This document shows, piece by piece, positions 1-64,000 of a stretch of 64,000 bases of DNA; position 1 is the stretch's first letter; each line of letters starts with the position of its first letter. Source of the DNA: Nisaea sediminum (GTDB taxonomy: Bacteria > Pseudomonadota > Alphaproteobacteria > Thalassobaculales > Thalassobaculaceae); contig NZ_JACZCQ010000006.1 of NCBI RefSeq assembly GCF_014904705.1, positions 124,001 to 188,000 of the forward strand, read 5' to 3'. Below the pieces are notes generated by a model. The model searched no databases. It had not been told where the DNA came from and saw only the letters and a program-made list of their open reading frames with translations. Made by a program: the position numbers and the translations under genes.

Positions 1-1
1 C

Positions 2-211
2 GAGATCCGCCCGGTGCTGGCAAAGATCGCCGAGGGCCAGACCGGCGGCCGGGACGAACTGATGCGCACCCATCTCCGCAATATCGAGGCCTATGTCGCG
101 CGCCTCGTGGAGGAGGCTTCGGAAGGCCGCAACCGCACCGTGGAGGAAATCCGCCAGGAGATCCGGCTCGTCGCGCGGACCATCGCGGCGCTCGCAGAGG
201 AAGAACGCTAG
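2..211 (+). CDS. TolQ/MotA/ExbB-like proton channel protein, C-terminal part (5' end outside window)
   Basis: Only the last ~69 codons are present, open from the window edge to a TAG at 209-211. The tail is a charged, helical segment (RNIEAYVARLVEEASEG, then IRLVARTIAALAEEER) with no membrane span. It is followed after 12 bases by a MotB/OmpA-type protein. In alphaproteobacteria this pair is usually a MotA/TolQ/ExbB-like channel subunit followed by its peptidoglycan-anchored partner, so the channel identity is inferred mainly from the neighbour. An SD-like GGGGAG sits directly at the stop codon and serves the next gene, which suggests translational coupling. Confidence 0.6.
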   Translation, partial: EIRPVLAKIAEGQTGGRDELMRTHLRNIEAYVARLVEEASEGRNRTVEEIRQEIRLVARTIAALAEEER

Positions 212-223
212 GGGAGCGCGGCC

Positions 224-1816
224 ATGTCCGCCCGCAGCCGCGCCGCGAGGCGCGACACCAATATCTGGCCTGGCTTCGTCGACGCGCTCGCCACGCTTCT
301 GATGGTGATCATCTTCGTCCTGATGGTCTTCATCGTCTCGCAATTCTATCTGACGCAGGCGCTTTCCGGGCGCGACGAGGCGCTGAAGAACCTGCAGGCC
401 GAGATCGCCCAGCTTTCCGACCTGCTCAATCTCGAGCGCGAGACCAATGCAGAGCTGCGCCTCAACGTCGCCCAGCTCTCCACCGAGCTGCAGGCCTCCA
501 TCGCCCGCCGCGATGCGCTGAGCCAGCAGGTCACCCAGCTGATCTCCCAGCGCGACCAGCTTGAGGACAGGCTTGCCGAATCGGTGCGCGACCGTTCGAA
601 CATGCAGCAGCGCCTTTCCGAGGCGGAGAACAGCCGGGCCGGCCTTGACCAGCGCCTCTCCGAGGTGCTGAGCGAGCGCGACGCCCTGCTTTCCAAGCTG
701 CGCTCCGTCGAGAACGAGATGGCCGTGGCGAAGGCCGAGCGGGACGAGGTGAGCGCCGGGCTGGAAGACGCCTTCAAGGTGATCGCCGCCGACCGCGAGA
801 CGATCAAGACCCAGCTCGCGGAACTGGAAAGCCTGCGCCGGGACCTGCTCGCCCTGAAGGACGCCCGCGAGCGGCTCGAGGGCGAGGTCGCCGAACTGGC
901 GGCGCTGAAGCAGACGCTCGAGAGCGATCTCGGCGAGACCAAGGACCAGCTCCAGGCCGCGAAGATGACGGCGGAGGAGCGACAAGCCCGGATCGAGGAA
1001 CTGCGGGCCGAGATGAGCGCGCTCCGCGACCGGTCGAAAGAACTGACGGCCCAGCTTTCGAGCAGCGAGGAGCGTACGATCCTGCAGCAGCAGGAAATCG
1101 AGGCGCGCGACATCCGGCTCGCCGAGCTGACCGCCGATTTCAACGAGACCGCCACCGCGCTCGGCGCAGAGAAGGAGATTTCAGCCAAGGCGCAGGAGGA
1201 ACTCGCGCTGCTGAACCGGCAGATGCGGGCGCTGCGCGAACAGCTTCTCGCGCTGCAGGAGGCGATGGACGCGCTTGAAGCGGTGAACAAGGACCAGAAG
1301 GTCGAGATCGTCGATCTCGGCGCCAAGCTGAACCGCGCGCTCGCCACCAAGGTGCAGGAGCTGGCGAAGTTCCGCTCGGAGTTCTTCGGCCGCCTGCGCG
1401 AGGTCCTGAGCGGCCGCGAGGGCATCCGCATCGTCGGCGACCGCTTCGTCTTCCAGTCAGAAGTGCTGTTCGACAGCGGTTCCGACCAGATCGGCCCGCA
1501 GGGCGAGATCCAGCTCCGCCAGTTCGCCGACCAGCTGAAGGACATCGCCTCGAAGATCCCGAAGGAGATCGACTGGATCCTGCAAGTCGAGGGCCACACC
1601 GACCCGGTGCCGATCTTCAACGAGCGCTTCAAGAACAACTGGGACCTCTCCGCCGCCCGCGCGATCTCGGTCGTGCAGACCCTGATCGCGGAAGGCATCC
1701 CGGCGAGCCGCCTCTCCGCCACCGGCTACGGCGAGTTCCAGCCGATCGACGAGCGCAAGGACGAGATCGGCAACCGCCGCAACCGCCGCATCGAGATGAA
1801 GCTGACGCAGCGGTAG
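224..1816 (+). CDS. MotB/OmpA-family peptidoglycan-binding protein with long coiled coil
   Basis: A 530-residue inner-membrane protein. Residues ~18-41 form one membrane helix preceded by the MotB-like motif FVDALATLLMV; Asp20 lies where MotB and TolR carry the proton-binding Asp. Residues ~50-385 are an almost uninterrupted coiled coil rich in E, R, L, A and Q. Residues ~400-530 are an OmpA-like peptidoglycan-binding domain (LFDSGSDQI, then NNWDLSAARAISVV and NRRNRRIEM). The SD GGGGAG lies 7 bases before the ATG. With the upstream TolQ/MotA-like protein it probably forms a proton-driven complex spanning the periplasm. The coiled coil is far longer than in flagellar MotB, so a non-flagellar envelope role is more likely. 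Confidence 0.85.
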   Translation: MSARSRAARRDTNIWPGFVDALATLLMVIIFVLMVFIVSQFYLTQALSGRDEALKNLQAEIAQLSDLLNLERETNAELRLNVAQLSTELQASIARRDALSQQVTQLISQRDQLEDRLAESVRDRSNMQQRLSEAENSRAGLDQRLSEVLSERDALLSKLRSVENEMAVAKAERDEVSAGLEDAFKVIAADRETIKTQLAELESLRRDLLALKDARERLEGEVAELAALKQTLESDLGETKDQLQAAKMTAEERQARIEELRAEMSALRDRSKELTAQLSSSEERTILQQQEIEARDIRLAELTADFNETATALGAEKEISAKAQEELALLNRQMRALREQLLALQEAMDALEAVNKDQKVEIVDLGAKLNRALATKVQELAKFRSEFFGRLREVLSGREGIRIVGDRFVFQSEVLFDSGSDQIGPQGEIQLRQFADQLKDIASKIPKEIDWILQVEGHTDPVPIFNERFKNNWDLSAARAISVVQTLIAEGIPASRLSATGYGEFQPIDERKDEIGNRRNRRIEMKLTQR

Positions 1817-1828
1817 ATTTCTCTTGGG

Positions 1829-1854
1829 CGTCATCCCGGCCGGAGAGCCGGGAC
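1829..1854. repeat. Dispersed palindromic repeat, single hairpin unit
   Basis: The unit reads CGTCATCCCGGCCGGAGAGC then CGGGACC and folds on CCCGGC/GCCGGG. It is one arm of the same repeat family as the composite copies at 44655-44737 and elsewhere. It lies just after the stop codon of the OmpA-family gene, so it could also act as a transcript 3' end. Confidence 0.6.
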
Positions 1855-1881
1855 CTTTCGGCGCCGCGCTCTTCGCATGCA

Positions 1882-1964
1882 GTGGATCCCGATTTGCATC
1901 GGGATGACGAAATTCGGGGTTTCCACCGCTCTTTGCCGTCATCCCGACGGAAGTCGGGATCCAC
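1882..1964. repeat. Composite palindromic repeat, left of GIY-YIG gene
   Basis: Two 28-base palindromic units face each other: 1882-1909 (GTGGATCCCGA..TCGGGATGACG) and 1937-1964 (CGTCATCCCGA..TCGGGATCCAC), with a 27-base spacer. Each unit folds on ATCCCGA/TCGGGAT. The same two-unit layout recurs at 2322-2407 on the other side of the GIY-YIG gene. Confidence 0.85.
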
Positions 1965-1985
1965 TATTTCCGCGTCGACTACCCT

Positions 1986-2270
1986 TCAGAAAAGATCTCC
2001 GCAAAGGTCCCTCCATTCCAGATTGACCGTCTCGACCAGTTCGATCTTCCAGGCTCGGCGCCAAGCCTTGAGTTGACGTTCTCTTTGTATGGCGTCGCCC
2101 ATACGGTCATGAAGCTCAAAATAGACCAGCCGTTTGACGCCGTATCTCGCTGTGAAGCCGGGGATGTGTCCGGACTGGTGTTGCGCAACCCGCCTCGGCA
2201 GGTCCGACGTCACACCGATGTAAAGCGTTCCCCGAGGCATATTCGCGAGGATGTAGACGGCAGGCTCCAT
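1986..2270 (-). CDS. GIY-YIG single-domain nuclease family protein
   Basis: A 94-residue protein consisting only of a GIY-YIG fold. It shows VYILAN, then GTLYIGV as the GIY-YIG pair, the catalytic-arginine region TSDLPRRVAQH, and the conserved QRERQLKAWRR segment of the YhbQ/UPF0213-like subgroup. The family is annotated as putative endonucleases of unknown cellular role. No clear SD precedes the ATG. The gene stands alone, with composite palindromic repeats on both sides (1882-1964 and 2322-2407). Confidence 0.88.
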   Translation of the reverse strand: MEPAVYILANMPRGTLYIGVTSDLPRRVAQHQSGHIPGFTARYGVKRLVYFELHDRMGDAIQRERQLKAWRRAWKIELVETVNLEWRDLCGDLF

Positions 2271-2321
2271 ATGCCGGTCATGGGATGGAGAGAGCTGCTA
2301 TATCACGGCAAATCGGCAACA

Positions 2322-2407
2322 GTGGATCCCGACTTGCGTCGGGATGACGGTGAAAGGTGGCGGCGAGGTAATTCCTCTTCGTCGTCTCTATGCGAATCGG
2401 GATCCAC
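2322..2407. repeat. Composite palindromic repeat, right of GIY-YIG gene
   Basis: Unit one (2322-2349) differs from the left-flank copy at two or three bases. Unit two (2380-2407) is a decayed inverted copy that ends in the same TCGGGATCCAC. Length and arrangement match 1882-1964, so the GIY-YIG gene lies between two directly repeated composite elements. Confidence 0.8.
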
Positions 2408-2431
2408 TGTGCGAACCAGGAGGAGCGATCC

Positions 2432-4222
2432 CTACTCCGCCGAAATCGCCAGCCCCGCCGCCGCGCTGTCGGCGAACTGCAGGTCCGCGAGGTGGCGGTA
2501 GAGCGGGCTCGTTTCCAGCAGCTCGGCATGCTTGCCCTCGGCCACCAGGCGCCCCTCTTCCAGCACCAGGATACGGTCGGCTTTCAGCACGGTCGCGAGG
2601 CGGTGGGCGATCACGAGCGTGGTGCGGCCCGGCATGATCGCCTCCAGCGCCTTCTGCACCGCCCGCTCGCTCTCGGCGTCGAGCGCGCTGGTCGCCTCGT
2701 CGAGCAGCAGGATGGCGGGATCGCGGAGGATGGCGCGGGCGATGGCGATGCGCTGGCGCTGACCGCCGGAAAGGCGGACGCCCTTCTCGCCGAGATGGGT
2801 GGCGTAACCCTCCGGCAGGGCCTCGATGAAGCTCTTCGCGTTCGCCGCCTCCGCCGCGGCACGGACCTCCTCGTCCGTCGCGTCCGGACGGCCGTAGCGG
2901 ATGTTCTCCATCGCATTGTCGGAGAAGATCACCGGCTCCTGCGGAACCAGGCCGATCAGCGCGCGGAAGGCGGCCGGATCGGCGTCGCGCAGATCGACAC
3001 CGTCGACCGTCACCTTGCCGGACTGAGGGTCGTAGAAGCGCAGCAGAAGCTGGAAGATGGTTGACTTGCCGGCCCCGGACGGGCCGACGATGGCGACCCG
3101 TTCGCCCGGCGAGACCTTCGCGCTGAAGCCGCTGAGGGAGGGAATGTCGGGACGCGCCGGATAGCGGAACTCGACCGCCTCGAAAGCGACGACGCCCTTG
3201 GCCGGGCTCGGCAGCGCGACGGGCTTTGATGGTGCGGAGACCTCGCTCTCGGCCTTCAGCAGGTCCATCAGCCGCTCCATCGCGCCCGCGGCCCGCTGCA
3301 GGTCGCCGATCACCTCGGAGAGCGCCCCGGTCGAGCCGGCGACGACGGCGGCGTAGAAGACGAAGGCTGAGAGCTCGCCGCCACTGATCCGGCCTGACAG
3401 CACGTCCCGTCCACCGACCCAGAGAATGACCGCGACGGAGCCGAAGACCAGCGTGATGACGATCGCCGTCAGCGCCGCACGGGCGCGGATGCGGCGCAGC
3501 GAGGTGAAGAGCGCGTCCTCGACCCGGGCGCCGAAATTGCTCCGGTCGACCGGCTCGTGCGCGAAGGCCTGGACGGCGCGGATGCCGTAGAGCGTCTCCT
3601 CGGCATAGGAGCCGAGATCGGCCACCCGGTCCTGGGTCTCGCGGGACAGCTTCCGGACCTTGCGGCCGAAGACGATGATCGGCACCACCACGATGGGCAC
3701 GACGAGGAACACATAGCCGGTCAGCTTGGCGCTGGTGACCAGCAGCATGACCATGGCGCCGAGGAAGAGCAGCGTGTTGCGCAGCGCGATCGAGACGGAG
3801 GAGCCGACCACGGTCTGCACCAGCGTGGTGTCGGTGGCGATGCGGGAGAGCAGCTCGCCCGTGCGCATGGTCTCGAAATAGCCGGGGCTGAGCGAGATCA
3901 CGTGGTTGAACACGGCCTTGCGGATATCCGCCACCACTCGCTCGCCGATCCAGGAGACGAGATAGAATCGGGCATAGCTCGCCCCCGCCAGCAGGATGAC
4001 GACACCGAGCAGCACGATCACCGCCTGGTCGAGCAGGTCCGGGTCGCCGGCCGAGAAGCCGTTATCGACCAGATGGCGCAAGCCATTGCCCATGGCGAGC
4101 ACCGTCACCGCCGCGACCACCAGCGCGACCATTGCGCCCGCGATCTGCAGCTTGTAGGGCCGCACGAACGGCATCAGGGCCTTCAGGGGGCCGAGATCGC
4201 GCCGACTGTTCTGTTCACTCAT
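2432..4222 (-). CDS. ABC exporter, fused permease and ATPase (MsbA/LmrA type)
   Basis: A half-transporter of ~596 residues. Residues ~20-310 form a six-helix exporter membrane domain; residues ~340-580 are the ATPase, with Walker [10 protein letters not shown] (~residue 377), the signature [16 protein letters not shown] (~485), Walker [12 protein letters not shown] (~507) and the H-loop VIAHRLATV. It should work as a homodimer exporting lipid, peptide or drug substrates; the substrate cannot be read from sequence. The ATG at 4222 (MSEQNSRRD) is preferred because GGGAA lies ~7 bases upstream; an in-frame ATG at 4255 adds 11 residues. It diverges from rpmE. Confidence 0.9.
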
Positions 4223-4347
4223 ACCGGATTCCCGCAAAAACAGGCCCCTTCGCACTTGCGCTCCGGCCCTGTCTCCTTTATATCGTCGCGCTCTTGATCA
4301 GGATTTATACCCGCGCCCATGAACGCTCGGGGGCAGGAGTACGAGAA

Positions 4348-4566
4348 ATGAAGGCTGATATCCATCCCGATTATCACGAAATCACTGTCGTGATGACCGA
4401 CGGCACCGAATACAAGACCCAGTCGACCTGGGGCAAAGAGGGTGACGTGCTGCGGCTCGAAATCGATCCGAAGACCCATCCGGCCTGGACCGGTCAGCAC
4501 CGGATCGTCGACAGTGGCGGCCAGGTGGCGCGCTTCAACAAGCGCTTCGCCAACCTCGGCATCTAA
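4348..4566 (+). CDS. rpmE: 50S ribosomal protein L31, zinc-independent form
   Basis: A 72-residue protein starting [19 protein letters not shown] and ending with the conserved [11 protein letters not shown], as in alphaproteobacterial L31. It contains no cysteine, so it is the C-minus form that does not bind zinc. The upstream SD is GGCAGGAG. A strong terminator hairpin follows at 4607-4634. Confidence 0.95.
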
Positions 4567-4606
4567 TACCGGGTTTCCCGCGGGCTCCGGCCCGGTGGAG
4601 ACGAGA

Positions 4607-4634
4607 ACGGGCGTCCTTCGGGGCGCCCGTTTTT
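4607..4634 (+). terminator. Intrinsic terminator of rpmE
   Basis: The inverted repeat ACGGGCG (4607-4613) / CGCCCGT (4624-4630) has a 10-base loop and is followed by a run of T residues. Confidence 0.85.
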
Positions 4635-4650
4635 GTTTGCGCATTTCCCT

Positions 4651-4678
4651 CTTGAATCCGTTTTCCCGCCTCCCAATT
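4651..4678 (+). promoter_or_regulatory. Putative RpoH (sigma-32) promoter of hsp20-1
   Basis: CTTGAA at 4651 is preceded by TTTCCCT, and CCCAATTTT starts at 4672, giving CTTG-N17-CCCAATT. This fits the alphaproteobacterial heat-shock consensus CTTG-N17/18-CYTATNT and the E. coli sigma-32 pattern. It lies ~140 bases before the hsp20 start, leaving a leader of ~105 nt. Confidence 0.65.
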
Positions 4679-4684
4679 TTTCAG

Positions 4685-4792
4685 TCAGGCGCCGTTGCCA
4701 TCCTTCGGGGCGGGGCCTTTGAACACGCCACCCGGCCGCAAAAGGCGGGTGACAGAATGACGACCATGTTGCTTTGAAAGGATATGGACACG
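4685..4792 (+). ncRNA. ROSE-like RNA thermometer leader of hsp20-1
   Basis: The leader contains a hairpin at 4729-4751 (CACCCG/CGGGTG) and, at the SD, TTGCT (4769-4773) opposite AAAGGA (4777-4782). This is the ROSE pattern, in which U(U/C)GCU pairs imperfectly with the SD and includes a G-G mismatch that melts on heating. Structure was judged by eye, not folded computationally. Confidence 0.6.
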
Positions 4793-5260
4793 ATGCGTAC
4801 GATCGATTTTTCCCCGATGTTCCGTAATTCCGTCGGTTTCGACCGGATGGCCCAGCTTGCCGACGCGGCGCTGCGCAGTCCGGCGGCCAGCAATGCGCCC
4901 GCCTACCCGCCCTACAATATCGAGAAGGTCAGCGAGGACGATTACCGCATCACCATGGCGGTTGCCGGTTTCGCCGAGAAGGATATCGAGGTCACGGTGA
5001 ACCAGAACTCGCTGATCGTCACCGGCAAGGTGGAGAAGAGCGAGGAGAGCGAAGGCCGCCAGTTCCTGCATCGCGGCATCGCCGAGCGCGCCTTCGAGCG
5101 CCGCTTCGAGCTCGCCGACTTCATCAAGGTGACCGGCGCGGATCTGGAGAACGGCCTGCTCCATATCTCCCTCGTCCGCGAGATCCCGGAAGAGGCGAAG
5201 CCGCGCAAGATCGAAGTCCGATCCGGCGTTCCCGCGATCGAGGGCAAGAAGGCCGCGTAA
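4793..5260 (+). CDS. Small heat shock protein Hsp20 (IbpA type), copy 1
   Basis: A 155-residue alpha-crystallin-domain chaperone that holds unfolding proteins. The N-terminus MRTIDFSPMFRNSVGFDRM is typical of alphaproteobacterial IbpA. The alpha-crystallin domain covers ~residues 38-130 (YPPYNIEK, then YRITMAVAGF and GLLHISLVREIPEE). The ATG at 4793 fits the AAAGGA SD with ~10-base spacing; an ATG at 4784 would be almost on the SD. It has its own RpoH-type promoter, thermometer leader and terminator. A second paralogue lies at 21407. Confidence 0.93.
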   Translation: MRTIDFSPMFRNSVGFDRMAQLADAALRSPAASNAPAYPPYNIEKVSEDDYRITMAVAGFAEKDIEVTVNQNSLIVTGKVEKSEESEGRQFLHRGIAERAFERRFELADFIKVTGADLENGLLHISLVREIPEEAKPRKIEVRSGVPAIEGKKAA

Positions 5261-5291
5261 CGCCTGAGCAGCTCTAAACTCCAAACGACTG

Positions 5292-5320
5292 ACGCCCGGG
5301 CCGCACGGCCCGGGCGTTTT
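5292..5320 (+). terminator. Intrinsic terminator of hsp20-1
   Basis: A near-perfect stem ACGCCCGGGCC/GGCCCGGGCGT with a GCAC loop, followed by TTTT. Confidence 0.9.
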
Positions 5321-5352
5321 GCTTCATGCCTATCGGTTAGAACAAAAAAGGT

Positions 5353-5435
5353 CGTCATTCCCGCGTACGCGGGGACCTAGGGATCGTAGAGCTCAGCCGG
5401 TCTTCCCTGGGTCCCCACTTGCGTGAGGATGACGA
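5353..5435. repeat. Composite palindromic repeat (variant)
   Basis: Begins CGTCATTCCCGCGTACGCGG and ends ACTTGCGTGAGGATGACGA, with facing AGGGA/TCCCT arms inside. It is a diverged member of the dispersed family and fills the gap between hsp20-1 and the GST gene, which converge on it. Confidence 0.65.
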
Positions 5436-5462
5436 CTGTTTTCAGGTTTAGGAAGTGGCGAT

Positions 5463-6068
5463 CTATCCTGCGGAAGCGATCGCCAGCGCATCCTCGCAGC
5501 GGGAGATCCAGGCGGTGAGGTTCGGACGGGTGGCGAGATCGAACCCGCCTTCCCCGGCGAGCCGCGTATAGGCCAGCAACGAGATATCCGCGATGGTCAG
5601 GCGCGTGCCGACCAGGAAGGACTTCCCGGCAAGCCGGCGTTCCATGTGATCGAGCGCCGCCTCGGCCCTGGTCACGCGCCAGCCGTCGCGCTTTTCCGCA
5701 GGCTTGCCCTCATAGACCATCTGGAAACGGCAGACCGCGACATAGGGCTCGTGGCTGTACTGTTCCCAGAACAGCCACTCAAGCACCTTTGCGCGCTGGA
5801 ACGCGTCGGCCGGCAGCAGCGAGCTGCCTTCCGCCAGATAGACCAGAACGGCGTTCGACTGGGCGAGCGTGCGCCCGCCGCCGAAATCCACCGCCGGGAC
5901 CTGCCCCGCCGCGTTGACTGCGAGAAATTCCGGCGTCCGGCTTTCGCCCTTCATGATGTCGACATCGACGAAGCGATAGTCGAGATCCAGAAGATCGGCC
6001 GCATAGACGATCTTCAGGCAGTTCCCGGAGCGCCGGTCCCCGTAGAGCGTGAAGGCCCCGTCGCTCAA
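5463..6068 (-). CDS. Glutathione S-transferase family protein
   Basis: A 201-residue cytosolic GST. The N-terminal thioredoxin-like domain (~1-80) has LYGDRRSGNCLK as the active-site loop, the cis-proline GQVPAV and the glutathione-binding AQSNAVLVYLAE. The helical C-terminal domain (~90-201) has the conserved FLVGTRLTIADISLLAY. The ATG overlaps the gltB stop by four bases (ATGA), so it is co-transcribed and coupled with gltBD. The substrate is unknown; no functional link to glutamate synthesis is evident. Confidence 0.92.
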   Translation of the reverse strand: MSDGAFTLYGDRRSGNCLKIVYAADLLDLDYRFVDVDIMKGESRTPEFLAVNAAGQVPAVDFGGGRTLAQSNAVLVYLAEGSSLLPADAFQRAKVLEWLFWEQYSHEPYVAVCRFQMVYEGKPAEKRDGWRVTRAEAALDHMERRLAGKSFLVGTRLTIADISLLAYTRLAGEGGFDLATRPNLTAWISRCEDALAIASAG

Positions 6069-9000
6069 GCACGCTTCTCCCGGCTCGAATAGCTGAGCGG
6101 CTGCTGCAGGCGGGCCACCATTTCCTTCGGCACGACCTGCCAGAAAGTGCCGACCTCCTGGCTCCAGTTGATCAGCAGGCGCTCCGCGAAGCGGGACTGG
6201 GTCTGCTCTACATGCTCCTGCACCAGACGCTTCAGGGCCGCTTCCCAGTAATCGGTCTCGATGCGCTGCCAGAGCACCGTCTCGGGGTTCACGTTCCGCT
6301 CGAAGCTGCCGTCGCTGTCATAGACGAAGGCCATACCCCCGGTCATGCCGGCGCCGAAATTCTCGCCGACCGGGCCGAGCAGGACGGCGGTGCCGCCGGT
6401 CATGTATTCGCAGCCGTTCGAGCCGCAGCCCTCGACCACCGCCTCGGCGCCGGAGTTGCGGACCGCGAAGCGTTCGCCTGCCTGACCGGCCGCGAAGAGC
6501 TGGCCCGCGGTCGCGCCGTAGAGCACCGTGTTGCCGACGATGGTGTTCTCGTTCGACGGGAACTGCGCTGCCGTCATCTGGCGGATGACGATGGTGCCGC
6601 CGGAGAGACCCTTGCCGACATAGTCGTTGGCATCGCCGAACACTTCCAGTTTCAGGCCCTGCACCGCGAAGGCGCCGAGCGACTGGCCGGCGGAACCGCG
6701 CAGGCGGACCGTGATATGCCCCGGCTGCAGCCCGGTCATGCCGTACTTCCGGGTGATCCGGGAGCTCAGCTTGGTGCCGATGGCGCGCAGCGTGTTGGCG
6801 ATATTGTAGGTCAGCTGCATTTTCTCGCCGCCTTCGAGCGCCGGCTGCGCATCCTTGATCATCTGCGCGTCCAGCGTCTCCGGCACCTCGTTGCGGCCCT
6901 CGACCGCGTTCATCACCGGCAGCCCGCCGCTATCGGCGCGCACCAGGATCGGGTTGAGGTCGAGATCGTCGAGCGAGGGATCGCCGCGGCTGACCTGATG
7001 CAGCAGGTCGGTCCGGCCGATCACTTCCTCAAGGCTCCGCACACCGAGTTCCGCCAGGATCTCGCGCACTTCCTCTGCGATGAAGGAGAACAGGTTCACC
7101 ACCTTTTCCGGCGTTCCGTCGAACTTGGCGCGCAGGCTCTGGTCCTGGGTGCAGACCCCGACCGGGCAGGTGTTGCTGTGGCACTGACGTACCATGATGC
7201 AGCCCATCGCCACCAGCGAGGCGGTGCCGATGCCGAACTCCTCGGCGCCGAGAATGGCCGCGATGACCACGTCCCGGCCGGTCCGGAAGCCGCCGTCGAC
7301 GCGGAGCGCCACCTTGTGCCGGAGCCGGTTCAGGGTCAGCACCTGATGCACCTCGGAGAGGCCCATCTCCCAGGGAATGCCGGCATATTTGATGCTGGTC
7401 TGCGGGCTGGCGCCGGTACCGCCGCCATGGCCGGAGATCAGGATCGTGTCCGCCTTCGCCTTGGCGACGCCGGCGGCGATCGTGCCGATGCCCGACGAGG
7501 CCACGAGCTTCACGCAGACCCGGGCCTCCGGGTTGATCTGCTTCAGGTCGTAGATCAGCTGGGCCAGATCCTCGATCGAGTAGATATCGTGGTGCGGCGG
7601 CGGCGAGATCAGGGTCACGCCCTCGGTCGAGTGCCGGAGCTTGGCGATCATGGCGTTGACCTTGATCCCCGGAAGCTGCCCGCCCTCGCCCGGCTTCGCG
7701 CCCTGGGCGACCTTGATCTCGATCTCGCGGCAGTTGTTCAGGTATTCCGCCGTCACGCCGAAGCGGCCGGACGCAACCTGCTTGATGGCCGAGCTCGGAT
7801 TGTCGCCGTTCGCCCGCGGCTTGAACCGCGCCGGATCCTCCCCGCCCTCGCCGCTGTCGGACTTCGCGCCGATGCGGTTCATGGCGATGGAGAGGGTCTC
7901 GTGCGCCTCGGGGCTGAGCGCGCCAAGGGAGATACCCGGCGCCACCAGGCGCTTGCGGATCTCGGTGATGGAGGAAACGTCCTCCAGCGCCACTTCCTCG
8001 CCCGTCGGCTTGAAGCCGAGCAGGTCGCGGAGGTTGATCGGCTTCTGGGCGTAAATCTCCGCCGCGTACTTCTTGTAGAGGTGATAGCTGTCGGTCGCGA
8101 CCGCGTGCTGCAGGGTGTGCATCATCGGACCGTCGAACGCGTGCCGCTCGCCCTGGCGGCGGAAGCGGTAGAGGCCGCCGACCGGGAGGGTGACGACGGT
8201 GTCGTCAAAGGCCTTGCGGTGCTGCTCCAGCGCCTTCTTCTGGATACCGCCGAGACCGAGCCCGGAGATCCGCGAGGACATGCCCGGGAAGAAGCGCGCG
8301 ACGAGGGAGCGGGAGAGGCCCACCGACTCGAAGTTGTAGCCGCCGCGATAGGACGAGAGCACGGAGATGCCCATCTTGGACATCACCTTGAGGATGCCGT
8401 CCTGGATCGCCTTGCGATAGGAGGCGACGCACGCGTCCAGCGTCTTGTCGCCGAACAGGCCGCGGGCATGGCGGTCGGCGATCGCTTCCTGCGCCAGGTA
8501 GGCGTTGACCGTGGTCGCGCCGACGCCGATCAGGACGCAGAAATAATGCACGTCGAGGCATTCGCCGGTACGGACGTTGACCGAGGTGAAGGTCCGGAGC
8601 TGCTGGCGCACGAGATAGGAATGCACCGCACCGGTCGCGAGGATCATCGGGATCGCCGCGCGCTTCGCCGAAATCTCCTTGTCGGAGAGGATGACGTGGG
8701 TGCAGCCGCCGCGGACCGCGTCCTCGGCCTCGCGCTGGATCCGGCTGATCGCCTCCGCGAGGGCGGACTCGCCACCGTCGACGTCGAAGGTGCAGTCGAT
8801 CTCCTCAGCCGTATCGCCCATATAGTCGCGCATCGCCTGGAACTCGGCGTTCGAGAGCACGGGGGACTCGAGCAGCAGGTGTTCGCACTGCTCCTCGGTT
8901 TCCTCGAGGATGTTGCCGAGGTTGCCGAGGCGGGTGCGCAGGGTCATCACCCGGCGCTCGCGCAGGCTGTCGATCGGCGGGTTGGTGACCTGGCTGAAAT

Positions 9001-10627
9001 TCTGCCGGAAGAAATGGTGCAGGCCGCGATATTTCTCCGACAGCACCGCGAGCGGCGTGTCGTCGCCCATCGAGCCGATGGCTTCCTTGCCGCCCTCGGC
9101 CATGGGCTGCAGGATCAGCTCCATATCCTCCAGCGACCAGCCGGACACCACCTGGCGGCGGCGCAGGTCATCACGCTCCAGTCCGGCCTTTTCCTCGTGG
9201 TGGCTCTTGATCAGACCGTCAATCTTGACGCTCTTCTTGATCCACTTGCCGAACGGCTTGGACTTCGCCAGATGCTCCTTCAGTTCGGTATCGTGGTAGA
9301 GCTTGCCGTTGATCAGGTCGACGGCGATCATCTCGCCCGGATCGAGCCGGCCCTTCTCGATGATGTTCTTGTCCTTGATGCGGACCATGCCGGTCTCGGA
9401 GCCGGCGATCAGCAGGCCGTTGGTGGTGACGCTGTAGCGCATCGGGCGCAGGCCGTTGCGGTCCATGCCGCCGAGCACCCAGTGCCCGCCATAGGCGGCG
9501 ATCGCCGCCGGACCGTCCCACGGCTCCATGACCGCGTTGCAATAGGAATAAAGGTCGCGCAGTTCCTGGCTCAGGCTGCCGCCGTCGGCGACCGCTTCCG
9601 GGATCATCATGGTCTTGACCATCGGCAGGGCGCGGCCGGCGCGGACCATGAGCTCGAACACCGCGTCCAGCGCGGCGCTGTCGGAGCTGCCGTCCTGGAT
9701 CACCGGCTTGATGTCCTCGATCTCGTCGCCGAACCGGTCCGCGGCCATCCGCGTCTCGTGGCTGCGCATCCAGTTCCAGCAACCCTTCAGCGTGTTGATC
9801 TCGCCGTTATGGGCCAGCACCCGGAACGGCTGCGCCGCGCGCCAGGCTGGGAAGGTGTTGGTCGAGTAGCGCTGGTGATAGATCGCGAAGTTGGAGATGA
9901 ACCGCTCGTCCAGCAGGTCCGGGAAGAACGCCGTCACCTGCTCGGCAAGGAACATGCCCTTGTAGATGATGGAGCGGCAGGACAGCGAGCAGATATAGAA
10001 GTCGGTGATGTTTTCCGCCAGTGCCGCGCGCTCGATCCGGCGGCGGATCAGGTAGAGATCGCGCTCGAACAGGATCTCGTCCGCCCCGGGCTCGCCGGAG
10101 ACCATGATCTGCTCGATTTCCGGACGGGTCGCGTTCGCCTTCTCGCCGATTACCTCGACATTCACCGGCACCTGGCGCCAGCCGAAGATCTTGTAGCCGC
10201 GCGAGAGGATCTCCTCCTCGACGATGCAGCGGCAGCGCTCCTGCGCCGCGAGGTCGGTACGCGGCAGGAACACCATGCCGACCGCGATCAGGCCGTCATT
10301 CACCGGCTGGCCGGCGCGCTCGACATGTTCGCGGAAGAAGTCCTGCGGAATCTGCAGATGGATGCCCGCGCCATCGCCGGTCTTGCCGTCGGCATCGACC
10401 GCGCCGCGGTGCCAGATCGCCTGCAGCGCCTGAATGCCGGCCTCGACGACATCGCGCCGCGGCGTGCCGTCGATCGAGGCGACGAAGCCAACGCCGCAAT
10501 TCTCGTGCTCGTCCGCCGGGTTGTAGGCATGCGCCTCGGTCAGCCGGGAGAGGTTGGCCTGATACTCGGCAACGAAACGTTCGCCGTCATTCATCGGAAG
10601 GCTCTTGTCCTGCGTCATGTCGGTCAT
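6065..10627 (-). CDS. gltB: Glutamate synthase (NADPH) large subunit
   Basis: A 1520-residue ferredoxin-like large subunit that makes two glutamates from glutamine and 2-oxoglutarate. The N-terminal amidotransferase begins at Cys44 (ENCGVGF) after a 43-residue propeptide that must be removed to expose the nucleophile. A central domain, an FMN-binding synthase domain (~850-1230) and a C-terminal GXGXG beta-helix (~1290-1490) follow. The 3Fe-4S ligands lie in CIMVRQCHSNTCPVGVC (~residue 1142). It lies 8 bases after gltD. An internal ATG at codon 12 (MNDGERF) is an alternative start; neither has a strong SD. Confidence 0.97.
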   Translation of the reverse strand: MTDMTQDKSLPMNDGERFVAEYQANLSRLTEAHAYNPADEHENCGVGFVASIDGTPRRDVVEAGIQALQAIWHRGAVDADGKTGDGAGIHLQIPQDFFREHVERAGQPVNDGLIAVGMVFLPRTDLAAQERCRCIVEEEILSRGYKIFGWRQVPVNVEVIGEKANATRPEIEQIMVSGEPGADEILFERDLYLIRRRIERAALAENITDFYICSLSCRSIIYKGMFLAEQVTAFFPDLLDERFISNFAIYHQRYSTNTFPAWRAAQPFRVLAHNGEINTLKGCWNWMRSHETRMAADRFGDEIEDIKPVIQDGSSDSAALDAVFELMVRAGRALPMVKTMMIPEAVADGGSLSQELRDLYSYCNAVMEPWDGPAAIAAYGGHWVLGGMDRNGLRPMRYSVTTNGLLIAGSETGMVRIKDKNIIEKGRLDPGEMIAVDLINGKLYHDTELKEHLAKSKPFGKWIKKSVKIDGLIKSHHEEKAGLERDDLRRRQVVSGWSLEDMELILQPMAEGGKEAIGSMGDDTPLAVLSEKYRGLHHFFRQNFSQVTNPPIDSLRERRVMTLRTRLGNLGNILEETEEQCEHLLLESPVLSNAEFQAMRDYMGDTAEEIDCTFDVDGGESALAEAISRIQREAEDAVRGGCTHVILSDKEISAKRAAIPMILATGAVHSYLVRQQLRTFTSVNVRTGECLDVHYFCVLIGVGATTVNAYLAQEAIADRHARGLFGDKTLDACVASYRKAIQDGILKVMSKMGISVLSSYRGGYNFESVGLSRSLVARFFPGMSSRISGLGLGGIQKKALEQHRKAFDDTVVTLPVGGLYRFRRQGERHAFDGPMMHTLQHAVATDSYHLYKKYAAEIYAQKPINLRDLLGFKPTGEEVALEDVSSITEIRKRLVAPGISLGALSPEAHETLSIAMNRIGAKSDSGEGGEDPARFKPRANGDNPSSAIKQVASGRFGVTAEYLNNCREIEIKVAQGAKPGEGGQLPGIKVNAMIAKLRHSTEGVTLISPPPHHDIYSIEDLAQLIYDLKQINPEARVCVKLVASSGIGTIAAGVAKAKADTILISGHGGGTGASPQTSIKYAGIPWEMGLSEVHQVLTLNRLRHKVALRVDGGFRTGRDVVIAAILGAEEFGIGTASLVAMGCIMVRQCHSNTCPVGVCTQDQSLRAKFDGTPEKVVNLFSFIAEEVREILAELGVRSLEEVIGRTDLLHQVSRGDPSLDDLDLNPILVRADSGGLPVMNAVEGRNEVPETLDAQMIKDAQPALEGGEKMQLTYNIANTLRAIGTKLSSRITRKYGMTGLQPGHITVRLRGSAGQSLGAFAVQGLKLEVFGDANDYVGKGLSGGTIVIRQMTAAQFPSNENTIVGNTVLYGATAGQLFAAGQAGERFAVRNSGAEAVVEGCGSNGCEYMTGGTAVLLGPVGENFGAGMTGGMAFVYDSDGSFERNVNPETVLWQRIETDYWEAALKRLVQEHVEQTQSRFAERLLINWSQEVGTFWQVVPKEMVARLQQPLSYSSREKRA

Positions 10628-10635
10628 CCCCGGCT

Positions 10636-12078
10636 TCAGGAGGCGAGATCGAGCGCGGCCGTGGCCTTCCGCTCGATAAAGGCGTGGATCTGGTCGGCAA
10701 CGTCGCGGCCGTCGCGCACCGCCCAGACGACGAGCGAGGCGCCGCGGACGATGTCGCCGGCGGCGAAGACGCCGTCGATGCTGGTCATCATGGTGGTGAA
10801 GTCGACCGAGAGCGTGCCCCAGCGGGAGACCTTGAGGTCCTTCTCACCGAACATCTCCGGCAGGTCCTCCGGATCGAAACCGAGCGCCAGGATCGCCATG
10901 TCGGCCGGGATCGTGAAGCTGCTGTCCTCGACCACCTGCGGTGCCTGCCGTCCGGTCGCGTCCGGCACGCCGAGATGGATGCGGTGGCAGCGCACGCCGT
11001 CGATCACCCCGTCGCCGGTGAAGGCCTCGGGGGCGGCCAGCCAGATGAACTCGACGCCCTCTTCCTCGGCGTTCTGCACCTCGCGCTGCGAGCCCGGCAT
11101 GTTCGCCTTGTCGCGGCGATAGACGCATTTCACCGACTTCGCGCCCTGGCGGATCGCGGTCCGCACGCAGTCCATCGCGGTATCGCCGCCGCCGATCACG
11201 ACGACGTCCTTGTCCTTGGCGTCGAGGCTGCCGTCCTCGAAGGCGGGAACCTTGTCGCCGAGCCCGACGCGGTTGGAGGCGGTCAGATAGTCGAGCGCCG
11301 CGTTGACGTTGCCGAGGCCGATGCCCGGGCACTTCATGTCGCGCGCCTTGTAGACGCCGGTCGCGATCAGCACCGCATCGTGCTTCTCGCGGAGCTCGGC
11401 AACGGTGACGTCATTGCCGACATCGACGCCGGTATGGAAAGTGATGCCGCTCTCCTCCAAAACCTTCGAGCGGCGCTGCACGACGTCCTTCTCCAGCTTG
11501 AAGTTCGGAATGCCGTAGATCATCAGGCCGCCGATGCGGTCGTAACGGTCGTAGACATGCACCTGGTAGCCGCGCTTGCGGAGCTGTTCCGCCGCCGCGA
11601 GGCCGCCCGGGCCGCCGCCGATGATGCCGACGCTTTCCTTGCGCTCCTGCACCGGCTTGACCGGCTTGACCCAGCCGTTCTCGAAGGCGGTCTCGGTGAT
11701 GTACTTCTCGACGGAGCCGATGGTGACCGAGTCGAAACCCTTCTCGATCACGCAATTGCCCTCGCAGAGACGGTCCTGCGGGCAGATACGGCCACAGATT
11801 TCCGGGAAATTGTTGGTCGCGCTGGAGATCTCGTAAGCCTCCTCCAGGCGTCCCTCGGCCGTCAGCATGAGCCAGTCGGGAATGTTGTTGGAGAGCGGAC
11901 AATGCACCTGGCAATAGGGCACACCGCACTGCGAGCACCGCCCGGCCTGCTCCTGAGCCTGTTCGGTCGCGAACTCGCTGTAGATCTCGCCAAAGTCCTG
12001 GCGCCGCTCCTCCGCCTTGCGTTTCGCGGGCATCCGCTTCGCAGTATGGACGAATTTCAGCATGCGATCGGTGGTCAT
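10636..12078 (-). CDS. gltD: Glutamate synthase (NADPH) small subunit
   Basis: A 480-residue flavoprotein that passes electrons from NADPH through FAD and 4Fe-4S clusters to GltB. The N-terminal cluster region has CSQCGVPYCQVHC (~42-54) and CEGNC (~105). The FAD site is GGGPGGLAAAEQLRKRGY (~152); the NADPH site is VIGGGDTAMDCVRT (~295). It is the first gene of a gltD-gltB-GST operon, an order common in Rhodospirillales. A candidate promoter lies ~100 bases upstream. Confidence 0.97.
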   Translation of the reverse strand: MTTDRMLKFVHTAKRMPAKRKAEERRQDFGEIYSEFATEQAQEQAGRCSQCGVPYCQVHCPLSNNIPDWLMLTAEGRLEEAYEISSATNNFPEICGRICPQDRLCEGNCVIEKGFDSVTIGSVEKYITETAFENGWVKPVKPVQERKESVGIIGGGPGGLAAAEQLRKRGYQVHVYDRYDRIGGLMIYGIPNFKLEKDVVQRRSKVLEESGITFHTGVDVGNDVTVAELREKHDAVLIATGVYKARDMKCPGIGLGNVNAALDYLTASNRVGLGDKVPAFEDGSLDAKDKDVVVIGGGDTAMDCVRTAIRQGAKSVKCVYRRDKANMPGSQREVQNAEEEGVEFIWLAAPEAFTGDGVIDGVRCHRIHLGVPDATGRQAPQVVEDSSFTIPADMAILALGFDPEDLPEMFGEKDLKVSRWGTLSVDFTTMMTSIDGVFAAGDIVRGASLVVWAVRDGRDVADQIHAFIERKATAALDLAS

Positions 12079-12427
12079 TCCACTCTCTCCCTCGGCCTCT
12101 CTGGACCTGTTCCGCTTCGGGTTTCGTCGCCGCCCGGCTTCTCGTTATGACGGCACTTTACCTCATCGGGGAGCGCTTATCTACGGAAAGGAAGCGAAAA
12201 GGTCAATAGTTAGGACTAATTTTTTATCGAGACCCAGTTCACATTGCGCCGCACAACAGTCCGCACGATGCGAGATGAATAAATAGTCTCATATCGGACC
12301 TTTAACGCTTATTCTTTCCCCGCACCGCCGATGTTATAGTCCCGACGGCCATGTCGGGGAGGTCGGGGGGCTCCCGCCGCGGCCCCCAGACAGATTCCCG
12401 CCGACAAGATCTGACCGGAGTCCAAGC
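12079..12427. other. Intergenic region between divergent gltD and uppP
   Basis: A 349-base gap with no gene. The middle (about 12200-12340) is AT-rich relative to its surroundings and should hold both divergent promoters. A sigma-70-like match for gltD is listed separately. No sigma-54 -24/-12 element and no strong hairpin was seen. Confidence 0.5.
12178..12206 (-). promoter_or_regulatory. Candidate sigma-70 promoter of gltD-gltB-GST
   Basis: On the minus strand, TTGACC (12206-12201) is followed after 17 bases by TAGATA (12183-12178), with an AT-rich stretch upstream of the -35. The -35 and spacing are good, the -10 is weak. The start of transcription would be ~90 bases before gltD. Confidence 0.35.
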
Positions 12428-13228
12428 GTGCCGATCCTCCATCTGGCCATCCTCGCTCTCGTGCAGGGGATCACCGAATTCCTGCCGATTTCCTCAAGCG
12501 GGCACCTTGTTCTCGTGCCCTATGTCATGAACTGGACGGATCAGGGGCTGATGCTCGACGTGGCGGTTCATGTCGGCACCCTGCTCGCGGTCATGCTCTA
12601 CGCCTGGCGCGAGATCGTCATGATGCTCGGCGGACTCTGGCGCCTCCTGCGCGGCCGGATCGACCAGGGCACTCGGCTGATGCTGCAGGTCATTCTCGGC
12701 TCGATCCCCGTGGTGGTCGCCGGCTACGTGATCGCCAAATATGCGGGCGGCATGCTCCGCAGCGTCGAGATCATCGGCTGGACAACGCTCGGGTTCGGCA
12801 TCCTTCTCGGCCTAGCCGACCGGGCGGGCATGACAGTCCGCCGGCTCGAACATATGGGCTATGCCAGCGCGCTCGCCATCGGGTTCGCCCAGGTGCTCGC
12901 GCTCATCCCGGGCACCAGCCGTTCCGGCATCACCATGACCATGGCGCGCTTTCTCGGCTTCGAGCGGGCAGATGCAGCGCGCTTCTCGCTGCTGCTCGCG
13001 ATCCCGGCCATCGCCGGCGCGGGGACGCTTTCGGGTATCGAGCTCTGGCAGAGCGGCGACGTCCAGCTTACCCGCGACGCCTTCACCGCGGCCGGCCTCG
13101 CCTTCGTCTCGGCGCTGGTCGCGATCGTACTGATGATGGCCTGGTTGCGCCGTGCCGGTTTCATGCCTTTCGTCGTCTACCGCATTCTGCTCGGCGGAGT
13201 TCTGCTCTATCTGGTTTATGCCGCCTGA
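12428..13228 (+). CDS. uppP: Undecaprenyl-diphosphatase UppP/BacA
   Basis: A 266-residue polytopic membrane enzyme (about 8 spans) that dephosphorylates undecaprenyl diphosphate to recycle the peptidoglycan lipid carrier; it can confer bacitracin resistance. Both family motifs are present: the glutamate-rich QGITEFLPISSSGHLVL (residues 13-29, catalytic Glu17) and PGTSRSGITMTMARFLG (~160-176, catalytic Arg). The start is GTG, preceded by GACCGGAG. It stands alone. Confidence 0.96.
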   Translation: MPILHLAILALVQGITEFLPISSSGHLVLVPYVMNWTDQGLMLDVAVHVGTLLAVMLYAWREIVMMLGGLWRLLRGRIDQGTRLMLQVILGSIPVVVAGYVIAKYAGGMLRSVEIIGWTTLGFGILLGLADRAGMTVRRLEHMGYASALAIGFAQVLALIPGTSRSGITMTMARFLGFERADAARFSLLLAIPAIAGAGTLSGIELWQSGDVQLTRDAFTAAGLAFVSALVAIVLMMAWLRRAGFMPFVVYRILLGGVLLYLVYAA

Positions 13229-13323
13229 CGGACGGCTCTCGTGCCGGATCGGCCATCGACTGAGAGCATTCGGGTTCTTAAAGTTCCGCCACCTATCATG
13301 TGTAATTCCGAAGGAGAGGCCGC

Positions 13324-14175
13324 ATGCGGTTCGCATCATTCACCCTGAACGGCAAGGCGACCTGGGGTCTGGCAAGCGAAAAGGGGCTGCACCCGGTGAC
13401 GGCCGATCTCGCCGCGCGGTTTCCGACCCTGAGGTCGGCGATCGCCGCCGACGCCCTTGCGGAAGTGGGTAACGCACTCGCGGGCACCTCGGCCGCGGTC
13501 TCGATCGACGATGCGGATTACCTTCCCCTCATTCCCGATCCCGACAAGATCCTTTGCATCGGCCTCAATTACGAAGCGCACCGGATCGAGGGCGGCTGGC
13601 CCGTGGTCGAGCATCCGACCATCTTCCTCCGCCTGCCCAACTCGCAGATCGGCCACAACCAGCCGATGATCCGTCCAAAAGTCTCCGAAACGCTGGATTT
13701 CGAGGCCGAGCTCGCGGTCGTGATCGGCAAGGGCGGACGCTACATTTCCGAAGCGGACGCGATGGCCCATGTCGCCGGATATGCCTGTTACAACGAGGGC
13801 AGCGTCCGCGAATGGCAGCGCCACACCCAGCAGTTCACGCCGGGCAAGAACTTCCTCGGCACCGGCGCCTTCGGCCCCTGCCTCGTCACGCCGGACGAGA
13901 TCGACAATCTCGGCGAGCTGGTCATGGAAGCCCGCCTCAACGGCGAGGTCGTGCAGCACACCAAGTTCGACGATCTGATCTTCCCGATCCCGCGCCTGAT
14001 CAACTACATCAGCACCTTCACCGAGCTGGTTCCGGGCGACGTGATCGTCACCGGCACGCCGGGCGGCGTCGGCGGACGGCGCCAGCCGCCGCTCTGGATG
14101 AAGCCGGGCGACGAAATCGTCGTCGAGATCGACAAGATCGGCAAGCTCGTCAACCCGGTGGTCGCGGAGAGCTGA
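13324..14175 (+). CDS. Fumarylacetoacetate hydrolase family protein
   Basis: A 283-residue FAH-fold metal-dependent enzyme. An N-terminal cap region (~1-65) is followed by the catalytic core with ILCIGLNYEAHR, FEAELAVVIGKGGRYI (metal-binding glutamates) and VTGTPGGVGGRRQPP. Relatives cleave or hydrate acylpyruvates (fumarylpyruvate, oxaloacetate and aromatic ring-cleavage products); the substrate here is not determined. The SD GGAGAGG is 4 bases before the ATG. The next gene starts 3 bases after the stop, so the two form an operon. Confidence 0.9.
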   Translation: MRFASFTLNGKATWGLASEKGLHPVTADLAARFPTLRSAIAADALAEVGNALAGTSAAVSIDDADYLPLIPDPDKILCIGLNYEAHRIEGGWPVVEHPTIFLRLPNSQIGHNQPMIRPKVSETLDFEAELAVVIGKGGRYISEADAMAHVAGYACYNEGSVREWQRHTQQFTPGKNFLGTGAFGPCLVTPDEIDNLGELVMEARLNGEVVQHTKFDDLIFPIPRLINYISTFTELVPGDVIVTGTPGGVGGRRQPPLWMKPGDEIVVEIDKIGKLVNPVVAES

Positions 14176-14178
14176 GCC

Positions 14179-15066
14179 TTGGCCACCGTCATCCCCTTCG
14201 ACCGGACCTTCGATCCGCCCTATGGCGTGGTCGAACGGCTCGGTCCGGGGCTGCGGCGGATCGTGGCGCGCAATCCCGGCCCCTTCACCTTCCGGGGCAC
14301 GGCGACCTTCATCGTCGGCGAAGGCGATGTCGCGGTGATCGATCCGGGACCGGATCTTGCCGGTCACATCCCGGCGCTGCTGGACGGCCTAGGGAATGAG
14401 AAGGTCAGCCACATCCTGGTGACGCACACCCATCTCGACCATTCCCCGGCCGCCGCGGAACTGAAGGCGAGGACCGGAGCGCCAACCTACGGCTATGGTC
14501 CGCATGGCAGCGGTCCGGGCGGAATCGAGACCGGGGGAGATCCGGATTTCATCCCGGACGTGCGGATCGGTCACGGTGACGCGATTGAGGGTAAGGACTG
14601 GCGCCTGGAAGCGCTCCACACGCCCGGCCATACCTCGAACCATCTCGCTTTCGCCTGGCCGGAGCGCTCGATCCTGTTTCCGGGCGACCTGGTGATGGGC
14701 TGGTCGACCAGCGTGATCTCCCCTCCGGACGGGCACATGGGGGATTACCTGGAGAGCCTGCGGAAAGTGCTGGGGCGGGACGAAGAGACCTACTGGCCGA
14801 CCCATGGCGGTCCCATCCGCGATCCGAAGCCCTTCGTCGAGGCATTCATCGCCCACCGGAGGGACCGCGAGGAGGAAATCCTCGCCTGCCTCCGGGACGG
14901 GATCGAGACGATTTCGGACATGGTGCCGGTGATCTATGCAGACGTGCCGCCGGCGGTACACGGCGCGGCCGCGCGCTCTCTCCTGGCAGCGCTGATCTAT
15001 CTGGTCGAAACGGGGCAGGTGCAGACCGACGGGCTCCCCGACGAAGAAAGCGCTTATTTCTTATAA
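14179..15066 (+). CDS. MBL-fold metallohydrolase (LACTB2-like)
   Basis: A 295-residue metallo-beta-lactamase-fold hydrolase. The metal motif THTHLDHS (~81-88) and LHTPGHTSNH (~148) bind two metals; the C-terminal ~70 residues match the winged-helix extension of the LACTB2/glyoxalase-like subgroup. The start is TTG at 14179, only 3 bases after the FAH gene stop; conservation begins right after it (VIPFDRTFDPPYGVVERL). Substrate unknown; a thioester or RNA are the known alternatives for this subgroup. Confidence 0.88.
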   Translation: MATVIPFDRTFDPPYGVVERLGPGLRRIVARNPGPFTFRGTATFIVGEGDVAVIDPGPDLAGHIPALLDGLGNEKVSHILVTHTHLDHSPAAAELKARTGAPTYGYGPHGSGPGGIETGGDPDFIPDVRIGHGDAIEGKDWRLEALHTPGHTSNHLAFAWPERSILFPGDLVMGWSTSVISPPDGHMGDYLESLRKVLGRDEETYWPTHGGPIRDPKPFVEAFIAHRRDREEEILACLRDGIETISDMVPVIYADVPPAVHGAAARSLLAALIYLVETGQVQTDGLPDEESAYFL

Positions 15067-15159
15067 GAACTTTTGGCCCCCTGCCGCCTCAGGAATGCTA
15101 GAATTCACAAAATATGCGTGCCGATCATTCGCGCATGCTTCCTCTTTTAGGAGTTCGAT

Positions 15160-16164
15160 TTGCCGAAGGCAGAAGGCCCGGCTGACATCGACGATCGCGA
15201 TGTTGATCGTCACCAGAAAATTCTGGAAGACGTATACGCGGCAGAATGCGCGCGTGATTTCGACCGGGCCGAAGCGGTTCTGAGCACGGCCATACGGCAA
15301 CAAACCAGCGCGGGACATGTCGCTCATTATCTTGGTGAGCTGGCGCTGATCACGCTTGCGCAGGGACGATATGACCAGGCACTTGAGCTGGTCCAGAACC
15401 TGCGGAGCGGCTCGCCCGACCTGATACACGGCTTCCCACTTCTCCATCGCAACCTGGAAGCCTGCCGCGAAATTGCCGCCTTTCTGCGCAGTGGCGAAAT
15501 GATCGCCGAGGTCCCATTTCGCGGACACAAGCTCAATTTCCTCGTCTCAGGGCAGAATAGCGAAATCGAGCATTTTCATGTTCGGGGATTGCTTTACGAG
15601 ACCGAGGAAGTTGACCTGATCCTTCGTTTCCTGAGAGACGGCGACACCCTGCTAGACATCGGCGCCAACGTGGGAAATCACGCTATCGCCTGTGCGGCGG
15701 CAGTACCAGGCGCGAGAATTCACGCTTTCGAACCGGTCCAGAAATGTTGCGAATTTCTGCGCCAGAACGTTGCCTTGAACAGCCTGACAAATATAGAGAT
15801 CTCCGGACTGGGGAGCGCAATCGGCCCGGAAGACGGAGAGGTGCGGATCTTAGAGCGCATCAACCTCGCGAGCAGCAAGTCGACGGAAAATGAGATCGGC
15901 ACTCTTGTCCCGATGCGCGCGCTTCGCGGCCTTTGGCCGGAACGGGTCGACTTCATAAAGATCGATGTGGAAGGACTTGAGGTCAGCATTCTCGAATCCG
16001 TCATTGACCTCGTGCACCGCGACAACACGCGCGTGCTGCTTGAATGCTACAAAGCCACCGTGGAAGCCGATCTGGAAGAGCTCGCCTTCCTGGGCCTCAC
16101 TCCTTTGGCTCAAGTCGAGCGGCAGGCCGTTGTCAACGTTCTCGTTGCGCCCAAATCAGACTAA
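15160..16164 (+). CDS. FkbM family methyltransferase with N-terminal TPR-like region
   Basis: A 334-residue protein. Residues ~25-95 look like TPR helices (LGELALITLAQGRYDQALEL). Residues ~160-315 are an FkbM SAM-methyltransferase: motif I LLDIGANVGNHAI, then IHAFEPV and the FkbM signature FIKIDVEGLEVSILE. Family members O-methylate sugars or natural products. The start is TTG with TAGGAG 6 bases upstream. GC content is visibly lower (stretches near 50%) than in both neighbours, suggesting acquisition. It is transcribed alone and converges with the Nudix gene. Confidence 0.87.
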   Translation: MPKAEGPADIDDRDVDRHQKILEDVYAAECARDFDRAEAVLSTAIRQQTSAGHVAHYLGELALITLAQGRYDQALELVQNLRSGSPDLIHGFPLLHRNLEACREIAAFLRSGEMIAEVPFRGHKLNFLVSGQNSEIEHFHVRGLLYETEEVDLILRFLRDGDTLLDIGANVGNHAIACAAAVPGARIHAFEPVQKCCEFLRQNVALNSLTNIEISGLGSAIGPEDGEVRILERINLASSKSTENEIGTLVPMRALRGLWPERVDFIKIDVEGLEVSILESVIDLVHRDNTRVLLECYKATVEADLEELAFLGLTPLAQVERQAVVNVLVAPKSD

Positions 16165-16188
16165 GAGGCCGATAGCCTTCCTGTGCGG

Positions 16189-16887
16189 TCAGCTATAACG
16201 GATATACGGCGACTCGGTCCGGTAGCTGAAGAACGGATAGGTCTCGCGCGGCGCGAGATTTTCCTCCGCCCGGCGCTTCACTTCGAGCAGCATGAACTCC
16301 GTCACGTCGACGAGCGGCAGCTTGAGGGCTTCGTCCAACGGGAAGAAATCCAGATCGGAGAGTTCGCCGCTGCCGCCGAGCGAGCCGGACATGTGTTCCT
16401 CCCAGGCGAAGAAGAAACGGGCATTGAAGCGGAACTTGCGCTTGGACGGCGTGATGGCATGCCCGACATAGCCGAGCTTACCGAGTTCCGGGGCAAGCCC
16501 CTTGCCGCCGATCTCGGACCATGAGGGATGGGTCGTCGGACCGAGCTCGCCCTGGCCGGCCAGCAGCAGTCCGGTTTCCTCGAAGGCCTCGCGCACGGCC
16601 GCCATCGGGAACCCGCGGGCACGGCTTTCGTCCTTGGAAATGCGTTTGAGATCGTGTGGCTGGAGATCGCTCGCGAAGCCGACCTTGCGGTCCGCGGCAT
16701 CGACTTTTCCGCCGGGGAAGACATAGACGCCGCCGAAGACGGCTTTCTTGCCGCGCCGCCCCATCAGCACATCCAGCCCGTCACCGTTGCGGCGCAGGAC
16801 GATCAGGCTCGCGGAATCTTTCGGGCGGACAGGCTTTTGCCCGGGCTCGACCAGTCCGGGCAGGGTATTCGGCGGGGCGCGTCTCAT
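16189..16887 (-). CDS. Nudix hydrolase
   Basis: A 232-residue protein with a Nudix fold. The start of the box, FPGGKVDAAD, and its catalytic half, AAVREAFEETGLLL (REXXEEXG), are separated by an insertion, as in the larger Nudix subgroup related to NUDT19/CoA-type hydrolases. It should hydrolyse a nucleoside diphosphate-linked substrate with Mg2+; the substrate is unknown. The C-terminus DFFPLDEALKLPLVDVTEFM is typical of the subgroup. Confidence 0.88.
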   Translation of the reverse strand: MRRAPPNTLPGLVEPGQKPVRPKDSASLIVLRRNGDGLDVLMGRRGKKAVFGGVYVFPGGKVDAADRKVGFASDLQPHDLKRISKDESRARGFPMAAVREAFEETGLLLAGQGELGPTTHPSWSEIGGKGLAPELGKLGYVGHAITPSKRKFRFNARFFFAWEEHMSGSLGGSGELSDLDFFPLDEALKLPLVDVTEFMLLEVKRRAEENLAPRETYPFFSYRTESPYIRYS

Positions 16888-16985
16888 GGTTTCTCAAAGA
16901 CTTGGCGGAAAATGATCCACCCAGTCTAGGACGGTTGGAGGCAATCCTCCAAGCTTGATCGCGCCCCCTCGGGCAGGCTTACGCC

Positions 16986-17084
16986 TTAGATGTTGTTCAT
17001 CGCACCGTAGTAGGCGACGTAGGCGATCAGACCGAGAACGCCGGCGCAGGCGAGAATGGTCTGCGGGATGCTGATACGGTTCAT
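16986..17084 (-). CDS. Small single-pass membrane protein, 32 residues
   Basis: The ORF encodes 32 residues with one hydrophobic segment (PQTILACAGVLGLIAYVAYY) and a short polar N-terminus MNRIS. A strong SD, GGAAGGAGC, lies 6 bases before the ATG at 17084, which argues that it is translated. A longer reading from 17192 has no such signal. No family recognised; it could be a small subunit of a membrane complex or a stress-type small membrane protein. Confidence 0.6.
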   Translation of the reverse strand: MNRISIPQTILACAGVLGLIAYVAYYGAMNNI

Positions 17085-17231
17085 GTCGGTGCTCCTTCCA
17101 GGGCATGTAACGACTTTACACTCGTCCATATAGGGGACGAACGGCAGCGCAACATGCACAGATAGTGCAATGCACAATTGCAAGAACGTCATGAGACGCC
17201 AAATCAGAGAGCCATTGCTGACGATTCGATA

Positions 17232-17690
17232 CTAATCGCGGAAACCGTGTAGGCCGCCGGACTCATCCAGAACCATGGTCAGACGGCGCGCCGCGGTGCG
17301 GGCGAGTGACAGAGTCAGTGATTTCCGGCGTGCCGCGTTGAGCCGCGACTCTGACGCCTCCCGCGCGACCACCGCCTCATACTGGTCGGCCAGGATCAGA
17401 CCGCAGAGCGGGTCTTCGGGCAGAAGCTCGCGCGGAAAATCCGGTGTCACCGCAAAATAGAAGCGGTCGCAGAAATCCAGATATTCATGCCATTTCCGGT
17501 CCGCGAGATAGTCCGCCATATCGGACTTCACCTCAACCACGACGATCCCCCCCGAGGGATCGAGCGCCATGACATCGACCCGCCGTCCCGAGCGCAGCGG
17601 CATCTCGGTGACGTGGCTCCAGTTCAGTTCGGTAAAGAGCCGCGAAACGCCGCGGGTCACCTGCTGCGTGATTTCCGGACGCGCCGCCAT
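17232..17690 (-). CDS. mmcB: MmcB family DNA repair protein
   Basis: A 152-residue protein with a PD-(D/E)xK-like nuclease core: RRVDVMAL followed by GGIVVVEVKSDMADY, where Asp, Glu and Lys match the catalytic pattern. It matches MmcB, a protein tied to mitomycin C and DNA-damage tolerance in Caulobacter. The ATG lies 9 bases after the stop of the pentapeptide-repeat gene on the same strand, so the two are probably one transcript. No obvious LexA box (GTTC-N7-GTTC) was seen upstream of the pair. Confidence 0.85.
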   Translation of the reverse strand: MAARPEITQQVTRGVSRLFTELNWSHVTEMPLRSGRRVDVMALDPSGGIVVVEVKSDMADYLADRKWHEYLDFCDRFYFAVTPDFPRELLPEDPLCGLILADQYEAVVAREASESRLNAARRKSLTLSLARTAARRLTMVLDESGGLHGFRD

Positions 17691-17699
17691 GGTCCCCCC

Positions 17700-19130
17700 C
17701 TAATCGTCGAGGACCATATTCGTTGCGCCCCGCGTATCGGCACCGGACAGGTCCGCTCCGCGCAGGTCGGCGCCGGCGAAATCGGCGTCGCGCAAGACCG
17801 CGCCGCGGAGGTTGCAGTCCCGAAGGTCGGCGCCGGCGAAGACCGCGCCGCTCATCTCCGCCTGATGAAAATCGCCACCGCGCAAGATCGCGCGATCGAA
17901 TCTCGCCCGGTCGAAATGAGCCGGCCAGCGCTGCGTCTTGGCCCCGACGATCTGTACCGGTCCCGCCTGGACCCCCGTCAGCCGCGCTTCCATGAGGTTG
18001 GCGCGCCGCATCGTCACGCCGCGCAAATCGGCGTTCGAAAGATCCGCCGAGCGCATGTCGGCCAGCGCCAGGTCCGCCATCAGCAGGTTGATGCCCGACA
18101 GATCGCAACTGGTCAGAACGCTGCATTCCATGTTGGCGGCGGCCAGATTCAGCCGGCTGAGACTCTGCTTGCTGATGTCCCGGCGCGCGAGCGGCGCCCG
18201 AACGCCCTGCTTGCCGTTACTTTTGATCCAGAGGTCGTGCTGGATCATGATCTCCCGCATCTCCGGCCCGAGCGCGTCCAGCGCGCGCGGCATCCGCGCC
18301 AGGCGGAATTGCGGATCGTCCGGGTTCATGTTCGAGAACACGGCCCCGGCGAGATCGGCGCCGGTCAGATCCGTGCCGCTGAAGATCACGTTGTAGAGGA
18401 TCGTACCGTGCAGGATCGCGCCGGTCAGCGTGGCCTCGGTCAGGTCCGCGCCTTCGAGATCGGCGCCGGTCAGGTTCGAGTGGCTGAGATCGGCGCGCAC
18501 GAAGCGGGTATTGCGGAGCTTCGCATCGGTCAGGTCGGTCTGGACGATGAAAGCATTGGACAACCTGGCGCCGCTCATATCGGCCCGGGTCGCGTTGGCC
18601 ACCGCAAGATCGGCATCGACCGTGTTGTAAGTGACGGCAACGAGATTGCCCCGCGCATCCGGTTTTAGCAGCACGCCGTCCCGCAGATCGGCCTCCTGCA
18701 TGGTCACGTCGCAGAGATCCGCGCCGCGCATGCAGGCTCCGCGGAGGTCGGAGCGGGAAAGATTGGCGCCCTTCAGGCGTACCTCGCGCATATCGCAGGC
18801 GAAAAGATTTGCCGTCTTCAGATTGCAGTTCTCGAGATTGGCATTGCGGAGCGAGGATCCCGAGAGCTCGGCGCCGGCGAGCTCGCGACCGCTCAGATCC
18901 TTGAACTTGAGGTCGTAACCCTGAAGATTGGCTCTGGCGCCACCGGTCTGCCCACGCAGAAACATCCCGTGCCGCTCGACGACTTCCTCGAGCTCGGCGA
19001 GCGAAATCTGCCTTAGCGGGATATCGTCGGCAGCGGGAGTGCCGAGATCCAGTCTGGCTTCCGACGATGCCCAGGCGACTTCTGCCGGGATGCCGGGGAC
19101 AGTGTCAGTGTCGTCTTTACGTCCGGACAA
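17700..19130 (-). CDS. Pentapeptide-repeat protein, two repeat blocks
   Basis: A 476-residue protein. An ~75-residue N-terminal region (LRQISLAELEEVVERHGMFL) precedes a first pentapeptide block (~75-265, A(N/D)LXX repeats such as ADLSHSNLTGADLEGADL). A helical, non-repeat linker follows (~270-315, ALDALGPEMREIMIQHDLW), then a second block to the C-terminus. Such blocks fold into right-handed beta-helices. Some family members (Qnr, MfpA) mimic DNA and bind gyrase, but most have no known role. It is transcribed with mmcB, 9 bases downstream. Confidence 0.88.
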   Translation of the reverse strand: MSGRKDDTDTVPGIPAEVAWASSEARLDLGTPAADDIPLRQISLAELEEVVERHGMFLRGQTGGARANLQGYDLKFKDLSGRELAGAELSGSSLRNANLENCNLKTANLFACDMREVRLKGANLSRSDLRGACMRGADLCDVTMQEADLRDGVLLKPDARGNLVAVTYNTVDADLAVANATRADMSGARLSNAFIVQTDLTDAKLRNTRFVRADLSHSNLTGADLEGADLTEATLTGAILHGTILYNVIFSGTDLTGADLAGAVFSNMNPDDPQFRLARMPRALDALGPEMREIMIQHDLWIKSNGKQGVRAPLARRDISKQSLSRLNLAAANMECSVLTSCDLSGINLLMADLALADMRSADLSNADLRGVTMRRANLMEARLTGVQAGPVQIVGAKTQRWPAHFDRARFDRAILRGGDFHQAEMSGAVFAGADLRDCNLRGAVLRDADFAGADLRGADLSGADTRGATNMVLDD

Positions 19131-19244
19131 GTCCTAGGCCTGCTTCCCAAACTCTGCGCGGGGACGCTTTGTGCACCCCGCCATCGTTTAAGTAGATCGT
19201 GTTCCCGCGCCGGAATGCAAAAAAATATTCGGGGGAAGCCGGAT

Positions 19245-20201
19245 TCACATCCAGTCCTGGGCTTGCGGGAAATTGTAGGCAACGAACCTGTAGGTTGACT
19301 GCACCGCCTCGCGAATCCCCTTGGACCGGGTTGAAAGATCGATGTTCCAGGTCTCGATGACCTCGTCCCAGATCATGATCTTCTTGTGCAGTTCGTCGCG
19401 CATCTCGCGAATGAAGTTGATCTGTTTGTCGTAGCTCTTCAGGACCGTGAGGATCTCGCCGGTCTGCGCGTCGACCTGATCGAAGATGAAGCTGAAATCG
19501 CGAATCGGCGGCTCCATGAGGGTCCGCACCCGCTGAACTTCGGCCGTGAACTGACGGTCGCCACGATGCAGGGCGATCACCTGGACGAGTTTGGTCTGGA
19601 TCGCGCTCGCATAAGTGAACCGGTCGCGAAGCGCCTCGATATAGGCCAGCTCCCGCGCGACGCGGTCGACCAGATCGAGCACTTCCTGCTTGCGTTCCTC
19701 GCCCAGCCCCAGCTTCTCGGCGATTTCCGATATGCCCTTCTGAATGCGTTCCTTGGTCTCAGGCTTGGCCAGTTCCGCATGGATCTCGGATTCGTCCGGA
19801 TTGGCAATCGACGTGCCCGCCACCCACTGGGCGATCTGCACCATCAGGCGGTTCTTCGCCCGCTCCATGTGCTTTTCCTCGATCGACCAGCTTGCAGAGC
19901 CGTCCAGAAGCTCCCGGGGGATGGTGTCGCCCGGGCGGATATCCTTGACGTAGTTCAGACCCTTGCGAACGGTGTCGAGAAGCTTGCCGTCCTGGGAATC
20001 TTCATCGATGCCGAACTCGGTGCATAGCGAATCAAGCGGGATCGAGGCTTCAAGATCGCCGACGCGCACGCGCAGCGCGGGAGTCCGGTCCTGCCCGGAC
20101 AGCCGGAAATGCGCGCCGTTCACCTTGAAGATCTTGTGTTCAAAAGCGAAATGCGTCGACGGATCCAGAGTCTCGTCTTTTTCTTGTTCAGCAGCGGTCA
20201 T
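19245..20201 (-). CDS. Conserved hypothetical protein, helical
   Basis: A 318-residue acidic, soluble protein with no signal peptide, membrane span or motif I recognise. The N-terminal ~75 residues look beta-rich (FKVNGAHFRLSGQDRTPALR). Residues ~100-318 are mainly helical with coiled-coil character (IREMRDELHKKIMIWDEVIE). It lies back-to-back with cheZ across 204 bases and 114 bases upstream of the pentapeptide-repeat gene on the same strand. The context allows a link to motility or envelope control, but this is not shown by the sequence. Confidence 0.65.
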   Translation of the reverse strand: MTAAEQEKDETLDPSTHFAFEHKIFKVNGAHFRLSGQDRTPALRVRVGDLEASIPLDSLCTEFGIDEDSQDGKLLDTVRKGLNYVKDIRPGDTIPRELLDGSASWSIEEKHMERAKNRLMVQIAQWVAGTSIANPDESEIHAELAKPETKERIQKGISEIAEKLGLGEERKQEVLDLVDRVARELAYIEALRDRFTYASAIQTKLVQVIALHRGDRQFTAEVQRVRTLMEPPIRDFSFIFDQVDAQTGEILTVLKSYDKQINFIREMRDELHKKIMIWDEVIETWNIDLSTRSKGIREAVQSTYRFVAYNFPQAQDWM

Positions 20202-20405
20202 TCTCGCTCCACATTCGCAGGTTCGAAAACCTGCCTCCCCAACGTCTCAAGCTTTCTTACTTCAAGAGACTGAATGAATAGCTAACGCCGGCCTGAAATC
20301 CGAGGGTACCCCTTCACGCCACTCTTTGTAGAGAAAATTGATTAACGGAAAATTAGGACGGCGGCTTTATAGTGGAGATATGCGGGTGTTCAAGACCCGG
20401 GTGCA

Positions 20406-21233
20406 ATGCCCGTGTCCGCTCGCAAGCGTAACTATTGCCGAGGTCGCGTCGTGGGTGATGTAAAGGGAAGAATTTTCTCGGTCGAGCGCCGTGCGCAGCA
20501 GCGCAGCGGGTCCGGCGGGGCGACGCCCCCGAAAGCCATTGCTCCCGGCCTCTCCTCCGGCGCCTTCGAGGAAGCGCTGCTGGCGGAAATCTCAAGCCTC
20601 AGGACGGAGCTTTCCGAGATTCGCAAGGCTGTTGGAATGACCGGCGTAACGGCGCCGGTGGCCGAGGTTCCGGAAGAAGTCGACGTCAGCGAACATGACA
20701 TTGACCACGATCTCAGGATCGAGATCGCCCAGATGGTCCGCTCGATCGGCCGCGCGAAGAGCCAGATCGCGGCGATCAAGCATCCGATGTCGGCCGAAGA
20801 CCAGATGCAGACCGCGTCCCTGCAGCTCGACACGATCGTGCAAACGACCGAGACCGCGACCAACGAGATCATGTCCTCCGTCGATTCCATCGAGGGGACC
20901 CTGAAGCAAATTCACGGCTTTACGCTCGACGATCCCGAGGTCCAGCAACTCATCGATCAGGCGTCCAACCAGCTGATCTCCATTATAGAGGCCTGCAGCT
21001 TCCAGGACCTCACCGGCCAGCGGATCAACCAGGTGGTCAAGACGCTCCGCTTCATCGAGAGCCGCATCCTCGCGATGATCGATATCTGGGGCGGCCTCGA
21101 GGCCTTCAAGGACCTGCCGATCCCGAAAGACGAGAGCGATGAAGGCGTCTCCGAGGAGGAGGATCTGCTGAACGGCCCCGCGCTCGGCAGCGCCGGGCTC
21201 AGCCAGGACGATATCGACGCCCTGTTCGACTGA
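20406..21233 (+). CDS. cheZ: Protein phosphatase CheZ
   Basis: A 275-residue CheZ family protein that dephosphorylates CheY-P. The long helical hairpin covers ~85-235. The catalytic segment ACSFQDLTGQRINQVV (~196-211) keeps the Asp and Gln that correspond to E. coli Asp143 and Gln147. The C-terminal SQDDIDALFD is the CheY-binding tail. The first ~60 residues are basic and low in complexity. The ATG at 20406 has no SD; a GTG at 20451 (VGDVKGRIF) is an in-frame alternative. The gene is isolated from any chemotaxis operon in this window. Confidence 0.88.
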   Translation: MPVSARKRNYCRGRVVGDVKGRIFSVERRAQQRSGSGGATPPKAIAPGLSSGAFEEALLAEISSLRTELSEIRKAVGMTGVTAPVAEVPEEVDVSEHDIDHDLRIEIAQMVRSIGRAKSQIAAIKHPMSAEDQMQTASLQLDTIVQTTETATNEIMSSVDSIEGTLKQIHGFTLDDPEVQQLIDQASNQLISIIEACSFQDLTGQRINQVVKTLRFIESRILAMIDIWGGLEAFKDLPIPKDESDEGVSEEEDLLNGPALGSAGLSQDDIDALFD

Positions 21234-21285
21234 TACCACGGCAAGCCCCCCCGGCGGGTCGACTTGCGAAGCGCGCCGCCGGTGA

Positions 21286-21314
21286 CTTGATCCGAGGCGC
21301 ACGATCACCTACAT
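21286..21314 (+). promoter_or_regulatory. Putative RpoH (sigma-32) promoter of hsp20-2
   Basis: CTTG at 21286, then 18 bases, then CCTACAT at 21308: a good match to the alphaproteobacterial heat-shock consensus CTTG-N17/18-CYTATNT. It lies ~120 bases before the hsp20-2 start. Confidence 0.65.
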
Positions 21315-21319
21315 GAAGT

Positions 21320-21406
21320 GGGCGCGCGATCAATGAGGATGCGCGTATTGAGTGCCGCATAGGCGGGCTCGAAGATCGTCTCGCTCATGTATGAGGGGTT
21401 GGTCCC
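21320..21406 (+). ncRNA. ROSE-like RNA thermometer leader of hsp20-2
   Basis: Successive hairpins include CCGC/GCGG (21355-21366) and a last hairpin at 21381-21398. There, TCGCT (ROSE U(U/C)GCU) and CTCA pair with TGAG and the SD GAGGGG, leaving a G-G mismatch. The SD is 8 bases before the ATG. The layout matches the hsp20-1 leader although the sequences differ. Confidence 0.65.
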
Positions 21407-21868
21407 ATGTCACGCATGTCCGTTTTCAACTCTCCGCTCCTGCTCGGATTCGATCATTTCGAACGGGCGCTGGACCGGATCTCGAAAACCACCTCCGACG
21501 GTTATCCGCCGTATAACATCGAGCAGACCGGCAAAGACGGCTTGCAGATCACGCTTGCCGTGGCCGGCTTCGCCTCCGAAGACCTCAGCGTTCAGATCGA
21601 GGACAATCAGCTGGTGATCCGCGGCCGCCAGAGCGACGACGACGACCGGATCTATCTCCACCGCGGTATCGCCGCGCGCCAGTTCCAGCGGACCTTTGTC
21701 CTCGCGGAGGGGATCGAAGTCGTTTCAGCGGATCTCGATAACGGCCTGCTTCACATCGAGCTTCGCAGGCCGTTGCCCGAAGTGAAGGTGCAGACGATCG
21801 AGATCAACGGCAGCCGGAAGACCCCAAGGGTCACGTCCGAGAAACTCGATATCGAGCACGCCGACTGA
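21407..21868 (+). CDS. Small heat shock protein Hsp20 (IbpA type), copy 2
   Basis: A 153-residue alpha-crystallin chaperone. The N-terminus MSRMSVFNSPLLLGFDHFER and the core (YPPYNIEQ, then LQITLAVAGF, YLHRGIAARQFQRTF and GLLHIELRRPLPE) place it in the second alphaproteobacterial IbpA class, distinct from copy 1 at 4793. It is under an RpoH-type promoter and a thermometer leader. DUF1150 follows 57 bases later, as in many related genomes. Confidence 0.93.
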   Translation: MSRMSVFNSPLLLGFDHFERALDRISKTTSDGYPPYNIEQTGKDGLQITLAVAGFASEDLSVQIEDNQLVIRGRQSDDDDRIYLHRGIAARQFQRTFVLAEGIEVVSADLDNGLLHIELRRPLPEVKVQTIEINGSRKTPRVTSEKLDIEHAD

Positions 21869-21925
21869 TACCGCCGGAAAAACTCTCTCAACCAGACGGA
21901 CGCATCAGCCGGAAAGGAGATGCGT

Positions 21926-22153
21926 ATGGATACGGATATGCCAGAGCCAATCGATGTGCGCCGCATGAGCGCCAAGGATTTCGCCGCCCTAGGGCTGTTT
22001 GACATCGCCTTCGTGAAACCGGTGACGAGCGGCGGAGAGGCGAACTACGAAATTCACACCGCGGACGGACAACTCGTCGCCGACGCGCCGAGTTGGGACG
22101 CGGCCGTTTCGCTGATCCGGGAAAACGAGATGGAGGCTGCCCGGATTCACTGA
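21926..22153 (+). CDS. DUF1150 family protein
   Basis: A 75-residue acidic protein with the DUF1150 core DFAALGLFDIAFVKPV and YEIHTADGQLV. The ATG at 21926 is chosen because AAGGAG lies 6 bases before it; the ATG at 21920 touches the SD. The family almost always sits next to Hsp20 genes in alphaproteobacteria, and the function is unknown. It is probably co-transcribed with hsp20-2. Confidence 0.88.
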   Translation: MDTDMPEPIDVRRMSAKDFAALGLFDIAFVKPVTSGGEANYEIHTADGQLVADAPSWDAAVSLIRENEMEAARIH

Positions 22154-22202
22154 AACGGGCAGCTGCTCCGCAGGCTGGAATGCCGTCGGCGCGGCAGGGG
22201 AA

Positions 22203-22667
22203 TCAGGCCGCGTTGCTGGCCGTTGCCTCTGTCAGCAGCGCATAGATCGCGTCGACGCTGTCGGCGCCGCGGATCTTGTCGCAGTTCCCCTTGTCACGCA
22301 GCAGACGCGAGACACGGGCAAGCGCCTTCAGATGGTCCGCTCCGGCGGATTCGGGTGCAAGCAGCAGGAAAATGATATCGACCGGCTTGTCGTCGATCGC
22401 GTCGAACTCGACGGCCCTGTCGGCACGCGCGAAAATACCGTACAGCCGGTCGAGTTCAGGCAGTTTGCCATGCGGAATCGCAATGCCTTCGCCCATTCCG
22501 GTCGTACCGAGACGCTCCCGCTCCAGCAACACGTCGAAGATCTCTCTTTGCCCGAGACCGGTCACGTCGGCGGCACGGCGGGAAAGCTCCTGCAGCGCCT
22601 GTTTCTTCGACGTGACTTTCAGATGAGGAATGACGCCCTCGGGAATTAGGATTTCCGCGATTTCCAT
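22203..22667 (-). CDS. ptsN: PTS IIA-like nitrogen-regulatory protein PtsN
   Basis: A 154-residue EIIA-Ntr domain. The phosphoacceptor is His66 in GIAIPHGKLPEL. It takes phosphate from NPr in the nitrogen PTS and regulates potassium uptake, nitrogen and envelope functions in other proteobacteria. It is the last gene of the order rpoN-hpf-ptsN, the usual arrangement. Confidence 0.94.
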   Translation of the reverse strand: MEIAEILIPEGVIPHLKVTSKKQALQELSRRAADVTGLGQREIFDVLLERERLGTTGMGEGIAIPHGKLPELDRLYGIFARADRAVEFDAIDDKPVDIIFLLLAPESAGADHLKALARVSRLLRDKGNCDKIRGADSVDAIYALLTEATASNAA

Positions 22668-22762
22668 CGTGTCTACCCTGCTCTCGCTTCAAATAGGCAC
22701 CGTGCGGGCCATCTCTGTCAAGCGAGCAGCCCATTCACGATGCCGGTCCCGTTGCGGCCGGC

Positions 22763-23341
22763 TCAGCCTTGAGCCAGGCCCTTTGGATCGATCCAACCGA
22801 TGTTCCCGTCGCCGCGGCGGTAGATCACATTCAGTTCACCATGCGACCGGTTCCGGAACATCACCACCGGAAGGTCGCCCAACTCGAGACGCATGACGGC
22901 CTCCTCCACCGAGAGATCCTCGATGTTGGTGGTCATCTCCGCGACGACCACGGCCTGCCACTCTTCCTCCGGGGAAGGCTGGGCTTCGGCGTGATCGGCC
23001 GCGAGCACGTACTGCTGGGCAGCAATATTCACGCCACCGTTGCCGCGATGATGGTCGCGAACCCGGCGCTTGAACCGGCGCAGGCGCTTGTCGATATGCT
23101 CGCCGGCCTTGTCGGCGGACTTGTAGGCATCGCCGTCGCTGCCCTGGCCACGGACGAACATGTCACGTCCGACATGAACCGCGATGTCAGTGCGAAAATC
23201 ATTGCCCTCTTTGGAGACCGTCACGGTCCCCTCGAGCGGATCGCCAAAGTACTTCTCGGAAATATCCGTCACGAGTCGCTCGACATGCTCCTTGAGCGCG
23301 TCGCTGATCTGGACCTGCTTACCGTTGATTGCTAGCTGCAT
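22763..23341 (-). CDS. hpf: Ribosome hibernation-promoting factor, long form (HPF/RaiA)
   Basis: A 192-residue long HPF. Residues ~1-105 are the ribosome-binding domain (SDALKEHVERLVTDISEKYF, then RFKRRVRDHH). The C-terminal dimerisation domain (~130-192) has LSVEEAVMRLELGDLPVVMF and NVIYRRGDGNIGWI. Long forms join two 70S ribosomes into 100S particles in stationary phase. It lies between rpoN and ptsN. Confidence 0.94.
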   Translation of the reverse strand: MQLAINGKQVQISDALKEHVERLVTDISEKYFGDPLEGTVTVSKEGNDFRTDIAVHVGRDMFVRGQGSDGDAYKSADKAGEHIDKRLRRFKRRVRDHHRGNGGVNIAAQQYVLAADHAEAQPSPEEEWQAVVVAEMTTNIEDLSVEEAVMRLELGDLPVVMFRNRSHGELNVIYRRGDGNIGWIDPKGLAQG

Positions 23342-23515
23342 GCTTCTTTCGCGGTCGATGACATTTGGCCATTCGGCGTCGGGACCCGGCTTTGAACCAT
23401 CCGGAGAAAGTCTGCCCGCAACGTCGCCTTGGCGACGAAGGCGCGGAACTTATGCGCGCCACTTGGGAGAGTCAAGCGCTGCGGTTACGAGTTTTCTAAG
23501 TACCCGGCATAAAGG

Positions 23516-25102
23516 TCAAATTCCCATCGATTTTTCGCGTCTCCTCTGAACGGACGACGGAATTCTCATCGCTTCGCGGTATTTCGCGATGGTCCGCCGT
23601 GCAATATCGACGCCCTCGCCCCGGAGGATTTCAACGATGCGATCGTCCGACAGCACCTTGTTCGGCGGTTCCTCGTCGATCAGCTTCTTGATCTTGAACC
23701 GGACCGCCTCGGCGGAGAGGGCGTCACCACCCGCCGATGATGCGATGGCACTCGTGAAGAAGTATTTAAGCTCGTAAATACCGCGCGGCGTCGCCATGAA
23801 CTTGTTCGAGGTGACGCGGCTGACCGTGCTTTCGTGCATCTCGATCGCCTCGGCGATATCGCGCAGCACGAGCGGGCGCAGATACTGGATACCATGCTGG
23901 AAAAACGCGTCCTGCTGGCGGACGATCTCGCCCGAGACCTTGAGGATCGTCGTCGCGCGCTGATGCAGCGAGCGGACCAGCCAGTTGGCCGACTGGTGAC
24001 ATTCGCTGAGATATTCCCGGTCCGCCTTGTTCTTCGGGGTCCGGCTGATCTGCGAGAGATAGGCGTTGTTCACCAGCACACGCGGCAAGGTGTCCGGATT
24101 GAGTTCGACCACCCAGCTGCCGTCCGGCGCGGCGCGTACGAGGACGTCCGGCACAACCGGTTCGCTGTTGTCGGGCTCGAAGGTGAGTCCCGGCTTCGGG
24201 TTCAGCGACCGGATCTCCTCCACCATCTCGGTAAGGTCCTCGGCATCCACGCCGCAGACCTTCAGCAGCGCCGGCATGTCGCGCTTCGCGAGCAGCGGCA
24301 GATTGTCGAGCAGGGCCTGGATCGCCGGATCGAGCCGGTTTCGGTCCTTCAGTTGCAGGGCAAGGCATTCGGAGAGACTGCGGGCGAAGATCCCCGGCGG
24401 GTCGAGAGCCTGGAGCTTGCCCAGGACCGTCTCCACGGCCTCGAGTTCCGCCCCGAGCCGGTCGGCAACCTCTTCCAGGTCGCCGGTCAGGTATCCGGCA
24501 TCGTCCAGCTGGTCGAGCAGGTCCGCGGCGATGATCCGCTCGTCGGGCCGGCTAATATCGAGGGTGATCTGTTCCAGAAGATGCTCGCGCAGCGTCTTCA
24601 GCCCGCCGACGCTCTCCTCGATGCCCGGAAGGTCGTCGCCGCCGCGGCCGGAACCGGAACCCGCAGCCGCCTCCCAGCTTCCGAGAGTGGGCGTGACGGA
24701 CGGATCGGTTTCCTCGACGCCCGCACTGCCCCAATTGTTCTCGTAATCGGAATCGCCCGGATCCTCGCCGCCGGCGGGGAGCGATTCGGACGTCGTCCGG
24801 TCGACGATATCGGGGCCGTCCGGCGCATCGTCCCAACCGCTGTCGCCCGCCCCCTCCGGCGCGGCGCCCTCTCCCTCGACGGCCTTGTCATAGGCGGCGA
24901 GATTGTCCGCCTCGAGCGCCTCCAGGGTAGCTGGCCCGTCGCCGTCGTCCCGCTCCAGCAGCGGATTCTGCTCGAGTTCGGCCTCGACGAATTCCGTCAG
25001 CTCAAGATTATTGAACTGCAGCAGCTTGATCGCCTGCTGCAGCTGCGGCGTCATTACCAGGTTCTGGGACTGTCTGAGGTCCAGTCTGGCCGAAAGCGCC
25101 AA
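23516..25102 (-). CDS. rpoN: RNA polymerase sigma-54 factor
   Basis: A 528-residue RpoN. The Gln/Leu-rich activator-interacting region I (residues ~1-50, LRQSQNLVMTPQLQQAIKLL) is followed by an acidic region II (~50-160), the core-binding domain and a helix-turn-helix (AIEMHESTVSRVTSNKFM). The RpoN box ARRTIAKYREAM is near residue 497. It lies 11 bases after lptB and is probably in the lptC-lptA-lptB-rpoN transcript. Confidence 0.97.
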   Translation of the reverse strand: MALSARLDLRQSQNLVMTPQLQQAIKLLQFNNLELTEFVEAELEQNPLLERDDGDGPATLEALEADNLAAYDKAVEGEGAAPEGAGDSGWDDAPDGPDIVDRTTSESLPAGGEDPGDSDYENNWGSAGVEETDPSVTPTLGSWEAAAGSGSGRGGDDLPGIEESVGGLKTLREHLLEQITLDISRPDERIIAADLLDQLDDAGYLTGDLEEVADRLGAELEAVETVLGKLQALDPPGIFARSLSECLALQLKDRNRLDPAIQALLDNLPLLAKRDMPALLKVCGVDAEDLTEMVEEIRSLNPKPGLTFEPDNSEPVVPDVLVRAAPDGSWVVELNPDTLPRVLVNNAYLSQISRTPKNKADREYLSECHQSANWLVRSLHQRATTILKVSGEIVRQQDAFFQHGIQYLRPLVLRDIAEAIEMHESTVSRVTSNKFMATPRGIYELKYFFTSAIASSAGGDALSAEAVRFKIKKLIDEEPPNKVLSDDRIVEILRGEGVDIARRTIAKYREAMRIPSSVQRRREKSMGI

Positions 25103-25113
25103 GGCCGGTCTCC

Positions 25114-25908
<795 letters not shown>

Positions 25909-25954
25909 CCCTTAGCCTTTGCCCCGCTTTGCGGTTTGCCGTTTCCGTGCCGGT

Positions 25955-26794
25955 TCATTTCTTGTCCGACTTCGGATTGAACAATCCTCTGACCCGTTGT
26001 TTCGCTCCATCCGGTCCCGACAGCAGCTTGCTGATGCCGGTCTTGAGATTCACTTCGGCGCGCTCGCCGTTCAACTGGTTCTCACCCCGCGTGATCCGCA
26101 CGTTGCCCTGCAGGATCGCGGTCTCCGAATCGACATTGTAGATGCCTTCATCGCCGCGCGCGACATCCTCGGCCGTGGTGATGACGACATTGCCGACCGC
26201 GTCCATCCGGGTGGCGACCAGCTTGCCGGCGCGATCCTCCTCGAAGCGGGCGATCAGGGTATCGGCGCGGATCGTCCGGTCGTCCTTCTTCGCCACCGCG
26301 TTCCCGCGGGCCACGGCGATCTTGCGCTGCTCCCAGTATTCAAGGCTGTCCCGGGCGGTGATCGTCTCGGTTCCGGTCTCGAGCCGGGGCGGCGCTTGCT
26401 TGCCGAGCAGCACCGCGACCGCTTCGTCCAGATCGTAGACGGCGCGTTCGCCATAGCCGGTCTGCTTGTCGGAGGAAATCACGACCTTCCCGACCGCTTC
26501 CAGCCGGTAGATGTCGGTCGCCCCGTTGGCCTCTCGGTAAAGAGCCGTCAGAGTGTCCGCCCGCACCGTCACGCCGCCACGCTCCGCCCTCGCGTTTCCG
26601 CGCGCCACATACATGCGCTGGTCGCGGATCCATTCGATACCGTCATCGGCTTCGACCGTCACCGGACCTTCGTCTCCGGCCTGCCCCGGAACGCTCTGGG
26701 CCCGCGTCTCCGGAATCGCCATCGTCCAGCAGAGGGCCGCGATCAGAATGGCCCAACCGCAAACGGTCCGACGGCCGGGTCGGTCTATACGCAT
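25955..26794 (-). CDS. lptA: LPS transport periplasmic protein LptA (OstA-like)
   Basis: A 279-residue periplasmic bridge protein carrying LPS from LptC to LptD. A signal peptide (hydrophobic WAILIAALCWTMAI, cleavage near residue 33) is followed by two OstA-type repeats (VTVEADDGIEW; MYVARGNARAERGGVTVRAD; IAVARGNAVAKKDDRTIRAD). It is longer than E. coli LptA (185). The ATG at 26794 shares its A with the lptC TGA (TGATG), with GGAGAG upstream; a GTG lies one codon earlier. Confidence 0.9.
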   Translation of the reverse strand: MRIDRPGRRTVCGWAILIAALCWTMAIPETRAQSVPGQAGDEGPVTVEADDGIEWIRDQRMYVARGNARAERGGVTVRADTLTALYREANGATDIYRLEAVGKVVISSDKQTGYGERAVYDLDEAVAVLLGKQAPPRLETGTETITARDSLEYWEQRKIAVARGNAVAKKDDRTIRADTLIARFEEDRAGKLVATRMDAVGNVVITTAEDVARGDEGIYNVDSETAILQGNVRITRGENQLNGERAEVNLKTGISKLLSGPDGAKQRVRGLFNPKSDKK

Positions 26795-27501
26795 CACTTC
26801 GCTCTCCGGGTCTCGAGCCCACCGAGCTGAGCCGGATAAAGCACCACCTTGCTTTTGCCAACGAAAACGATGCGCTCGCCCCGGTCATAGATCCGGAAAC
26901 CCTCGCCGGTCGCGATGCCGCTCTGGCCGTGGGCGCTGACCGGATCGTCGCTGGTCGCCATACCCTCGTCGAGCAGGACGCGAGCGCTTTCCGAGGTCAC
27001 CGTGTAGCCGCGATCGTGAAACACCGTGACGCCGCCGCTGAGGTCGATCGTCTTCTGTTTCCTGTCATAGATGCCGGCCGCGGCGGAAAGCGCGAGCCAT
27101 TCCTCCTCGTTGACCGCAAGGTCGGCCTGCGGCGCGACGAGATCGAGACGGTCCGACTCATGGCTGTCCTGGCTCGCGCGCTGCGCGGTGATCTCATAGG
27201 GACGCTGGGCGTCGTCCACCCCGACATAGCGCGGCTGGTCCATGCTCAACCCGTCGGTCGCAACGGCAAGCAGGTTCTTCGCCTTGTCTCCGAGACGGAA
27301 CTTGGTGTGATCCGGGATAAGCTGCGGCCAGCTCACGATCAGAGCGACAATGGCAAGCGCGAGGGCCGGCAGGATCAGCTTCATCAGCACGACCATGCGG
27401 CTGGCGCGGAAATGCGCCGCCTCGCGCCTGCGGGGAGCCTCCGGCAGGAACCGGCGTCCGCCGAAATCACCTCCGATGTTTGACGCTGTCTGTTCGGACA
27501 T
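26794..27501 (-). CDS. lptC: LPS export periplasmic protein LptC
   Basis: A 235-residue inner-membrane protein with one N-terminal span (~38-60, LMKLILPALALAIVALIVSW) and a periplasmic beta-jellyroll (YEITAQRASQDS, then IDLSGGVTVFHDRGYTVTSE). It links LptBFG to LptA. It is the first gene of the lpt-rpoN cluster, overlapping lptA by one base. Confidence 0.92.
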   Translation of the reverse strand: MSEQTASNIGGDFGGRRFLPEAPRRREAAHFRASRMVVLMKLILPALALAIVALIVSWPQLIPDHTKFRLGDKAKNLLAVATDGLSMDQPRYVGVDDAQRPYEITAQRASQDSHESDRLDLVAPQADLAVNEEEWLALSAAAGIYDRKQKTIDLSGGVTVFHDRGYTVTSESARVLLDEGMATSDDPVSAHGQSGIATGEGFRIYDRGERIVFVGKSKVVLYPAQLGGLETRRAK

Positions 27502-27668
27502 CCGTTCCTCTTAAGGTCCGCCATCAACGCGGAATCACGAAACAGACCGCTTCGATCCGGAGCGGGCCTCGTTCTGCGAACCAAATCTGGCCCGACAATT
27601 GCTTGTCATCTTGTCCGGAGTATGGCGAAGGAGCGCCAAAGGGTCAATAAATCCCGATATTTCCGGCC

Positions 27669-28280
27669 TTAATGGGCAAAAATATCCTGGTCGCCATAGC
27701 CGATCAGATCGAGCGATGCCCTGACGGGCAGATAGGCGAAGCTCGCCGCGGCATAGCCGTCGCGGCCCTCGCGCACGAGCCGCCGGTCCAGCTCTTCCTT
27801 CAGGCGGTGCAGGTAGAGCACATCGGATGCCGCGTAATGCATCTGCTCCTCGGTCAGCGTCTCGGCGCCCCAATCCGAGGATTGCTGCTGCTTTGAAAGC
27901 TCGACCCCGAGCAATTCACGGCACAGATCCTTCAGACCATGCTTGTCGGTATAGGTGCGTACCAGCTTCGAGGCGATCTTCGTGCAATAGACCGGGGACG
28001 TGACCACGCCGAGATAGGCCTGCATGATCGCCACATCGAAGCGGGCGAAGTGGAACAGCTTCAGCACTTTCGGATCGGTCAGCAGCCGGACGAGGTTCGG
28101 CGCGTTGTGAATTCCCTTGGCAAACTGCACGAGATGCGCGGTTCCGTCGCCGGAAGAGAGCTGCACCACGCAAAGCCGGTCGCGCTCGGGGCGCAACCCC
28201 ATGGTCTCGCTGTCAATCGCGACCACCGGTCCGAGATCGAGTCCGTCGGGCAGATCGCCCTTGTGCAAGGTAATGGTCAT
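27669..28280 (-). CDS. rnd: Ribonuclease D-type 3'-5' exonuclease (catalytic domain only)
   Basis: A 203-residue DEDDy exonuclease: Exo I AIDSETMGL, Exo II FHFARFDVAIM and Exo III YAASDVLYL, each with its metal-binding Asp/Glu and the Tyr. It lacks the HRDC domains of E. coli RNase D, like the short alphaproteobacterial form that trims tRNA or 5S RNA ends. The ATG at 28280 (MTITLHKG) has AGGAGG 6 bases upstream; a longer reading to 28367 lacks an SD. The tRNA-Leu gene lies just upstream on the same strand. Confidence 0.9.
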   Translation of the reverse strand: MTITLHKGDLPDGLDLGPVVAIDSETMGLRPERDRLCVVQLSSGDGTAHLVQFAKGIHNAPNLVRLLTDPKVLKLFHFARFDVAIMQAYLGVVTSPVYCTKIASKLVRTYTDKHGLKDLCRELLGVELSKQQQSSDWGAETLTEEQMHYAASDVLYLHRLKEELDRRLVREGRDGYAAASFAYLPVRASLDLIGYGDQDIFAH

Positions 28281-28390
28281 CTGAGCCTCCTGCCCCGTCT
28301 GCTCTGGCAGCCGGACGGCCGCACCTCGTCGCCGACCCGTCGCGAATTCGCAAGGGCGGACAAACACTTCCGGTCTCTTTTAAAGGAGGT

Positions 28391-28477
<87 letters not shown>

Positions 28478-28704
28478 ACAGCGGGCAGCACCAGTCCGCC
28501 GCTGAGGCCGCCGTAAATGCCAGCACGCGACGCGTCTGTCAAAGGCTTTTTGCGGCCGCGCGAAGTTCATATGCGCTCCCGTGCCGCCGCCCGGGATTTT
28601 TGATCGCCGCGGCCGCGCCGCTATATTATAAGCGCCCGTGAGGCAAAGGACTGCGCCCCCGGTTTTCTGGGCCCGGAAAGGCGCGCTGGGGAAGGACGAT
28701 ATCC

Positions 28705-29661
28705 ATGTTCCAAGGCAAGCAGATCACCATTTTCGGAGGCTCCGGCTTCATCGGCCGGAACATCGTGCGCGAGCTGGCGCAGAAAGGTGCCCGTATCCGG
28801 GTGGCGTGCCGGGATGTGGAAGCCGCGAAGTTTCTCAAGGTCCAGGGCGTCGTCGGCCAGGTGACCCCGGTCCATATCGATGTCACCGAGGGCTTGAGCG
28901 CGATCGCGCCCGCCGTCGAAGGCGCCGACATGGTGATCAATCTCTGCGGTATCCTTTACGAGAGCGGCCGCAACCGCTTCGACGCGGTGCAGGGCACGGC
29001 GCCCGGACTCATCGCGGGCGCGGCGGCGAAAGCGGGTGCCTCGAGACTCCTGCACGTGTCGGCGATCGGCGCCGACGCCGGTTCGGCCTCGCGCTATGCC
29101 CGCAGCAAGGCCGCCGGCGAGGACGCGGTGCGTGGCGCTTTTCCTGCCGCGACCATCCTGCGCCCGAGCATCGTGTTCGGACCCGACGACGATTTCTTCA
29201 ACCGTTTCGGCGCGATGGCGGAGAGCTTCCCGTTCCTGCCGCTGATCGGCGGCGGCACCACCAGGTTCCAGCCGGTCTATGTCGACGATGTCGCCAATGC
29301 CGCCCTCAAGGCCCTCGCTTCGGACGAAGCGGCGGGCAAGACCTATGAACTCGGTGGCCCGAAGATCTATACCTTCAAGGAGCTGATGGAACTTGTCGTG
29401 GCGCAAACCGGACGGGCGCGCCGGCTGGTAGATATCCCGTTCTGGGCCGCCTCGATCGAGGCGGCGTTCCTGGAGTGGCTGCCGACGCCGCCGCTCACCC
29501 GCGATCAGGTCATCCTGCTGAAGAGCGACAATGTGGTCTCCGAAGGCGCGTTGACCCTGGCGGATCTCGGCGTCACGCCGACGGCCTGCGAAGCGATCCT
29601 GCCGACCTATCTCGACCGCTTCCGCACCGGCGGCCGCTACAACCGCTTCCGCGCGGCCTAG
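28705..29661 (+). CDS. Complex I NDUFA9 subunit family protein (NAD(P)-binding)
   Basis: A 318-residue atypical short-chain dehydrogenase. The Rossmann motif is FGGSGFIGRN (residues 10-19); RLLHVSAIGAD, YARSKAAGE (Tyr-x3-Lys) and ILRPSIVFGPDD follow, and the region LIGGGTTRFQPVYVDDVA is typical of the NDUFA9/39-kDa complex I accessory subunit. In alphaproteobacteria it is a monocistronic gene; an NADPH-binding role is inferred from the family. Converges with the response regulator gene (4-base overlap at the stops). Confidence 0.9.
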   Translation: MFQGKQITIFGGSGFIGRNIVRELAQKGARIRVACRDVEAAKFLKVQGVVGQVTPVHIDVTEGLSAIAPAVEGADMVINLCGILYESGRNRFDAVQGTAPGLIAGAAAKAGASRLLHVSAIGADAGSASRYARSKAAGEDAVRGAFPAATILRPSIVFGPDDDFFNRFGAMAESFPFLPLIGGGTTRFQPVYVDDVANAALKALASDEAAGKTYELGGPKIYTFKELMELVVAQTGRARRLVDIPFWAASIEAAFLEWLPTPPLTRDQVILLKSDNVVSEGALTLADLGVTPTACEAILPTYLDRFRTGGRYNRFRAA

Positions 29662-30062
29662 ATCGACAAGCCATCAGGCGGCAGCAGTCTGAGGCTCTCG
29701 GGCAGATACTGTTCGATTTGAGGAACGAAACGACGTGCCTCGATCGGCTTCGTGATATAGCCGTCAAATCCCGAGTTTTCCACGCGCTCCGCGACACCGT
29801 CCGCGACCAGGGCGGTGACTGCGACGAGCGGCAAGTCCCTCAGGGATTCGTCCCGACGGATGGCCTCGGCGACGCCGAAACCGTCAAGCCCGTCCATCTG
29901 CAGATCGCAAAGGACCATGTCCGGCCGTTTTTGACGAATCGCCTCTAGCCCGGTCAGCCCGTCGGGCGCTCCGTCGACCTTGTGCCCGAACGCCTCAAGA
30001 AGGGCTCTGAGCAACTCCAGGTTCGCCGGAAGATCCTCGATAACCAGAATTTGCGCCGACAT
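29658..30062 (-). CDS. Single-domain response regulator
   Basis: A 134-residue receiver domain without output domain: acidic pocket VIEDLPANLE, phosphoacceptor Asp53 (VLCDLQMDG), TALVADG and the conserved Lys in GYITKPIE. The ATG at 30062 has AAAGGAG 7 bases upstream. The gene begins inside the 3' end of the histidine kinase gene, overlapping it by 68 bases in another frame, so the pair should be translationally coupled and act together. CheY/DivK-like; the output is unknown. Confidence 0.9.
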   Translation of the reverse strand: MSAQILVIEDLPANLELLRALLEAFGHKVDGAPDGLTGLEAIRQKRPDMVLCDLQMDGLDGFGVAEAIRRDESLRDLPLVAVTALVADGVAERVENSGFDGYITKPIEARRFVPQIEQYLPESLRLLPPDGLSI

Positions 30063-31167
30063 TTTCCGCTCCTTTCTGGTGCAGAGAGAAAGTGAAAACG
30101 CTTCCCTTTCCGGGCTCTGACACAAAGGTGATTCTTCCGCCGAGACGCCCGGCCAACTGCTGGCTTATGAACAACCCGAGCCCCGTTCCCTCGCGTTCCC
30201 GGTTCGAGCGATAGAACATCTCGAAAAGGTGCGCCTGGGCCCCCTGCGGAATGCCGATGCCCGTATCTTTCACCATGAACTCGATCTTCGGGCCCTGATG
30301 CGACTCCTCCCGTCGCACAGAAACCGTGACACCGCCTTTGTCCGTATATTTCACCGCGTTGCCGACCAGATTGATCAGGATCTGGGTCAGGATACGACGA
30401 TTGGTCCGCAGGACCGGCGCACTCTCCATGTGCTGGAGAGTGAGAGACAGGCCCTTCGCCGCCGCCTCGGGCTCGATCATCTTGCAGACGGAAGACGCAA
30501 CCTCGCCACAGTCCAGCCGCTCGAGATTCGCGCTGTCGGTTCCGAAATCCGGATTCTGCAGGGAGAGGAGTTGATTGATCAATGCAAGGAGATGGGCCGC
30601 ACTTTCCTCGACGGTCGAGAGCTGGGTCCGCTGCTTCTCGTTGATCGGTCCGGCCAACTCCATGAGAAGCGCGGTGGTAAACCCGCAGATCGCATTCAGG
30701 GGCGTCCTCAATTCGTGCGACAGACTGAACAGGAACCGGTTCATGTTCGCCAGCTTTTCCAGCTCGACTTCCCGGGCCCTGGCCTTGCGTTCGCGCTCTA
30801 GACGATCCGTCACGTCACGGATCGCGCTCGATATGAGGATGCCGTTCGAGGACGGTATGGGACTCAGGCTGATCTCGACGGGAAACTGTTCTCCCGAACG
30901 GCGTACGCCCTTGAGTTCCAGATTTGCAGCCATGTCGCGTGCACGCGGCGCCCGGAGATATCCTTCGCGAAACGCGATATGCCGCTTGCGGTGCGCGTTC
31001 GGCATGAGCATCTCGACCGGCTGGCCCATGAGTTCGGCCCGCGTATATCCGAAAAGCTCTTCCATCCTGGCGTTGGCGAGAACGATCCGGCCTTCGGAAT
31101 CCACGATCAGCATCGCATCGGGGACCGACTCGAGAAACAGCTCCAGGTTTTCCGACAACGGCGGCAT
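29995..31167 (-). CDS. Soluble PAS-domain sensor histidine kinase
   Basis: A 390-residue kinase without membrane segments. A PAS domain (~8-120, VPDAMLIVDSEGRIVLANA, then RDVTDRLERERKA) is followed by HisKA (phosphoacceptor His151 in SLSHELRTPLNAI) and HATPase_c (N box LINLVGNAVKYT, G1 VKDTGIGIP, G2 GTGLGLFIS). After the usual end at VFTFSLHQ about 25 further residues (GSSGEPGVAQSPS) are encoded in the overlap with the response regulator gene. Stimulus unknown. Confidence 0.92.
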   Translation of the reverse strand: MPPLSENLELFLESVPDAMLIVDSEGRIVLANARMEELFGYTRAELMGQPVEMLMPNAHRKRHIAFREGYLRAPRARDMAANLELKGVRRSGEQFPVEISLSPIPSSNGILISSAIRDVTDRLERERKARAREVELEKLANMNRFLFSLSHELRTPLNAICGFTTALLMELAGPINEKQRTQLSTVEESAAHLLALINQLLSLQNPDFGTDSANLERLDCGEVASSVCKMIEPEAAAKGLSLTLQHMESAPVLRTNRRILTQILINLVGNAVKYTDKGGVTVSVRREESHQGPKIEFMVKDTGIGIPQGAQAHLFEMFYRSNREREGTGLGLFISQQLAGRLGGRITFVSEPGKGSVFTFSLHQKGAENVGANSGYRGSSGEPGVAQSPS

Positions 31168-31870
31168 GCGAAGACTATCTCCACCCTTGCGGTATCGGTG
31201 ACAACCGCGCCAACACGACCTTGTTCACCACGAGTGTAGACAGTCATTTTGACTGAAATCAATTTTTTATGGTTGCAAAGGCCAAACTTCCGCCAATCGG
31301 AAGCTGTGGCGGGTCTGCAGGACATCCCGGGACGCGGTTCTCAAGGGTTAGATTGGGGCCCTAAAATGGACAAAGCTCGCATGGTCCCCTGCCGGTTTCG
31401 ATGATGGTGCCAAGGATCATCGAGTTGAAGATCAAAAAAAAATCGATCCATGAGTCACCCGCTGGATTCGGGCCCCTCAACACTCCCGACACACCGCCGC
31501 CCCAAAGCGAGAATTTGCTTTTCCACGATCAGATTTACGCTCTCTATTTCAACAGGTTAAAAAAATAAAAAGCACCCTCAAATGCTAATTACTCAAATCT
31601 TTTCAATATTTTTATATCAAAAAATCAAAAATTACGTCACTGTAAACAAGATTTTTTGCGTGAAATTGGTAAAAAATACTGAACATGAACTCGGATTATT
31701 TTGACTTTTATCCGGCATTAAAAGCGCCTTGTGCGGTTTTGACTATCATGGATCAGAAAAATACTTCGCCGCCGCGCGTAGGCGGCACCAGGCAACGACC
31801 CGCACATCAATAGCGGCCTGTCTGAATTCGAACCCGCGGCCAACGTGTCGCCAAACGGAGCAAGACTGTC
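31168..31870. other. 703-base non-coding, partly AT-rich region
   Basis: No convincing gene. 31364-31426 repeats the tRNA-Ala 3' end (listed separately). About 31430-31740 is strikingly AT-rich, with several runs of A and T, an inverted repeat AAAAAATC (31619-31626) / GATTTTTT (31650-31657), and a small hairpin GCCGCC/GGCGGC at 31768-31786. Part nearest 31167 should hold the kinase promoter. Confidence 0.6.
31364..31426 (-). repeat. Decayed copy of tRNA-Ala 3' end and its downstream hairpin
   Basis: An ungapped alignment by eye with 32335-32397 gives 50 identical bases of 63, in direct orientation. The match covers the last ~25 bases of tRNA-Ala(GGC) and 38 bases downstream of it; the rest of the tRNA is not repeated. 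The copies are 971 bases apart, with AT-rich DNA between them. Confidence 0.75.
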
Positions 31871-32221
31871 ATGGCTTTACCTGAATGGATCAAACCCGCT
31901 CTCCTCGGCTGCGGATTTGGAGCGATCGCGATCACGATCATCGGCTTCACCTGGGGGGGCTGGGTCACCGGCAGCAAAGCGGAGGTAATCGCTTCCGAGC
32001 GTGCACGCGCCGAAGTGGTGCAGGCTCTCGTCCCGGTCTGCGTTGCCCGGTCCGTGGCAGATCCGAATGCGGCCAGCACGATGGCCGCACTGAAGGAAGC
32101 GGCGACCTACCGGCGCGACGATGTCGTAATGGACGCCGGCTGGGCCACGATGCCCGGAGAAGACAATCCCTCGCGGCCGCTCGCCCTGGCTTGCATCGAC
32201 AAGATCATGGGAACGACCTGA
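31871..32221 (+). CDS. Conserved hypothetical protein with N-terminal membrane segment
   Basis: A 116-residue protein. Residues ~10-32 form one hydrophobic segment (PALLGCGFGAIAITIIGFTW) followed by GGWVTGSKAE; the rest (~35-116) should be periplasmic, has two cysteines (CVARS, LACIDK) and the conserved-looking AALKEAATYRRDDVVMDAGW. I recall this architecture from uncharacterised proteins across Rhizobiales and Rhodospirillales; no function is known to me. SD-like GGAG is ~11 bases upstream. It lies alone between the two tRNA-Ala 3'-end copies. Confidence 0.7.
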   Translation: MALPEWIKPALLGCGFGAIAITIIGFTWGGWVTGSKAEVIASERARAEVVQALVPVCVARSVADPNAASTMAALKEAATYRRDDVVMDAGWATMPGEDNPSRPLALACIDKIMGTT

Positions 32222-32341
32222 AGCAGGTCCCCGCAGCGGGCTTCTTCCCAAAGATCGATGTAGCGACGCTGAGATCATCCGCATAACGCCGAGACGACAG
32301 ACGGCCGTGTGGAACAACTGGGAAAAACATCCAGAAATGGA

Positions 32342-32371
32342 CGAAGCCCGCAGGTTTCCCTGCGGGCTTCG
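32342..32371 (-). terminator. Hairpin downstream of tRNA-Ala, probable terminator
   Basis: A long near-perfect stem CGAAGCCCGCAG/CTGCGGGCTTCG lies immediately 3' of the tRNA on the minus strand. The following T tract is weak, so it may instead be a processing signal. Confidence 0.65.
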
Positions 32372-32372
32372 A

Positions 32373-32448
<76 letters not shown>

Positions 32449-32554
32449 TTAACGCTCCCGACCGGTTGGGTTCCGGCGCGGTGGGCCGCCTATGTAGCGA
32501 CCCCAGCGCCGCGGATCAAGAGCTTTTTGTCATCTTTACGATGCCGCTCCCGGC

Positions 32555-33004
32555 TTAACGATCATCCTCGTCGTCAGCGTCTCCGATCACGCCGACATCG
32601 TCGTCGTCATCCAGATCGGACGCATCCTCGAGCAGCGCGTCGTCATCGTCGCTGTCGTCGTCATCCGTGTCGAGATCTGGGATCAGCTCATCGTCGTCGT
32701 CGCTGTCGTCGTCAGCGTCGTCGTCGTCATCGTCGTCGTCTTCGAGGACATCATCATCGGACTCGAGCTCGTCGAGTTCGTCTTCCTCGTCCTCGATCTC
32801 GTTGTCCGCGTCCTCGGCTTCCTTCGGCTTTTTCTTCTTTTCGTCCGCCAGAGGCACAGCCCGAGCGCGCCGGCTCTTCAGCACAGCTTCCGGATCAAAT
32901 TCGGTCTCGCACTTCGGACAAACGATTGGAGACTTCATCAGGTCGTAGAAGCGCGTGCCACAAGATTGGCAGGTACGCTTGATGCCCCATTCCGGCTTTG
33001 CCAC
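32555..33004 (-). CDS. TIGR02300 family (FYDLN acid) protein
   Basis: A 149-residue protein. The N-terminus has a zinc-ribbon-like pair C12xxC15 (CQSCGTRFYDLM) and C29xxC32 (IVCPKC) typical of the family, with M in place of the usual N of FYDLN. Residues ~65-149 are an extreme acidic tail of Asp and Glu, encoded by near-repeats of GAC/GAT/GAA codons. Function unknown; the acidic tail suggests binding to a basic partner. The start is GTG with GGAGGA 6 bases upstream. It diverges from aroA. Confidence 0.88.
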   Translation of the reverse strand: MAKPEWGIKRTCQSCGTRFYDLMKSPIVCPKCETEFDPEAVLKSRRARAVPLADEKKKKPKEAEDADNEIEDEEDELDELESDDDVLEDDDDDDDDADDDSDDDDELIPDLDTDDDDSDDDDALLEDASDLDDDDDVGVIGDADDEDDR

Positions 33005-33205
33005 GTCATTCCTCCGAGAACAGCTCACTTCGGATCGCAATCCAACTCGGCGCCGAATAGCGATCATATTTCCGTCTGTCAAAGCGAAAATGCGTATCGC
33101 GGAAGCCGGTTTCCGGCGGGCGCCGCGGATTTCCTCCAGACAGTGTGCAAGCCTCTGTGATAGAGAGCCTGCGGTCAACGCGAATTCGCCCTTCAGAGAA
33201 GGCCC

Positions 33206-34531
33206 ATGACGTCCCTTAGCGCATCCAAGAGCACCGCCCTGACCGGCACCCTGAAAGTGCCCGGCGACAAGTCGATTTCCCATCGCTCCCTGATCCTTGG
33301 CGGCCTCGCGGTCGGACGCACGACGGTTTCCGGCCTGCTGGAGGGCGAGGACGTGCTCGCGACCGCCGCCGCCATGCGCGCGCTCGGCGCCACGGTGAAA
33401 CGGCACGAGGACGCGACTTGGGAAATCCACGGACGCGGCATCGGCACGCTCGACGAGCCCGACGACGTGCTCGATCTCGGCAATTCCGGCACCGCGGCAC
33501 GGCTGCTGATGGGGCTCGTGGCCGGACACCCGATCTCGGCCATCTTCACCGGCGACGCCTCCCTGCGCCGCCGTCCCATGGGCCGGGTGATCACGCCGCT
33601 GAGCCGGATCGGCGCCGCCTTCCACGGCCGCGCCGGAGGGAAGTTGCCGCTTTGCGTCGAAGGCGCGCGCGATCCGCTGCCGATCCGCTATACGCTGCCT
33701 GTCGCGTCCGCCCAGGTGAAGTCCGCGATCCTGCTCGCCGGCCTCAACACGCCGGGCGAGACCACGGTGATCGAACCGGAAAAGACCCGCGATCACACCG
33801 AGACCATGTTCCGGCATTTCGGCGCCGAGGTCCGCGTCGAGGACGTGCCCGAGGGCCGCGTCATCACCCTCACCGGCCAGCCCGAATTCCATGGCCGCGA
33901 CATCGTCGTCCCCTCCGATCCCTCCTCTGCCGCCTTTCCCGCGGTTGCCGCCCTGATCACGCCGGGCTCCGATATCACCCTGCCCGCGGTCGGCCTCAAC
34001 CCGCTGCGTTTCGGTGTCTTCGAGACGCTGCTCGAGATGGGTGCCGATATCGAGATCACCAACCGGCGCATCGAGGCGGGCGAACCGGTCGGAGATATCA
34101 GGGTGCGCCATAGCGAACTGAAGGGCATCGAAGTGCCGGCCGAACGCGCGCCGAGCATGATCGACGAATATCCGATCCTTTCCGTCGCCGCCGCCTTCGC
34201 CGAGGGCGCGACCGTCATGCGCGGTGTCGGCGAACTCCGGGTCAAGGAAAGCGATCGTCTCGGCGCCATGGCACGCGGCCTCACCAAGGCCGGCGTCCGG
34301 GTCGAGGAGGGCGAGGACACGCTCGCCGTCACCGGTTCCTCGAACGGCGTCGCCGGAAACGCGCTGATCGAGGCCGATCTCGACCACCGCATCGCGATGT
34401 CGTTCCTGGTCCTCGGCATGGGCGCGGAAAACCCGGTCGCGATCGACGATGCCCGCACCATCGACACCAGCTTCCCCGGCTTCGCAGATCTGATGCGCGG
34501 CGCCGGCGCGAAGATCCAGGACAGGGCGTAA
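33206..34531 (+). CDS. aroA: 3-phosphoshikimate 1-carboxyvinyltransferase (EPSP synthase), class II-like
   Basis: A 441-residue enzyme of the shikimate pathway joining shikimate-3-phosphate and PEP. The sequence is of the CP4-like class: [37 protein letters not shown], and the catalytic KESDRLGAM. At the glyphosate-contact loop it reads [10 protein letters not shown], with Gly where the CP4 enzyme has Ala. It heads the aroA-cmk-rpsA series. Confidence 0.97.
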
Positions 34532-34534
34532 CCC

Positions 34535-35167
34535 ATGATCATCGCCATCGACGGGCCCGCTGCGGCGGGCAAGGGAACCCTCGCGCGCCGTCTCGCCGAC
34601 GAGCTCGGTTTCGCCTATCTCGATACCGGTTCGCTCTACCGCGCGGTCGGCGTGATGGTGCTGCGCGCGGGCGGCGATCCCGAAGACAAGGCCGCCGCGG
34701 CCGCCGCGGCACGCAATCTCGACCGGAGCATTCTCGGCAGCCCCGATCTCCGGACCGGCGAGGCCGGTGCGGCCGCCTCGAAAGTGGCCGCCGTCCCGCA
34801 AGTCCGCGCCGCGCTGAAGGACTTCCAGCGCAGTTTCGCGACCAATCCGCCGGGCGGCGCGAAAGGCTCGATCCTGGACGGGCGGGACATCGGAACCGTC
34901 ATCTGCCCGGACGCCGATCGCAAGCTCTTCGTCACTGCATCCGTCGAAGCCCGGGCCGAGCGGCGATTCAAAGAGTTGCAGGAGCGGGGCGAGGCCGCTA
35001 TATATGCGCGCGTTTTGCAGGACATGCGGGAACGCGATGCCCGTGACGCCGGCCGGAGCGACGCTCCGATGGTGCAGGCGGACGACGCGGTTCTGATCGA
35101 CACATCGTCGATGACCCCGGATGAGGCCTTCGCGGCCGCCCTCGAGGTGATCAAAGGCACGGACTGA
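34535..35167 (+). CDS. cmk: (d)CMP kinase
   Basis: A 210-residue nucleotide kinase: P-loop IDGPAAAGKGTLARRLA (residues 4-20), FAYLDTGSLYRAVG and LDGRDIGTVICPDADRKLFV. It phosphorylates CMP and dCMP with ATP. The ATG lies 3 bases after the aroA stop, so the two are coupled; rpsA follows after a 218-base leader. Confidence 0.96.
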   Translation: MIIAIDGPAAAGKGTLARRLADELGFAYLDTGSLYRAVGVMVLRAGGDPEDKAAAAAAARNLDRSILGSPDLRTGEAGAAASKVAAVPQVRAALKDFQRSFATNPPGGAKGSILDGRDIGTVICPDADRKLFVTASVEARAERRFKELQERGEAAIYARVLQDMRERDARDAGRSDAPMVQADDAVLIDTSSMTPDEAFAAALEVIKGTD

Positions 35168-35340
35168 TCGCCGCGTCCTGGAAAACGAACTGAGAGATGC
35201 CGGTCATCAGGTCCGCTGACCGGCTTTGCAACCCAACGGTGGCTGACAGGCTCAGCCGCGTTCCAACCCACGGACCGGGTGGAACGGCCCCGCGGAGCGG
35301 GGTGCAGATACTCAATTTGCACAGCCACCAAGACACTGCT

Positions 35341-35364
35341 GCCGGTGAACCGCGGTTCTCCGGC
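35341..35364 (+). promoter_or_regulatory. Hairpin in rpsA leader, next to the SD
   Basis: GCCGG-T-GAACC-GC-GGTTC-T-CCGGC forms a nearly perfect stem that ends 9 bases before the SD GAGGAG (35374-35379). A second stem CCCCGC/GCGGGG lies at 35288-35302. The position suggests translational control of S1, perhaps by S1 itself as in E. coli. Confidence 0.45.
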
Positions 35365-35385
35365 AAGACCCTTTGAGGAGCTTAC

Positions 35386-37104
35386 ATGGCTAATTCAGCC
35401 GCTGCGGTTCAGGAACCGGATTTTTCTGAGAATTTTGCTGCCCTGCTCGACGAGTCGTTCGGCGACGTCACGAGCATCGAAGGCAGCGTTGTCAAGGGCA
35501 CGGTCGTCTCGATCGAAGGCGACAGCGCCCTGATCGACGTCGGCCTCAAGTCCGAAGGCCGTGTGGCGCTGAAGGAATTCGGCGGCCCCGGCCAGAAGGC
35601 CGACCTGAAGCCCGGCGACATTGTCGAAGTGTATGTCGAGCGCATGGAAGACCGTAACGGCGAAGCCATGCTGAGCCGCGAGAAGGCCCGCCGCGAGGAA
35701 GCCTGGGCGGTTCTCGAAGGCGCCTTCGAGAAGGCCGAACGCGTCACCGGCACCATCTTCGGCCGGGTCAAGGGCGGCTTCACCGTCGACCTGTCCGGCG
35801 CCGTGGCCTTCCTGCCGGGCAGCCAGGTCGACATCCGTCCGGTGCGCGACATCGGCCCGCTCCTGGGCACGCCGCAGCCGTTCCAGATCCTGAAAATGGA
35901 CCGCCGCCGGGGCAACATCGTCGTTTCCCGCCGCGCCGTTCTTGAAGAGTCCCGCGCCGAAGCCCGTTCCGAGCTGGTCGCGAACCTCCAGGAAGGCCAG
36001 GTCCTGCAGGGTGTGGTCAAGAACATCACCGACTACGGCGCGTTCGTGGATCTCGGCGGTGTCGACGGCCTGCTGCACGTCACCGACATCGCGTGGCGCC
36101 GCATCAACCACCCGAGCGAAGCGCTGCAGATCGGCTCCACCGTCAAGGTGCAGGTCATCCGCTTCAACCCGGAAACCCAGCGCATCTCCCTCGGCATGAA
36201 GCAGCTTGAGGCGGATCCGTGGGAAGGCGTCGAGCTGAAGTATCCGGTCGGCACCAAGTTCACCGGCCGCGTCACGAACATCACCGACTACGGTGCGTTC
36301 GTCGAGCTGGAGCCGGGCATCGAAGGTCTGGTCCACGTCTCCGAAATGAGCTGGACCAAGAAGAACGTGCATCCGGGCAAGATCGTCTCCACCAGCCAGG
36401 AAGTCGAGGTCATGGTCCTCGACGTCGATCCGAGCAAGCGGCGTATCTCCCTTGGCCTCAAGCAGTGCATGGCCAATCCGTGGGACGATTTCGTCACCAG
36501 CTACCCGGTCGGCACCGAGATCGAAGGCGAGGTCAAGAACATCACCGAATTCGGTCTGTTCGTCGGCCTTTCCGGCGAGATCGACGGCATGGTGCACCTC
36601 TCCGACCTCTCCTGGGAGCAGTCGGGCGAAGAGGCCATCAAGGAGTTCAAGAAGGGCGACATGGTCAAGGCGAAGGTCCTTGACGTCGATACCGAGAAGG
36701 AGCGCATCTCCCTCGGCATCAAGCAGCTCTCCGAGGATCCGTTCGAGTCCGGTGCGTCCGACCTGCGCAAGGGTGCGGTTGTCACCTGCACGGTCACCAC
36801 GCTCACCGACAACGGCCTCGAGGTCTCCGTCGGCGACGGCCTGAACGGCTTCATCCGCAAGTCCGATCTTTCCCGCGACCGTTCCGAGCAGCGCCCGGAC
36901 CGTTTCGCCGTGGGCGAGAAGGTCGATGCCAAGATCACCCAGATCGACAACAAGACGCGCAAGCTGACCCTGTCGATCAAGGCCCGCGAAATCGAGGAAG
37001 AGAAGAAGGCCATGGCCGACTACGGTTCCTCCGACAGCGGCGCCAGCCTGGGCGACATCCTCGGCGCGGCCCTGAAGCAGAAAGAAGAAGAGAACCAGGG
37101 CTGA
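35386..37104 (+). CDS. rpsA: 30S ribosomal protein S1
   Basis: A 572-residue protein with six S1 (OB-fold) domains at about 30-95, 110-175, 195-265, 280-352, 368-438 and 455-525. Domains 3 to 5 carry the strongest motif NITDYGAFVDLGGVDGLLH and its variants. It binds mRNA on the 30S subunit and helps initiation. The SD GAGGAG lies 6 bases upstream of the ATG. Confidence 0.98.
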   Translation: MANSAAAVQEPDFSENFAALLDESFGDVTSIEGSVVKGTVVSIEGDSALIDVGLKSEGRVALKEFGGPGQKADLKPGDIVEVYVERMEDRNGEAMLSREKARREEAWAVLEGAFEKAERVTGTIFGRVKGGFTVDLSGAVAFLPGSQVDIRPVRDIGPLLGTPQPFQILKMDRRRGNIVVSRRAVLEESRAEARSELVANLQEGQVLQGVVKNITDYGAFVDLGGVDGLLHVTDIAWRRINHPSEALQIGSTVKVQVIRFNPETQRISLGMKQLEADPWEGVELKYPVGTKFTGRVTNITDYGAFVELEPGIEGLVHVSEMSWTKKNVHPGKIVSTSQEVEVMVLDVDPSKRRISLGLKQCMANPWDDFVTSYPVGTEIEGEVKNITEFGLFVGLSGEIDGMVHLSDLSWEQSGEEAIKEFKKGDMVKAKVLDVDTEKERISLGIKQLSEDPFESGASDLRKGAVVTCTVTTLTDNGLEVSVGDGLNGFIRKSDLSRDRSEQRPDRFAVGEKVDAKITQIDNKTRKLTLSIKAREIEEEKKAMADYGSSDSGASLGDILGAALKQKEEENQG

Positions 37105-37138
37105 GGCTGACGCCTTACCCGACCGTCTCGCGAGCAGC

Positions 37139-37168
37139 GGCGCCGCCCCCCATCGGGCGGCGCCGTTC
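37139..37168 (+). terminator. GC-rich hairpin after rpsA
   Basis: GGCGCCGCC (37139-37147) pairs perfectly with GGCGGCGCC (37156-37164); the T tract is weak (GTTCTCATTT). Confidence 0.6.
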
Positions 37169-37187
37169 TCATTTCAGGGCGCCTATG

Positions 37188-37221
37188 ACGCACTTCCAAT
37201 TTGGTGAAGTGCGTTTTTATT
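37188..37221 (+). terminator. Intrinsic terminator after rpsA
   Basis: ACGCACTTC (37188-37196) pairs with GAAGTGCGT (37206-37214), followed by TTTTATTAT. This is a classic rho-independent terminator, separating rpsA from ihfB. Confidence 0.88.
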
Positions 37222-37340
37222 ATGCAATAGAGAGACTTAAACTTGACGAGAGGCGTCAAAATTCGGTTTTATTGTCGCCGTGACCTAACCGGCTACCGAT
37301 TGGACGGGCCGACGGGTTGATTGGGGGGAGCGTGGCAAAC

Positions 37341-37622
37341 ATGACCAAATCAGAGTTGATCATGCGTCTTGCCGAGGCGAACCCCCACCTCTATCAGCGC
37401 GATGTGGAGCGGATTGTCTCCGCCATCTTCGACGAAATCTCCGACGCCCTCGCGCGCGGAGACCGGGTCGAGCTGCGCGGATTCGGCGCGTTCTCCGTGA
37501 AGAAGCGCGATGCCCGCGTGGGCCGCAACCCGCGTACCGGTGACTCCGTCCCGGTGCAGGAGAAATTCGTTCCCTTCTTCAAGACCGGCAAGCAGCTGCG
37601 CGACCGGATCAACGAAGGCTAG
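37341..37622 (+). CDS. ihfB: Integration host factor subunit beta
   Basis: A 93-residue HU/IHF-fold DNA-bending protein: [20 protein letters not shown], then [19 protein letters not shown] and the DNA-intercalating arm [12 protein letters not shown]. The ATG at 37341 is 10 bases after the SD GGGGGGAG; a GTG at 37332 is too close. IhfB pairs with IhfA and acts in sigma-54 promoters, replication and recombination. Order rpsA-ihfB-lapA is conserved in proteobacteria. Confidence 0.95.
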
Positions 37623-37663
37623 ACGCCTGAAGGCGTTCCATCTCTCTTCCAAAGCTCCATGGA

Positions 37664-37745
37664 CCGTCATACCGGCAAAGGCCGGTACCCAGGGAACTGG
37701 CCGCAACCCTTCGATCTTCTGGGGCCCGGCCTTCGCCGGGGTGAC
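37664..37745. repeat. Composite palindromic repeat (type ACCGGC)
   Basis: Starts CCGTCATACCGGCAAAGGCC, has an internal GGTACCCAGGGA facing TCTGGGGCCC, and ends CCTTCGCCGGGGTGAC. It is about 82 bases, almost the same as 43296-43378, and lies between ihfB and lapA. Confidence 0.8.
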
Positions 37746-37827
37746 AATGCGGAAAATCAATCACATCGGGCATTTCGATTTTCCGCACGGCGCACTAGAT
37801 TAGGAGCGCTAGCAAAACGGAAACGCC

Positions 37828-38169
37828 ATGGCCCGCAGATCATTCATCGCTAAGACCTTCGGCATGCTGATCGGATTGCCGGTCGCAGTCGTGATCGTTC
37901 TTTTCGCCGTCTCGAACCGGCACGCTGTCGAGGTCGGCTTCTGGCCGCTGCCGATCACGGTCGAGGTTCCGGCCTATATTCTCGGCCTCTGCACCATGCT
38001 GTTCGGATTCGTCCTCGGCACCGTCGCTGCCTGGTTCAGTGGCGGCAGCTCCCGGCGCCGGGCCCGCATGGCGGAAGGCAAGGCGCGGCGCCTCGAACAT
38101 GATCTCGAGGACCGCAAGCACGAGGTCGAGGACCTGCGCAAGGCCCTGCCGGCTCCGAACACACGGTAG
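37828..38169 (+). CDS. LapA domain-containing membrane protein
   Basis: A 113-residue protein with two membrane spans (~12-30, GMLIGLPVAVVIVLFAVSN; ~46-68, AYILGLCTMLFGFVLGTVAA) and a C-terminal basic/acidic coiled segment (RRLEHDLEDRKHEVEDLRKA), matching LapA/YciS (DUF1049). In E. coli the family works with LapB in control of LPS synthesis. It precedes trpF by 4 bases. Confidence 0.87.
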   Translation: MARRSFIAKTFGMLIGLPVAVVIVLFAVSNRHAVEVGFWPLPITVEVPAYILGLCTMLFGFVLGTVAAWFSGGSSRRRARMAEGKARRLEHDLEDRKHEVEDLRKALPAPNTR

Positions 38170-38173
38170 AAAC

Positions 38174-38815
38174 ATGCTCGTCAAGATCTGCGGCCTGAAG
38201 ACGCCGGCCACCGTCGAGGCGGCGGCGGCGGCGGGCGCCACCCATCTCGGTTTCAATTTCTTCGCGCCCTCTCCGCGTTCCGTGACGCCGGAGCAGGCGA
38301 AGGAGCTGGCGCGCCATGTTCCCAAGGGCGTGAAGACCGTCGCCCTCGTGGTCGATGCCGACGACGCGCTACTCGACGCGATCTGGGAAAACCTCCGTCC
38401 GGACATCTTCCAGCTGCATGGCAAGGAAACCCCGGACCGGGTCCGCGAAATCAAGGCGCGCTTCGGCGCTGCGGTCATGAAGGTGCTGCGTGTCGCCGAG
38501 TCGGAGGACGCGCGGGCGGCCGAAGCCTATGATGGCGTGGCGGACTTCATCCTGTTCGACGCCAAACCGCCGAAGGACAAGGACAAGCTGCCCGGCGGCA
38601 ACGGGCTCACCTTCGACTGGCGCGCGCTCAAGGCCTATCGCGGCAACACGCCCTGGATGCTCGCGGGCGGCCTCGACGCGGAGAATGTCGCCGAGGCGAT
38701 CCGGGTGACCGGTACCGCGGCCGTCGACACCGCCTCCGGCGCCGAGGATGCGCCGGGCGTCAAGAACCCGGAAAAGATCGCGAGATTCGTCGCTGCGGCA
38801 CTCCACGCAGGGTGA
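38174..38815 (+). CDS. trpF: Phosphoribosylanthranilate isomerase
   Basis: A 213-residue TIM barrel of tryptophan synthesis. Conserved KICGLKTP (catalytic Cys), GFNFFAPSPRSV, DIFQLHGKETP, FILFDAKPP (catalytic Asp), LAGGLDAENV and DTASGAED. The ATG lies 4 bases after the lapA stop. Order trpF-trpB-trpA-accD-folC is the standard alphaproteobacterial one. Confidence 0.96.
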   Translation: MLVKICGLKTPATVEAAAAAGATHLGFNFFAPSPRSVTPEQAKELARHVPKGVKTVALVVDADDALLDAIWENLRPDIFQLHGKETPDRVREIKARFGAAVMKVLRVAESEDARAAEAYDGVADFILFDAKPPKDKDKLPGGNGLTFDWRALKAYRGNTPWMLAGGLDAENVAEAIRVTGTAAVDTASGAEDAPGVKNPEKIARFVAAALHAG

Positions 38816-38909
38816 CAATTTTTGCCCGCCCGGAGCCTTGCTTTGGCCGGGCGCCCCGCGCATTATGCCGCCTTTCGCAAGCCTCCCCGCAAGATGAGGA
38901 AGTCTGACC

Positions 38910-40139
38910 ATGGCCAGCGCCACGCCAGCCCCGAACTCGTTCCGAAGCGGACCCGACGAAGACGGGCATTTCGGAATCTTCGGCGGCCGTTATGTCGCCG
39001 AAACCCTGATGCCGCTGATTCTCGAAGTCGAGAAAGCCTATCTCACGGCCAAGGGCGACCCGGACTTCTGGGCGGAGATGGAATATTACCGCAAGCACTA
39101 TATCGGCCGCCCGAGCGCGCTCTATTTCGCGCCCCGGCTGACGGAGCACTTCGGCGGCGCCAAGCTCTACTTCAAGCGTGACGAGCTGAACCATACCGGC
39201 GCACACAAGATCAACAACGTGATGGGCCAGGCCCTGCTCGCCAAGCGCATGGGCAAGACCAAGATCATTGCCGAGACCGGCGCCGGCCAGCACGGCGTCG
39301 CGACCGCCACCGCCTGCGCGCTTTTCGGCATGGAGTGCGAGGTCTTCATGGGCGCCGAGGACGTGAAGCGGCAGAAGCCGAACGTCGACCGTATGCGCCT
39401 GCTCGGCGCCAAGGTCGTCCCGGTCACCTCCGGCTCCTCGACCCTGAAAGACGCCATGAACGAGGCCCTGCGCTACTGGGTCTCCAAGGCGGAGACGCAT
39501 TTCTACATCATCGGCACGGCCGCCGGCCCGCACCCGTACCCGGCCATGGTGCGCGACTTCCAGTGCATTATTGGCGAGGAGGTGCGCTGGCAGCTCGAGG
39601 AAGCCGAGGGCAAGCTGCCCGACGCGCTGGTCGCCTGCATCGGCGGCGGCTCCAACGCCATCGGCCTGTTCCATCCCTTCCTCGACGATCCGAGCGTCCA
39701 GATCTTCGGCGTCGAGGCGGCCGGGCACGGCATTCCGAGCGGCGAGCACGCGGCCTCGCTGACGGGCGGCGCGCCGGGCGTGCTGCATGGCAACCGAACC
39801 TACCTGCTGCAGGACGACGACGGGCAGATCACCGAGGCACACTCGATCTCGGCCGGTCTCGACTATCCGGGTATCGGTCCGGAGCATTCATGGCTGCACG
39901 AGAGCGGCCGGGTGAACTATGTCAGCGCCACCGACACCGAAGCCCTTGAAGCCTTCGCCCTTTGCTCGAAGCTTGAGGGGATCATCCCGGCGCTCGAGCC
40001 GAGCCATGCGCTGGCCTACGTCTCGACGATGATCGGCGACATGGACAAGGACAAGATCGTGGTCATGAACCTCTGCGGCCGCGGCGACAAGGATCTGGAT
40101 GCGGTGATTCCGCGGCTCGAAAAGATGGGCAAACTCTGA
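38910..40139 (+). CDS. trpB: Tryptophan synthase beta chain
   Basis: A 409-residue PLP enzyme condensing indole with serine. PLP lysine is Lys100 in [12 protein letters not shown]; other motifs are [15 protein letters not shown] (catalytic Glu) and the phosphate loop [10 protein letters not shown]. It works as a heterotetramer with TrpA, channelling indole. Its stop shares a base with the trpA start (TGATG). Confidence 0.98.
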
Positions 40140-40975
40140 TGGACTATACCGCTTCGCGCCTCGACAAGTGCTTCGCCGCCCTGAAGGCTGAGAACCGGCC
40201 CGGCCTCGGTATCTTCGTGACCGCCGGCGACCCGGACCAGGAGACTTCGCTCGCGATCCTGAAGGCCCTGCCCGGCGCCGGCGCCGACATGATCGAGTTC
40301 GGCATGCCGTTCTCCGACCCGATGGCCGACGGCCCGTCGATCCAGGCCTCGAGCCAGCGCGCGCTCAAGGCCGGCGCCTCGCTCGCCAAGACCATCGATC
40401 TGGTGCGCAAGTTCCGCGAAGGGGACCAGAGCACGCCGGTCGTGCTCATGGGCTACTACAACCCGATCTATATCTACGGGGTGGAGCGCTTCCTGACCGA
40501 TGCCATTTCCGCCGGCGCGGACGGGCTGATCGTGGTCGACCTGCCGCCTGAAGAGGATGACGAGCTCTGCGTCCCGGCGGTGAAACGCGGCCTGCCCTTC
40601 GTCCGGCTGGCAACGCCGACCACCGACGATGCCCGCCTGCCGAAGGTGCTGACCAATACCAGCGGCTTCATCTATTATGTCTCCATCACCGGGATCACCG
40701 GCACCGCGGACGTGCCGATCGACATGGTCCGCGCGGCGATCAGCCGGCTGCGGAACCACACCGACCTGCCGATCGGCGTCGGTTTCGGGATCAAGACCCG
40801 CGACCACGCGGCGGCGATCGGCTCCGTCGCCGATGCCTGCATCGTCGGCACGGCGGTGGTGAATGCCCTCGCCGGCTCGCTCGACGGGAACGACAAGGCC
40901 GGACCGGATACCGTCAAGGCCGTGACCGATCTGGTATCGGAGCTTGCCAAGGGCGTGCGCGAGGCGCGCGGCTGA
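40139..40975 (+). CDS. trpA: Tryptophan synthase alpha chain
   Basis: A 278-residue TIM barrel cleaving indole-3-glycerol phosphate. Catalytic Glu53 ([10 protein letters not shown]) and Asp64 (MADGPSIQ) are present, as are the loop [12 protein letters not shown] and phosphate site GFGIKTR. Overlaps trpB by one base. Confidence 0.98.
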
Positions 40976-41008
40976 GATTTGAACCCGCGGATTGCGGAGT
41001 GAGATGAG

Positions 41009-41935
41009 ATGAACTGGATCACCAACTCTGTCCTGCCGAAGATCAAGGCGCTCGTGCAGCCGCACGACGTGCCGGAAAATCTCTGGATAAAGTGCGGCGG
41101 CTGCGGAGAGATGATTTTCCACCGCAATCTCGAGGAGAATCAGCAGGTCTGCCCGAACTGCGAGCACCACATGCGTCTCGGCGCGGAAAAGCGTCTGGAG
41201 ATGCTGTTCGACGGCGAGAAGCACGACCGGATCGAACTGCCGAAACCGGTGCTCGACCCGCTGAAATTCCGCGACCGCAAGCGCTACACCGACCGGCTGA
41301 AGGAAGCCCAGTCGAAGACCGACGCCGAGGATGCGATCATCGTTGCCCACGGCAAGATGGGCGGCGCGCCGGTCGTGCTCGCGCTGTTCCGCTTCGATTT
41401 CATGGGCGGCTCCATGGGCATCGCGGTCGGCGACGCGCTGGTCCGTGCGGCCGAACTCGCCAAGGCGCAGAAGGCCCCGCTTGTGGTCTTTCCGGCCTCG
41501 GGCGGTGCCCGCATGCAGGAAGGCATCCTCTCGCTGATGCAGATGCCGCGCACGGTGATCGCGCGCGAGATCGTCAAGGAAGCGGGCCTGCCCTTCGTCG
41601 TCGTGCTGACCGACCCGACCACGGGCGGCGTCACCGCCTCCTTCGCCATGCTGGGCGACATCCATATCGCCGAGCCGGGCGCCATCATCGGCTTCGCCGG
41701 CCAGCGGGTGATCCAGGAGACCATCCGCGAGCAGCTGCCGGACGGCTTCCAGCGCTCGGAATACCTGCTCGAGCACGGCATGGTCGACATGGTCGTGCAT
41801 CGCAAGGATCTCCGGAACACCCTGATCCGGGTCTTCGCCATGATCCGCTCCCCTCTGCCGGAGGCGGAGGTGGTGAAGCTGCCGAAAACAAAGGCGACAT
41901 CTGCCGAAAGCGTGGACGAGGACGAGGAGAGCTGA
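41009..41935 (+). CDS. accD: Acetyl-CoA carboxylase carboxyltransferase subunit beta
   Basis: A 308-residue subunit. An N-terminal C4 zinc ribbon (Cys29, Cys32, Cys48, Cys51) is followed by the crotonase-like core with FDFMGGSMGIAVGDALVRA, FPASGGARMQEGILSLMQM and TDPTTGGVTASFAMLGD. With AccA it transfers carboxyl from biotin to acetyl-CoA in fatty acid synthesis. folC follows. Confidence 0.97.
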   Translation: MNWITNSVLPKIKALVQPHDVPENLWIKCGGCGEMIFHRNLEENQQVCPNCEHHMRLGAEKRLEMLFDGEKHDRIELPKPVLDPLKFRDRKRYTDRLKEAQSKTDAEDAIIVAHGKMGGAPVVLALFRFDFMGGSMGIAVGDALVRAAELAKAQKAPLVVFPASGGARMQEGILSLMQMPRTVIAREIVKEAGLPFVVVLTDPTTGGVTASFAMLGDIHIAEPGAIIGFAGQRVIQETIREQLPDGFQRSEYLLEHGMVDMVVHRKDLRNTLIRVFAMIRSPLPEAEVVKLPKTKATSAESVDEDEES

Positions 41936-41960
41936 GGCTCGTCCGCCGGAGGATCCCGAG

Positions 41961-43274
41961 ATTTCCGCATCCAAGCCTTCGCCGCAGCCGATCCTGGAGA
42001 GGCTGCAGCGCCTGCACCCGAAACTGATCGATCTGACGCTCGACCGGCTCGAGCGCCTGCTTGAAAAGCTCGGCCAACCGGAACGCAAGCTGCCGCCGGT
42101 GATCCACGTCGCCGGCACCAACGGCAAGGGCTCGACGATCGCCATGCTGCGCGGCATCTACGAGGCCGCGGGGCGCAGGGTCCATGCCGACACCTCACCG
42201 CACCTTGTGCGCTACAACGAGCGTTTCTACATCGCGGGCCACGAGATCGACGATGCGGCGCTGGTCGGCATCCTCGAGGAATGCGAACGCGAGAACGGAG
42301 GCGTGCCGATCACCCTCTTCGAGATCACCACGGCGGCGGCCTTTCTCGCCTTCTCCCGCACCCCGGCCGACGTGCTGCTGCTGGAGGTCGGGCTCGGCGG
42401 ACGGTTCGACGCGACCAACGTCGTCGAGAAACCCGCCGTCTCCGTGATCACGCCGGTCTCCATGGACCATATGAGCTTCCTCGGCGACACGATCGAGAAG
42501 ATCGCCTTCGAGAAGGCCGGGATCCTGAAGCCGGGCGTTCCGGCAGTGATCGGCCCGCAGGATCCGGCGGCGCTCGCCGTGATCGAGGCGCGGGCGTCGG
42601 AGGTCGGCGCACCGCTCCACCGGCACGGCCGGGAATGGACCATCGCGGAGGGCGGCGACGGCATGCTCTTCAGCACCGGCGGCACCACCCGGCGCTATCC
42701 GAAACCGGGCCTGCTCGGCGCGCACCAGATAACCAACGCCGGACAGGCGCTGATGGCGGCCGATCTCGCGGAAAAGCTGGTCCCGACGACGGAGGGCGCG
42801 CGCGCAAAGGGCATCGCCGAGGCGCGCTGGCCCGCCCGCATGCAGCACCTGGAAACAGGCGCGCTGACCGAGTATCTCGCACCCGGATCGACGCTCTGGG
42901 TCGATGGCGGACACAATGAAAGCGCCGGGGCGGCGGTCGCATCCATCCTCGACGGCTGGGCGAAGGAAAAGGGCGCATTACCCGTGCATATGCTCTTCAG
43001 CTCGCTCAACACGCGCGATCCGGCGGCCTTCCTGAAGCATCTGAAGGGCCGGGCGAAACGGCTCTACGTCATGCCCATCCCGGGCGAACCTAACACCCTG
43101 ACCGAGGACGAGCTGATGGACGGCGCCAAGCGCGCCGCCATGCCGGCCGTCCCGGTCCGGACCGTGAAGCAGGCACTCCGCGACAGCCAGAAGAAGGGCA
43201 CGCCCGTGCGCTTCCTGATCTGCGGCTCGCTCTACCTCGCCGGGCACGCGCTCGGCCTCAATTCCGGCGGCTGA
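41961..43274 (+). CDS. folC: Bifunctional folylpolyglutamate synthase/dihydrofolate synthase, apparent ATT start
   Basis: About 437 residues. The N-terminal segment (PILERLQRLHPKLIDLTLDR) and P-loop HVAGTNGKGST are typical FolC; further motifs are HVDT-like ADTSPHLVRYNERF, LLEVGLGGRFDATNV, SMDHMSFLGDTIEKIAFEKAG and WVDGGHNE. The reading frame is open from 41877, yet the first ATG/GTG/TTG is the GTG at 42099, which would start two residues before the P-loop and remove ~46 conserved residues. An ATT at 41961 is 7 bases after the SD GGAGGA and gives the N-terminus (M)SASKPSPQPILERL, as in relatives. It adds glutamates to folates. Confidence 0.9.
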   Translation: MSASKPSPQPILERLQRLHPKLIDLTLDRLERLLEKLGQPERKLPPVIHVAGTNGKGSTIAMLRGIYEAAGRRVHADTSPHLVRYNERFYIAGHEIDDAALVGILEECERENGGVPITLFEITTAAAFLAFSRTPADVLLLEVGLGGRFDATNVVEKPAVSVITPVSMDHMSFLGDTIEKIAFEKAGILKPGVPAVIGPQDPAALAVIEARASEVGAPLHRHGREWTIAEGGDGMLFSTGGTTRRYPKPGLLGAHQITNAGQALMAADLAEKLVPTTEGARAKGIAEARWPARMQHLETGALTEYLAPGSTLWVDGGHNESAGAAVASILDGWAKEKGALPVHMLFSSLNTRDPAAFLKHLKGRAKRLYVMPIPGEPNTLTEDELMDGAKRAAMPAVPVRTVKQALRDSQKKGTPVRFLICGSLYLAGHALGLNSGG

Positions 43275-43295
43275 TTTCTCGGCGCCACTCAATAA

Positions 43296-43378
43296 CCGTC
43301 ATACCGGCGAAGGCCGGTACCCAGGGATCGAGTTCACAGTCCCGTGTTCCCTTGGGCCCCGGCCTGCGCCGGGGTGAC
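43296..43378. repeat. Composite palindromic repeat (type ACCGGC)
   Basis: CCGTCATACCGGCGAAGGCC ... CCTGCGCCGGGGTGAC, closely matching 37664-37745 in both ends and in the internal GGTACCCAGGGA. Confidence 0.8.
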
Positions 43379-43406
43379 GTTCATTCATCAGTTGGGGAGC
43401 ACACAC

Positions 43407-44150
43407 ATGGATCTCGGTCTCAAGGGCAAGAACATCATCGTCACCGGCGGCACCCGCGGCATCGGCCTCGCGATCGCAGAGGCCTGCGCCGCCGAAGGCG
43501 CGGCCATCTCGGTCTGCAGCCGCACCGAAACCAGCGTCGCTTCGGCGGCGGAGAAGCTTGCGACATACGGTGGTACGGTCCATACCGCGATTTGCGACGT
43601 CGCCGATGCCGACGCGCTGAAGGCCTATATCGAAGCGGCGGCGGACGCGCTCGGCGGGATCGACGGGCTGGTGAACAATCCCTCCGGCTTCGGCGCGACC
43701 GACGACGAGGACGGCTGGAAGAAGAGCGTCGACGTGGACCTGATGGGCGTCGTCCGCGCCACCTGGGCGGCCTACCCGTACCTGACGAAGAGCCAGGGCG
43801 CGATCCTGACGATCTCCTCGGTCTCCGGCATCGGCGCAACCACCAATCTGCCGTACGGCGCGGTGAAGGCCGCAGTGATCCAGCTGACTCAGAGTCACGC
43901 CAAGAAATTTGCCGCCGACGGGGTGCGGGTGAACTGCATCGCCCCAGGCTCGATCCTGTTTCCCGGCGGCAGCTGGGAGCGGCGCGAGACGGAGAATCCG
44001 GACCTCTACAACAGCACCCTCGCCCGTATCCCCTTCGGCCGCTTCGGCAAGCCGGAGGAGATCGGCACCGTCGCAGCCTTTCTGCTCTCGCCCGCCGCGA
44101 GCTGGGTCACCGGCCAAACCGTCGCGGTCGACGGCGCGCAGAACCTTTAG
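43407..44150 (+). CDS. Short-chain dehydrogenase/reductase
   Basis: A 247-residue classical SDR: NAD(P) motif VTGGTRGIGLAIAEA (residues 12-26), catalytic Ser in LTISSVSGIG, Tyr-x3-Lys in YGAVKAAVIQL. The usual NNAG reads NNPSG, as in a subset of the family. SD GGGGAG is 7 bases before the ATG at 43407; the in-frame ATG at 43344 lies inside the palindromic repeat. Substrate unknown; 3-oxoacyl or alcohol/sugar oxidations are the options. Confidence 0.9.
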   Translation: MDLGLKGKNIIVTGGTRGIGLAIAEACAAEGAAISVCSRTETSVASAAEKLATYGGTVHTAICDVADADALKAYIEAAADALGGIDGLVNNPSGFGATDDEDGWKKSVDVDLMGVVRATWAAYPYLTKSQGAILTISSVSGIGATTNLPYGAVKAAVIQLTQSHAKKFAADGVRVNCIAPGSILFPGGSWERRETENPDLYNSTLARIPFGRFGKPEEIGTVAAFLLSPAASWVTGQTVAVDGAQNL

Positions 44151-44176
44151 TCCGCGGCCAGACGGCCAACCGCCCC

Positions 44177-44253
44177 GTGATCCCGTTGAAAAACGGGATC
44201 CACTGCCCCAACCAGGTGGCAGACAGTGGATCCCGACGTGCGTCGGGATGACG
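44177..44253. repeat. Composite palindromic repeat (type ATCCCGA)
   Basis: Two units back-to-back: GTGATCCCGTTGAAAAACGG continuing to GATCCACT, and GTGGATCCCGACGTGCGTCG continuing to GGATGACG (44226-44253). The second unit equals those flanking the GIY-YIG gene. Confidence 0.8.
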
Positions 44254-44277
44254 AAAGCCAAGGAAGTGGAAAAAGCG

Positions 44278-44631
44278 ATGCCTGAAGCCGTCAATCTCGC
44301 TGAGAAACTCTCCAAATTCAGCGAACACTGGTCGCCGAAGACCGTCTCGAAATTCAACGGTCACGACATCATGGTCGTGAAGGTGAAGGGCGAGTTCAAC
44401 TGGCATCATCACGACGACACGGACGATTTCTTCATGGTCCTCGAGGGCCGCATCCGCATCGAGACAGAGAACGGCGATGTAGAGCTCGGCCCGGGCGAGC
44501 TCTACGTCATCCCGAAAGGCATCGAGCACCGCCCGGTCGCCGAGGAAGAGGCACATCTGATGCTGATCGAGAAGTCCGGCACGCCGAACACCGGCGACGA
44601 GGCGACGGCGGCGAAGATCACCGAGATCTGA
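44278..44631 (+). CDS. Cupin domain-containing protein
   Basis: A 117-residue single-domain cupin: metal motif FNWHHHDDTDDFFMVLEG and second motif GPGELYVIPKGIEHRP, with the metal-binding His and Glu residues. The start at 44278 (MPEAVNLAEKL) is preferred, with AAGGAAG upstream; the earlier ATG at 44248 lies inside the palindromic repeat. Substrate unknown. Confidence 0.88.
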   Translation: MPEAVNLAEKLSKFSEHWSPKTVSKFNGHDIMVVKVKGEFNWHHHDDTDDFFMVLEGRIRIETENGDVELGPGELYVIPKGIEHRPVAEEEAHLMLIEKSGTPNTGDEATAAKITEI

Positions 44632-44654
44632 GCCTCTTTCCGCGTACCATCAAT

Positions 44655-44737
44655 CGTCATCCCGGCCGCAGAGCCGGGACCTTGCCGAACGTGGAGCCAG
44701 GCTCTTCGAAAGGTCCCGGATCGGGTCCGGGATGACG
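44655..44737. repeat. Composite palindromic repeat (type CCCGG)
   Basis: CGTCATCCCGGCCGCAGAGC continuing to CGGGACC, then an inverted partner GGTCCCGGATCGGGTCCGGG continuing to ATGACG. It lies between the convergent cupin and alcohol dehydrogenase genes. Confidence 0.8.
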
Positions 44738-44759
44738 AACTTGGGGTGGTGATTGGAGG

Positions 44760-45869
<1,110 letters not shown>

Positions 45870-46072
45870 GGCGTCCTCCCTAGCGTGCCCGGATTGGAAT
45901 GGGAGGCTAACAGTCTTTCATCGCCCGCCTTTTTGCAATGCGCGTCTCGGAACGTTTCGGAAGCGGCATTGCCCCCGCCAGGAGCGAACGCCACCGCAAT
46001 CCGGAAGAAGGGTTGCCGCCACAACTGACTCGCGCAAAGCTTCGAGTTCTTGGCGCTCCGGGGGACATGCCG

Positions 46073-46708
46073 ATGGACCTGCTCGCGATCTATTCGCCGA
46101 TCATTCTGATAAATCTTCTCGCCTGGATCAGTCCCGGCCCCAACATGATCGCCGTCATGAGTTCGGCCATGGCTCGCGGCCGCCGCAGCGGCCTCCTGAC
46201 CGGACTGGGCCTCTCTACCGGCGCGACGGTCTGGAGCATCCTCGCGGTCCTCGGTGTCTCCGCGCTGTTCGAGCTGTTTCCGGATGCGGTCGTCCTGCTC
46301 CGCCTCGCCGGCGCCGGGTATCTTCTCTGGCTCGGCCTCAAGGCCCTCCGAAGCGCGGCATATGGCGGCACCGGGGACATCAGCGCCGACGTTTCCGGCC
46401 AGAGCGGCAAGCGCGCCTATTTGACAGGACTTCTGGTCAGCCTCACGAATCCGAAAGCGGCGCTTTTCTTCGGCTCCATCCTGACCGCTTTCGTGCCCGC
46501 AAATGCCGGCACATGGCTCCTTGCCTCGATCGTCCTGCTCTGCGCGGCGCTCGCAATCCTGTGCCACAGCATTACAGCAACTGTTTTCTCGACGGCGCCG
46601 ATGATACGCCTGTTCGCCCGGGCGCGACGGCGGATCAACGTTGCCTTCGGCATTGTCTTTGCCGGCCTCGGCGCCGGCATCGCCTACGACACGCTAAGGA
46701 GGCTCTAG
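46073..46708 (+). CDS. LysE/RhtB family amino-acid exporter
   Basis: A 211-residue membrane protein with about six spans and the LysE signature SPGPNMIAVMSSAMARGRRS (residues ~18-37); also LLWLGLKALRS and GLLVSLTNPKAALFF. Family members export homoserine, threonine or leucine; substrate unknown. Start chosen at 46073 because GGGGG lies 8 bases upstream; ATG at 46067 is also possible. The next SDR starts 7 bases after its stop. Confidence 0.9.
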   Translation: MDLLAIYSPIILINLLAWISPGPNMIAVMSSAMARGRRSGLLTGLGLSTGATVWSILAVLGVSALFELFPDAVVLLRLAGAGYLLWLGLKALRSAAYGGTGDISADVSGQSGKRAYLTGLLVSLTNPKAALFFGSILTAFVPANAGTWLLASIVLLCAALAILCHSITATVFSTAPMIRLFARARRRINVAFGIVFAGLGAGIAYDTLRRL

Positions 46709-46715
46709 TCACATC

Positions 46716-47495
46716 ATGACCGACAAGGTTGTCATCACCGGCGGCGCGTCTGGTATCGGATTCGCCATTGCCGAGAAACTGCTCGCCGAAGGCGGCACGG
46801 TCTGTCTGCTCGACCTGAACGAGGAAAACCTCGGACAGGCGAAGGAGAAGCTCGGCGGCGAACGGGTCACGACCGGCGTGGTCGACGTCCGCGAAGAGGC
46901 CATGCTCGACAAGCGGATCCGCGACGGCGCCAAGGGCATGGGCGGGCTCACCGGCTGCGTCGCCAGCGCCGGGATCGGGCATCGCAGGACCATCCTCGAC
47001 GGCGATGCGGAGGATTTCGCGCGGATCATCGCGATCAACCTGACCGGGGTCTATGCGACCCTGCGCTCGGCGGCGAAAGTCATGATCGATCAGGGCACCG
47101 GCGGCGCCCTCGTCTCGCTCGCCAGCGCGACCGGGGTCCGGGGCTGCGCCGAACGGGCGGCCTACGGGGCCTCGAAGGCCGGCGTGATCAACCTGACCGA
47201 GGTCGCCGCGCTCGAATTCGCCAAGCACGGGATCCGGGTCAACGCGCTTTGCCCGGCACCGATCAACACACCGCTGATCGCGGGCGTGCAGGACGCCAAT
47301 GTCCGCGCCGAGTGGATGCAGGGCATTCCGATGAACCGCTATGGCGAGCCGGCGGAGGTCGCCGAACTCGCCGCCTTCCTCTTGAGCGACAAGGCCTCCT
47401 ACATCACCGGGCAGGCAGTGAATATCGACGGCGGCTGGTCGGCGGCGGGCGTGCAGACCGCGGCAACAAGGATCACGGGAGGAGCGACAGGATGA
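46716..47495 (+). CDS. Short-chain dehydrogenase/reductase
   Basis: A 259-residue classical SDR: ITGGASGIGFAIAEKLLAEG, catalytic Ser in LVSLASATG, YGASKAGVINL, and C-terminal SYITGQAVNIDGGWSA. Stop overlaps the start of the enolase-superfamily gene by four bases (ATGA), and it lies 7 bases after the LysE exporter. The pairing with a mandelate-racemase-like enzyme suggests oxidation of a sugar or hydroxy acid followed by dehydration. Confidence 0.92.
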   Translation: MTDKVVITGGASGIGFAIAEKLLAEGGTVCLLDLNEENLGQAKEKLGGERVTTGVVDVREEAMLDKRIRDGAKGMGGLTGCVASAGIGHRRTILDGDAEDFARIIAINLTGVYATLRSAAKVMIDQGTGGALVSLASATGVRGCAERAAYGASKAGVINLTEVAALEFAKHGIRVNALCPAPINTPLIAGVQDANVRAEWMQGIPMNRYGEPAEVAELAAFLLSDKASYITGQAVNIDGGWSAAGVQTAATRITGGATG

Positions 47496-48580
47496 CCGGA
47501 ACCCAGGACATCAGGATCGGCAGCTTCCGGGTCCGCACCGTCACCGCGCCCCTGCCGCAACCACACAAGACCGCCTCCGGCACCCTGCACGCGGCGCCGC
47601 TGGTGCTGCTCGATATCGGTACCGACGCCGGCGTGGTCGGCTCGGCCTATCTCTTCCCCTATGCCGCCCATTTCCTCCGCCCGCTCGCCTTGCTGGTCGC
47701 CGAGCTCGAGGACCTGGTGAAGGGCCAGCCACTGATGCCGCGGGACATCTGGCAGATGTTCCGGACCAAAAGCCGGCTCGCCGGCTGGCCCGGTCTGATG
47801 GCGTCGGCGGTCGGCGGCATCGACATGGCGCTCTGGGACGCGCTGGCGAAGGCGCACGAGCTGCCGCTCGCCGCCCTGCTCGGCACCGCGCCGCGCCCGA
47901 TATGGGTCTATGACAGCCTCGGCCAGATGGGGCCGGAGGAGACCGCGCGCGACATCGAGCGCTCGCTGAAAGACGGCTTCCGCGCCTTCAAGGTGAAGTC
48001 CGGCGCACCGGACCCGCGCGAGGACGTTGCGGTCGCCCGGGCGATCAAGTCCGTCGCGGGCGAGGATGCCTGGGTGGCGATGGATTTCAACCAGGCCTTC
48101 ACAGCCGACGAGGCGGTGAAGCGGATGCACCTGCTCGATCACGAGGGCCTCGCCTGGATCGAGGAGCCGGTCGCCTGGGACGACGTCACCGGCCATGCCA
48201 GCGTACGCGCCTCGATCGCGACACCGGTGCAGAGCGGGGAGAACTGGTACGGCGCCCGCGACATGGCGCGGATGCTGGAGGCTGGCGCGCTCGATCACGC
48301 GATGCCGGACGCGATGCGGATCGGCGGCGTCACCGGCTGGATGGAGGTCGCGGGGCTCGCCGCCGCGCACAATATCCCGGTTTCGAGCCACCTCTTCCCG
48401 GACCATTCCGTGCACCTGCTGGCGACGACGCCGACCGGCCATATCCTCGAATGGTTCGATCTCGCGGGTACCCTTCTCGCCGAGCGGCCGAAGATCGAGG
48501 ACGGCATGGTGCTGCCGCCCGACCTGCCCGGCGCCGGAATCATCTGGAACGAGAAGGCGATCGACGAGTTCGCCGCCTGA
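47492..48580 (+). CDS. Mandelate racemase/muconate lactonizing enzyme family protein
   Basis: A 362-residue enolase-superfamily enzyme. A capping domain (~1-130) is followed by a barrel with the KxK base motif AFKVKSG (~165), metal ligands in AMDFNQAF, WIEEPVAWDD and SGENW, and the second base His in SSHLFPDHSVHLL. The pattern fits the mandelate racemase subgroup (acid-sugar dehydratases, racemases); substrate not assignable. The ATG overlaps the SDR stop. Confidence 0.92.
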   Translation: MTGTQDIRIGSFRVRTVTAPLPQPHKTASGTLHAAPLVLLDIGTDAGVVGSAYLFPYAAHFLRPLALLVAELEDLVKGQPLMPRDIWQMFRTKSRLAGWPGLMASAVGGIDMALWDALAKAHELPLAALLGTAPRPIWVYDSLGQMGPEETARDIERSLKDGFRAFKVKSGAPDPREDVAVARAIKSVAGEDAWVAMDFNQAFTADEAVKRMHLLDHEGLAWIEEPVAWDDVTGHASVRASIATPVQSGENWYGARDMARMLEAGALDHAMPDAMRIGGVTGWMEVAGLAAAHNIPVSSHLFPDHSVHLLATTPTGHILEWFDLAGTLLAERPKIEDGMVLPPDLPGAGIIWNEKAIDEFAA

Positions 48581-48584
48581 GCGA

Positions 48585-51500
48585 TCAGCCGATCGACATC
48601 AGGCTCGCATTGCCGCCGGCGGCTGCCGTGTTGATGCTGACGGACTGCTCCTCGACCAGCCAGTCGAGGCAGTAATCCTCACGGCCCGCCGCAAGCCCGG
48701 CCGGCGAGACGCCCTGTACGCCGACCAGCGGGCCGTCGCGTTCGGCGGCCTTTTTTTGGATGCCGATCAGCGCGTCCGCATCGCCCTCGAAGAGCACGGC
48801 GGCGATGTCCGGCTCTGTCGCCCAGTCCTTCGTCAGCGTCACCCGCTCGCGGAGATCCTTCGGCAGGTCAGATACCAGCCCGGAAGCGGCCGCATTTTCC
48901 TGCAGGACCGCTTGATTGCCGGCGGCGAGGATCGCCGAGACCTGGCGCAGCAACCCGGCCTCGCCCGGGGCGATGGCCGCGATCCGGCCTTTCGGATGGA
49001 TGAGATAGCGGTTCCGTTCCCCCACCGGTCCCGGCAGGTCAAGATCGGTGCCGAGGGGCGAGCGGGCGATATAGGCGACGGCCGTTTCCGCCTCCTTGGA
49101 CCGGCCGCTCTCGCGCAGCCAGGTTTCGAACTGATGCGCCGGCTGCGGGCCGACCTCGGGCGCGCTCTCGCGCAGCGCGGAGGCGAAGGGCCGCCGCGCG
49201 AGCAGGCGGTTCAGATAGAGCGGTCCGCCCGCCTTTGGGCCGGTGCCTGAAAGCCCGCGCCCCCCGAACGGCTGCACGCCAACAATGGCGCCGATGATAT
49301 TACGGTTCACATAGACATTGCCGACCGCGATCCGGCGCGCGACCCGATCGATCGTCTCGTCGATCCGCGAATGCACCCCGAAGGTGAGGCCGTAACCGGT
49401 CGCGTTGATCGCATCGACGAGCTGGTCGAGACGGCTGCGCTTGAAACGGATGACATGCAGCACCGGCCCGAAGACCTCGCGCTCCAGAGCGGAGATATCG
49501 CCGATCTCGATCAGCGTCGGGGGGACGAAAGTGCCGTGCCGGGTCTCCGGCGGCAGGGGAAGAGACTCGACCGCATTGCCGCACTCGCGCATGGCGTCGA
49601 TATGCGCCTGGATGTTGCTCCGCGCCTCGCCGGTGATGACCGGACCGACATCTGTCCAGAGCCGGTCCGGATTGCCGACCGCGAGCTCGCGCAGCGCGCC
49701 CTTCAGCATGGTCAGCATGCGGTCGGCGACGTCCTCCTGCAGGCAGAGCACGCGGAGCGCCGAGCAGCGCTGCCCCGCGCTGTCGAAGGCGGACATGATG
49801 ACGTCGGCGACCACCTGCTCCGGCAGGGCCGAGCTGTCGACGATGAGCGCGTTCTGGCCGCCGGTCTCAGCGATCAGCGGGATCTGCGTGCCGTCCGGCG
49901 CGAGACGCCCGGCAAGCCCCGCCTGGATCAGCCGCGCGACCTCGGTCGAGCCGGTGAACATGACGCCGCGCACGCGAGCATCCGCGACCAGCGCCGCGCC
50001 GACATCGCCCGCGCCGGGAAGAAGCTGGAGGACGTCCATCGGGATCCCCGCCTCATGCAGCAGACGCACCGCCTCGCCGGCGATCAGCGGGGTTTCCTCG
50101 GCCGGCTTGGCCAGTACCGGGTTGCCCGCGGCAAGCGCCGCCGAGACCTGGCCGGTGAAGATCGCGAGCGGGAAGTTCCATGGGCTGATGCAGACCACCG
50201 GGCCGAGCGGGCGGTGGGTGTCCATGTCGAACTTCGTTTCCACCTCGGTCGCGTAGTAGCGCAGGAAATCCACCGCCTCGCGCACCTCGGCGATGGCGTT
50301 CGCCATGGTCTTGCCGGCCTCGCGGACGCAGATCCCCATCAGCACCGGCATCCGCGCTTCCATCAGGTCGGCGGCGCGCAGCAGCAGGGCGGCGCGCTCC
50401 GCCGGTTCGGTCGCGGCCCAGACCGGCGCCGCCGCCTCGGCGGTCTCGAAGGCTTTCGCGATGGTCTCCGGATCGGCGTCCCTGACCGTACCGACGAGAT
50501 CGCGCCGGTCGGACGGGTTGCGCACCTCGCGCACCGGCCCCGACGGCGTGGCATCGGGCACGGCCGGCGCCGTCACCCAGAGACTCTCGGCGCTGGAGAG
50601 CAGGGCTGCGGAAAGCGAGCCGAGACGCTGCTCGTTGGAGAGGTCGAGGCCCTCCGCATTCGGCCGCACGTCACTATAGAGCTTGCGCGGCACGAGGATC
50701 TGCGGATGCGGTGCGCCGACCGGCTCGACCGCCTGCGCGGCCGCGACCGGATCGGCAATCAAGTCGTCGACCGAGAAGGCCGGGTCGGCGATGCGGTTGA
50801 CGAAGGAGGTGTTGGCGCCGTTCTCCAGCAGCCGGCGGACCAGATAGGCGAGCAGGGTCTCGTGGCTGCCGACCGGAGCATAGACCCGGCAGGGCCGGTT
50901 CAGCTTGTCCTTGCCGACGACCTCCTCATAGAGCGGCTCGCCCATGCCATGCAGGCACTGGAACTCGTACTGCCCGGCATAATAGTTCGGCCCCGCCATC
51001 TGCATGATCGCGGCGAGGCTCTGCGCATTGTGGGTGGCGAATTGCGGATAGACCGCGTCCGGCGCCGCCAGCAGTTTCTTGGCGCAGGCGAGGTAGGAGA
51101 CGTCGGTATGGATCTTCCGGGTGAAGACCGGGAAATCCTCCAGCCCGTCGACCTGGGCGCGCTTGATCTCGCTGTCCCAGTAGGCGCCCTTCACGAGGCG
51201 GATCATCAGCCGGTGCCGGCTGCGACGGGCGAGGTCGATCAGGTAGTCGATGACGAAGGGGCAGCGCTTGGAATAGGCCTGCACGACGAAGCCGATGCCG
51301 TTCCAGTCGGTAAGCTCCGGGTCGAAACAGAGCGCCTCAAGGAGGTCGAGGGACAGCTCCAGCCGGTCCATCTCCTCGGCATCGATATTGAGGCCGATAT
51401 CGTAGGAGCGGGCGAGCAGCGCCAACCTCTTCAGGATCGGCAGCAGCTCCTCCATCACCCGGTCGAGCTTCTGGCGCTGGTAGCGCGGATGCAGGGCGGA

Positions 51501-52472
51501 GAGCTTGATCGAGATCCCCGGCCCCTCGTAGATGCCGCGGTTCTTCGCGGCCTTGCCGATGGCGTGGATCGCCTGCTCGTAATCCTTCAGATAGCGCGCG
51601 GCGTCCTCCGCCGTCGTCGCCGCCTCGCCGAGCATGTCGTAGGAATAGCGGAAGCCCTTCTTCTCCATCGACCGGCTGTTGGCGAGCGCCTCGGAGATGG
51701 TCTGCCCGGTGACGAACTGCTCGCCCATCATCCGCATGGCGACATCGACGCCGCTGCGGATCAGCGGCTCGCCGCCGCGCCCGATCAGCTTGGTCAGCGC
51801 CGCACCCATGCTCTCCTCGCTCTGGGTCGAGGTCAGGCGTCCGGTGACGACGAGCCCCCAGGTTGCCGCATTCACGAAGAGCGAGGGGGAATGGCCGAGA
51901 TGGGATTTCCAGTCTCCGCCGGAGATCTTGTCGCGGATCAGCGCGTCGCGGGTCTGCCGGTCCGGGATGCGCAGCAGTGCCTCGGCAAGGCACATCAGGG
52001 CAACGCCCTCCTGGCTGGAGAGATCGTATTCGTGGATCAGCCCTTCGACCCCGCCGCCGACGCTCTTCTCGCGCAGCGCCTCGACCAGCTTGCGGGCGAG
52101 ATCGGACGCCGCCTTCAGCTTGGCCGGCGCGAGCGAGGCCTCGGAGATCAGATAGGGCAGGCATTGGGTCTCGGGCTTGCGGTAGGCGGCGGTGATGCGG
52201 GCGCGCAGCACGCTCTGGGCCTGTACGCCCTGGGCGAAATCAAGGAAGGGCCGCGGGCCCGGATCGGAGGTCGCCGGGCCGTCCTCGAGGTCGACCCCGG
52301 CCTCGGCGGCGAGATAGCCGTCGAGAGGCTCTCCGCGCTCGATCCGCTCGATGGCGCCGAGCAGCGACTGCTTGACGAGCCAGTGCGGCGTGCGGCCGAC
52401 CTTTTCCGCCGCATCGCGCAGCCGCGCCCGCAATTCCTCGCTGACTTTCACCCCGATGGTCTGCGCCGCCAT
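48585..52472 (-). CDS. putA: Trifunctional proline dehydrogenase/P5C dehydrogenase/transcriptional repressor PutA
   Basis: A 1295-residue protein oxidising proline to glutamate. An N-terminal ribbon-helix-helix (residues 1-46: IGVKVSEELRARLRDAA, RTPHWLVKQSLL) matches the DNA-binding domain of E. coli PutA. The FAD proline dehydrogenase covers ~150-560 (VKGAYWDSEIKRAQ; FATHNAQSLA). The aldehyde dehydrogenase (~650-1110) has ISPWNFPLAIFTGQ, ETGGQNALIVDSS and catalytic Cys near residue 900 (SAGQRCSALR). A C-terminal domain (~1130-1295) follows. A candidate PutA operator lies just upstream. Converges on the preceding gene with a 4-base gap. Confidence 0.97.
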   Translation of the reverse strand: MAAQTIGVKVSEELRARLRDAAEKVGRTPHWLVKQSLLGAIERIERGEPLDGYLAAEAGVDLEDGPATSDPGPRPFLDFAQGVQAQSVLRARITAAYRKPETQCLPYLISEASLAPAKLKAASDLARKLVEALREKSVGGGVEGLIHEYDLSSQEGVALMCLAEALLRIPDRQTRDALIRDKISGGDWKSHLGHSPSLFVNAATWGLVVTGRLTSTQSEESMGAALTKLIGRGGEPLIRSGVDVAMRMMGEQFVTGQTISEALANSRSMEKKGFRYSYDMLGEAATTAEDAARYLKDYEQAIHAIGKAAKNRGIYEGPGISIKLSALHPRYQRQKLDRVMEELLPILKRLALLARSYDIGLNIDAEEMDRLELSLDLLEALCFDPELTDWNGIGFVVQAYSKRCPFVIDYLIDLARRSRHRLMIRLVKGAYWDSEIKRAQVDGLEDFPVFTRKIHTDVSYLACAKKLLAAPDAVYPQFATHNAQSLAAIMQMAGPNYYAGQYEFQCLHGMGEPLYEEVVGKDKLNRPCRVYAPVGSHETLLAYLVRRLLENGANTSFVNRIADPAFSVDDLIADPVAAAQAVEPVGAPHPQILVPRKLYSDVRPNAEGLDLSNEQRLGSLSAALLSSAESLWVTAPAVPDATPSGPVREVRNPSDRRDLVGTVRDADPETIAKAFETAEAAAPVWAATEPAERAALLLRAADLMEARMPVLMGICVREAGKTMANAIAEVREAVDFLRYYATEVETKFDMDTHRPLGPVVCISPWNFPLAIFTGQVSAALAAGNPVLAKPAEETPLIAGEAVRLLHEAGIPMDVLQLLPGAGDVGAALVADARVRGVMFTGSTEVARLIQAGLAGRLAPDGTQIPLIAETGGQNALIVDSSALPEQVVADVIMSAFDSAGQRCSALRVLCLQEDVADRMLTMLKGALRELAVGNPDRLWTDVGPVITGEARSNIQAHIDAMRECGNAVESLPLPPETRHGTFVPPTLIEIGDISALEREVFGPVLHVIRFKRSRLDQLVDAINATGYGLTFGVHSRIDETIDRVARRIAVGNVYVNRNIIGAIVGVQPFGGRGLSGTGPKAGGPLYLNRLLARRPFASALRESAPEVGPQPAHQFETWLRESGRSKEAETAVAYIARSPLGTDLDLPGPVGERNRYLIHPKGRIAAIAPGEAGLLRQVSAILAAGNQAVLQENAAASGLVSDLPKDLRERVTLTKDWATEPDIAAVLFEGDADALIGIQKKAAERDGPLVGVQGVSPAGLAAGREDYCLDWLVEEQSVSINTAAAGGNASLMSIG

Positions 52473-52505
52473 GGCCGCCTCCGAAAAGCAGAACCCGAAT
52501 GCGGC

Positions 52506-52541
52506 GAGGTTACACCATCATCACATCATGGGTGCAACCTC
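52506..52541 (-). promoter_or_regulatory. Inverted repeat upstream of putA, candidate PutA operator
   Basis: GAGGTTACACC (52506-52516), 14 bases, GGTGCAACCTC (52531-52541). The arms contain GTTACA on the plus strand and GTTGCA on the minus strand; GTTGCA is the known binding consensus of PutA RHH domains. It lies 34-69 bases before the putA ATG, where a repressor would cover the promoter. A following T run on the plus strand makes it look like a terminator, but no plus-strand gene precedes it. Confidence 0.6.
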
Positions 52542-52563
52542 GTTTTTTGAAGGAACAACCGCA

Positions 52564-53721
52564 TCACTCCGCCGGCTCAAGCCGGAGCAACTGCCCGTCG
52601 TAGCTGTCGGTCAGGATGTAGAGCAACCCGTCGGGCCCCTGTTTCACCGCCCGGATTCGCTCGCCGAGATCCTCCAGCAACACCTCCTGGCCGGTCACCC
52701 GGTCGCCCTCCAGGGTCAGGCGGCGCAGATGCGAACCGGCCAGCGCCCCGACGAAGAGATCGCCGCGCCAGTTCGGGAACCTGTCGCCGTCATAGAAATC
52801 CATCCCGCTCGGTGCGATCGACGGCACCCAGTAGACCACCGGCTGCTCCATCCCCGGCGCGGCCGTCTCCTCCGATATCACCGCGCCGCTGTAGTCGATC
52901 CCGTAGGTGATGGCGGGCCAGCCGTAGTTCCGGCCGGGACGGAGGATATTCACCTCGTCGCCACCGCGCGGTCCGTGCTCGTGCGCCCAGATCACATCCG
53001 TTCCGGGGCGGAGCGCCATGCCCTGGACATTGCGATGCCCGTAGGAATAGATCTCCGGCCGCACGCCCGATTGCCCGACGAAGGGATTGTCCGCCGGCAC
53101 CGAACCGTCGTCATTGAGCCGGACCACGGTGCCGATATGGTTTTCGGGGTTCTGCGCCTCGCGCATAAAACCGCCGCGGTCCCCCATGCTGACAAAAAGC
53201 GTCCCATCCGGTGCAAAGGCGAGACGGGAGCCGAAATGCCGGCCGCCGGATACCTTCGGCAGCTGGCGAAAAATAACCTTAAGTTCTGTAAGCGCATTTC
53301 CGGTCAACCGGGCCCGGGCCACTTCGGTCCCCGCACCCCCGGCACCGCGGGCCGCATAGGAGAGGTAGATCAGTCCGTTGGAGGCGAAATCCGGGTGCAG
53401 CGCAACGTCCAGCAGACCTCCCTGACCGGAGGCATAGGACTCTGGAACACCAGAGATCTGGCCCGCCCCGGCGCCCGAAGCCTCGAACAGACGAAGCCCG
53501 CCTTCGCGCTCCGTCACGAGAATTCGCCGGTCGGGAAGAAAGGCAAGCCCCCAAGGGTGCGCCAGACCGTCCGCAAGCTCGACCACCCGAAAGGCATGAC
53601 GCTCGGAACGCTGCACGGGCAGGTCTGCCGCCGAAACACAACCTGGAGCAGAATTCAACATGACGACGGCGGCGCAGACCGCTTTCGGCAATGACTTCAA
53701 ATACATGAATTTCTGCAACAT
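52564..53721 (-). CDS. PQQ-dependent sugar dehydrogenase (soluble aldose dehydrogenase type), periplasmic
   Basis: A 385-residue secreted beta-propeller. The signal peptide (KAVCAAVVMLNSAPGCVSAA) contains a Cys, so a lipoprotein is conceivable. Family motifs: LAHPWGLAFLPDRRILVTER, QGGLLDVALHPDF, GSRLAFAPDGTLFVSMGDRG, YGHRNVQGMAL, HEHGPRGGDEVNIL and NYGWPAITYG. It should oxidise aldoses to lactones with PQQ and calcium. Start at 53721 (MLQKFMYLK), preceded by GGACGGA; an ATG at 53748 gives a non-secretory-looking extension. Confidence 0.92.
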   Translation of the reverse strand: MLQKFMYLKSLPKAVCAAVVMLNSAPGCVSAADLPVQRSERHAFRVVELADGLAHPWGLAFLPDRRILVTEREGGLRLFEASGAGAGQISGVPESYASGQGGLLDVALHPDFASNGLIYLSYAARGAGGAGTEVARARLTGNALTELKVIFRQLPKVSGGRHFGSRLAFAPDGTLFVSMGDRGGFMREAQNPENHIGTVVRLNDDGSVPADNPFVGQSGVRPEIYSYGHRNVQGMALRPGTDVIWAHEHGPRGGDEVNILRPGRNYGWPAITYGIDYSGAVISEETAAPGMEQPVVYWVPSIAPSGMDFYDGDRFPNWRGDLFVGALAGSHLRRLTLEGDRVTGQEVLLEDLGERIRAVKQGPDGLLYILTDSYDGQLLRLEPAE

Positions 53722-53748
53722 ATCCGTCCGTCCGCAAATTGCATACAA

Positions 53749-53970
53749 TTGGTAAATGGCGCGCGGACAGCATTCGGCAAGTCAAAGCCCGGCTGAACAC
53801 TATGTTAAGACAGATTAATTTTATGCGATTGGTTTTCAATTCGAATTTCAATCAAATATCCAGAATATTATTGTATTATTAACCCACCGCACCGCAGAAT
53901 AGGGAAAAGGAATGCGGAAACTGATCGTGAAAACGCGATCATGGTAAAAAATCTGGGTGGGAACAGCGCT
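53749..53970. other. AT-rich intergenic region upstream of the globin-coupled receptor
   Basis: About 190 bases clearly richer in A and T than the surroundings, between divergent genes. It contains palindromic AATTCGAATT flanked by GATTG/CAATC and runs such as AATATTATTGTATTATTAA. Likely the divergent promoter region; no specific factor site can be named. Confidence 0.45.
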
Positions 53971-56106
53971 ATGACCGATGCTGCGCAGACTTCAAGACTG
54001 GCATTTGCGGGATTGGACAAGAACACTCTTGCGGACATGAAGGCTATCTGGCCGGTTATCGAGGCCGGATTGCCGTCGGTGCTCGATGCATTCTACACCC
54101 ATGTCTCCGCCGCGCCGGAAACCGCTGCGATCCTCGAAAAGGGTCCCGGCATCGACGCCCTCAAACGGGCCCAGACGGAGCATTGGCGGACCGTTTTCAA
54201 TGACGGCTTCAGCGCAGAGCATCTGGAGCGCGCCATCAGGATCGGCAAGATCCACGCGAAGATAGGCCTGACCCCGCGCTGGTATATCGGCGCTTACACC
54301 TTCACTCAGCCGCTCCTCTTCAAGTTGATCGCAAAGAAATACAAGCGGACCGAAGATGCCCTCCGCTACTGCAACGCCGTCGCGAGGGCCGTCGCGATCG
54401 ACATGGATCTTGCGCTGGAGGCCTACAGCAGCTCGGAAGAAACGGAAAAACTCAAGGACCAGATCCTCAACATGGCCGATACGCTGGAACGCGAAATCGA
54501 CCAGACGGTGGAGGAGGTCACGCTGCAGGCGAACCGGGTCGCCGATCTGACCAACGGGCTTGCCGTCGCCGCCAACGAGATGGCTGCCCTGGTCAACGAA
54601 GTTCGGCAGGCGACGGACGTGACCGCGAACAACGTCAATTCGGTCGCCGCCGCGACAGAGGAACTCAGCGCGTCGAGCCAGGAGATCGCCTCCCAGGTAT
54701 CCGAGTCCGCAGCCCTGACGCACCAGGCGACCGCATCCGCGGATGACGCCCGCAGCCAAGTCGCCGCGCTGGAAGAGGCAACGACCAATATCAGCTCGGT
54801 GGTCGATCTCATCAACTCGATCGCCGCGCAGACCAAGTTGCTGGCGCTGAACGCGACGATCGAGGCGGCACGCGCGGGCGAAGCCGGCAAGGGCTTCGCG
54901 GTCGTCGCATCCGAAGTGAAGTCCCTGGCGCAGCAGACCGAAAACGCCATTCAGGACGTCAGCCAGCACACCGCGAACGTGCAGACGGCGACCCGCTCCT
55001 CCGTCGACGCCATCACCGGAATTGCCACCAAGATCGGCGAGGTCAACGGGATCGCTTCCGGCGTCGCCACGGCAGTGGAAGAGCAACAGGCTGCCACCAG
55101 CGAAATCGGCCGCTCCTCGAACGAGGCCTCGGAAATGACCGCCCAGGTCGCCGACGCGATCGCGCGTGTCGCCGAGCATGCGGACCGCACCAGCAAGTCC
55201 GCGGGCGCGATCGAAACCTTGGCGAAGAATGTCAGCATCAATGTCGGTGACATGAAACGGCGCCTGTCGGTCGTGGTCCGGTCCAGCAATCAGGCGGACC
55301 GCCGGACCACAAACCGCGTCCCGACCGTCATCAATGCAACCTTCAAGTTCGGCGATATCGACCAGAAGGGTTTCATCGCCGACCTTTCTCCGCGCGGCGC
55401 GCTGCTGCTCTGCGACAAACAGGAAGAGGCGGTTCCCGGTACGGTTGGCCATATCGGCCTCGCCAGCGGCCTGAAGATCCCGGCACGGGTCGTGGCGGCG
55501 ACCTCGCTCGGCATCCATGTCGGCCTCGAGAGAATGGACCAGACCGCCGCCGGTGCCGTCGCCTCCATGATCGAGCAGGCGATGAGCGAGAACGATACGT
55601 TCCGCGAGATCTGCGAGGTCGCGGCCCGCGAGGCGGCGGAGGCCATGAGCAACGCCATCAGCTCCAGGCGGATCTCGCTCGACGACTTGTTCGACACGCA
55701 CTACGCCATCATGCACGGCACCAACCCGGTGCAGTATTCGACCAAGTTCGTCGACCTGACGGACGAGATCCTGACCCCGATCCAGGAGCGCCATAAAGCC
55801 AGGGACGAGCGGATCCGCTTCATCGCCGCGACCGACCGCAACGGCTATATCGGGACCCACAACAAGGTCTATGCGCAGCCCCAGCGCCCGAACGATCCTG
55901 TCTGGAACGCCGCCAATTGCCGGAACCGGCGGATCTTCGACGACCGCGCCGGGCTGCTGGCCGCCGGAAACAAGGAGCCCTTCCAGTTGCAGACCTATAT
56001 CCGCGACATGGGCGGCGGGCAGAAGGTGCTGCTGAAGGAAATCGACTGCCCGATCACGCTGTCAGGCCAGCACTGGGGCAATATGCGCTGCGCCTTCGTG
56101 CCGTGA
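53971..56106 (+). CDS. Soluble globin-coupled chemoreceptor with PilZ and C-terminal sensor-like domain
   Basis: About 711 residues, no membrane segment. Residues ~8-160 are a globin-coupled sensor with proximal-His segment [20 protein letters not shown] (His95). ~185-435 is an MCP signalling coiled coil with the hairpin tip [20 protein letters not shown] (~285). ~440-540 is a PilZ domain: RRTTNR (RxxxR) and [11 protein letters not shown] (DxSxxG), the c-di-GMP-binding residues. ~570-711 is a PDC/Cache-like C-terminal domain ([39 protein letters not shown]) seen in other alphaproteobacterial receptors. Start at 53971 has GGTGGGA 8 bases upstream; ATG at 53941 adds 10 residues. Confidence 0.88.
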
Positions 56107-56119
56107 TCGGTCGCGAAAC

Positions 56120-57178
56120 CTATTTGGTGTGATAGCCGACATGGCAGTAGATCTGCCGGACGGTGCCCTGATGCTCAAGCTCCGTGAATGTCGGCGCCGA
56201 TGACCATCGACCCCGCTCTTCAAGGCGAACGACGACCCCGTTGTCGCGGAGGAGTTCCCTGATCGTCGACGGCGCGACGGTCGTCACCCGTCCGCGACGC
56301 GGATTCCCGGCAATCGCGATCCCGACAAGCCGGCCCGAAGCATCGAGGGTCGGCCCGCCGCTGATCCCGCCGAGGCTGCCGTCTCCCGGGCCTTCGCGCC
56401 TTACTTCCGCCCATTCCAGAGCAAATCGCCCGACGCCCTGAATCGAGCGAGCCCGGATCCGGACACGGCCGAGCAGAGTCGAGACCACCCTCCCCTTTCC
56501 GACACCCGGAAAGCCGTAATGGTACCCCTCGTCGCCCACTTTGGGCAGGCTGCCGAGCGTGACGGCCGGCGGCCGGGTTTGTTCGGCACGGACCATCGCG
56601 ATATCGGCATACGGATATTGCACCCGGTCAGGTTTGACCTTTTCCGACATGTGCCGCCCGTCGATGAAGGCTAGGAGATCGCATCCTTCAACGACATGCC
56701 GCGCCGTCAACCAGCGACCGTCGCCGACAGCGAAGGCCGTACCGGTGCTGCTCCGAGGCCGCTGCGTGTAGTCGATCCTGACGGCCCTATCCCAGTCCGA
56801 CGGGGGCTGCAAAAGCCGCGCCGCGGATGGCGGAACGGCGGGCTTGGGCAGCGGCAGGGCGACGGAAGGCGCAGGTGGCACGCCCGGCGGCGGCGCGACC
56901 GGTGACGGTGCGACCGGCTCCGGATCCGGGCGGACCGGGGAAGGGGCGCGCGGCTCGGCTGTTTCCGGCTTCGGGCGGGCAACGGAAGGGGCGGGCGGTT
57001 CGGTGGTCGGCCGCTCCCGCGCCACCTCGGGCCGGGGCCGTTCCACGCCGGGAAGAGGCCGGCGCGGCGTCCTCTCCGCATCGCTCCCGCGAAAGTCGGG
57101 GCTAAGCAGAAATCCAAGGATGAGCGCCGCCGCCGCACCCAGCAAACCTAGCTTGTCGGGCGGCAGGAAGGGCTTCAT
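56120..57178 (-). CDS. Membrane-anchored trypsin-like serine protease with Pro-rich linker
   Basis: A 352-residue protein. An N-terminal anchor (~10-27, LGLLGAAAALILGFLL) is followed by ~90 residues of Pro/Glu/Ala-rich linker and a chymotrypsin-fold domain (~130-330). Catalytic triad: His in LTARHVVEG (~158), Asp in YADIAMV, Ser in GGISGGPTLD (~272). No PDZ domain, unlike DegP. It should act in the periplasm, reaching into the wall; substrate unknown. It lies 3 bases after the DUF350 gene on the same strand. Confidence 0.87.
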   Translation of the reverse strand: MKPFLPPDKLGLLGAAAALILGFLLSPDFRGSDAERTPRRPLPGVERPRPEVARERPTTEPPAPSVARPKPETAEPRAPSPVRPDPEPVAPSPVAPPPGVPPAPSVALPLPKPAVPPSAARLLQPPSDWDRAVRIDYTQRPRSSTGTAFAVGDGRWLTARHVVEGCDLLAFIDGRHMSEKVKPDRVQYPYADIAMVRAEQTRPPAVTLGSLPKVGDEGYHYGFPGVGKGRVVSTLLGRVRIRARSIQGVGRFALEWAEVRREGPGDGSLGGISGGPTLDASGRLVGIAIAGNPRRGRVTTVAPSTIRELLRDNGVVVRLEERGRWSSAPTFTELEHQGTVRQIYCHVGYHTK

Positions 57179-57181
57179 TCC

Positions 57182-57598
57182 TTACCCCGCGATTGCAGCC
57201 GCATTCAGGGATGCGACCGACAGCTTCACTGAAACCAGAAGAACCGCCGGACCGATTTCACCCTGTTCGATCCGCTCCGAAAGGTTCTTCACCGCCAGAT
57301 CGACGAGCCGGAACGCCAGGATCTGAATGATCAGCGTGACCGATCCCCAGATGACAATATCGAGAATGCTCACGCTTCCCGCGAGACAAAAGGCAAGCGG
57401 CAGGGCAAGCCCGACGATGGCCCCGGCGAGTGAGAGCGCGGCCGCCACATTGCCCTGCCGGATCAGCGCCATCTCGTCATGGGCCGTGATTCGCACGTAA
57501 ATCATCGCCCCGACAAACAGCATGGCGACTGCGGCACCGAAATGCGCGGCGAAATAAGGAAATCCCGCCAGCAGACTGCTCAAAACGCCCGACATCAC
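57182..57598 (-). CDS. DUF350 family membrane protein
   Basis: A 138-residue protein with four predicted membrane spans. The family pattern is visible: YVRITAHDEMALIRQGNVAA (an internal repeat start), AIVGLALPLAF and FRLVDLAVKNL. DUF350 (YjfL/UPF0719) proteins are found with phage-shock-like and envelope stress systems; function unknown. The trypsin-like protease follows 3 bases later, so the pair probably forms an operon. Confidence 0.82.
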   Translation of the reverse strand: MMSGVLSSLLAGFPYFAAHFGAAVAMLFVGAMIYVRITAHDEMALIRQGNVAAALSLAGAIVGLALPLAFCLAGSVSILDIVIWGSVTLIIQILAFRLVDLAVKNLSERIEQGEIGPAVLLVSVKLSVASLNAAAIAG

Positions 57599-57837
57599 GC
57601 CATCCGCTCCATTCGATCACCCCCCTCGGCGCACCACCCTATCGGAATACGACGGAGAGGGCGGACCCACAAGAAAATTGGAGGAAACGGAAGACAACCG
57701 CGACGACTTGCCTCTATAATCAATCAAATTGAATCTTTTCCACCATGCGCCCTATCCTTAAAGCAAAACATGGGATATAATTTCATTACTTTTAGATTTC
57801 TGACAATTAACTTTCTGAATTGAAAGTGTTTTAGCCG

Positions 57838-58677
57838 ATGGGCCGTTACCTGATCCTGGACGAGAGGGCCGAACGCGAAGCGCGTGTCATGCACCGCTAC
57901 CGTACGGAGATCGCGTCCTATTGGGCAAAATGGCATCTCGGCGTCGCGCTGATCTCGTCCCTCGGCATGATCTTCATGACCGGCCTGATGGTTGCGCTCT
58001 GGAATGCGGCGATTCTCGGCATCGGGCCGACGATCAACGACTGGGGCGACTTTTCCTTCGTGCTGGATCTCCGGCTGTTCAACTGGCGGGTCGATCCGGA
58101 TTACTACGACCGTCTGGTGACCTATCCGCTGACCCCTGTCACCCTGGACCACATGCCGTGGGCGCATCTCTTCGGCTTCATCACCTTCGGCACCTGCCTG
58201 ATCACGGCGATGATGAGCATCCTGCATTTCGAGCCGATCATCAGCCACGACCCGAACCGCTATATCCGGATCGAGCCGGTGCGGCTCTCGCCGGCGATCG
58301 AGGTCTATTTCGAGAGCGACCGGGGCCGCGACCAGAAATGCGTCATCGACGTGATGTTCACGGCGCCCGGCCCCGCCAGCGCCCAGGTCATCCGCGAAAA
58401 ATGCAAGGCGATCTCGCTGCATTGCCAGACCGAGCTGCAGCGCCTCGTCGACAATGCCGTCTGGCAGATCAAGGTGCCGCAGCTGCGCCGCAAGCTCGCC
58501 CAGATCGCCGTCGAATATGTCCCTCGGGACGCCATCCACGATCTGCAGATCCGCTCGATCAAGATGCATGACGTCATCCGTCCGATGACGATGCAGGTCC
58601 CGGTCTCCGAACTGCCGGCCGACGTCGTCCCGGTGCCCGTCGCGGGCACTGAGATTCCGGAAACCGAGCCGGCCTAG
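57838..58677 (+). CDS. Hypothetical two-TM membrane protein
   Basis: A 279-residue protein with spans at ~33-58 (HLGVALISSLGMIFMTGLMV) and ~106-130 (HLFGFITFGTCLITAMMSIL), an extra-membrane loop between them, and a C-terminal soluble domain (~140-265: LSPAIEVYFESDRGRDQKCV, then REKCKAISLHCQTELQRLVD). The C-terminal domain faintly recalls FliL in length and its final strand-helix pattern, but I do not recognise a family. No close SD; upstream ~120 bases are AT-rich. Stop codons of this and the TauE gene share CTAG. Confidence 0.65.
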   Translation: MGRYLILDERAEREARVMHRYRTEIASYWAKWHLGVALISSLGMIFMTGLMVALWNAAILGIGPTINDWGDFSFVLDLRLFNWRVDPDYYDRLVTYPLTPVTLDHMPWAHLFGFITFGTCLITAMMSILHFEPIISHDPNRYIRIEPVRLSPAIEVYFESDRGRDQKCVIDVMFTAPGPASAQVIREKCKAISLHCQTELQRLVDNAVWQIKVPQLRRKLAQIAVEYVPRDAIHDLQIRSIKMHDVIRPMTMQVPVSELPADVVPVPVAGTEIPETEPA

Positions 58678-59441
58678 AACAGAGCCGTCAGGTCGCTCGC
58701 ACCGACCCAGAGCAGGCGCGCCGCCAGCAGGGTGAGCACGGTCTTGAAACCGATCGCGAAAACCCGCTCCGGCAGTCTCTCCAGAACTTTCTTTCCGGTC
58801 GCGGTGCCGAGGAAGCCCGTCGCGATCATCGCGGCGATCAGGGGCACCCATTCCGTGAAGGCGAACCCGAGGATCCCGAAGGCGACGATCTTCACCCCGT
58901 GCTGCATGGTCATGCAGGCGCTGTGGGTCGCGACGGTCGTCATCTTGCCGTAGCGGTCCGGCGGCAGGAAGGCGGCCAGCAGCGGCCCGGTGGCGCCGAC
59001 GAACATGGTGGCGAAGGTGGTCGCCAGACCGACGGCGGCAAAGCCCGGCGCCGGAACCTTGTGCTTGCCGAGCTTCGGTCCCCAGACCGTGTAGAGGATG
59101 AACAGCGCCAGCACCGCCTGCAATGCCGCCTGCGGGACTGCGATGACCAGTTGCGCCGCGATCGCCGCACCGACGACGGCGCCGAGCACGAAGAACCCGA
59201 ACAGGCGACGCTCCAGATGTTGGCGCATCAGATAGGCGCGGCCGGCATTGGAGCCAAGCTGCACCACCCCATGCACCGGAATGACCGCGAGCGGCGGCAA
59301 TACGGAGCCGATGGCGACCAGCATCATGACCCCGCCCCCCAGCCCGAAGGCGACGGTGACGGCGGAGGTCACGTAACTGAAAAGAATGAGCGCGACAGCG
59401 CCCCAGAGCGGTACGGCTTCGGGTAACAGGACTTCGAGCAC
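58674..59441 (-). CDS. TauE/SafE family sulfite exporter-like permease
   Basis: A 255-residue membrane protein with about eight spans and the two-fold internal symmetry of TauE/SafE: VTVAFGLGGGVMMLVAIG in the first half, TMFVGATGPLLAAFL in the second. It may export sulfite, sulfoacetate or another organic anion; no sulfur genes are nearby, so the substrate is open. Converges with the preceding gene, overlapping at the stop codons. Confidence 0.9.
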   Translation of the reverse strand: MLEVLLPEAVPLWGAVALILFSYVTSAVTVAFGLGGGVMMLVAIGSVLPPLAVIPVHGVVQLGSNAGRAYLMRQHLERRLFGFFVLGAVVGAAIAAQLVIAVPQAALQAVLALFILYTVWGPKLGKHKVPAPGFAAVGLATTFATMFVGATGPLLAAFLPPDRYGKMTTVATHSACMTMQHGVKIVAFGILGFAFTEWVPLIAAMIATGFLGTATGKKVLERLPERVFAIGFKTVLTLLAARLLWVGASDLTALF

Positions 59442-59635
59442 GGTCGGTTTTCCAGAATGGGTCTTGCCAGTTGCGGCGGCAGCTTAGCCGATCCTGCGCG
59501 CCCCGCCACCATGTCGATGAGGTGACTTGTGCCTTGGCCCGCGCCATATAGATTGGAGATCCAAATGCGGCCATATTGGTGCCGCACTCTACCGGACCGC
59601 GGGTGGCTCCGTGCGTGCGGCACCGAATGGAGGCA

Positions 59636-62600
59636 ATGGTGAAGAAACTGGTTCTCGCGATCCTGGCGCTGGTGGTCGTGCTCGGCGTCGTCGTTCTCGT
59701 CGGGCCGAGTTTCGTCGACTGGAACAGCTACAAGGCCGAGATCACCAAGGCGGTCGAGGACCAGACCGGCCGCAAGCTCGAAATCGACGGCGACATCGGC
59801 TTCCAGGTCCTTCCGGCGCCGCGCCTCTCGGTGGAGAAGCTGCGCCTCGCCAATGCCGAGGGCGGAACCGGCGACACCTTCGTCTCGGTCGGCGCGCTGC
59901 AGATCCATGTCGCCCTGGCGCCGCTGCTGAGCGGCAAGATCAAGGTTGCCTCCGTCACCCTGAAGGATCCGGTCATCCGGCTCGAGCAGTTCGCCGACGG
60001 CGGCAACAACTGGACGTTCGCGACCGGGACGGAAACGGCGTCCCAGGCGGATGCGGGAACGGCACGTGCCGGCGGCAGCGCTCTCGATTTCACCCTCGAC
60101 GGTGCCGAAATCGTCAACGGGCAGGTGAGCTTTCTCGATCATGCGAGCGGCAAGGAGCATATCGTCACCGGGCTCGACGCGACGCTCAGCGCGGATAGCC
60201 TGGACGGTCCCTTCAAGCTGACGGCCGGCCTCGCCTATCAGGGCCTTCCTCTCTCAATATCCGCCGCCACCGGCCGCATCGATGCCGGGCGGGCGACGGT
60301 ACTGGAAACCGTGCTCTCCATCGGCGGGAAGGCCGCGGAGGCCTCCTTCGGCGGCACAATCGTGCTCGGTGACAAACCCCGCCTCGCCGGCACGGTATCG
60401 GCGTCCGGCGGCGATCTGGCGGGCGCGGTCGACGCGCTCGCGCCGCTCGGTGTTGCCAAGGGTTCGGTTCCCCCGGCCCTCAAGGGACCGTTCAAGCTCG
60501 CCGCGAAACTGGAGGGCGATCAGACGCAGATTGCCGCCAGCGACCTGACCCTCTCGGCCGCGGGCCTCACCGCCAAAGGCAAGATCACGGCCGAGCTGGG
60601 CGCCCCGCTCGCCGTCGACGCGACGCTCGCGCTTGACCGCTTCTCCCTCGACCAGTTGATCGCCTCGTTCGGAGATGCAACAGCACCGTCTCCCGCTCCG
60701 GGGGCGCCCGCGGCACCGGCCGCCGCCGCGACTCCGTTCGCCCTTCCGGAGGGGATCGAAGCCGCCCTGACGCTGTCCGCCGACGCCATGGATTTCCGCG
60801 ACGGCGTGGTCCGCCAGCCGAGATTGGAAGTCGCTTTGGCGAGCCGGGTCCTCGTGCTGAAAGTGCTGAGCGCGCAGATGCCCGGCGGCTCGGATCTGAC
60901 GGTATCCGGCACACTCGAAAGCGTCGGCGGAAAGCCGCAATTCGCCGGTCGGGCGGATTTCGTCTCCGACAATCTGCGCGGCGCCCTGACGTGGCTCGGC
61001 GCGGAGCTCGACGCCGTCGCCCCCGACCGGCTGCGCAAGGGCAGTCTCGGCGCCGACATCGCCGCGACGCCGGAACAGGTCCAGCTCACCAACTGGATCA
61101 TGGATCTCGACACCACCCAGATCCGCGGCGGCCTGACCCTGCTGCTGCGCGAGCGACCGGCTTTCGGCCTCGCGCTCAATCTCGGCAAGCTCAATCTCGA
61201 CGCCTATCTGCCGCCCGAGACCTCCGGGAACGGCTCCGCGGCGGACGGCAGCGCCAAGCCGGCCTCCGCCGGCCCCACCCCGATGCAGCAGGTCGCCGTC
61301 GCCCTCAATACCTTCGATGCCAATATCGTGGTCAATTTCGACGAGCTTCTGGTCCGCCAGACCGCGATCCTCAACGGCAAGATCGACGCGACGATCCAGA
61401 ACGGCGCGCTCAATCTGCGCAAGCTGTCGATCGCCGATCTTGGCGGCGCGCGGGTCAATCTGAGCGGCTCGCTCGCGGGGTCGGTCGCCGATCCCAATAC
61501 CAGGCTCGACTTCGAGATCGACGCGAAATCCGCCGCCCGCCTCGCGCGGCTCGGTGGCATCGAGCCAAACGAAACCATCCAGCGCGTCGGCGCGGTGAAG
61601 CTGGCCGGGAGCATTCTCGGCGATTTCTCCGCCCTGACTGTCGACGCCACGGCAAATGCCATCGGCGGAAGCGCCTCGGTGAAGGGCATCCTCCAGCCGC
61701 TGGCCCGGCCGCTCGGCCTCGATCTCGCTCTGAAATTGCAGCATCCGGACGTGAAACGGATGGCGGAGACACTGTCGCCGGGCGCCTTGCCCGCGGACAT
61801 GTCGCTCGGATCCCTCGCACTCGCCGCCACCCTGGTCAGCGCCCAGAGCGGCGCCCTCGCTGTCGACGCGACAATGGACCTCGACGGCGGGCAACTCGGC
61901 GTGAAAGGAACCGTGGACACCAGCGGCGCCATGCCGAAACTTGCGCTCGATACCCGCTATACCCATCCCGACGTGGTCGCCCTGATCCGGAGCTTCGCCC
62001 CCGGATACACGCCGGAGAAAAGGGATCTCGGCCCGGTCAAAGTGGAAACCCGGCTCGAAGGAACCACCGAGAACCTCGCCATCAACGGCCTGAAGCTCGG
62101 CGCCGGCCCGCTGTCCCTCACCGGCAACGCGACCCTGGCGCTGAAGGAACCTCGCCCGAAACTGACGCTTGCTGCCGAAACCGGTGCCGTCGCCATCGAT
62201 CCCTGGCTGCCGAAGGGGGCCGCGCGTCCGAGCGGCGGCGTCGCTCCGGCCGTCCCGGTGAAGAGCGGCGCCCGCGCCTGGTCCCGCGAGACGATCGACA
62301 CCTCCGGCCTGCTGGCCGCGGATGCGGATGTCTCGCTGAAGGCGAAGCAGGTCCAGTACGGCGCCTATCTATTCGACAATCTCGATCTCGCCGCGACGCT
62401 GGAGAATGGTGCCCTCACCGTCTCGCGCCTGACCTCCGGCCTCTTTGGCGGCACCGTGGACGGAACCGCGAACCTCCGCCATGCAGCCACGCCGTCGGCG
62501 GAGATGACGCTCAAGATCAAGAACGCGGACGTCCGGCAAGCGGCGATGTCGGCCGCCGACGTCGCGCAGGTCACCGGTACGCTCGACTATGAGACGGCGC

Positions 62601-63217
62601 TGCAGACCAGCGGCCGCAGCGAGTTCGCGCTCGTCTCGGGCCTGCAGGGCTCCGGCAACATGGCGGTCCGCAACGGTACCGTAGAAGGCTTCGACCTGCC
62701 CGCCGTCAGCGAACAACTGAAGCAGCTCGACCGCTCCGTCGATTTCCTCGTCCTGGCGCAAAAAGCCATGAGCGGCGGCACAACACCGTTCGAGAGCCTG
62801 ACCGCCAGCTACAGGATCACCGACGGCGTGCTGCGTTCCGAGGATATCGCCCTGAAATCCAGGGCCGCCGAGGGCCGCGGCACGGCAGTCGTCAACCTCC
62901 CGCCACAGGAAATGGACGTGAACACCCAGTTCTGGCTGAGCGAACACCCGAACTCGCCGCCGATCGGCCTGCGCGTGGTCGGGCCGCTCAACAATCCACG
63001 CCAGATACTCGACGCCAACAAGCTGCAGGCCTTCGTGCTGCAGCGGGTGATCGAGCGCGGGATCCTACGTCAGTTTAACAAGGGTGGAAGCGGCACCCAG
63101 CAGCAGGGATCGGGAACCGCAACCGAACAGCCCTCGGCGGCACCCTCCCAGCCGGTGGAGAAGCTGACCCCCGAGAAAGCCTTGCAGGGCGTGCTGAAGG
63201 GCCTACTCGGGAATTGA
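59636..63217 (+). CDS. AsmA family protein
   Basis: A ~1193-residue envelope protein. N-terminal span MVKKLVLAILALVVVLGVVV, then the AsmA hallmark VDWNSYKAEITKAVEDQTGR and LEIDGDIGFQVLPAPRLSVE. The middle is beta-rich repeats consistent with the repeating beta-groove of AsmA-like lipid transfer proteins; the C-terminal domain (QGSGNMAVRNGTVEGFDLPA, GRGTAVVNLPPQEMDV) is the conserved AsmA-2 region. The tail is Gly/Ser/Gln-rich. Start is 59636 or the GTG at 59639, after GGAGG; ATG at 59627 overlaps the SD. Probably moves phospholipid between membranes. Confidence 0.92.
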   Translation: MVKKLVLAILALVVVLGVVVLVGPSFVDWNSYKAEITKAVEDQTGRKLEIDGDIGFQVLPAPRLSVEKLRLANAEGGTGDTFVSVGALQIHVALAPLLSGKIKVASVTLKDPVIRLEQFADGGNNWTFATGTETASQADAGTARAGGSALDFTLDGAEIVNGQVSFLDHASGKEHIVTGLDATLSADSLDGPFKLTAGLAYQGLPLSISAATGRIDAGRATVLETVLSIGGKAAEASFGGTIVLGDKPRLAGTVSASGGDLAGAVDALAPLGVAKGSVPPALKGPFKLAAKLEGDQTQIAASDLTLSAAGLTAKGKITAELGAPLAVDATLALDRFSLDQLIASFGDATAPSPAPGAPAAPAAAATPFALPEGIEAALTLSADAMDFRDGVVRQPRLEVALASRVLVLKVLSAQMPGGSDLTVSGTLESVGGKPQFAGRADFVSDNLRGALTWLGAELDAVAPDRLRKGSLGADIAATPEQVQLTNWIMDLDTTQIRGGLTLLLRERPAFGLALNLGKLNLDAYLPPETSGNGSAADGSAKPASAGPTPMQQVAVALNTFDANIVVNFDELLVRQTAILNGKIDATIQNGALNLRKLSIADLGGARVNLSGSLAGSVADPNTRLDFEIDAKSAARLARLGGIEPNETIQRVGAVKLAGSILGDFSALTVDATANAIGGSASVKGILQPLARPLGLDLALKLQHPDVKRMAETLSPGALPADMSLGSLALAATLVSAQSGALAVDATMDLDGGQLGVKGTVDTSGAMPKLALDTRYTHPDVVALIRSFAPGYTPEKRDLGPVKVETRLEGTTENLAINGLKLGAGPLSLTGNATLALKEPRPKLTLAAETGAVAIDPWLPKGAARPSGGVAPAVPVKSGARAWSRETIDTSGLLAADADVSLKAKQVQYGAYLFDNLDLAATLENGALTVSRLTSGLFGGTVDGTANLRHAATPSAEMTLKIKNADVRQAAMSAADVAQVTGTLDYETALQTSGRSEFALVSGLQGSGNMAVRNGTVEGFDLPAVSEQLKQLDRSVDFLVLAQKAMSGGTTPFESLTASYRITDGVLRSEDIALKSRAAEGRGTAVVNLPPQEMDVNTQFWLSEHPNSPPIGLRVVGPLNNPRQILDANKLQAFVLQRVIERGILRQFNKGGSGTQQQGSGTATEQPSAAPSQPVEKLTPEKALQGVLKGLLGN

Positions 63218-63448
63218 GCCGGGACCGCCGCGCTGCAGTTCGGTGAGCACGAAGACGCGGAGCGCACTCGAAAGGTTGCCGCTTCGGGTGGAATCGACCT
63301 CGGAGACGAGTGCGTTGATCGAGAGTTCCCGCCGCCGCGCGATCTCCTTCAATGCCTCCCAGAAGGCTTCCTCGAGCGAGATCGAGGTCTGGTGCCCGGA
63401 GACCGTGACCGTGCGTTTGCGAAGTCGGGTCGGGTCGCCGTCACTCAT
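63203..63448 (-). CDS. Ribbon-helix-helix domain-containing protein
   Basis: An 81-residue protein: RKRTVTVSGHQTSISLEEAF (strand), WEALKEIARRRELSINALVS (helices), then LSSALRVFVLTELQR. It matches the alphaproteobacterial RHH_4 family, small putative DNA-binding proteins. Its ATG overlaps the methyltransferase stop (ATGA), and its 3' end overlaps asmA by 15 bases in a convergent arrangement. Confidence 0.9.
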   Translation of the reverse strand: MSDGDPTRLRKRTVTVSGHQTSISLEEAFWEALKEIARRRELSINALVSEVDSTRSGNLSSALRVFVLTELQRGGPGSIPE

Positions 63449-63999
63449 CGCCCCGTCCGCTCGAAGGTAGCGACGAGTTCGACATGCGGAGTCCAGAGGA
63501 ACTGATCGATCGGCGTGACCCCGGTAACGTTATAGCCGCCATCGGCCAGCGCCCGCGCATCGCGGGCGAAGGTCGCGGGATTGCAGGAGACATAGACCAC
63601 GCGCGGCACTGCGGATGCGGCAAGGGCCACGCACTGTTCGCGTGCGCCGGCGCGCGGCGGATCGAGAACCACGGCCTCGAAGCGTTCCAGCTCCTTGCCC
63701 GCGAACGGGCGCTGCGTCAGGTCCCGGCGTTCGGTCCGGAGGCGCGTGCCGAGCCCCGCCGCGTCGGCCCCGGAACGGATCGCCGCCAGCAGACTGTCGT
63801 CGCCTTCAACCGCGACGCGCTCTGCCGCGTCCTCGAGCGACAGGCATAGCGTGCCGCAGCCGGCATAGAGGTCCAGCACCGTGCGGGCCTCCCCGACACC
63901 CTCGCGGACGCAATTCTGGATTGCCGCCTCGCCGTCCCGCGTCGCCTGCAGAAAAGCGCCGGGCGGAGGCGTTACGGGCGTGCCCCCGAAGCGGATTTC
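63445..63999 (-). CDS. RNA (uracil-5-)-methyltransferase, TrmA/RlmD type, C-terminal part (5' end outside window)
   Basis: The last ~184 codons are present. Visible: IRFGGTPVTPPPGAFLQATR (typical TrmA/RlmC/RlmD segment), SAM motif I LDLYAGCGTLCLSL, motif IV VLDPPRAGA, and the catalytic-Cys motif YVSCNPATFARDA, followed by the general-base region TPIDQFLWTPHVELVATF. It methylates uridine in tRNA or 23S rRNA; which one cannot be told from this part. Coupled to the RHH gene by ATGA. Confidence 0.92.
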   Translation of the reverse strand, partial: EIRFGGTPVTPPPGAFLQATRDGEAAIQNCVREGVGEARTVLDLYAGCGTLCLSLEDAAERVAVEGDDSLLAAIRSGADAAGLGTRLRTERRDLTQRPFAGKELERFEAVVLDPPRAGAREQCVALAASAVPRVVYVSCNPATFARDARALADGGYNVTGVTPIDQFLWTPHVELVATFERTGR

Positions 64000-64000
64000 C

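Follow-up and report, generated by a model that had tools for sequence, protein, structure and literature searches.

Results

Locus and domain order of the receptor

The window (the whole stretch of DNA analysed here, 64,000 nucleotides from Nisaea sediminum) carries at 53971..56106 on the + strand a gene for a four-domain soluble chemoreceptor of 711 aa plus stop, which was defined by translation, Pfam matches and comparison of its start with relatives. A further ATG in the frame, at 53941, would lengthen the protein by 10 residues; the relatives L005 and L006 have an ATG equivalent to that at 53971 and no in-frame ATG further upstream. The domains follow one another in the order Protoglobin (residues 7-157), MCP hairpin, PilZ (443-529) and a C-terminal domain (540-711), and Protoglobin, MCPsignal and PilZ all exceeded the curated Pfam cut-offs. 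The first-pass annotation, made from the sequence alone, had read this frame as one soluble receptor joining globin, MCP, PilZ and PDC-like domains, and the presence of four domains in a single open reading frame was borne out by Pfam, by the alignment with HemAT and by the motifs. The highest 19-residue hydropathy mean of the protein was 1.21, so that no membrane span is expected; this agrees with its earlier description as soluble and, as judged by hydropathy, with the lack of a transmembrane region that marks the cytoplasmic (class IV) chemoreceptors. The search for the same architecture, which had been proposed as a check, found the whole four-domain protein in all five genomes of the genus at 72-100% identity, its own genome counted. 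At the strict threshold of 1e-60, matches were obtained in 12 of the 61 genomes searched, several of them consisting of globin and MCP only. A chance or artefactual frame was ruled out, since three domains lie above curated cut-offs and the gene is retained in the genus.

The neighbouring genes encode PutA, a glucose/sorbosone dehydrogenase, a trypsin-like protease, a DUF350 protein, a TauE transporter, an AsmA protein and, as the seventh, a protein without a Pfam match; by Pfam, the locus has no chemotaxis genes. All seven neighbours were matched in a 10-kb locus of Nisaea denitrificans. When about 1.5 kb was compared on each side, the dehydrogenase was kept in L005-L008, and the flanks of L006 gave no match to the protease or the DUF350 gene, so the downstream side varies within the genus. 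The genome holds 33 MCP matches in 31 frames, 11 GGDEF matches and 6 CheW-domain matches in 4 frames; the last of these are spread over two regions of contig C1, which points to possibly more than one chemosensory system. Among the neighbours of 80 loci only lineage-level synteny was seen, gene clustering being swamped by antisense shadow frames, and some loci have phosphatase-like and glutathione-reductase-like neighbour genes, named by eye. Upstream of the gene, an AT-rich block at 53856-53884 (ATATCCAGAATATTATTGTATTATTAACC) recurs in L005 with no or almost no change and in L006 for the most part, and is perhaps a promoter or operator.

Globin, MCP and PilZ domains

The Protoglobin domain (residues 7-157, 53989..54441, + strand) matched PF11563 with an E value of 1.7e-36 and a score of 126 bits against a cut-off of 25, and was alignable with HemAT of B. 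subtilis (1or4) at E 1.2e-12. In this alignment Tyr42 (54094..54096, + strand) pairs with a tyrosine of HemAT, which we take to be the distal Tyr70, and His95 (54253..54255, + strand), the candidate proximal heme ligand, pairs with a histidine. Both residues of the heme pocket of globin-coupled sensors, the proximal His and the distal Tyr, were thereby found by alignment with 1or4, and the proximal-His motif noticed in the first reading was confirmed. His123 is given as the proximal heme ligand of HemAT in the available part of PMC10851874. Among the 14 globin-type rows, 13 have His at position 95 (Arg in L012) and 13 have Tyr at position 42, L142 being truncated by a contig end.

Two variant receptors were also observed. 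L012 (genome G028, receptor on the - strand) shares the architecture of the window receptor, with Arg at position 95 instead of His and with the first PilZ Arg lost; its globin is possibly a decayed one, and its C-terminal domain is retained despite the altered globin and PilZ, which suggests that the globin and PilZ inputs can be dispensable. The other, a second globin-MCP of the window's own genome (contig C1:195097-196527; L001 1435-3060, + strand), ends in a short PilZ-like tail with a Pfam E value of 0.0027, below the cut-off, in which RxxxR and DxSxxG were recognised by eye, and it is without the C-terminal Cache-fold domain described below.

The long helical MCP hairpin spans residues 156-438 (54436..55284, + strand) and was assigned from Pfam and the full-length model, in which it forms a continuous helix over the same residues. 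The MCPsignal match covers residues 251-402 (E 4.2e-27; PF00015, 95.5 bits against a cut-off of 34.6). The kinase-control tip of the hairpin, residues 287-319 (54829..54927, + strand), was located by columns invariant in 43 relatives, so that the hairpin seen at first reading is upheld both by Pfam and by these columns, and the protein has the conserved-tip MCP output of globin-coupled sensors. The two ends of an MCP hairpin are found together, on the side of the bundle distal to the kinase.

The PilZ domain (residues 443-529, 55297..55557, + strand) gave an E value of 2.2e-6 and 28.4 bits in the whole protein, and 7.7e-8 and 33 bits for PF07238 when cut out, against a cut-off of 22.5. Together with this profile match it carries the two motifs of c-di-GMP receptors of this family, RxxxR and [D/N]xSxxG: the RxxxR and DxSxxG residues named earlier are indeed present as R445-R449 (55303..55317, + strand) and D471-G476 (55381..55398, + strand). 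Of 66 rows with a PilZ match, that of the window among them, a regular-expression test found both motifs in 55; the first motif alone was missing in 6, the second alone in 3 and both in 2. In the full-length model PilZ forms a barrel, and a single helix, residues 524-564 (55540..55662, + strand), joins it to the C-terminal domain. This model has a pLDDT of 80.8 and a pTM of 0.47, so that the relative placing of its domains is not reliable.

Predicted fold of the C-terminal domain

The last part of the protein, residues 540-711 (55588..56103, + strand), belongs to no Pfam family, and its assignment comes from the predicted fold. The last 171 residues of the window protein gave no Pfam or NCBIfam match at E values up to 1, and no Pfam family covered the domain in 112 members at the same limit. 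The 15 Pfam families listed for these members include no Cache or PDC profile; the commonest match, GAF_2, was found in 11 members with a best E value of 0.0012, and these weak matches are in keeping with a distant PAS/GAF-like fold. The PDB was searched by sequence with the window domain as query (best E 1.1) and by a profile of the domain (best E 0.028, to MCM7), and none of the matches was usable; a "probable chemotaxis transducer", 7prq, appeared in the profile search at E 2.

An AlphaFold2 model of the domain, built from the 112-row alignment, had a mean pLDDT of 96.9 and a pTM of 0.91. Its topology is a long N-terminal helix (2-25), two short strands, a helix (55-70), two strands, two helices and three long strands. 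Foldseek returned 8 matches below E 0.001, all of them Cache/PDC-type sensor domains by title, and its top 50 also include a PAS domain (3lyx), a Geobacter domain (3e0y) and an engineered biosensor (9ebw). A second aligner, which covered Foldseek's top 1000 chains, gave Z scores of 13.3 to 5ere, 13.2 to WalK, 12.4 to DctB, 12.0 to Tlp3 and 11.2 to DcuS, with 2.1-2.8 A over 116-126 residues and a background Z of 7 to 8; its five top matches reached 13.1-13.3 over 117-125 residues. No fold other than PAS/Cache-like ones was noticed in its top 50 rows.

The PAS-like core after a long N-terminal helix, which characterises Cache domains, is present in the predicted model, not in a solved structure. 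No Cache or PDC profile of Pfam was matched, and the location is not the extracytoplasmic one, which is typical and not universal: in the available text of PMC4822843, 78% of Cache domains are extracytoplasmic. The absence of a Pfam Cache match and the cytoplasmic position led us to file the domain as Cache-fold by fold only, outside the named families. We regard its Cache/PDC fold as settled as far as a prediction can settle it; the early guess of a "PDC-like" domain is upheld by the predicted fold, and sequence searches give it no support. In extracellular Cache domains the N-terminal helix prolongs the first membrane helix, as described in the same part of PMC4822843; in the full-length model the leading helix arrives from PilZ, not from the membrane.

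Distribution of the C-terminal domain

At E 1e-10, a profile built from 10 relatives detected the domain in at least 61 of 385 genomes of the class, and at E 1e-5 one built from 112 members did so in at least 88 of 398 genomes of the phylum; both samples take in the window's genome, and the counts are lower bounds because scoring was confined to part of the candidates in each genome. Named genomes were scanned with peptide patterns of the domain as well, and of the 559 loci confirmed there the best 80 were used. Going by their titles, these 80 are mostly from organisms that we presume to be Alpha- and Betaproteobacteria, and one is labelled Mesoflavibacter. From 125 frames with the domain, 9 partial or re-fetched and 4 identical ones were removed, which left the 112 members; over the last 400 residues, L008 (genome G002) was identical to L022 of Nisaea denitrificans and L010 (genome G031) to L031 of Thalassobaculum litoreum. 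The addition of 20 longer frames from the class search gave a set of 132 proteins.

In 132/132 proteins the C-terminal domain follows the MCP hairpin and stops no more than 4 residues short of the protein end. Its position after the hairpin makes it cytoplasmic by topology, even in receptors with N-terminal membrane spans. PilZ sits between MCP and the C-terminal domain in all 66 proteins that have it, that is, half of the 132 receptors examined, and the globin lies before the MCP in 14/14. At a Pfam E value of 0.01, MCPsignal was matched in all 43 full-length members, PilZ in 33 and Protoglobin in 12.

Among loci from outside the class, L156-L166 mostly show one or more short N-terminal hydrophobic stretches followed by the MCP and the C-terminal domain, which could be the only sensor of these receptors if no other sensor domain stands in front. 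When 12 loci outside the class were searched with the MCP, globin, PilZ and C-terminal profiles, a further MCP was found in two (L165, L167). The C-terminus of the F7 receptor McpA/CttP (PA0180) is called highly conserved in the available part of PMC7184735; a relationship of our domain to this tail, compared by description alone, is not established.

Conservation and candidate ligand residues

The alignment of the domain has 146 rows, 144 of them distinct and one from a plasmid-borne relative. P586, R651, R654, R678, G681 and P694 are invariant in 146/146 rows. This takes in both arginines of the stretch R651-R654 (55921..55932, + strand) and the first residue of the pair R678 and D679 (56002..56007, + strand), D679 being kept in 144 of 146. 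The 12 loci from outside the class provide a fairer check, since they were found by profile and not by peptide patterns of the domain: P586, H630, R651, R654, F656, R678, G681, P694, W702 and G703 are identical to the window in all 12, D658, Q674, Y676, D679 and R706 in 11, N631 in 10 and D622 in 8. Cache domains hold their ligands in the region that matches model strands 87-91 to 133-140. R651, R654 and D658 lie between these strands, the pocket being placed by topology only, and their position in the presumed ligand region suggests that the ligand of the predicted domain would be anionic.

A somewhat unlikely alternative is a conserved docking or dimerisation role of the C-terminal domain, for example in array packing or in binding a common partner, with only oxygen and c-di-GMP being sensed. 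The conservation of the domain speaks for it: the mean pairwise identity among 8 globin-type receptors (28 pairs) was 56% for the C-terminal domain, close to the 53% of the MCP (tip 77%) and well above the 35% of the globin and the 34% of PilZ, which is unusual for a sensor. The same measure in all 43 relatives gave 54% for the C-terminal domain, 41% for the MCP, 69% for the tip, 31% for PilZ (630 pairs) and 28% for the globin (105 pairs), the last two figures taking in some rows without a true PilZ or globin. The joining of the domain to receptors with very different N-terminal parts also fits docking. However, most of the proteins were gathered with the domain's own conserved peptide patterns, so that its conservation figure is inflated; Arg, His, Asp, Gln and Tyr are among the invariant or near-invariant residues, which are thus not hydrophobic ones alone, and several lie between model strands 87-91 and 133-140. 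We consider a sensor for a small ligand the better reading of the domain.

Tree and apparent exchange of domains

A quick tree of the 132 receptors was made from the MCP and C-terminal columns; several of its long branches are uncertain and the sample was selected by the tail. On this tree 65 rows without PilZ stand apart from a group of 67 (SH-aLRT 95) that contains all 66 rows with a PilZ match. The other N-terminal parts in the PilZ group include PAS plus TarH (L026), two-span modules recognised by hydropathy (L132, L138, L140, L145-L147 and L150), and some receptors have none. The grouping of the PilZ rows, with their varied N-termini, makes PilZ plus the C-terminal domain look like a constant tail that was joined once, and it looks as if N-terminal parts have been exchanged in front of it, the globin being one of several. 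The globin occurs in 14 rows, all inside the PilZ group, with 6 label changes. A single origin of the globin was rejected, at least 5 of these changes being forced by starred branches; gain and loss are indistinguishable here.

The tree bears on another reading, in which the protein is an ordinary globin-coupled aerotaxis receptor of the HemAT/Atu1027 kind whose C-terminal half merely modulates adaptation. Globin and MCP are the best matched parts of the protein, and globin-MCPs without the PilZ/C-terminal tails exist in related genomes (e.g. L014, L018, L020). Against this, the tail is constant and the globin variable, with no globin by profile in 118 of 132 rows and six changes on the tree, a picture that a sample chosen by tail favours; on balance we hold this reading to be unlikely, and a separate input through the tail is preferred.

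Discussion

In the present study, the parts of the receptor were compared with known systems. HemAT of B. subtilis and Atu1027 and Atu0514 of Agrobacterium are likewise soluble, with an N-terminal protoglobin and MCP output. The available part of PMC10851874 describes Atu1027 as a globin MCP that acts as an aerotaxis receptor, and a change of its heme His abolishes aerotaxis. By description, these Agrobacterium receptors differ from ours in the tail: PilZ is unmentioned in the main texts of PMC10851874 and PMC8466855, and the available parts of the two papers name no sensor domain at the C-terminus. Tlp1 and Aer of Azospirillum brasilense likewise have a C-terminal PilZ after the MCP, with the c-di-GMP arginines in Aer, as far as the accessible text of PMC6406031 and PMC13401364 goes. 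According to the same text, c-di-GMP binding to the PilZ of Tlp1 alters the response to oxygen gradients, and the PilZ of Aer is required for aerotaxis. Tlp1 and Aer are membrane-bound, unlike the window receptor, and the sensor of Aer is PAS-FAD, not a globin. Both are described, in what was available on them, as ending in PilZ with no further domain, and are set apart from our receptor by that description.

With regard to the C-terminal domain, WalK, DctB, CitA, DcuS and Tlp3 (Cache/PDC) have in common with it the fold and the long N-terminal helix; their domains are extracytoplasmic, whereas that of the window receptor is cytoplasmic, follows the MCP and has no Pfam Cache match. YkuI_C and Diacid_rec occur in EAL or transcription-regulator proteins, in contrast to the chemoreceptors here, and YkuI_C lies C-terminal to its output domain. 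Neither was among the 15 Pfam families listed for the 112 members. The available part of PMC4822843 presents these as two Cache families that are principally intracellular. Globin-MCPs, PilZ-MCPs and intracellular Cache families are thus known kinds of protein, and the four-part combination and the unnamed Cache-fold tail look new: in the available text of the open-licence papers searched, we found no description of globin, MCP, PilZ and a C-terminal Cache domain together, and no role for the C-terminal domain.

HemAT1 and HemAT2 of Magnetospirillum gryphiswaldense resemble the window receptor in being protoglobin MCPs, and the available part of PMC12442639 reports their deletion and mentions additional modules, PilZ among them, in several of the MCPs selected. 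We found the same architecture in L044, a MAG labelled Magnetospirillum, with a Pfam PilZ match of only E 0.042. Taken together with that statement, this suggests that a member may already have been deleted with its tail unremarked.

We believe that the gene probably encodes an aerotaxis receptor of the globin-coupled kind that is tuned by c-di-GMP and takes a third input, in the cytoplasm, through the Cache-fold domain, on the evidence of the sequence, the models and analogy with relatives. It is fair to infer, as the first-pass annotation did, that oxygen, c-di-GMP and perhaps a small ligand would together steer motility. The receptor would work as a dimer whose MCP hairpin carries sensors at the ends of both helices. 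Oxygen would bind the heme of the N-terminal globin and change the N-terminal helix; c-di-GMP would bind PilZ at the C-terminal helix end and reset the sensitivity of the receptor, by analogy with Tlp1 and Aer of A. brasilense. The globin and PilZ steps of this scheme are taken from the characterised relatives Atu1027, Tlp1 and Aer. The helix common to PilZ and the C-terminal domain would couple PilZ to the cytoplasmic Cache-fold domain, which may bind a conserved, probably anionic metabolite through the invariant arginine set. The three inputs would be summed on one hairpin, which would set kinase activity and act through CheW and CheA on the flagella. A role in a non-flagellar pathway, such as gene regulation or surface sensing, instead of taxis would be allowed by the distance of the gene from che genes and by the two CheW-domain regions, with maybe more than one chemosensory system. 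We hold it to be improbable: the receptor has a hairpin tip of the ordinary MCP kind, and it is common for orphan receptors to signal into the main array.

If the receptor works as an aerotaxis receptor with a third input, one polypeptide would weigh outside oxygen against the internal state of the cell. The tail itself, without a Pfam name, would be of wider interest: it occurs in at least 88 of 398 phylum genomes, and it has invariant arginines and the predicted fold of the commonest extracellular sensor. Its ligand, once found, would give many orphan receptors an input together. As a tentative proposal, which we put forward with some doubt, the domain could found a new cytoplasmic Cache family at the tails of Pseudomonadota chemoreceptors that binds one same anionic metabolite in all of them. 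If this is true, many bacteria would have in common an internal metabolic or energy signal feeding their chemotaxis arrays, and c-di-GMP (through PilZ) and lineage-specific sensors such as the globin would have been added to it.

Receptors with the C-terminal domain were also seen in tandem. Two such receptors adjoin in genomes G393, G510, G552, G719, G743, G761 and G670, and adjoining pairs were found in loci L030, L083 and L119 as well; in six genomes of one genus the paired frames are about 610 aa and about 480-510 aa long.
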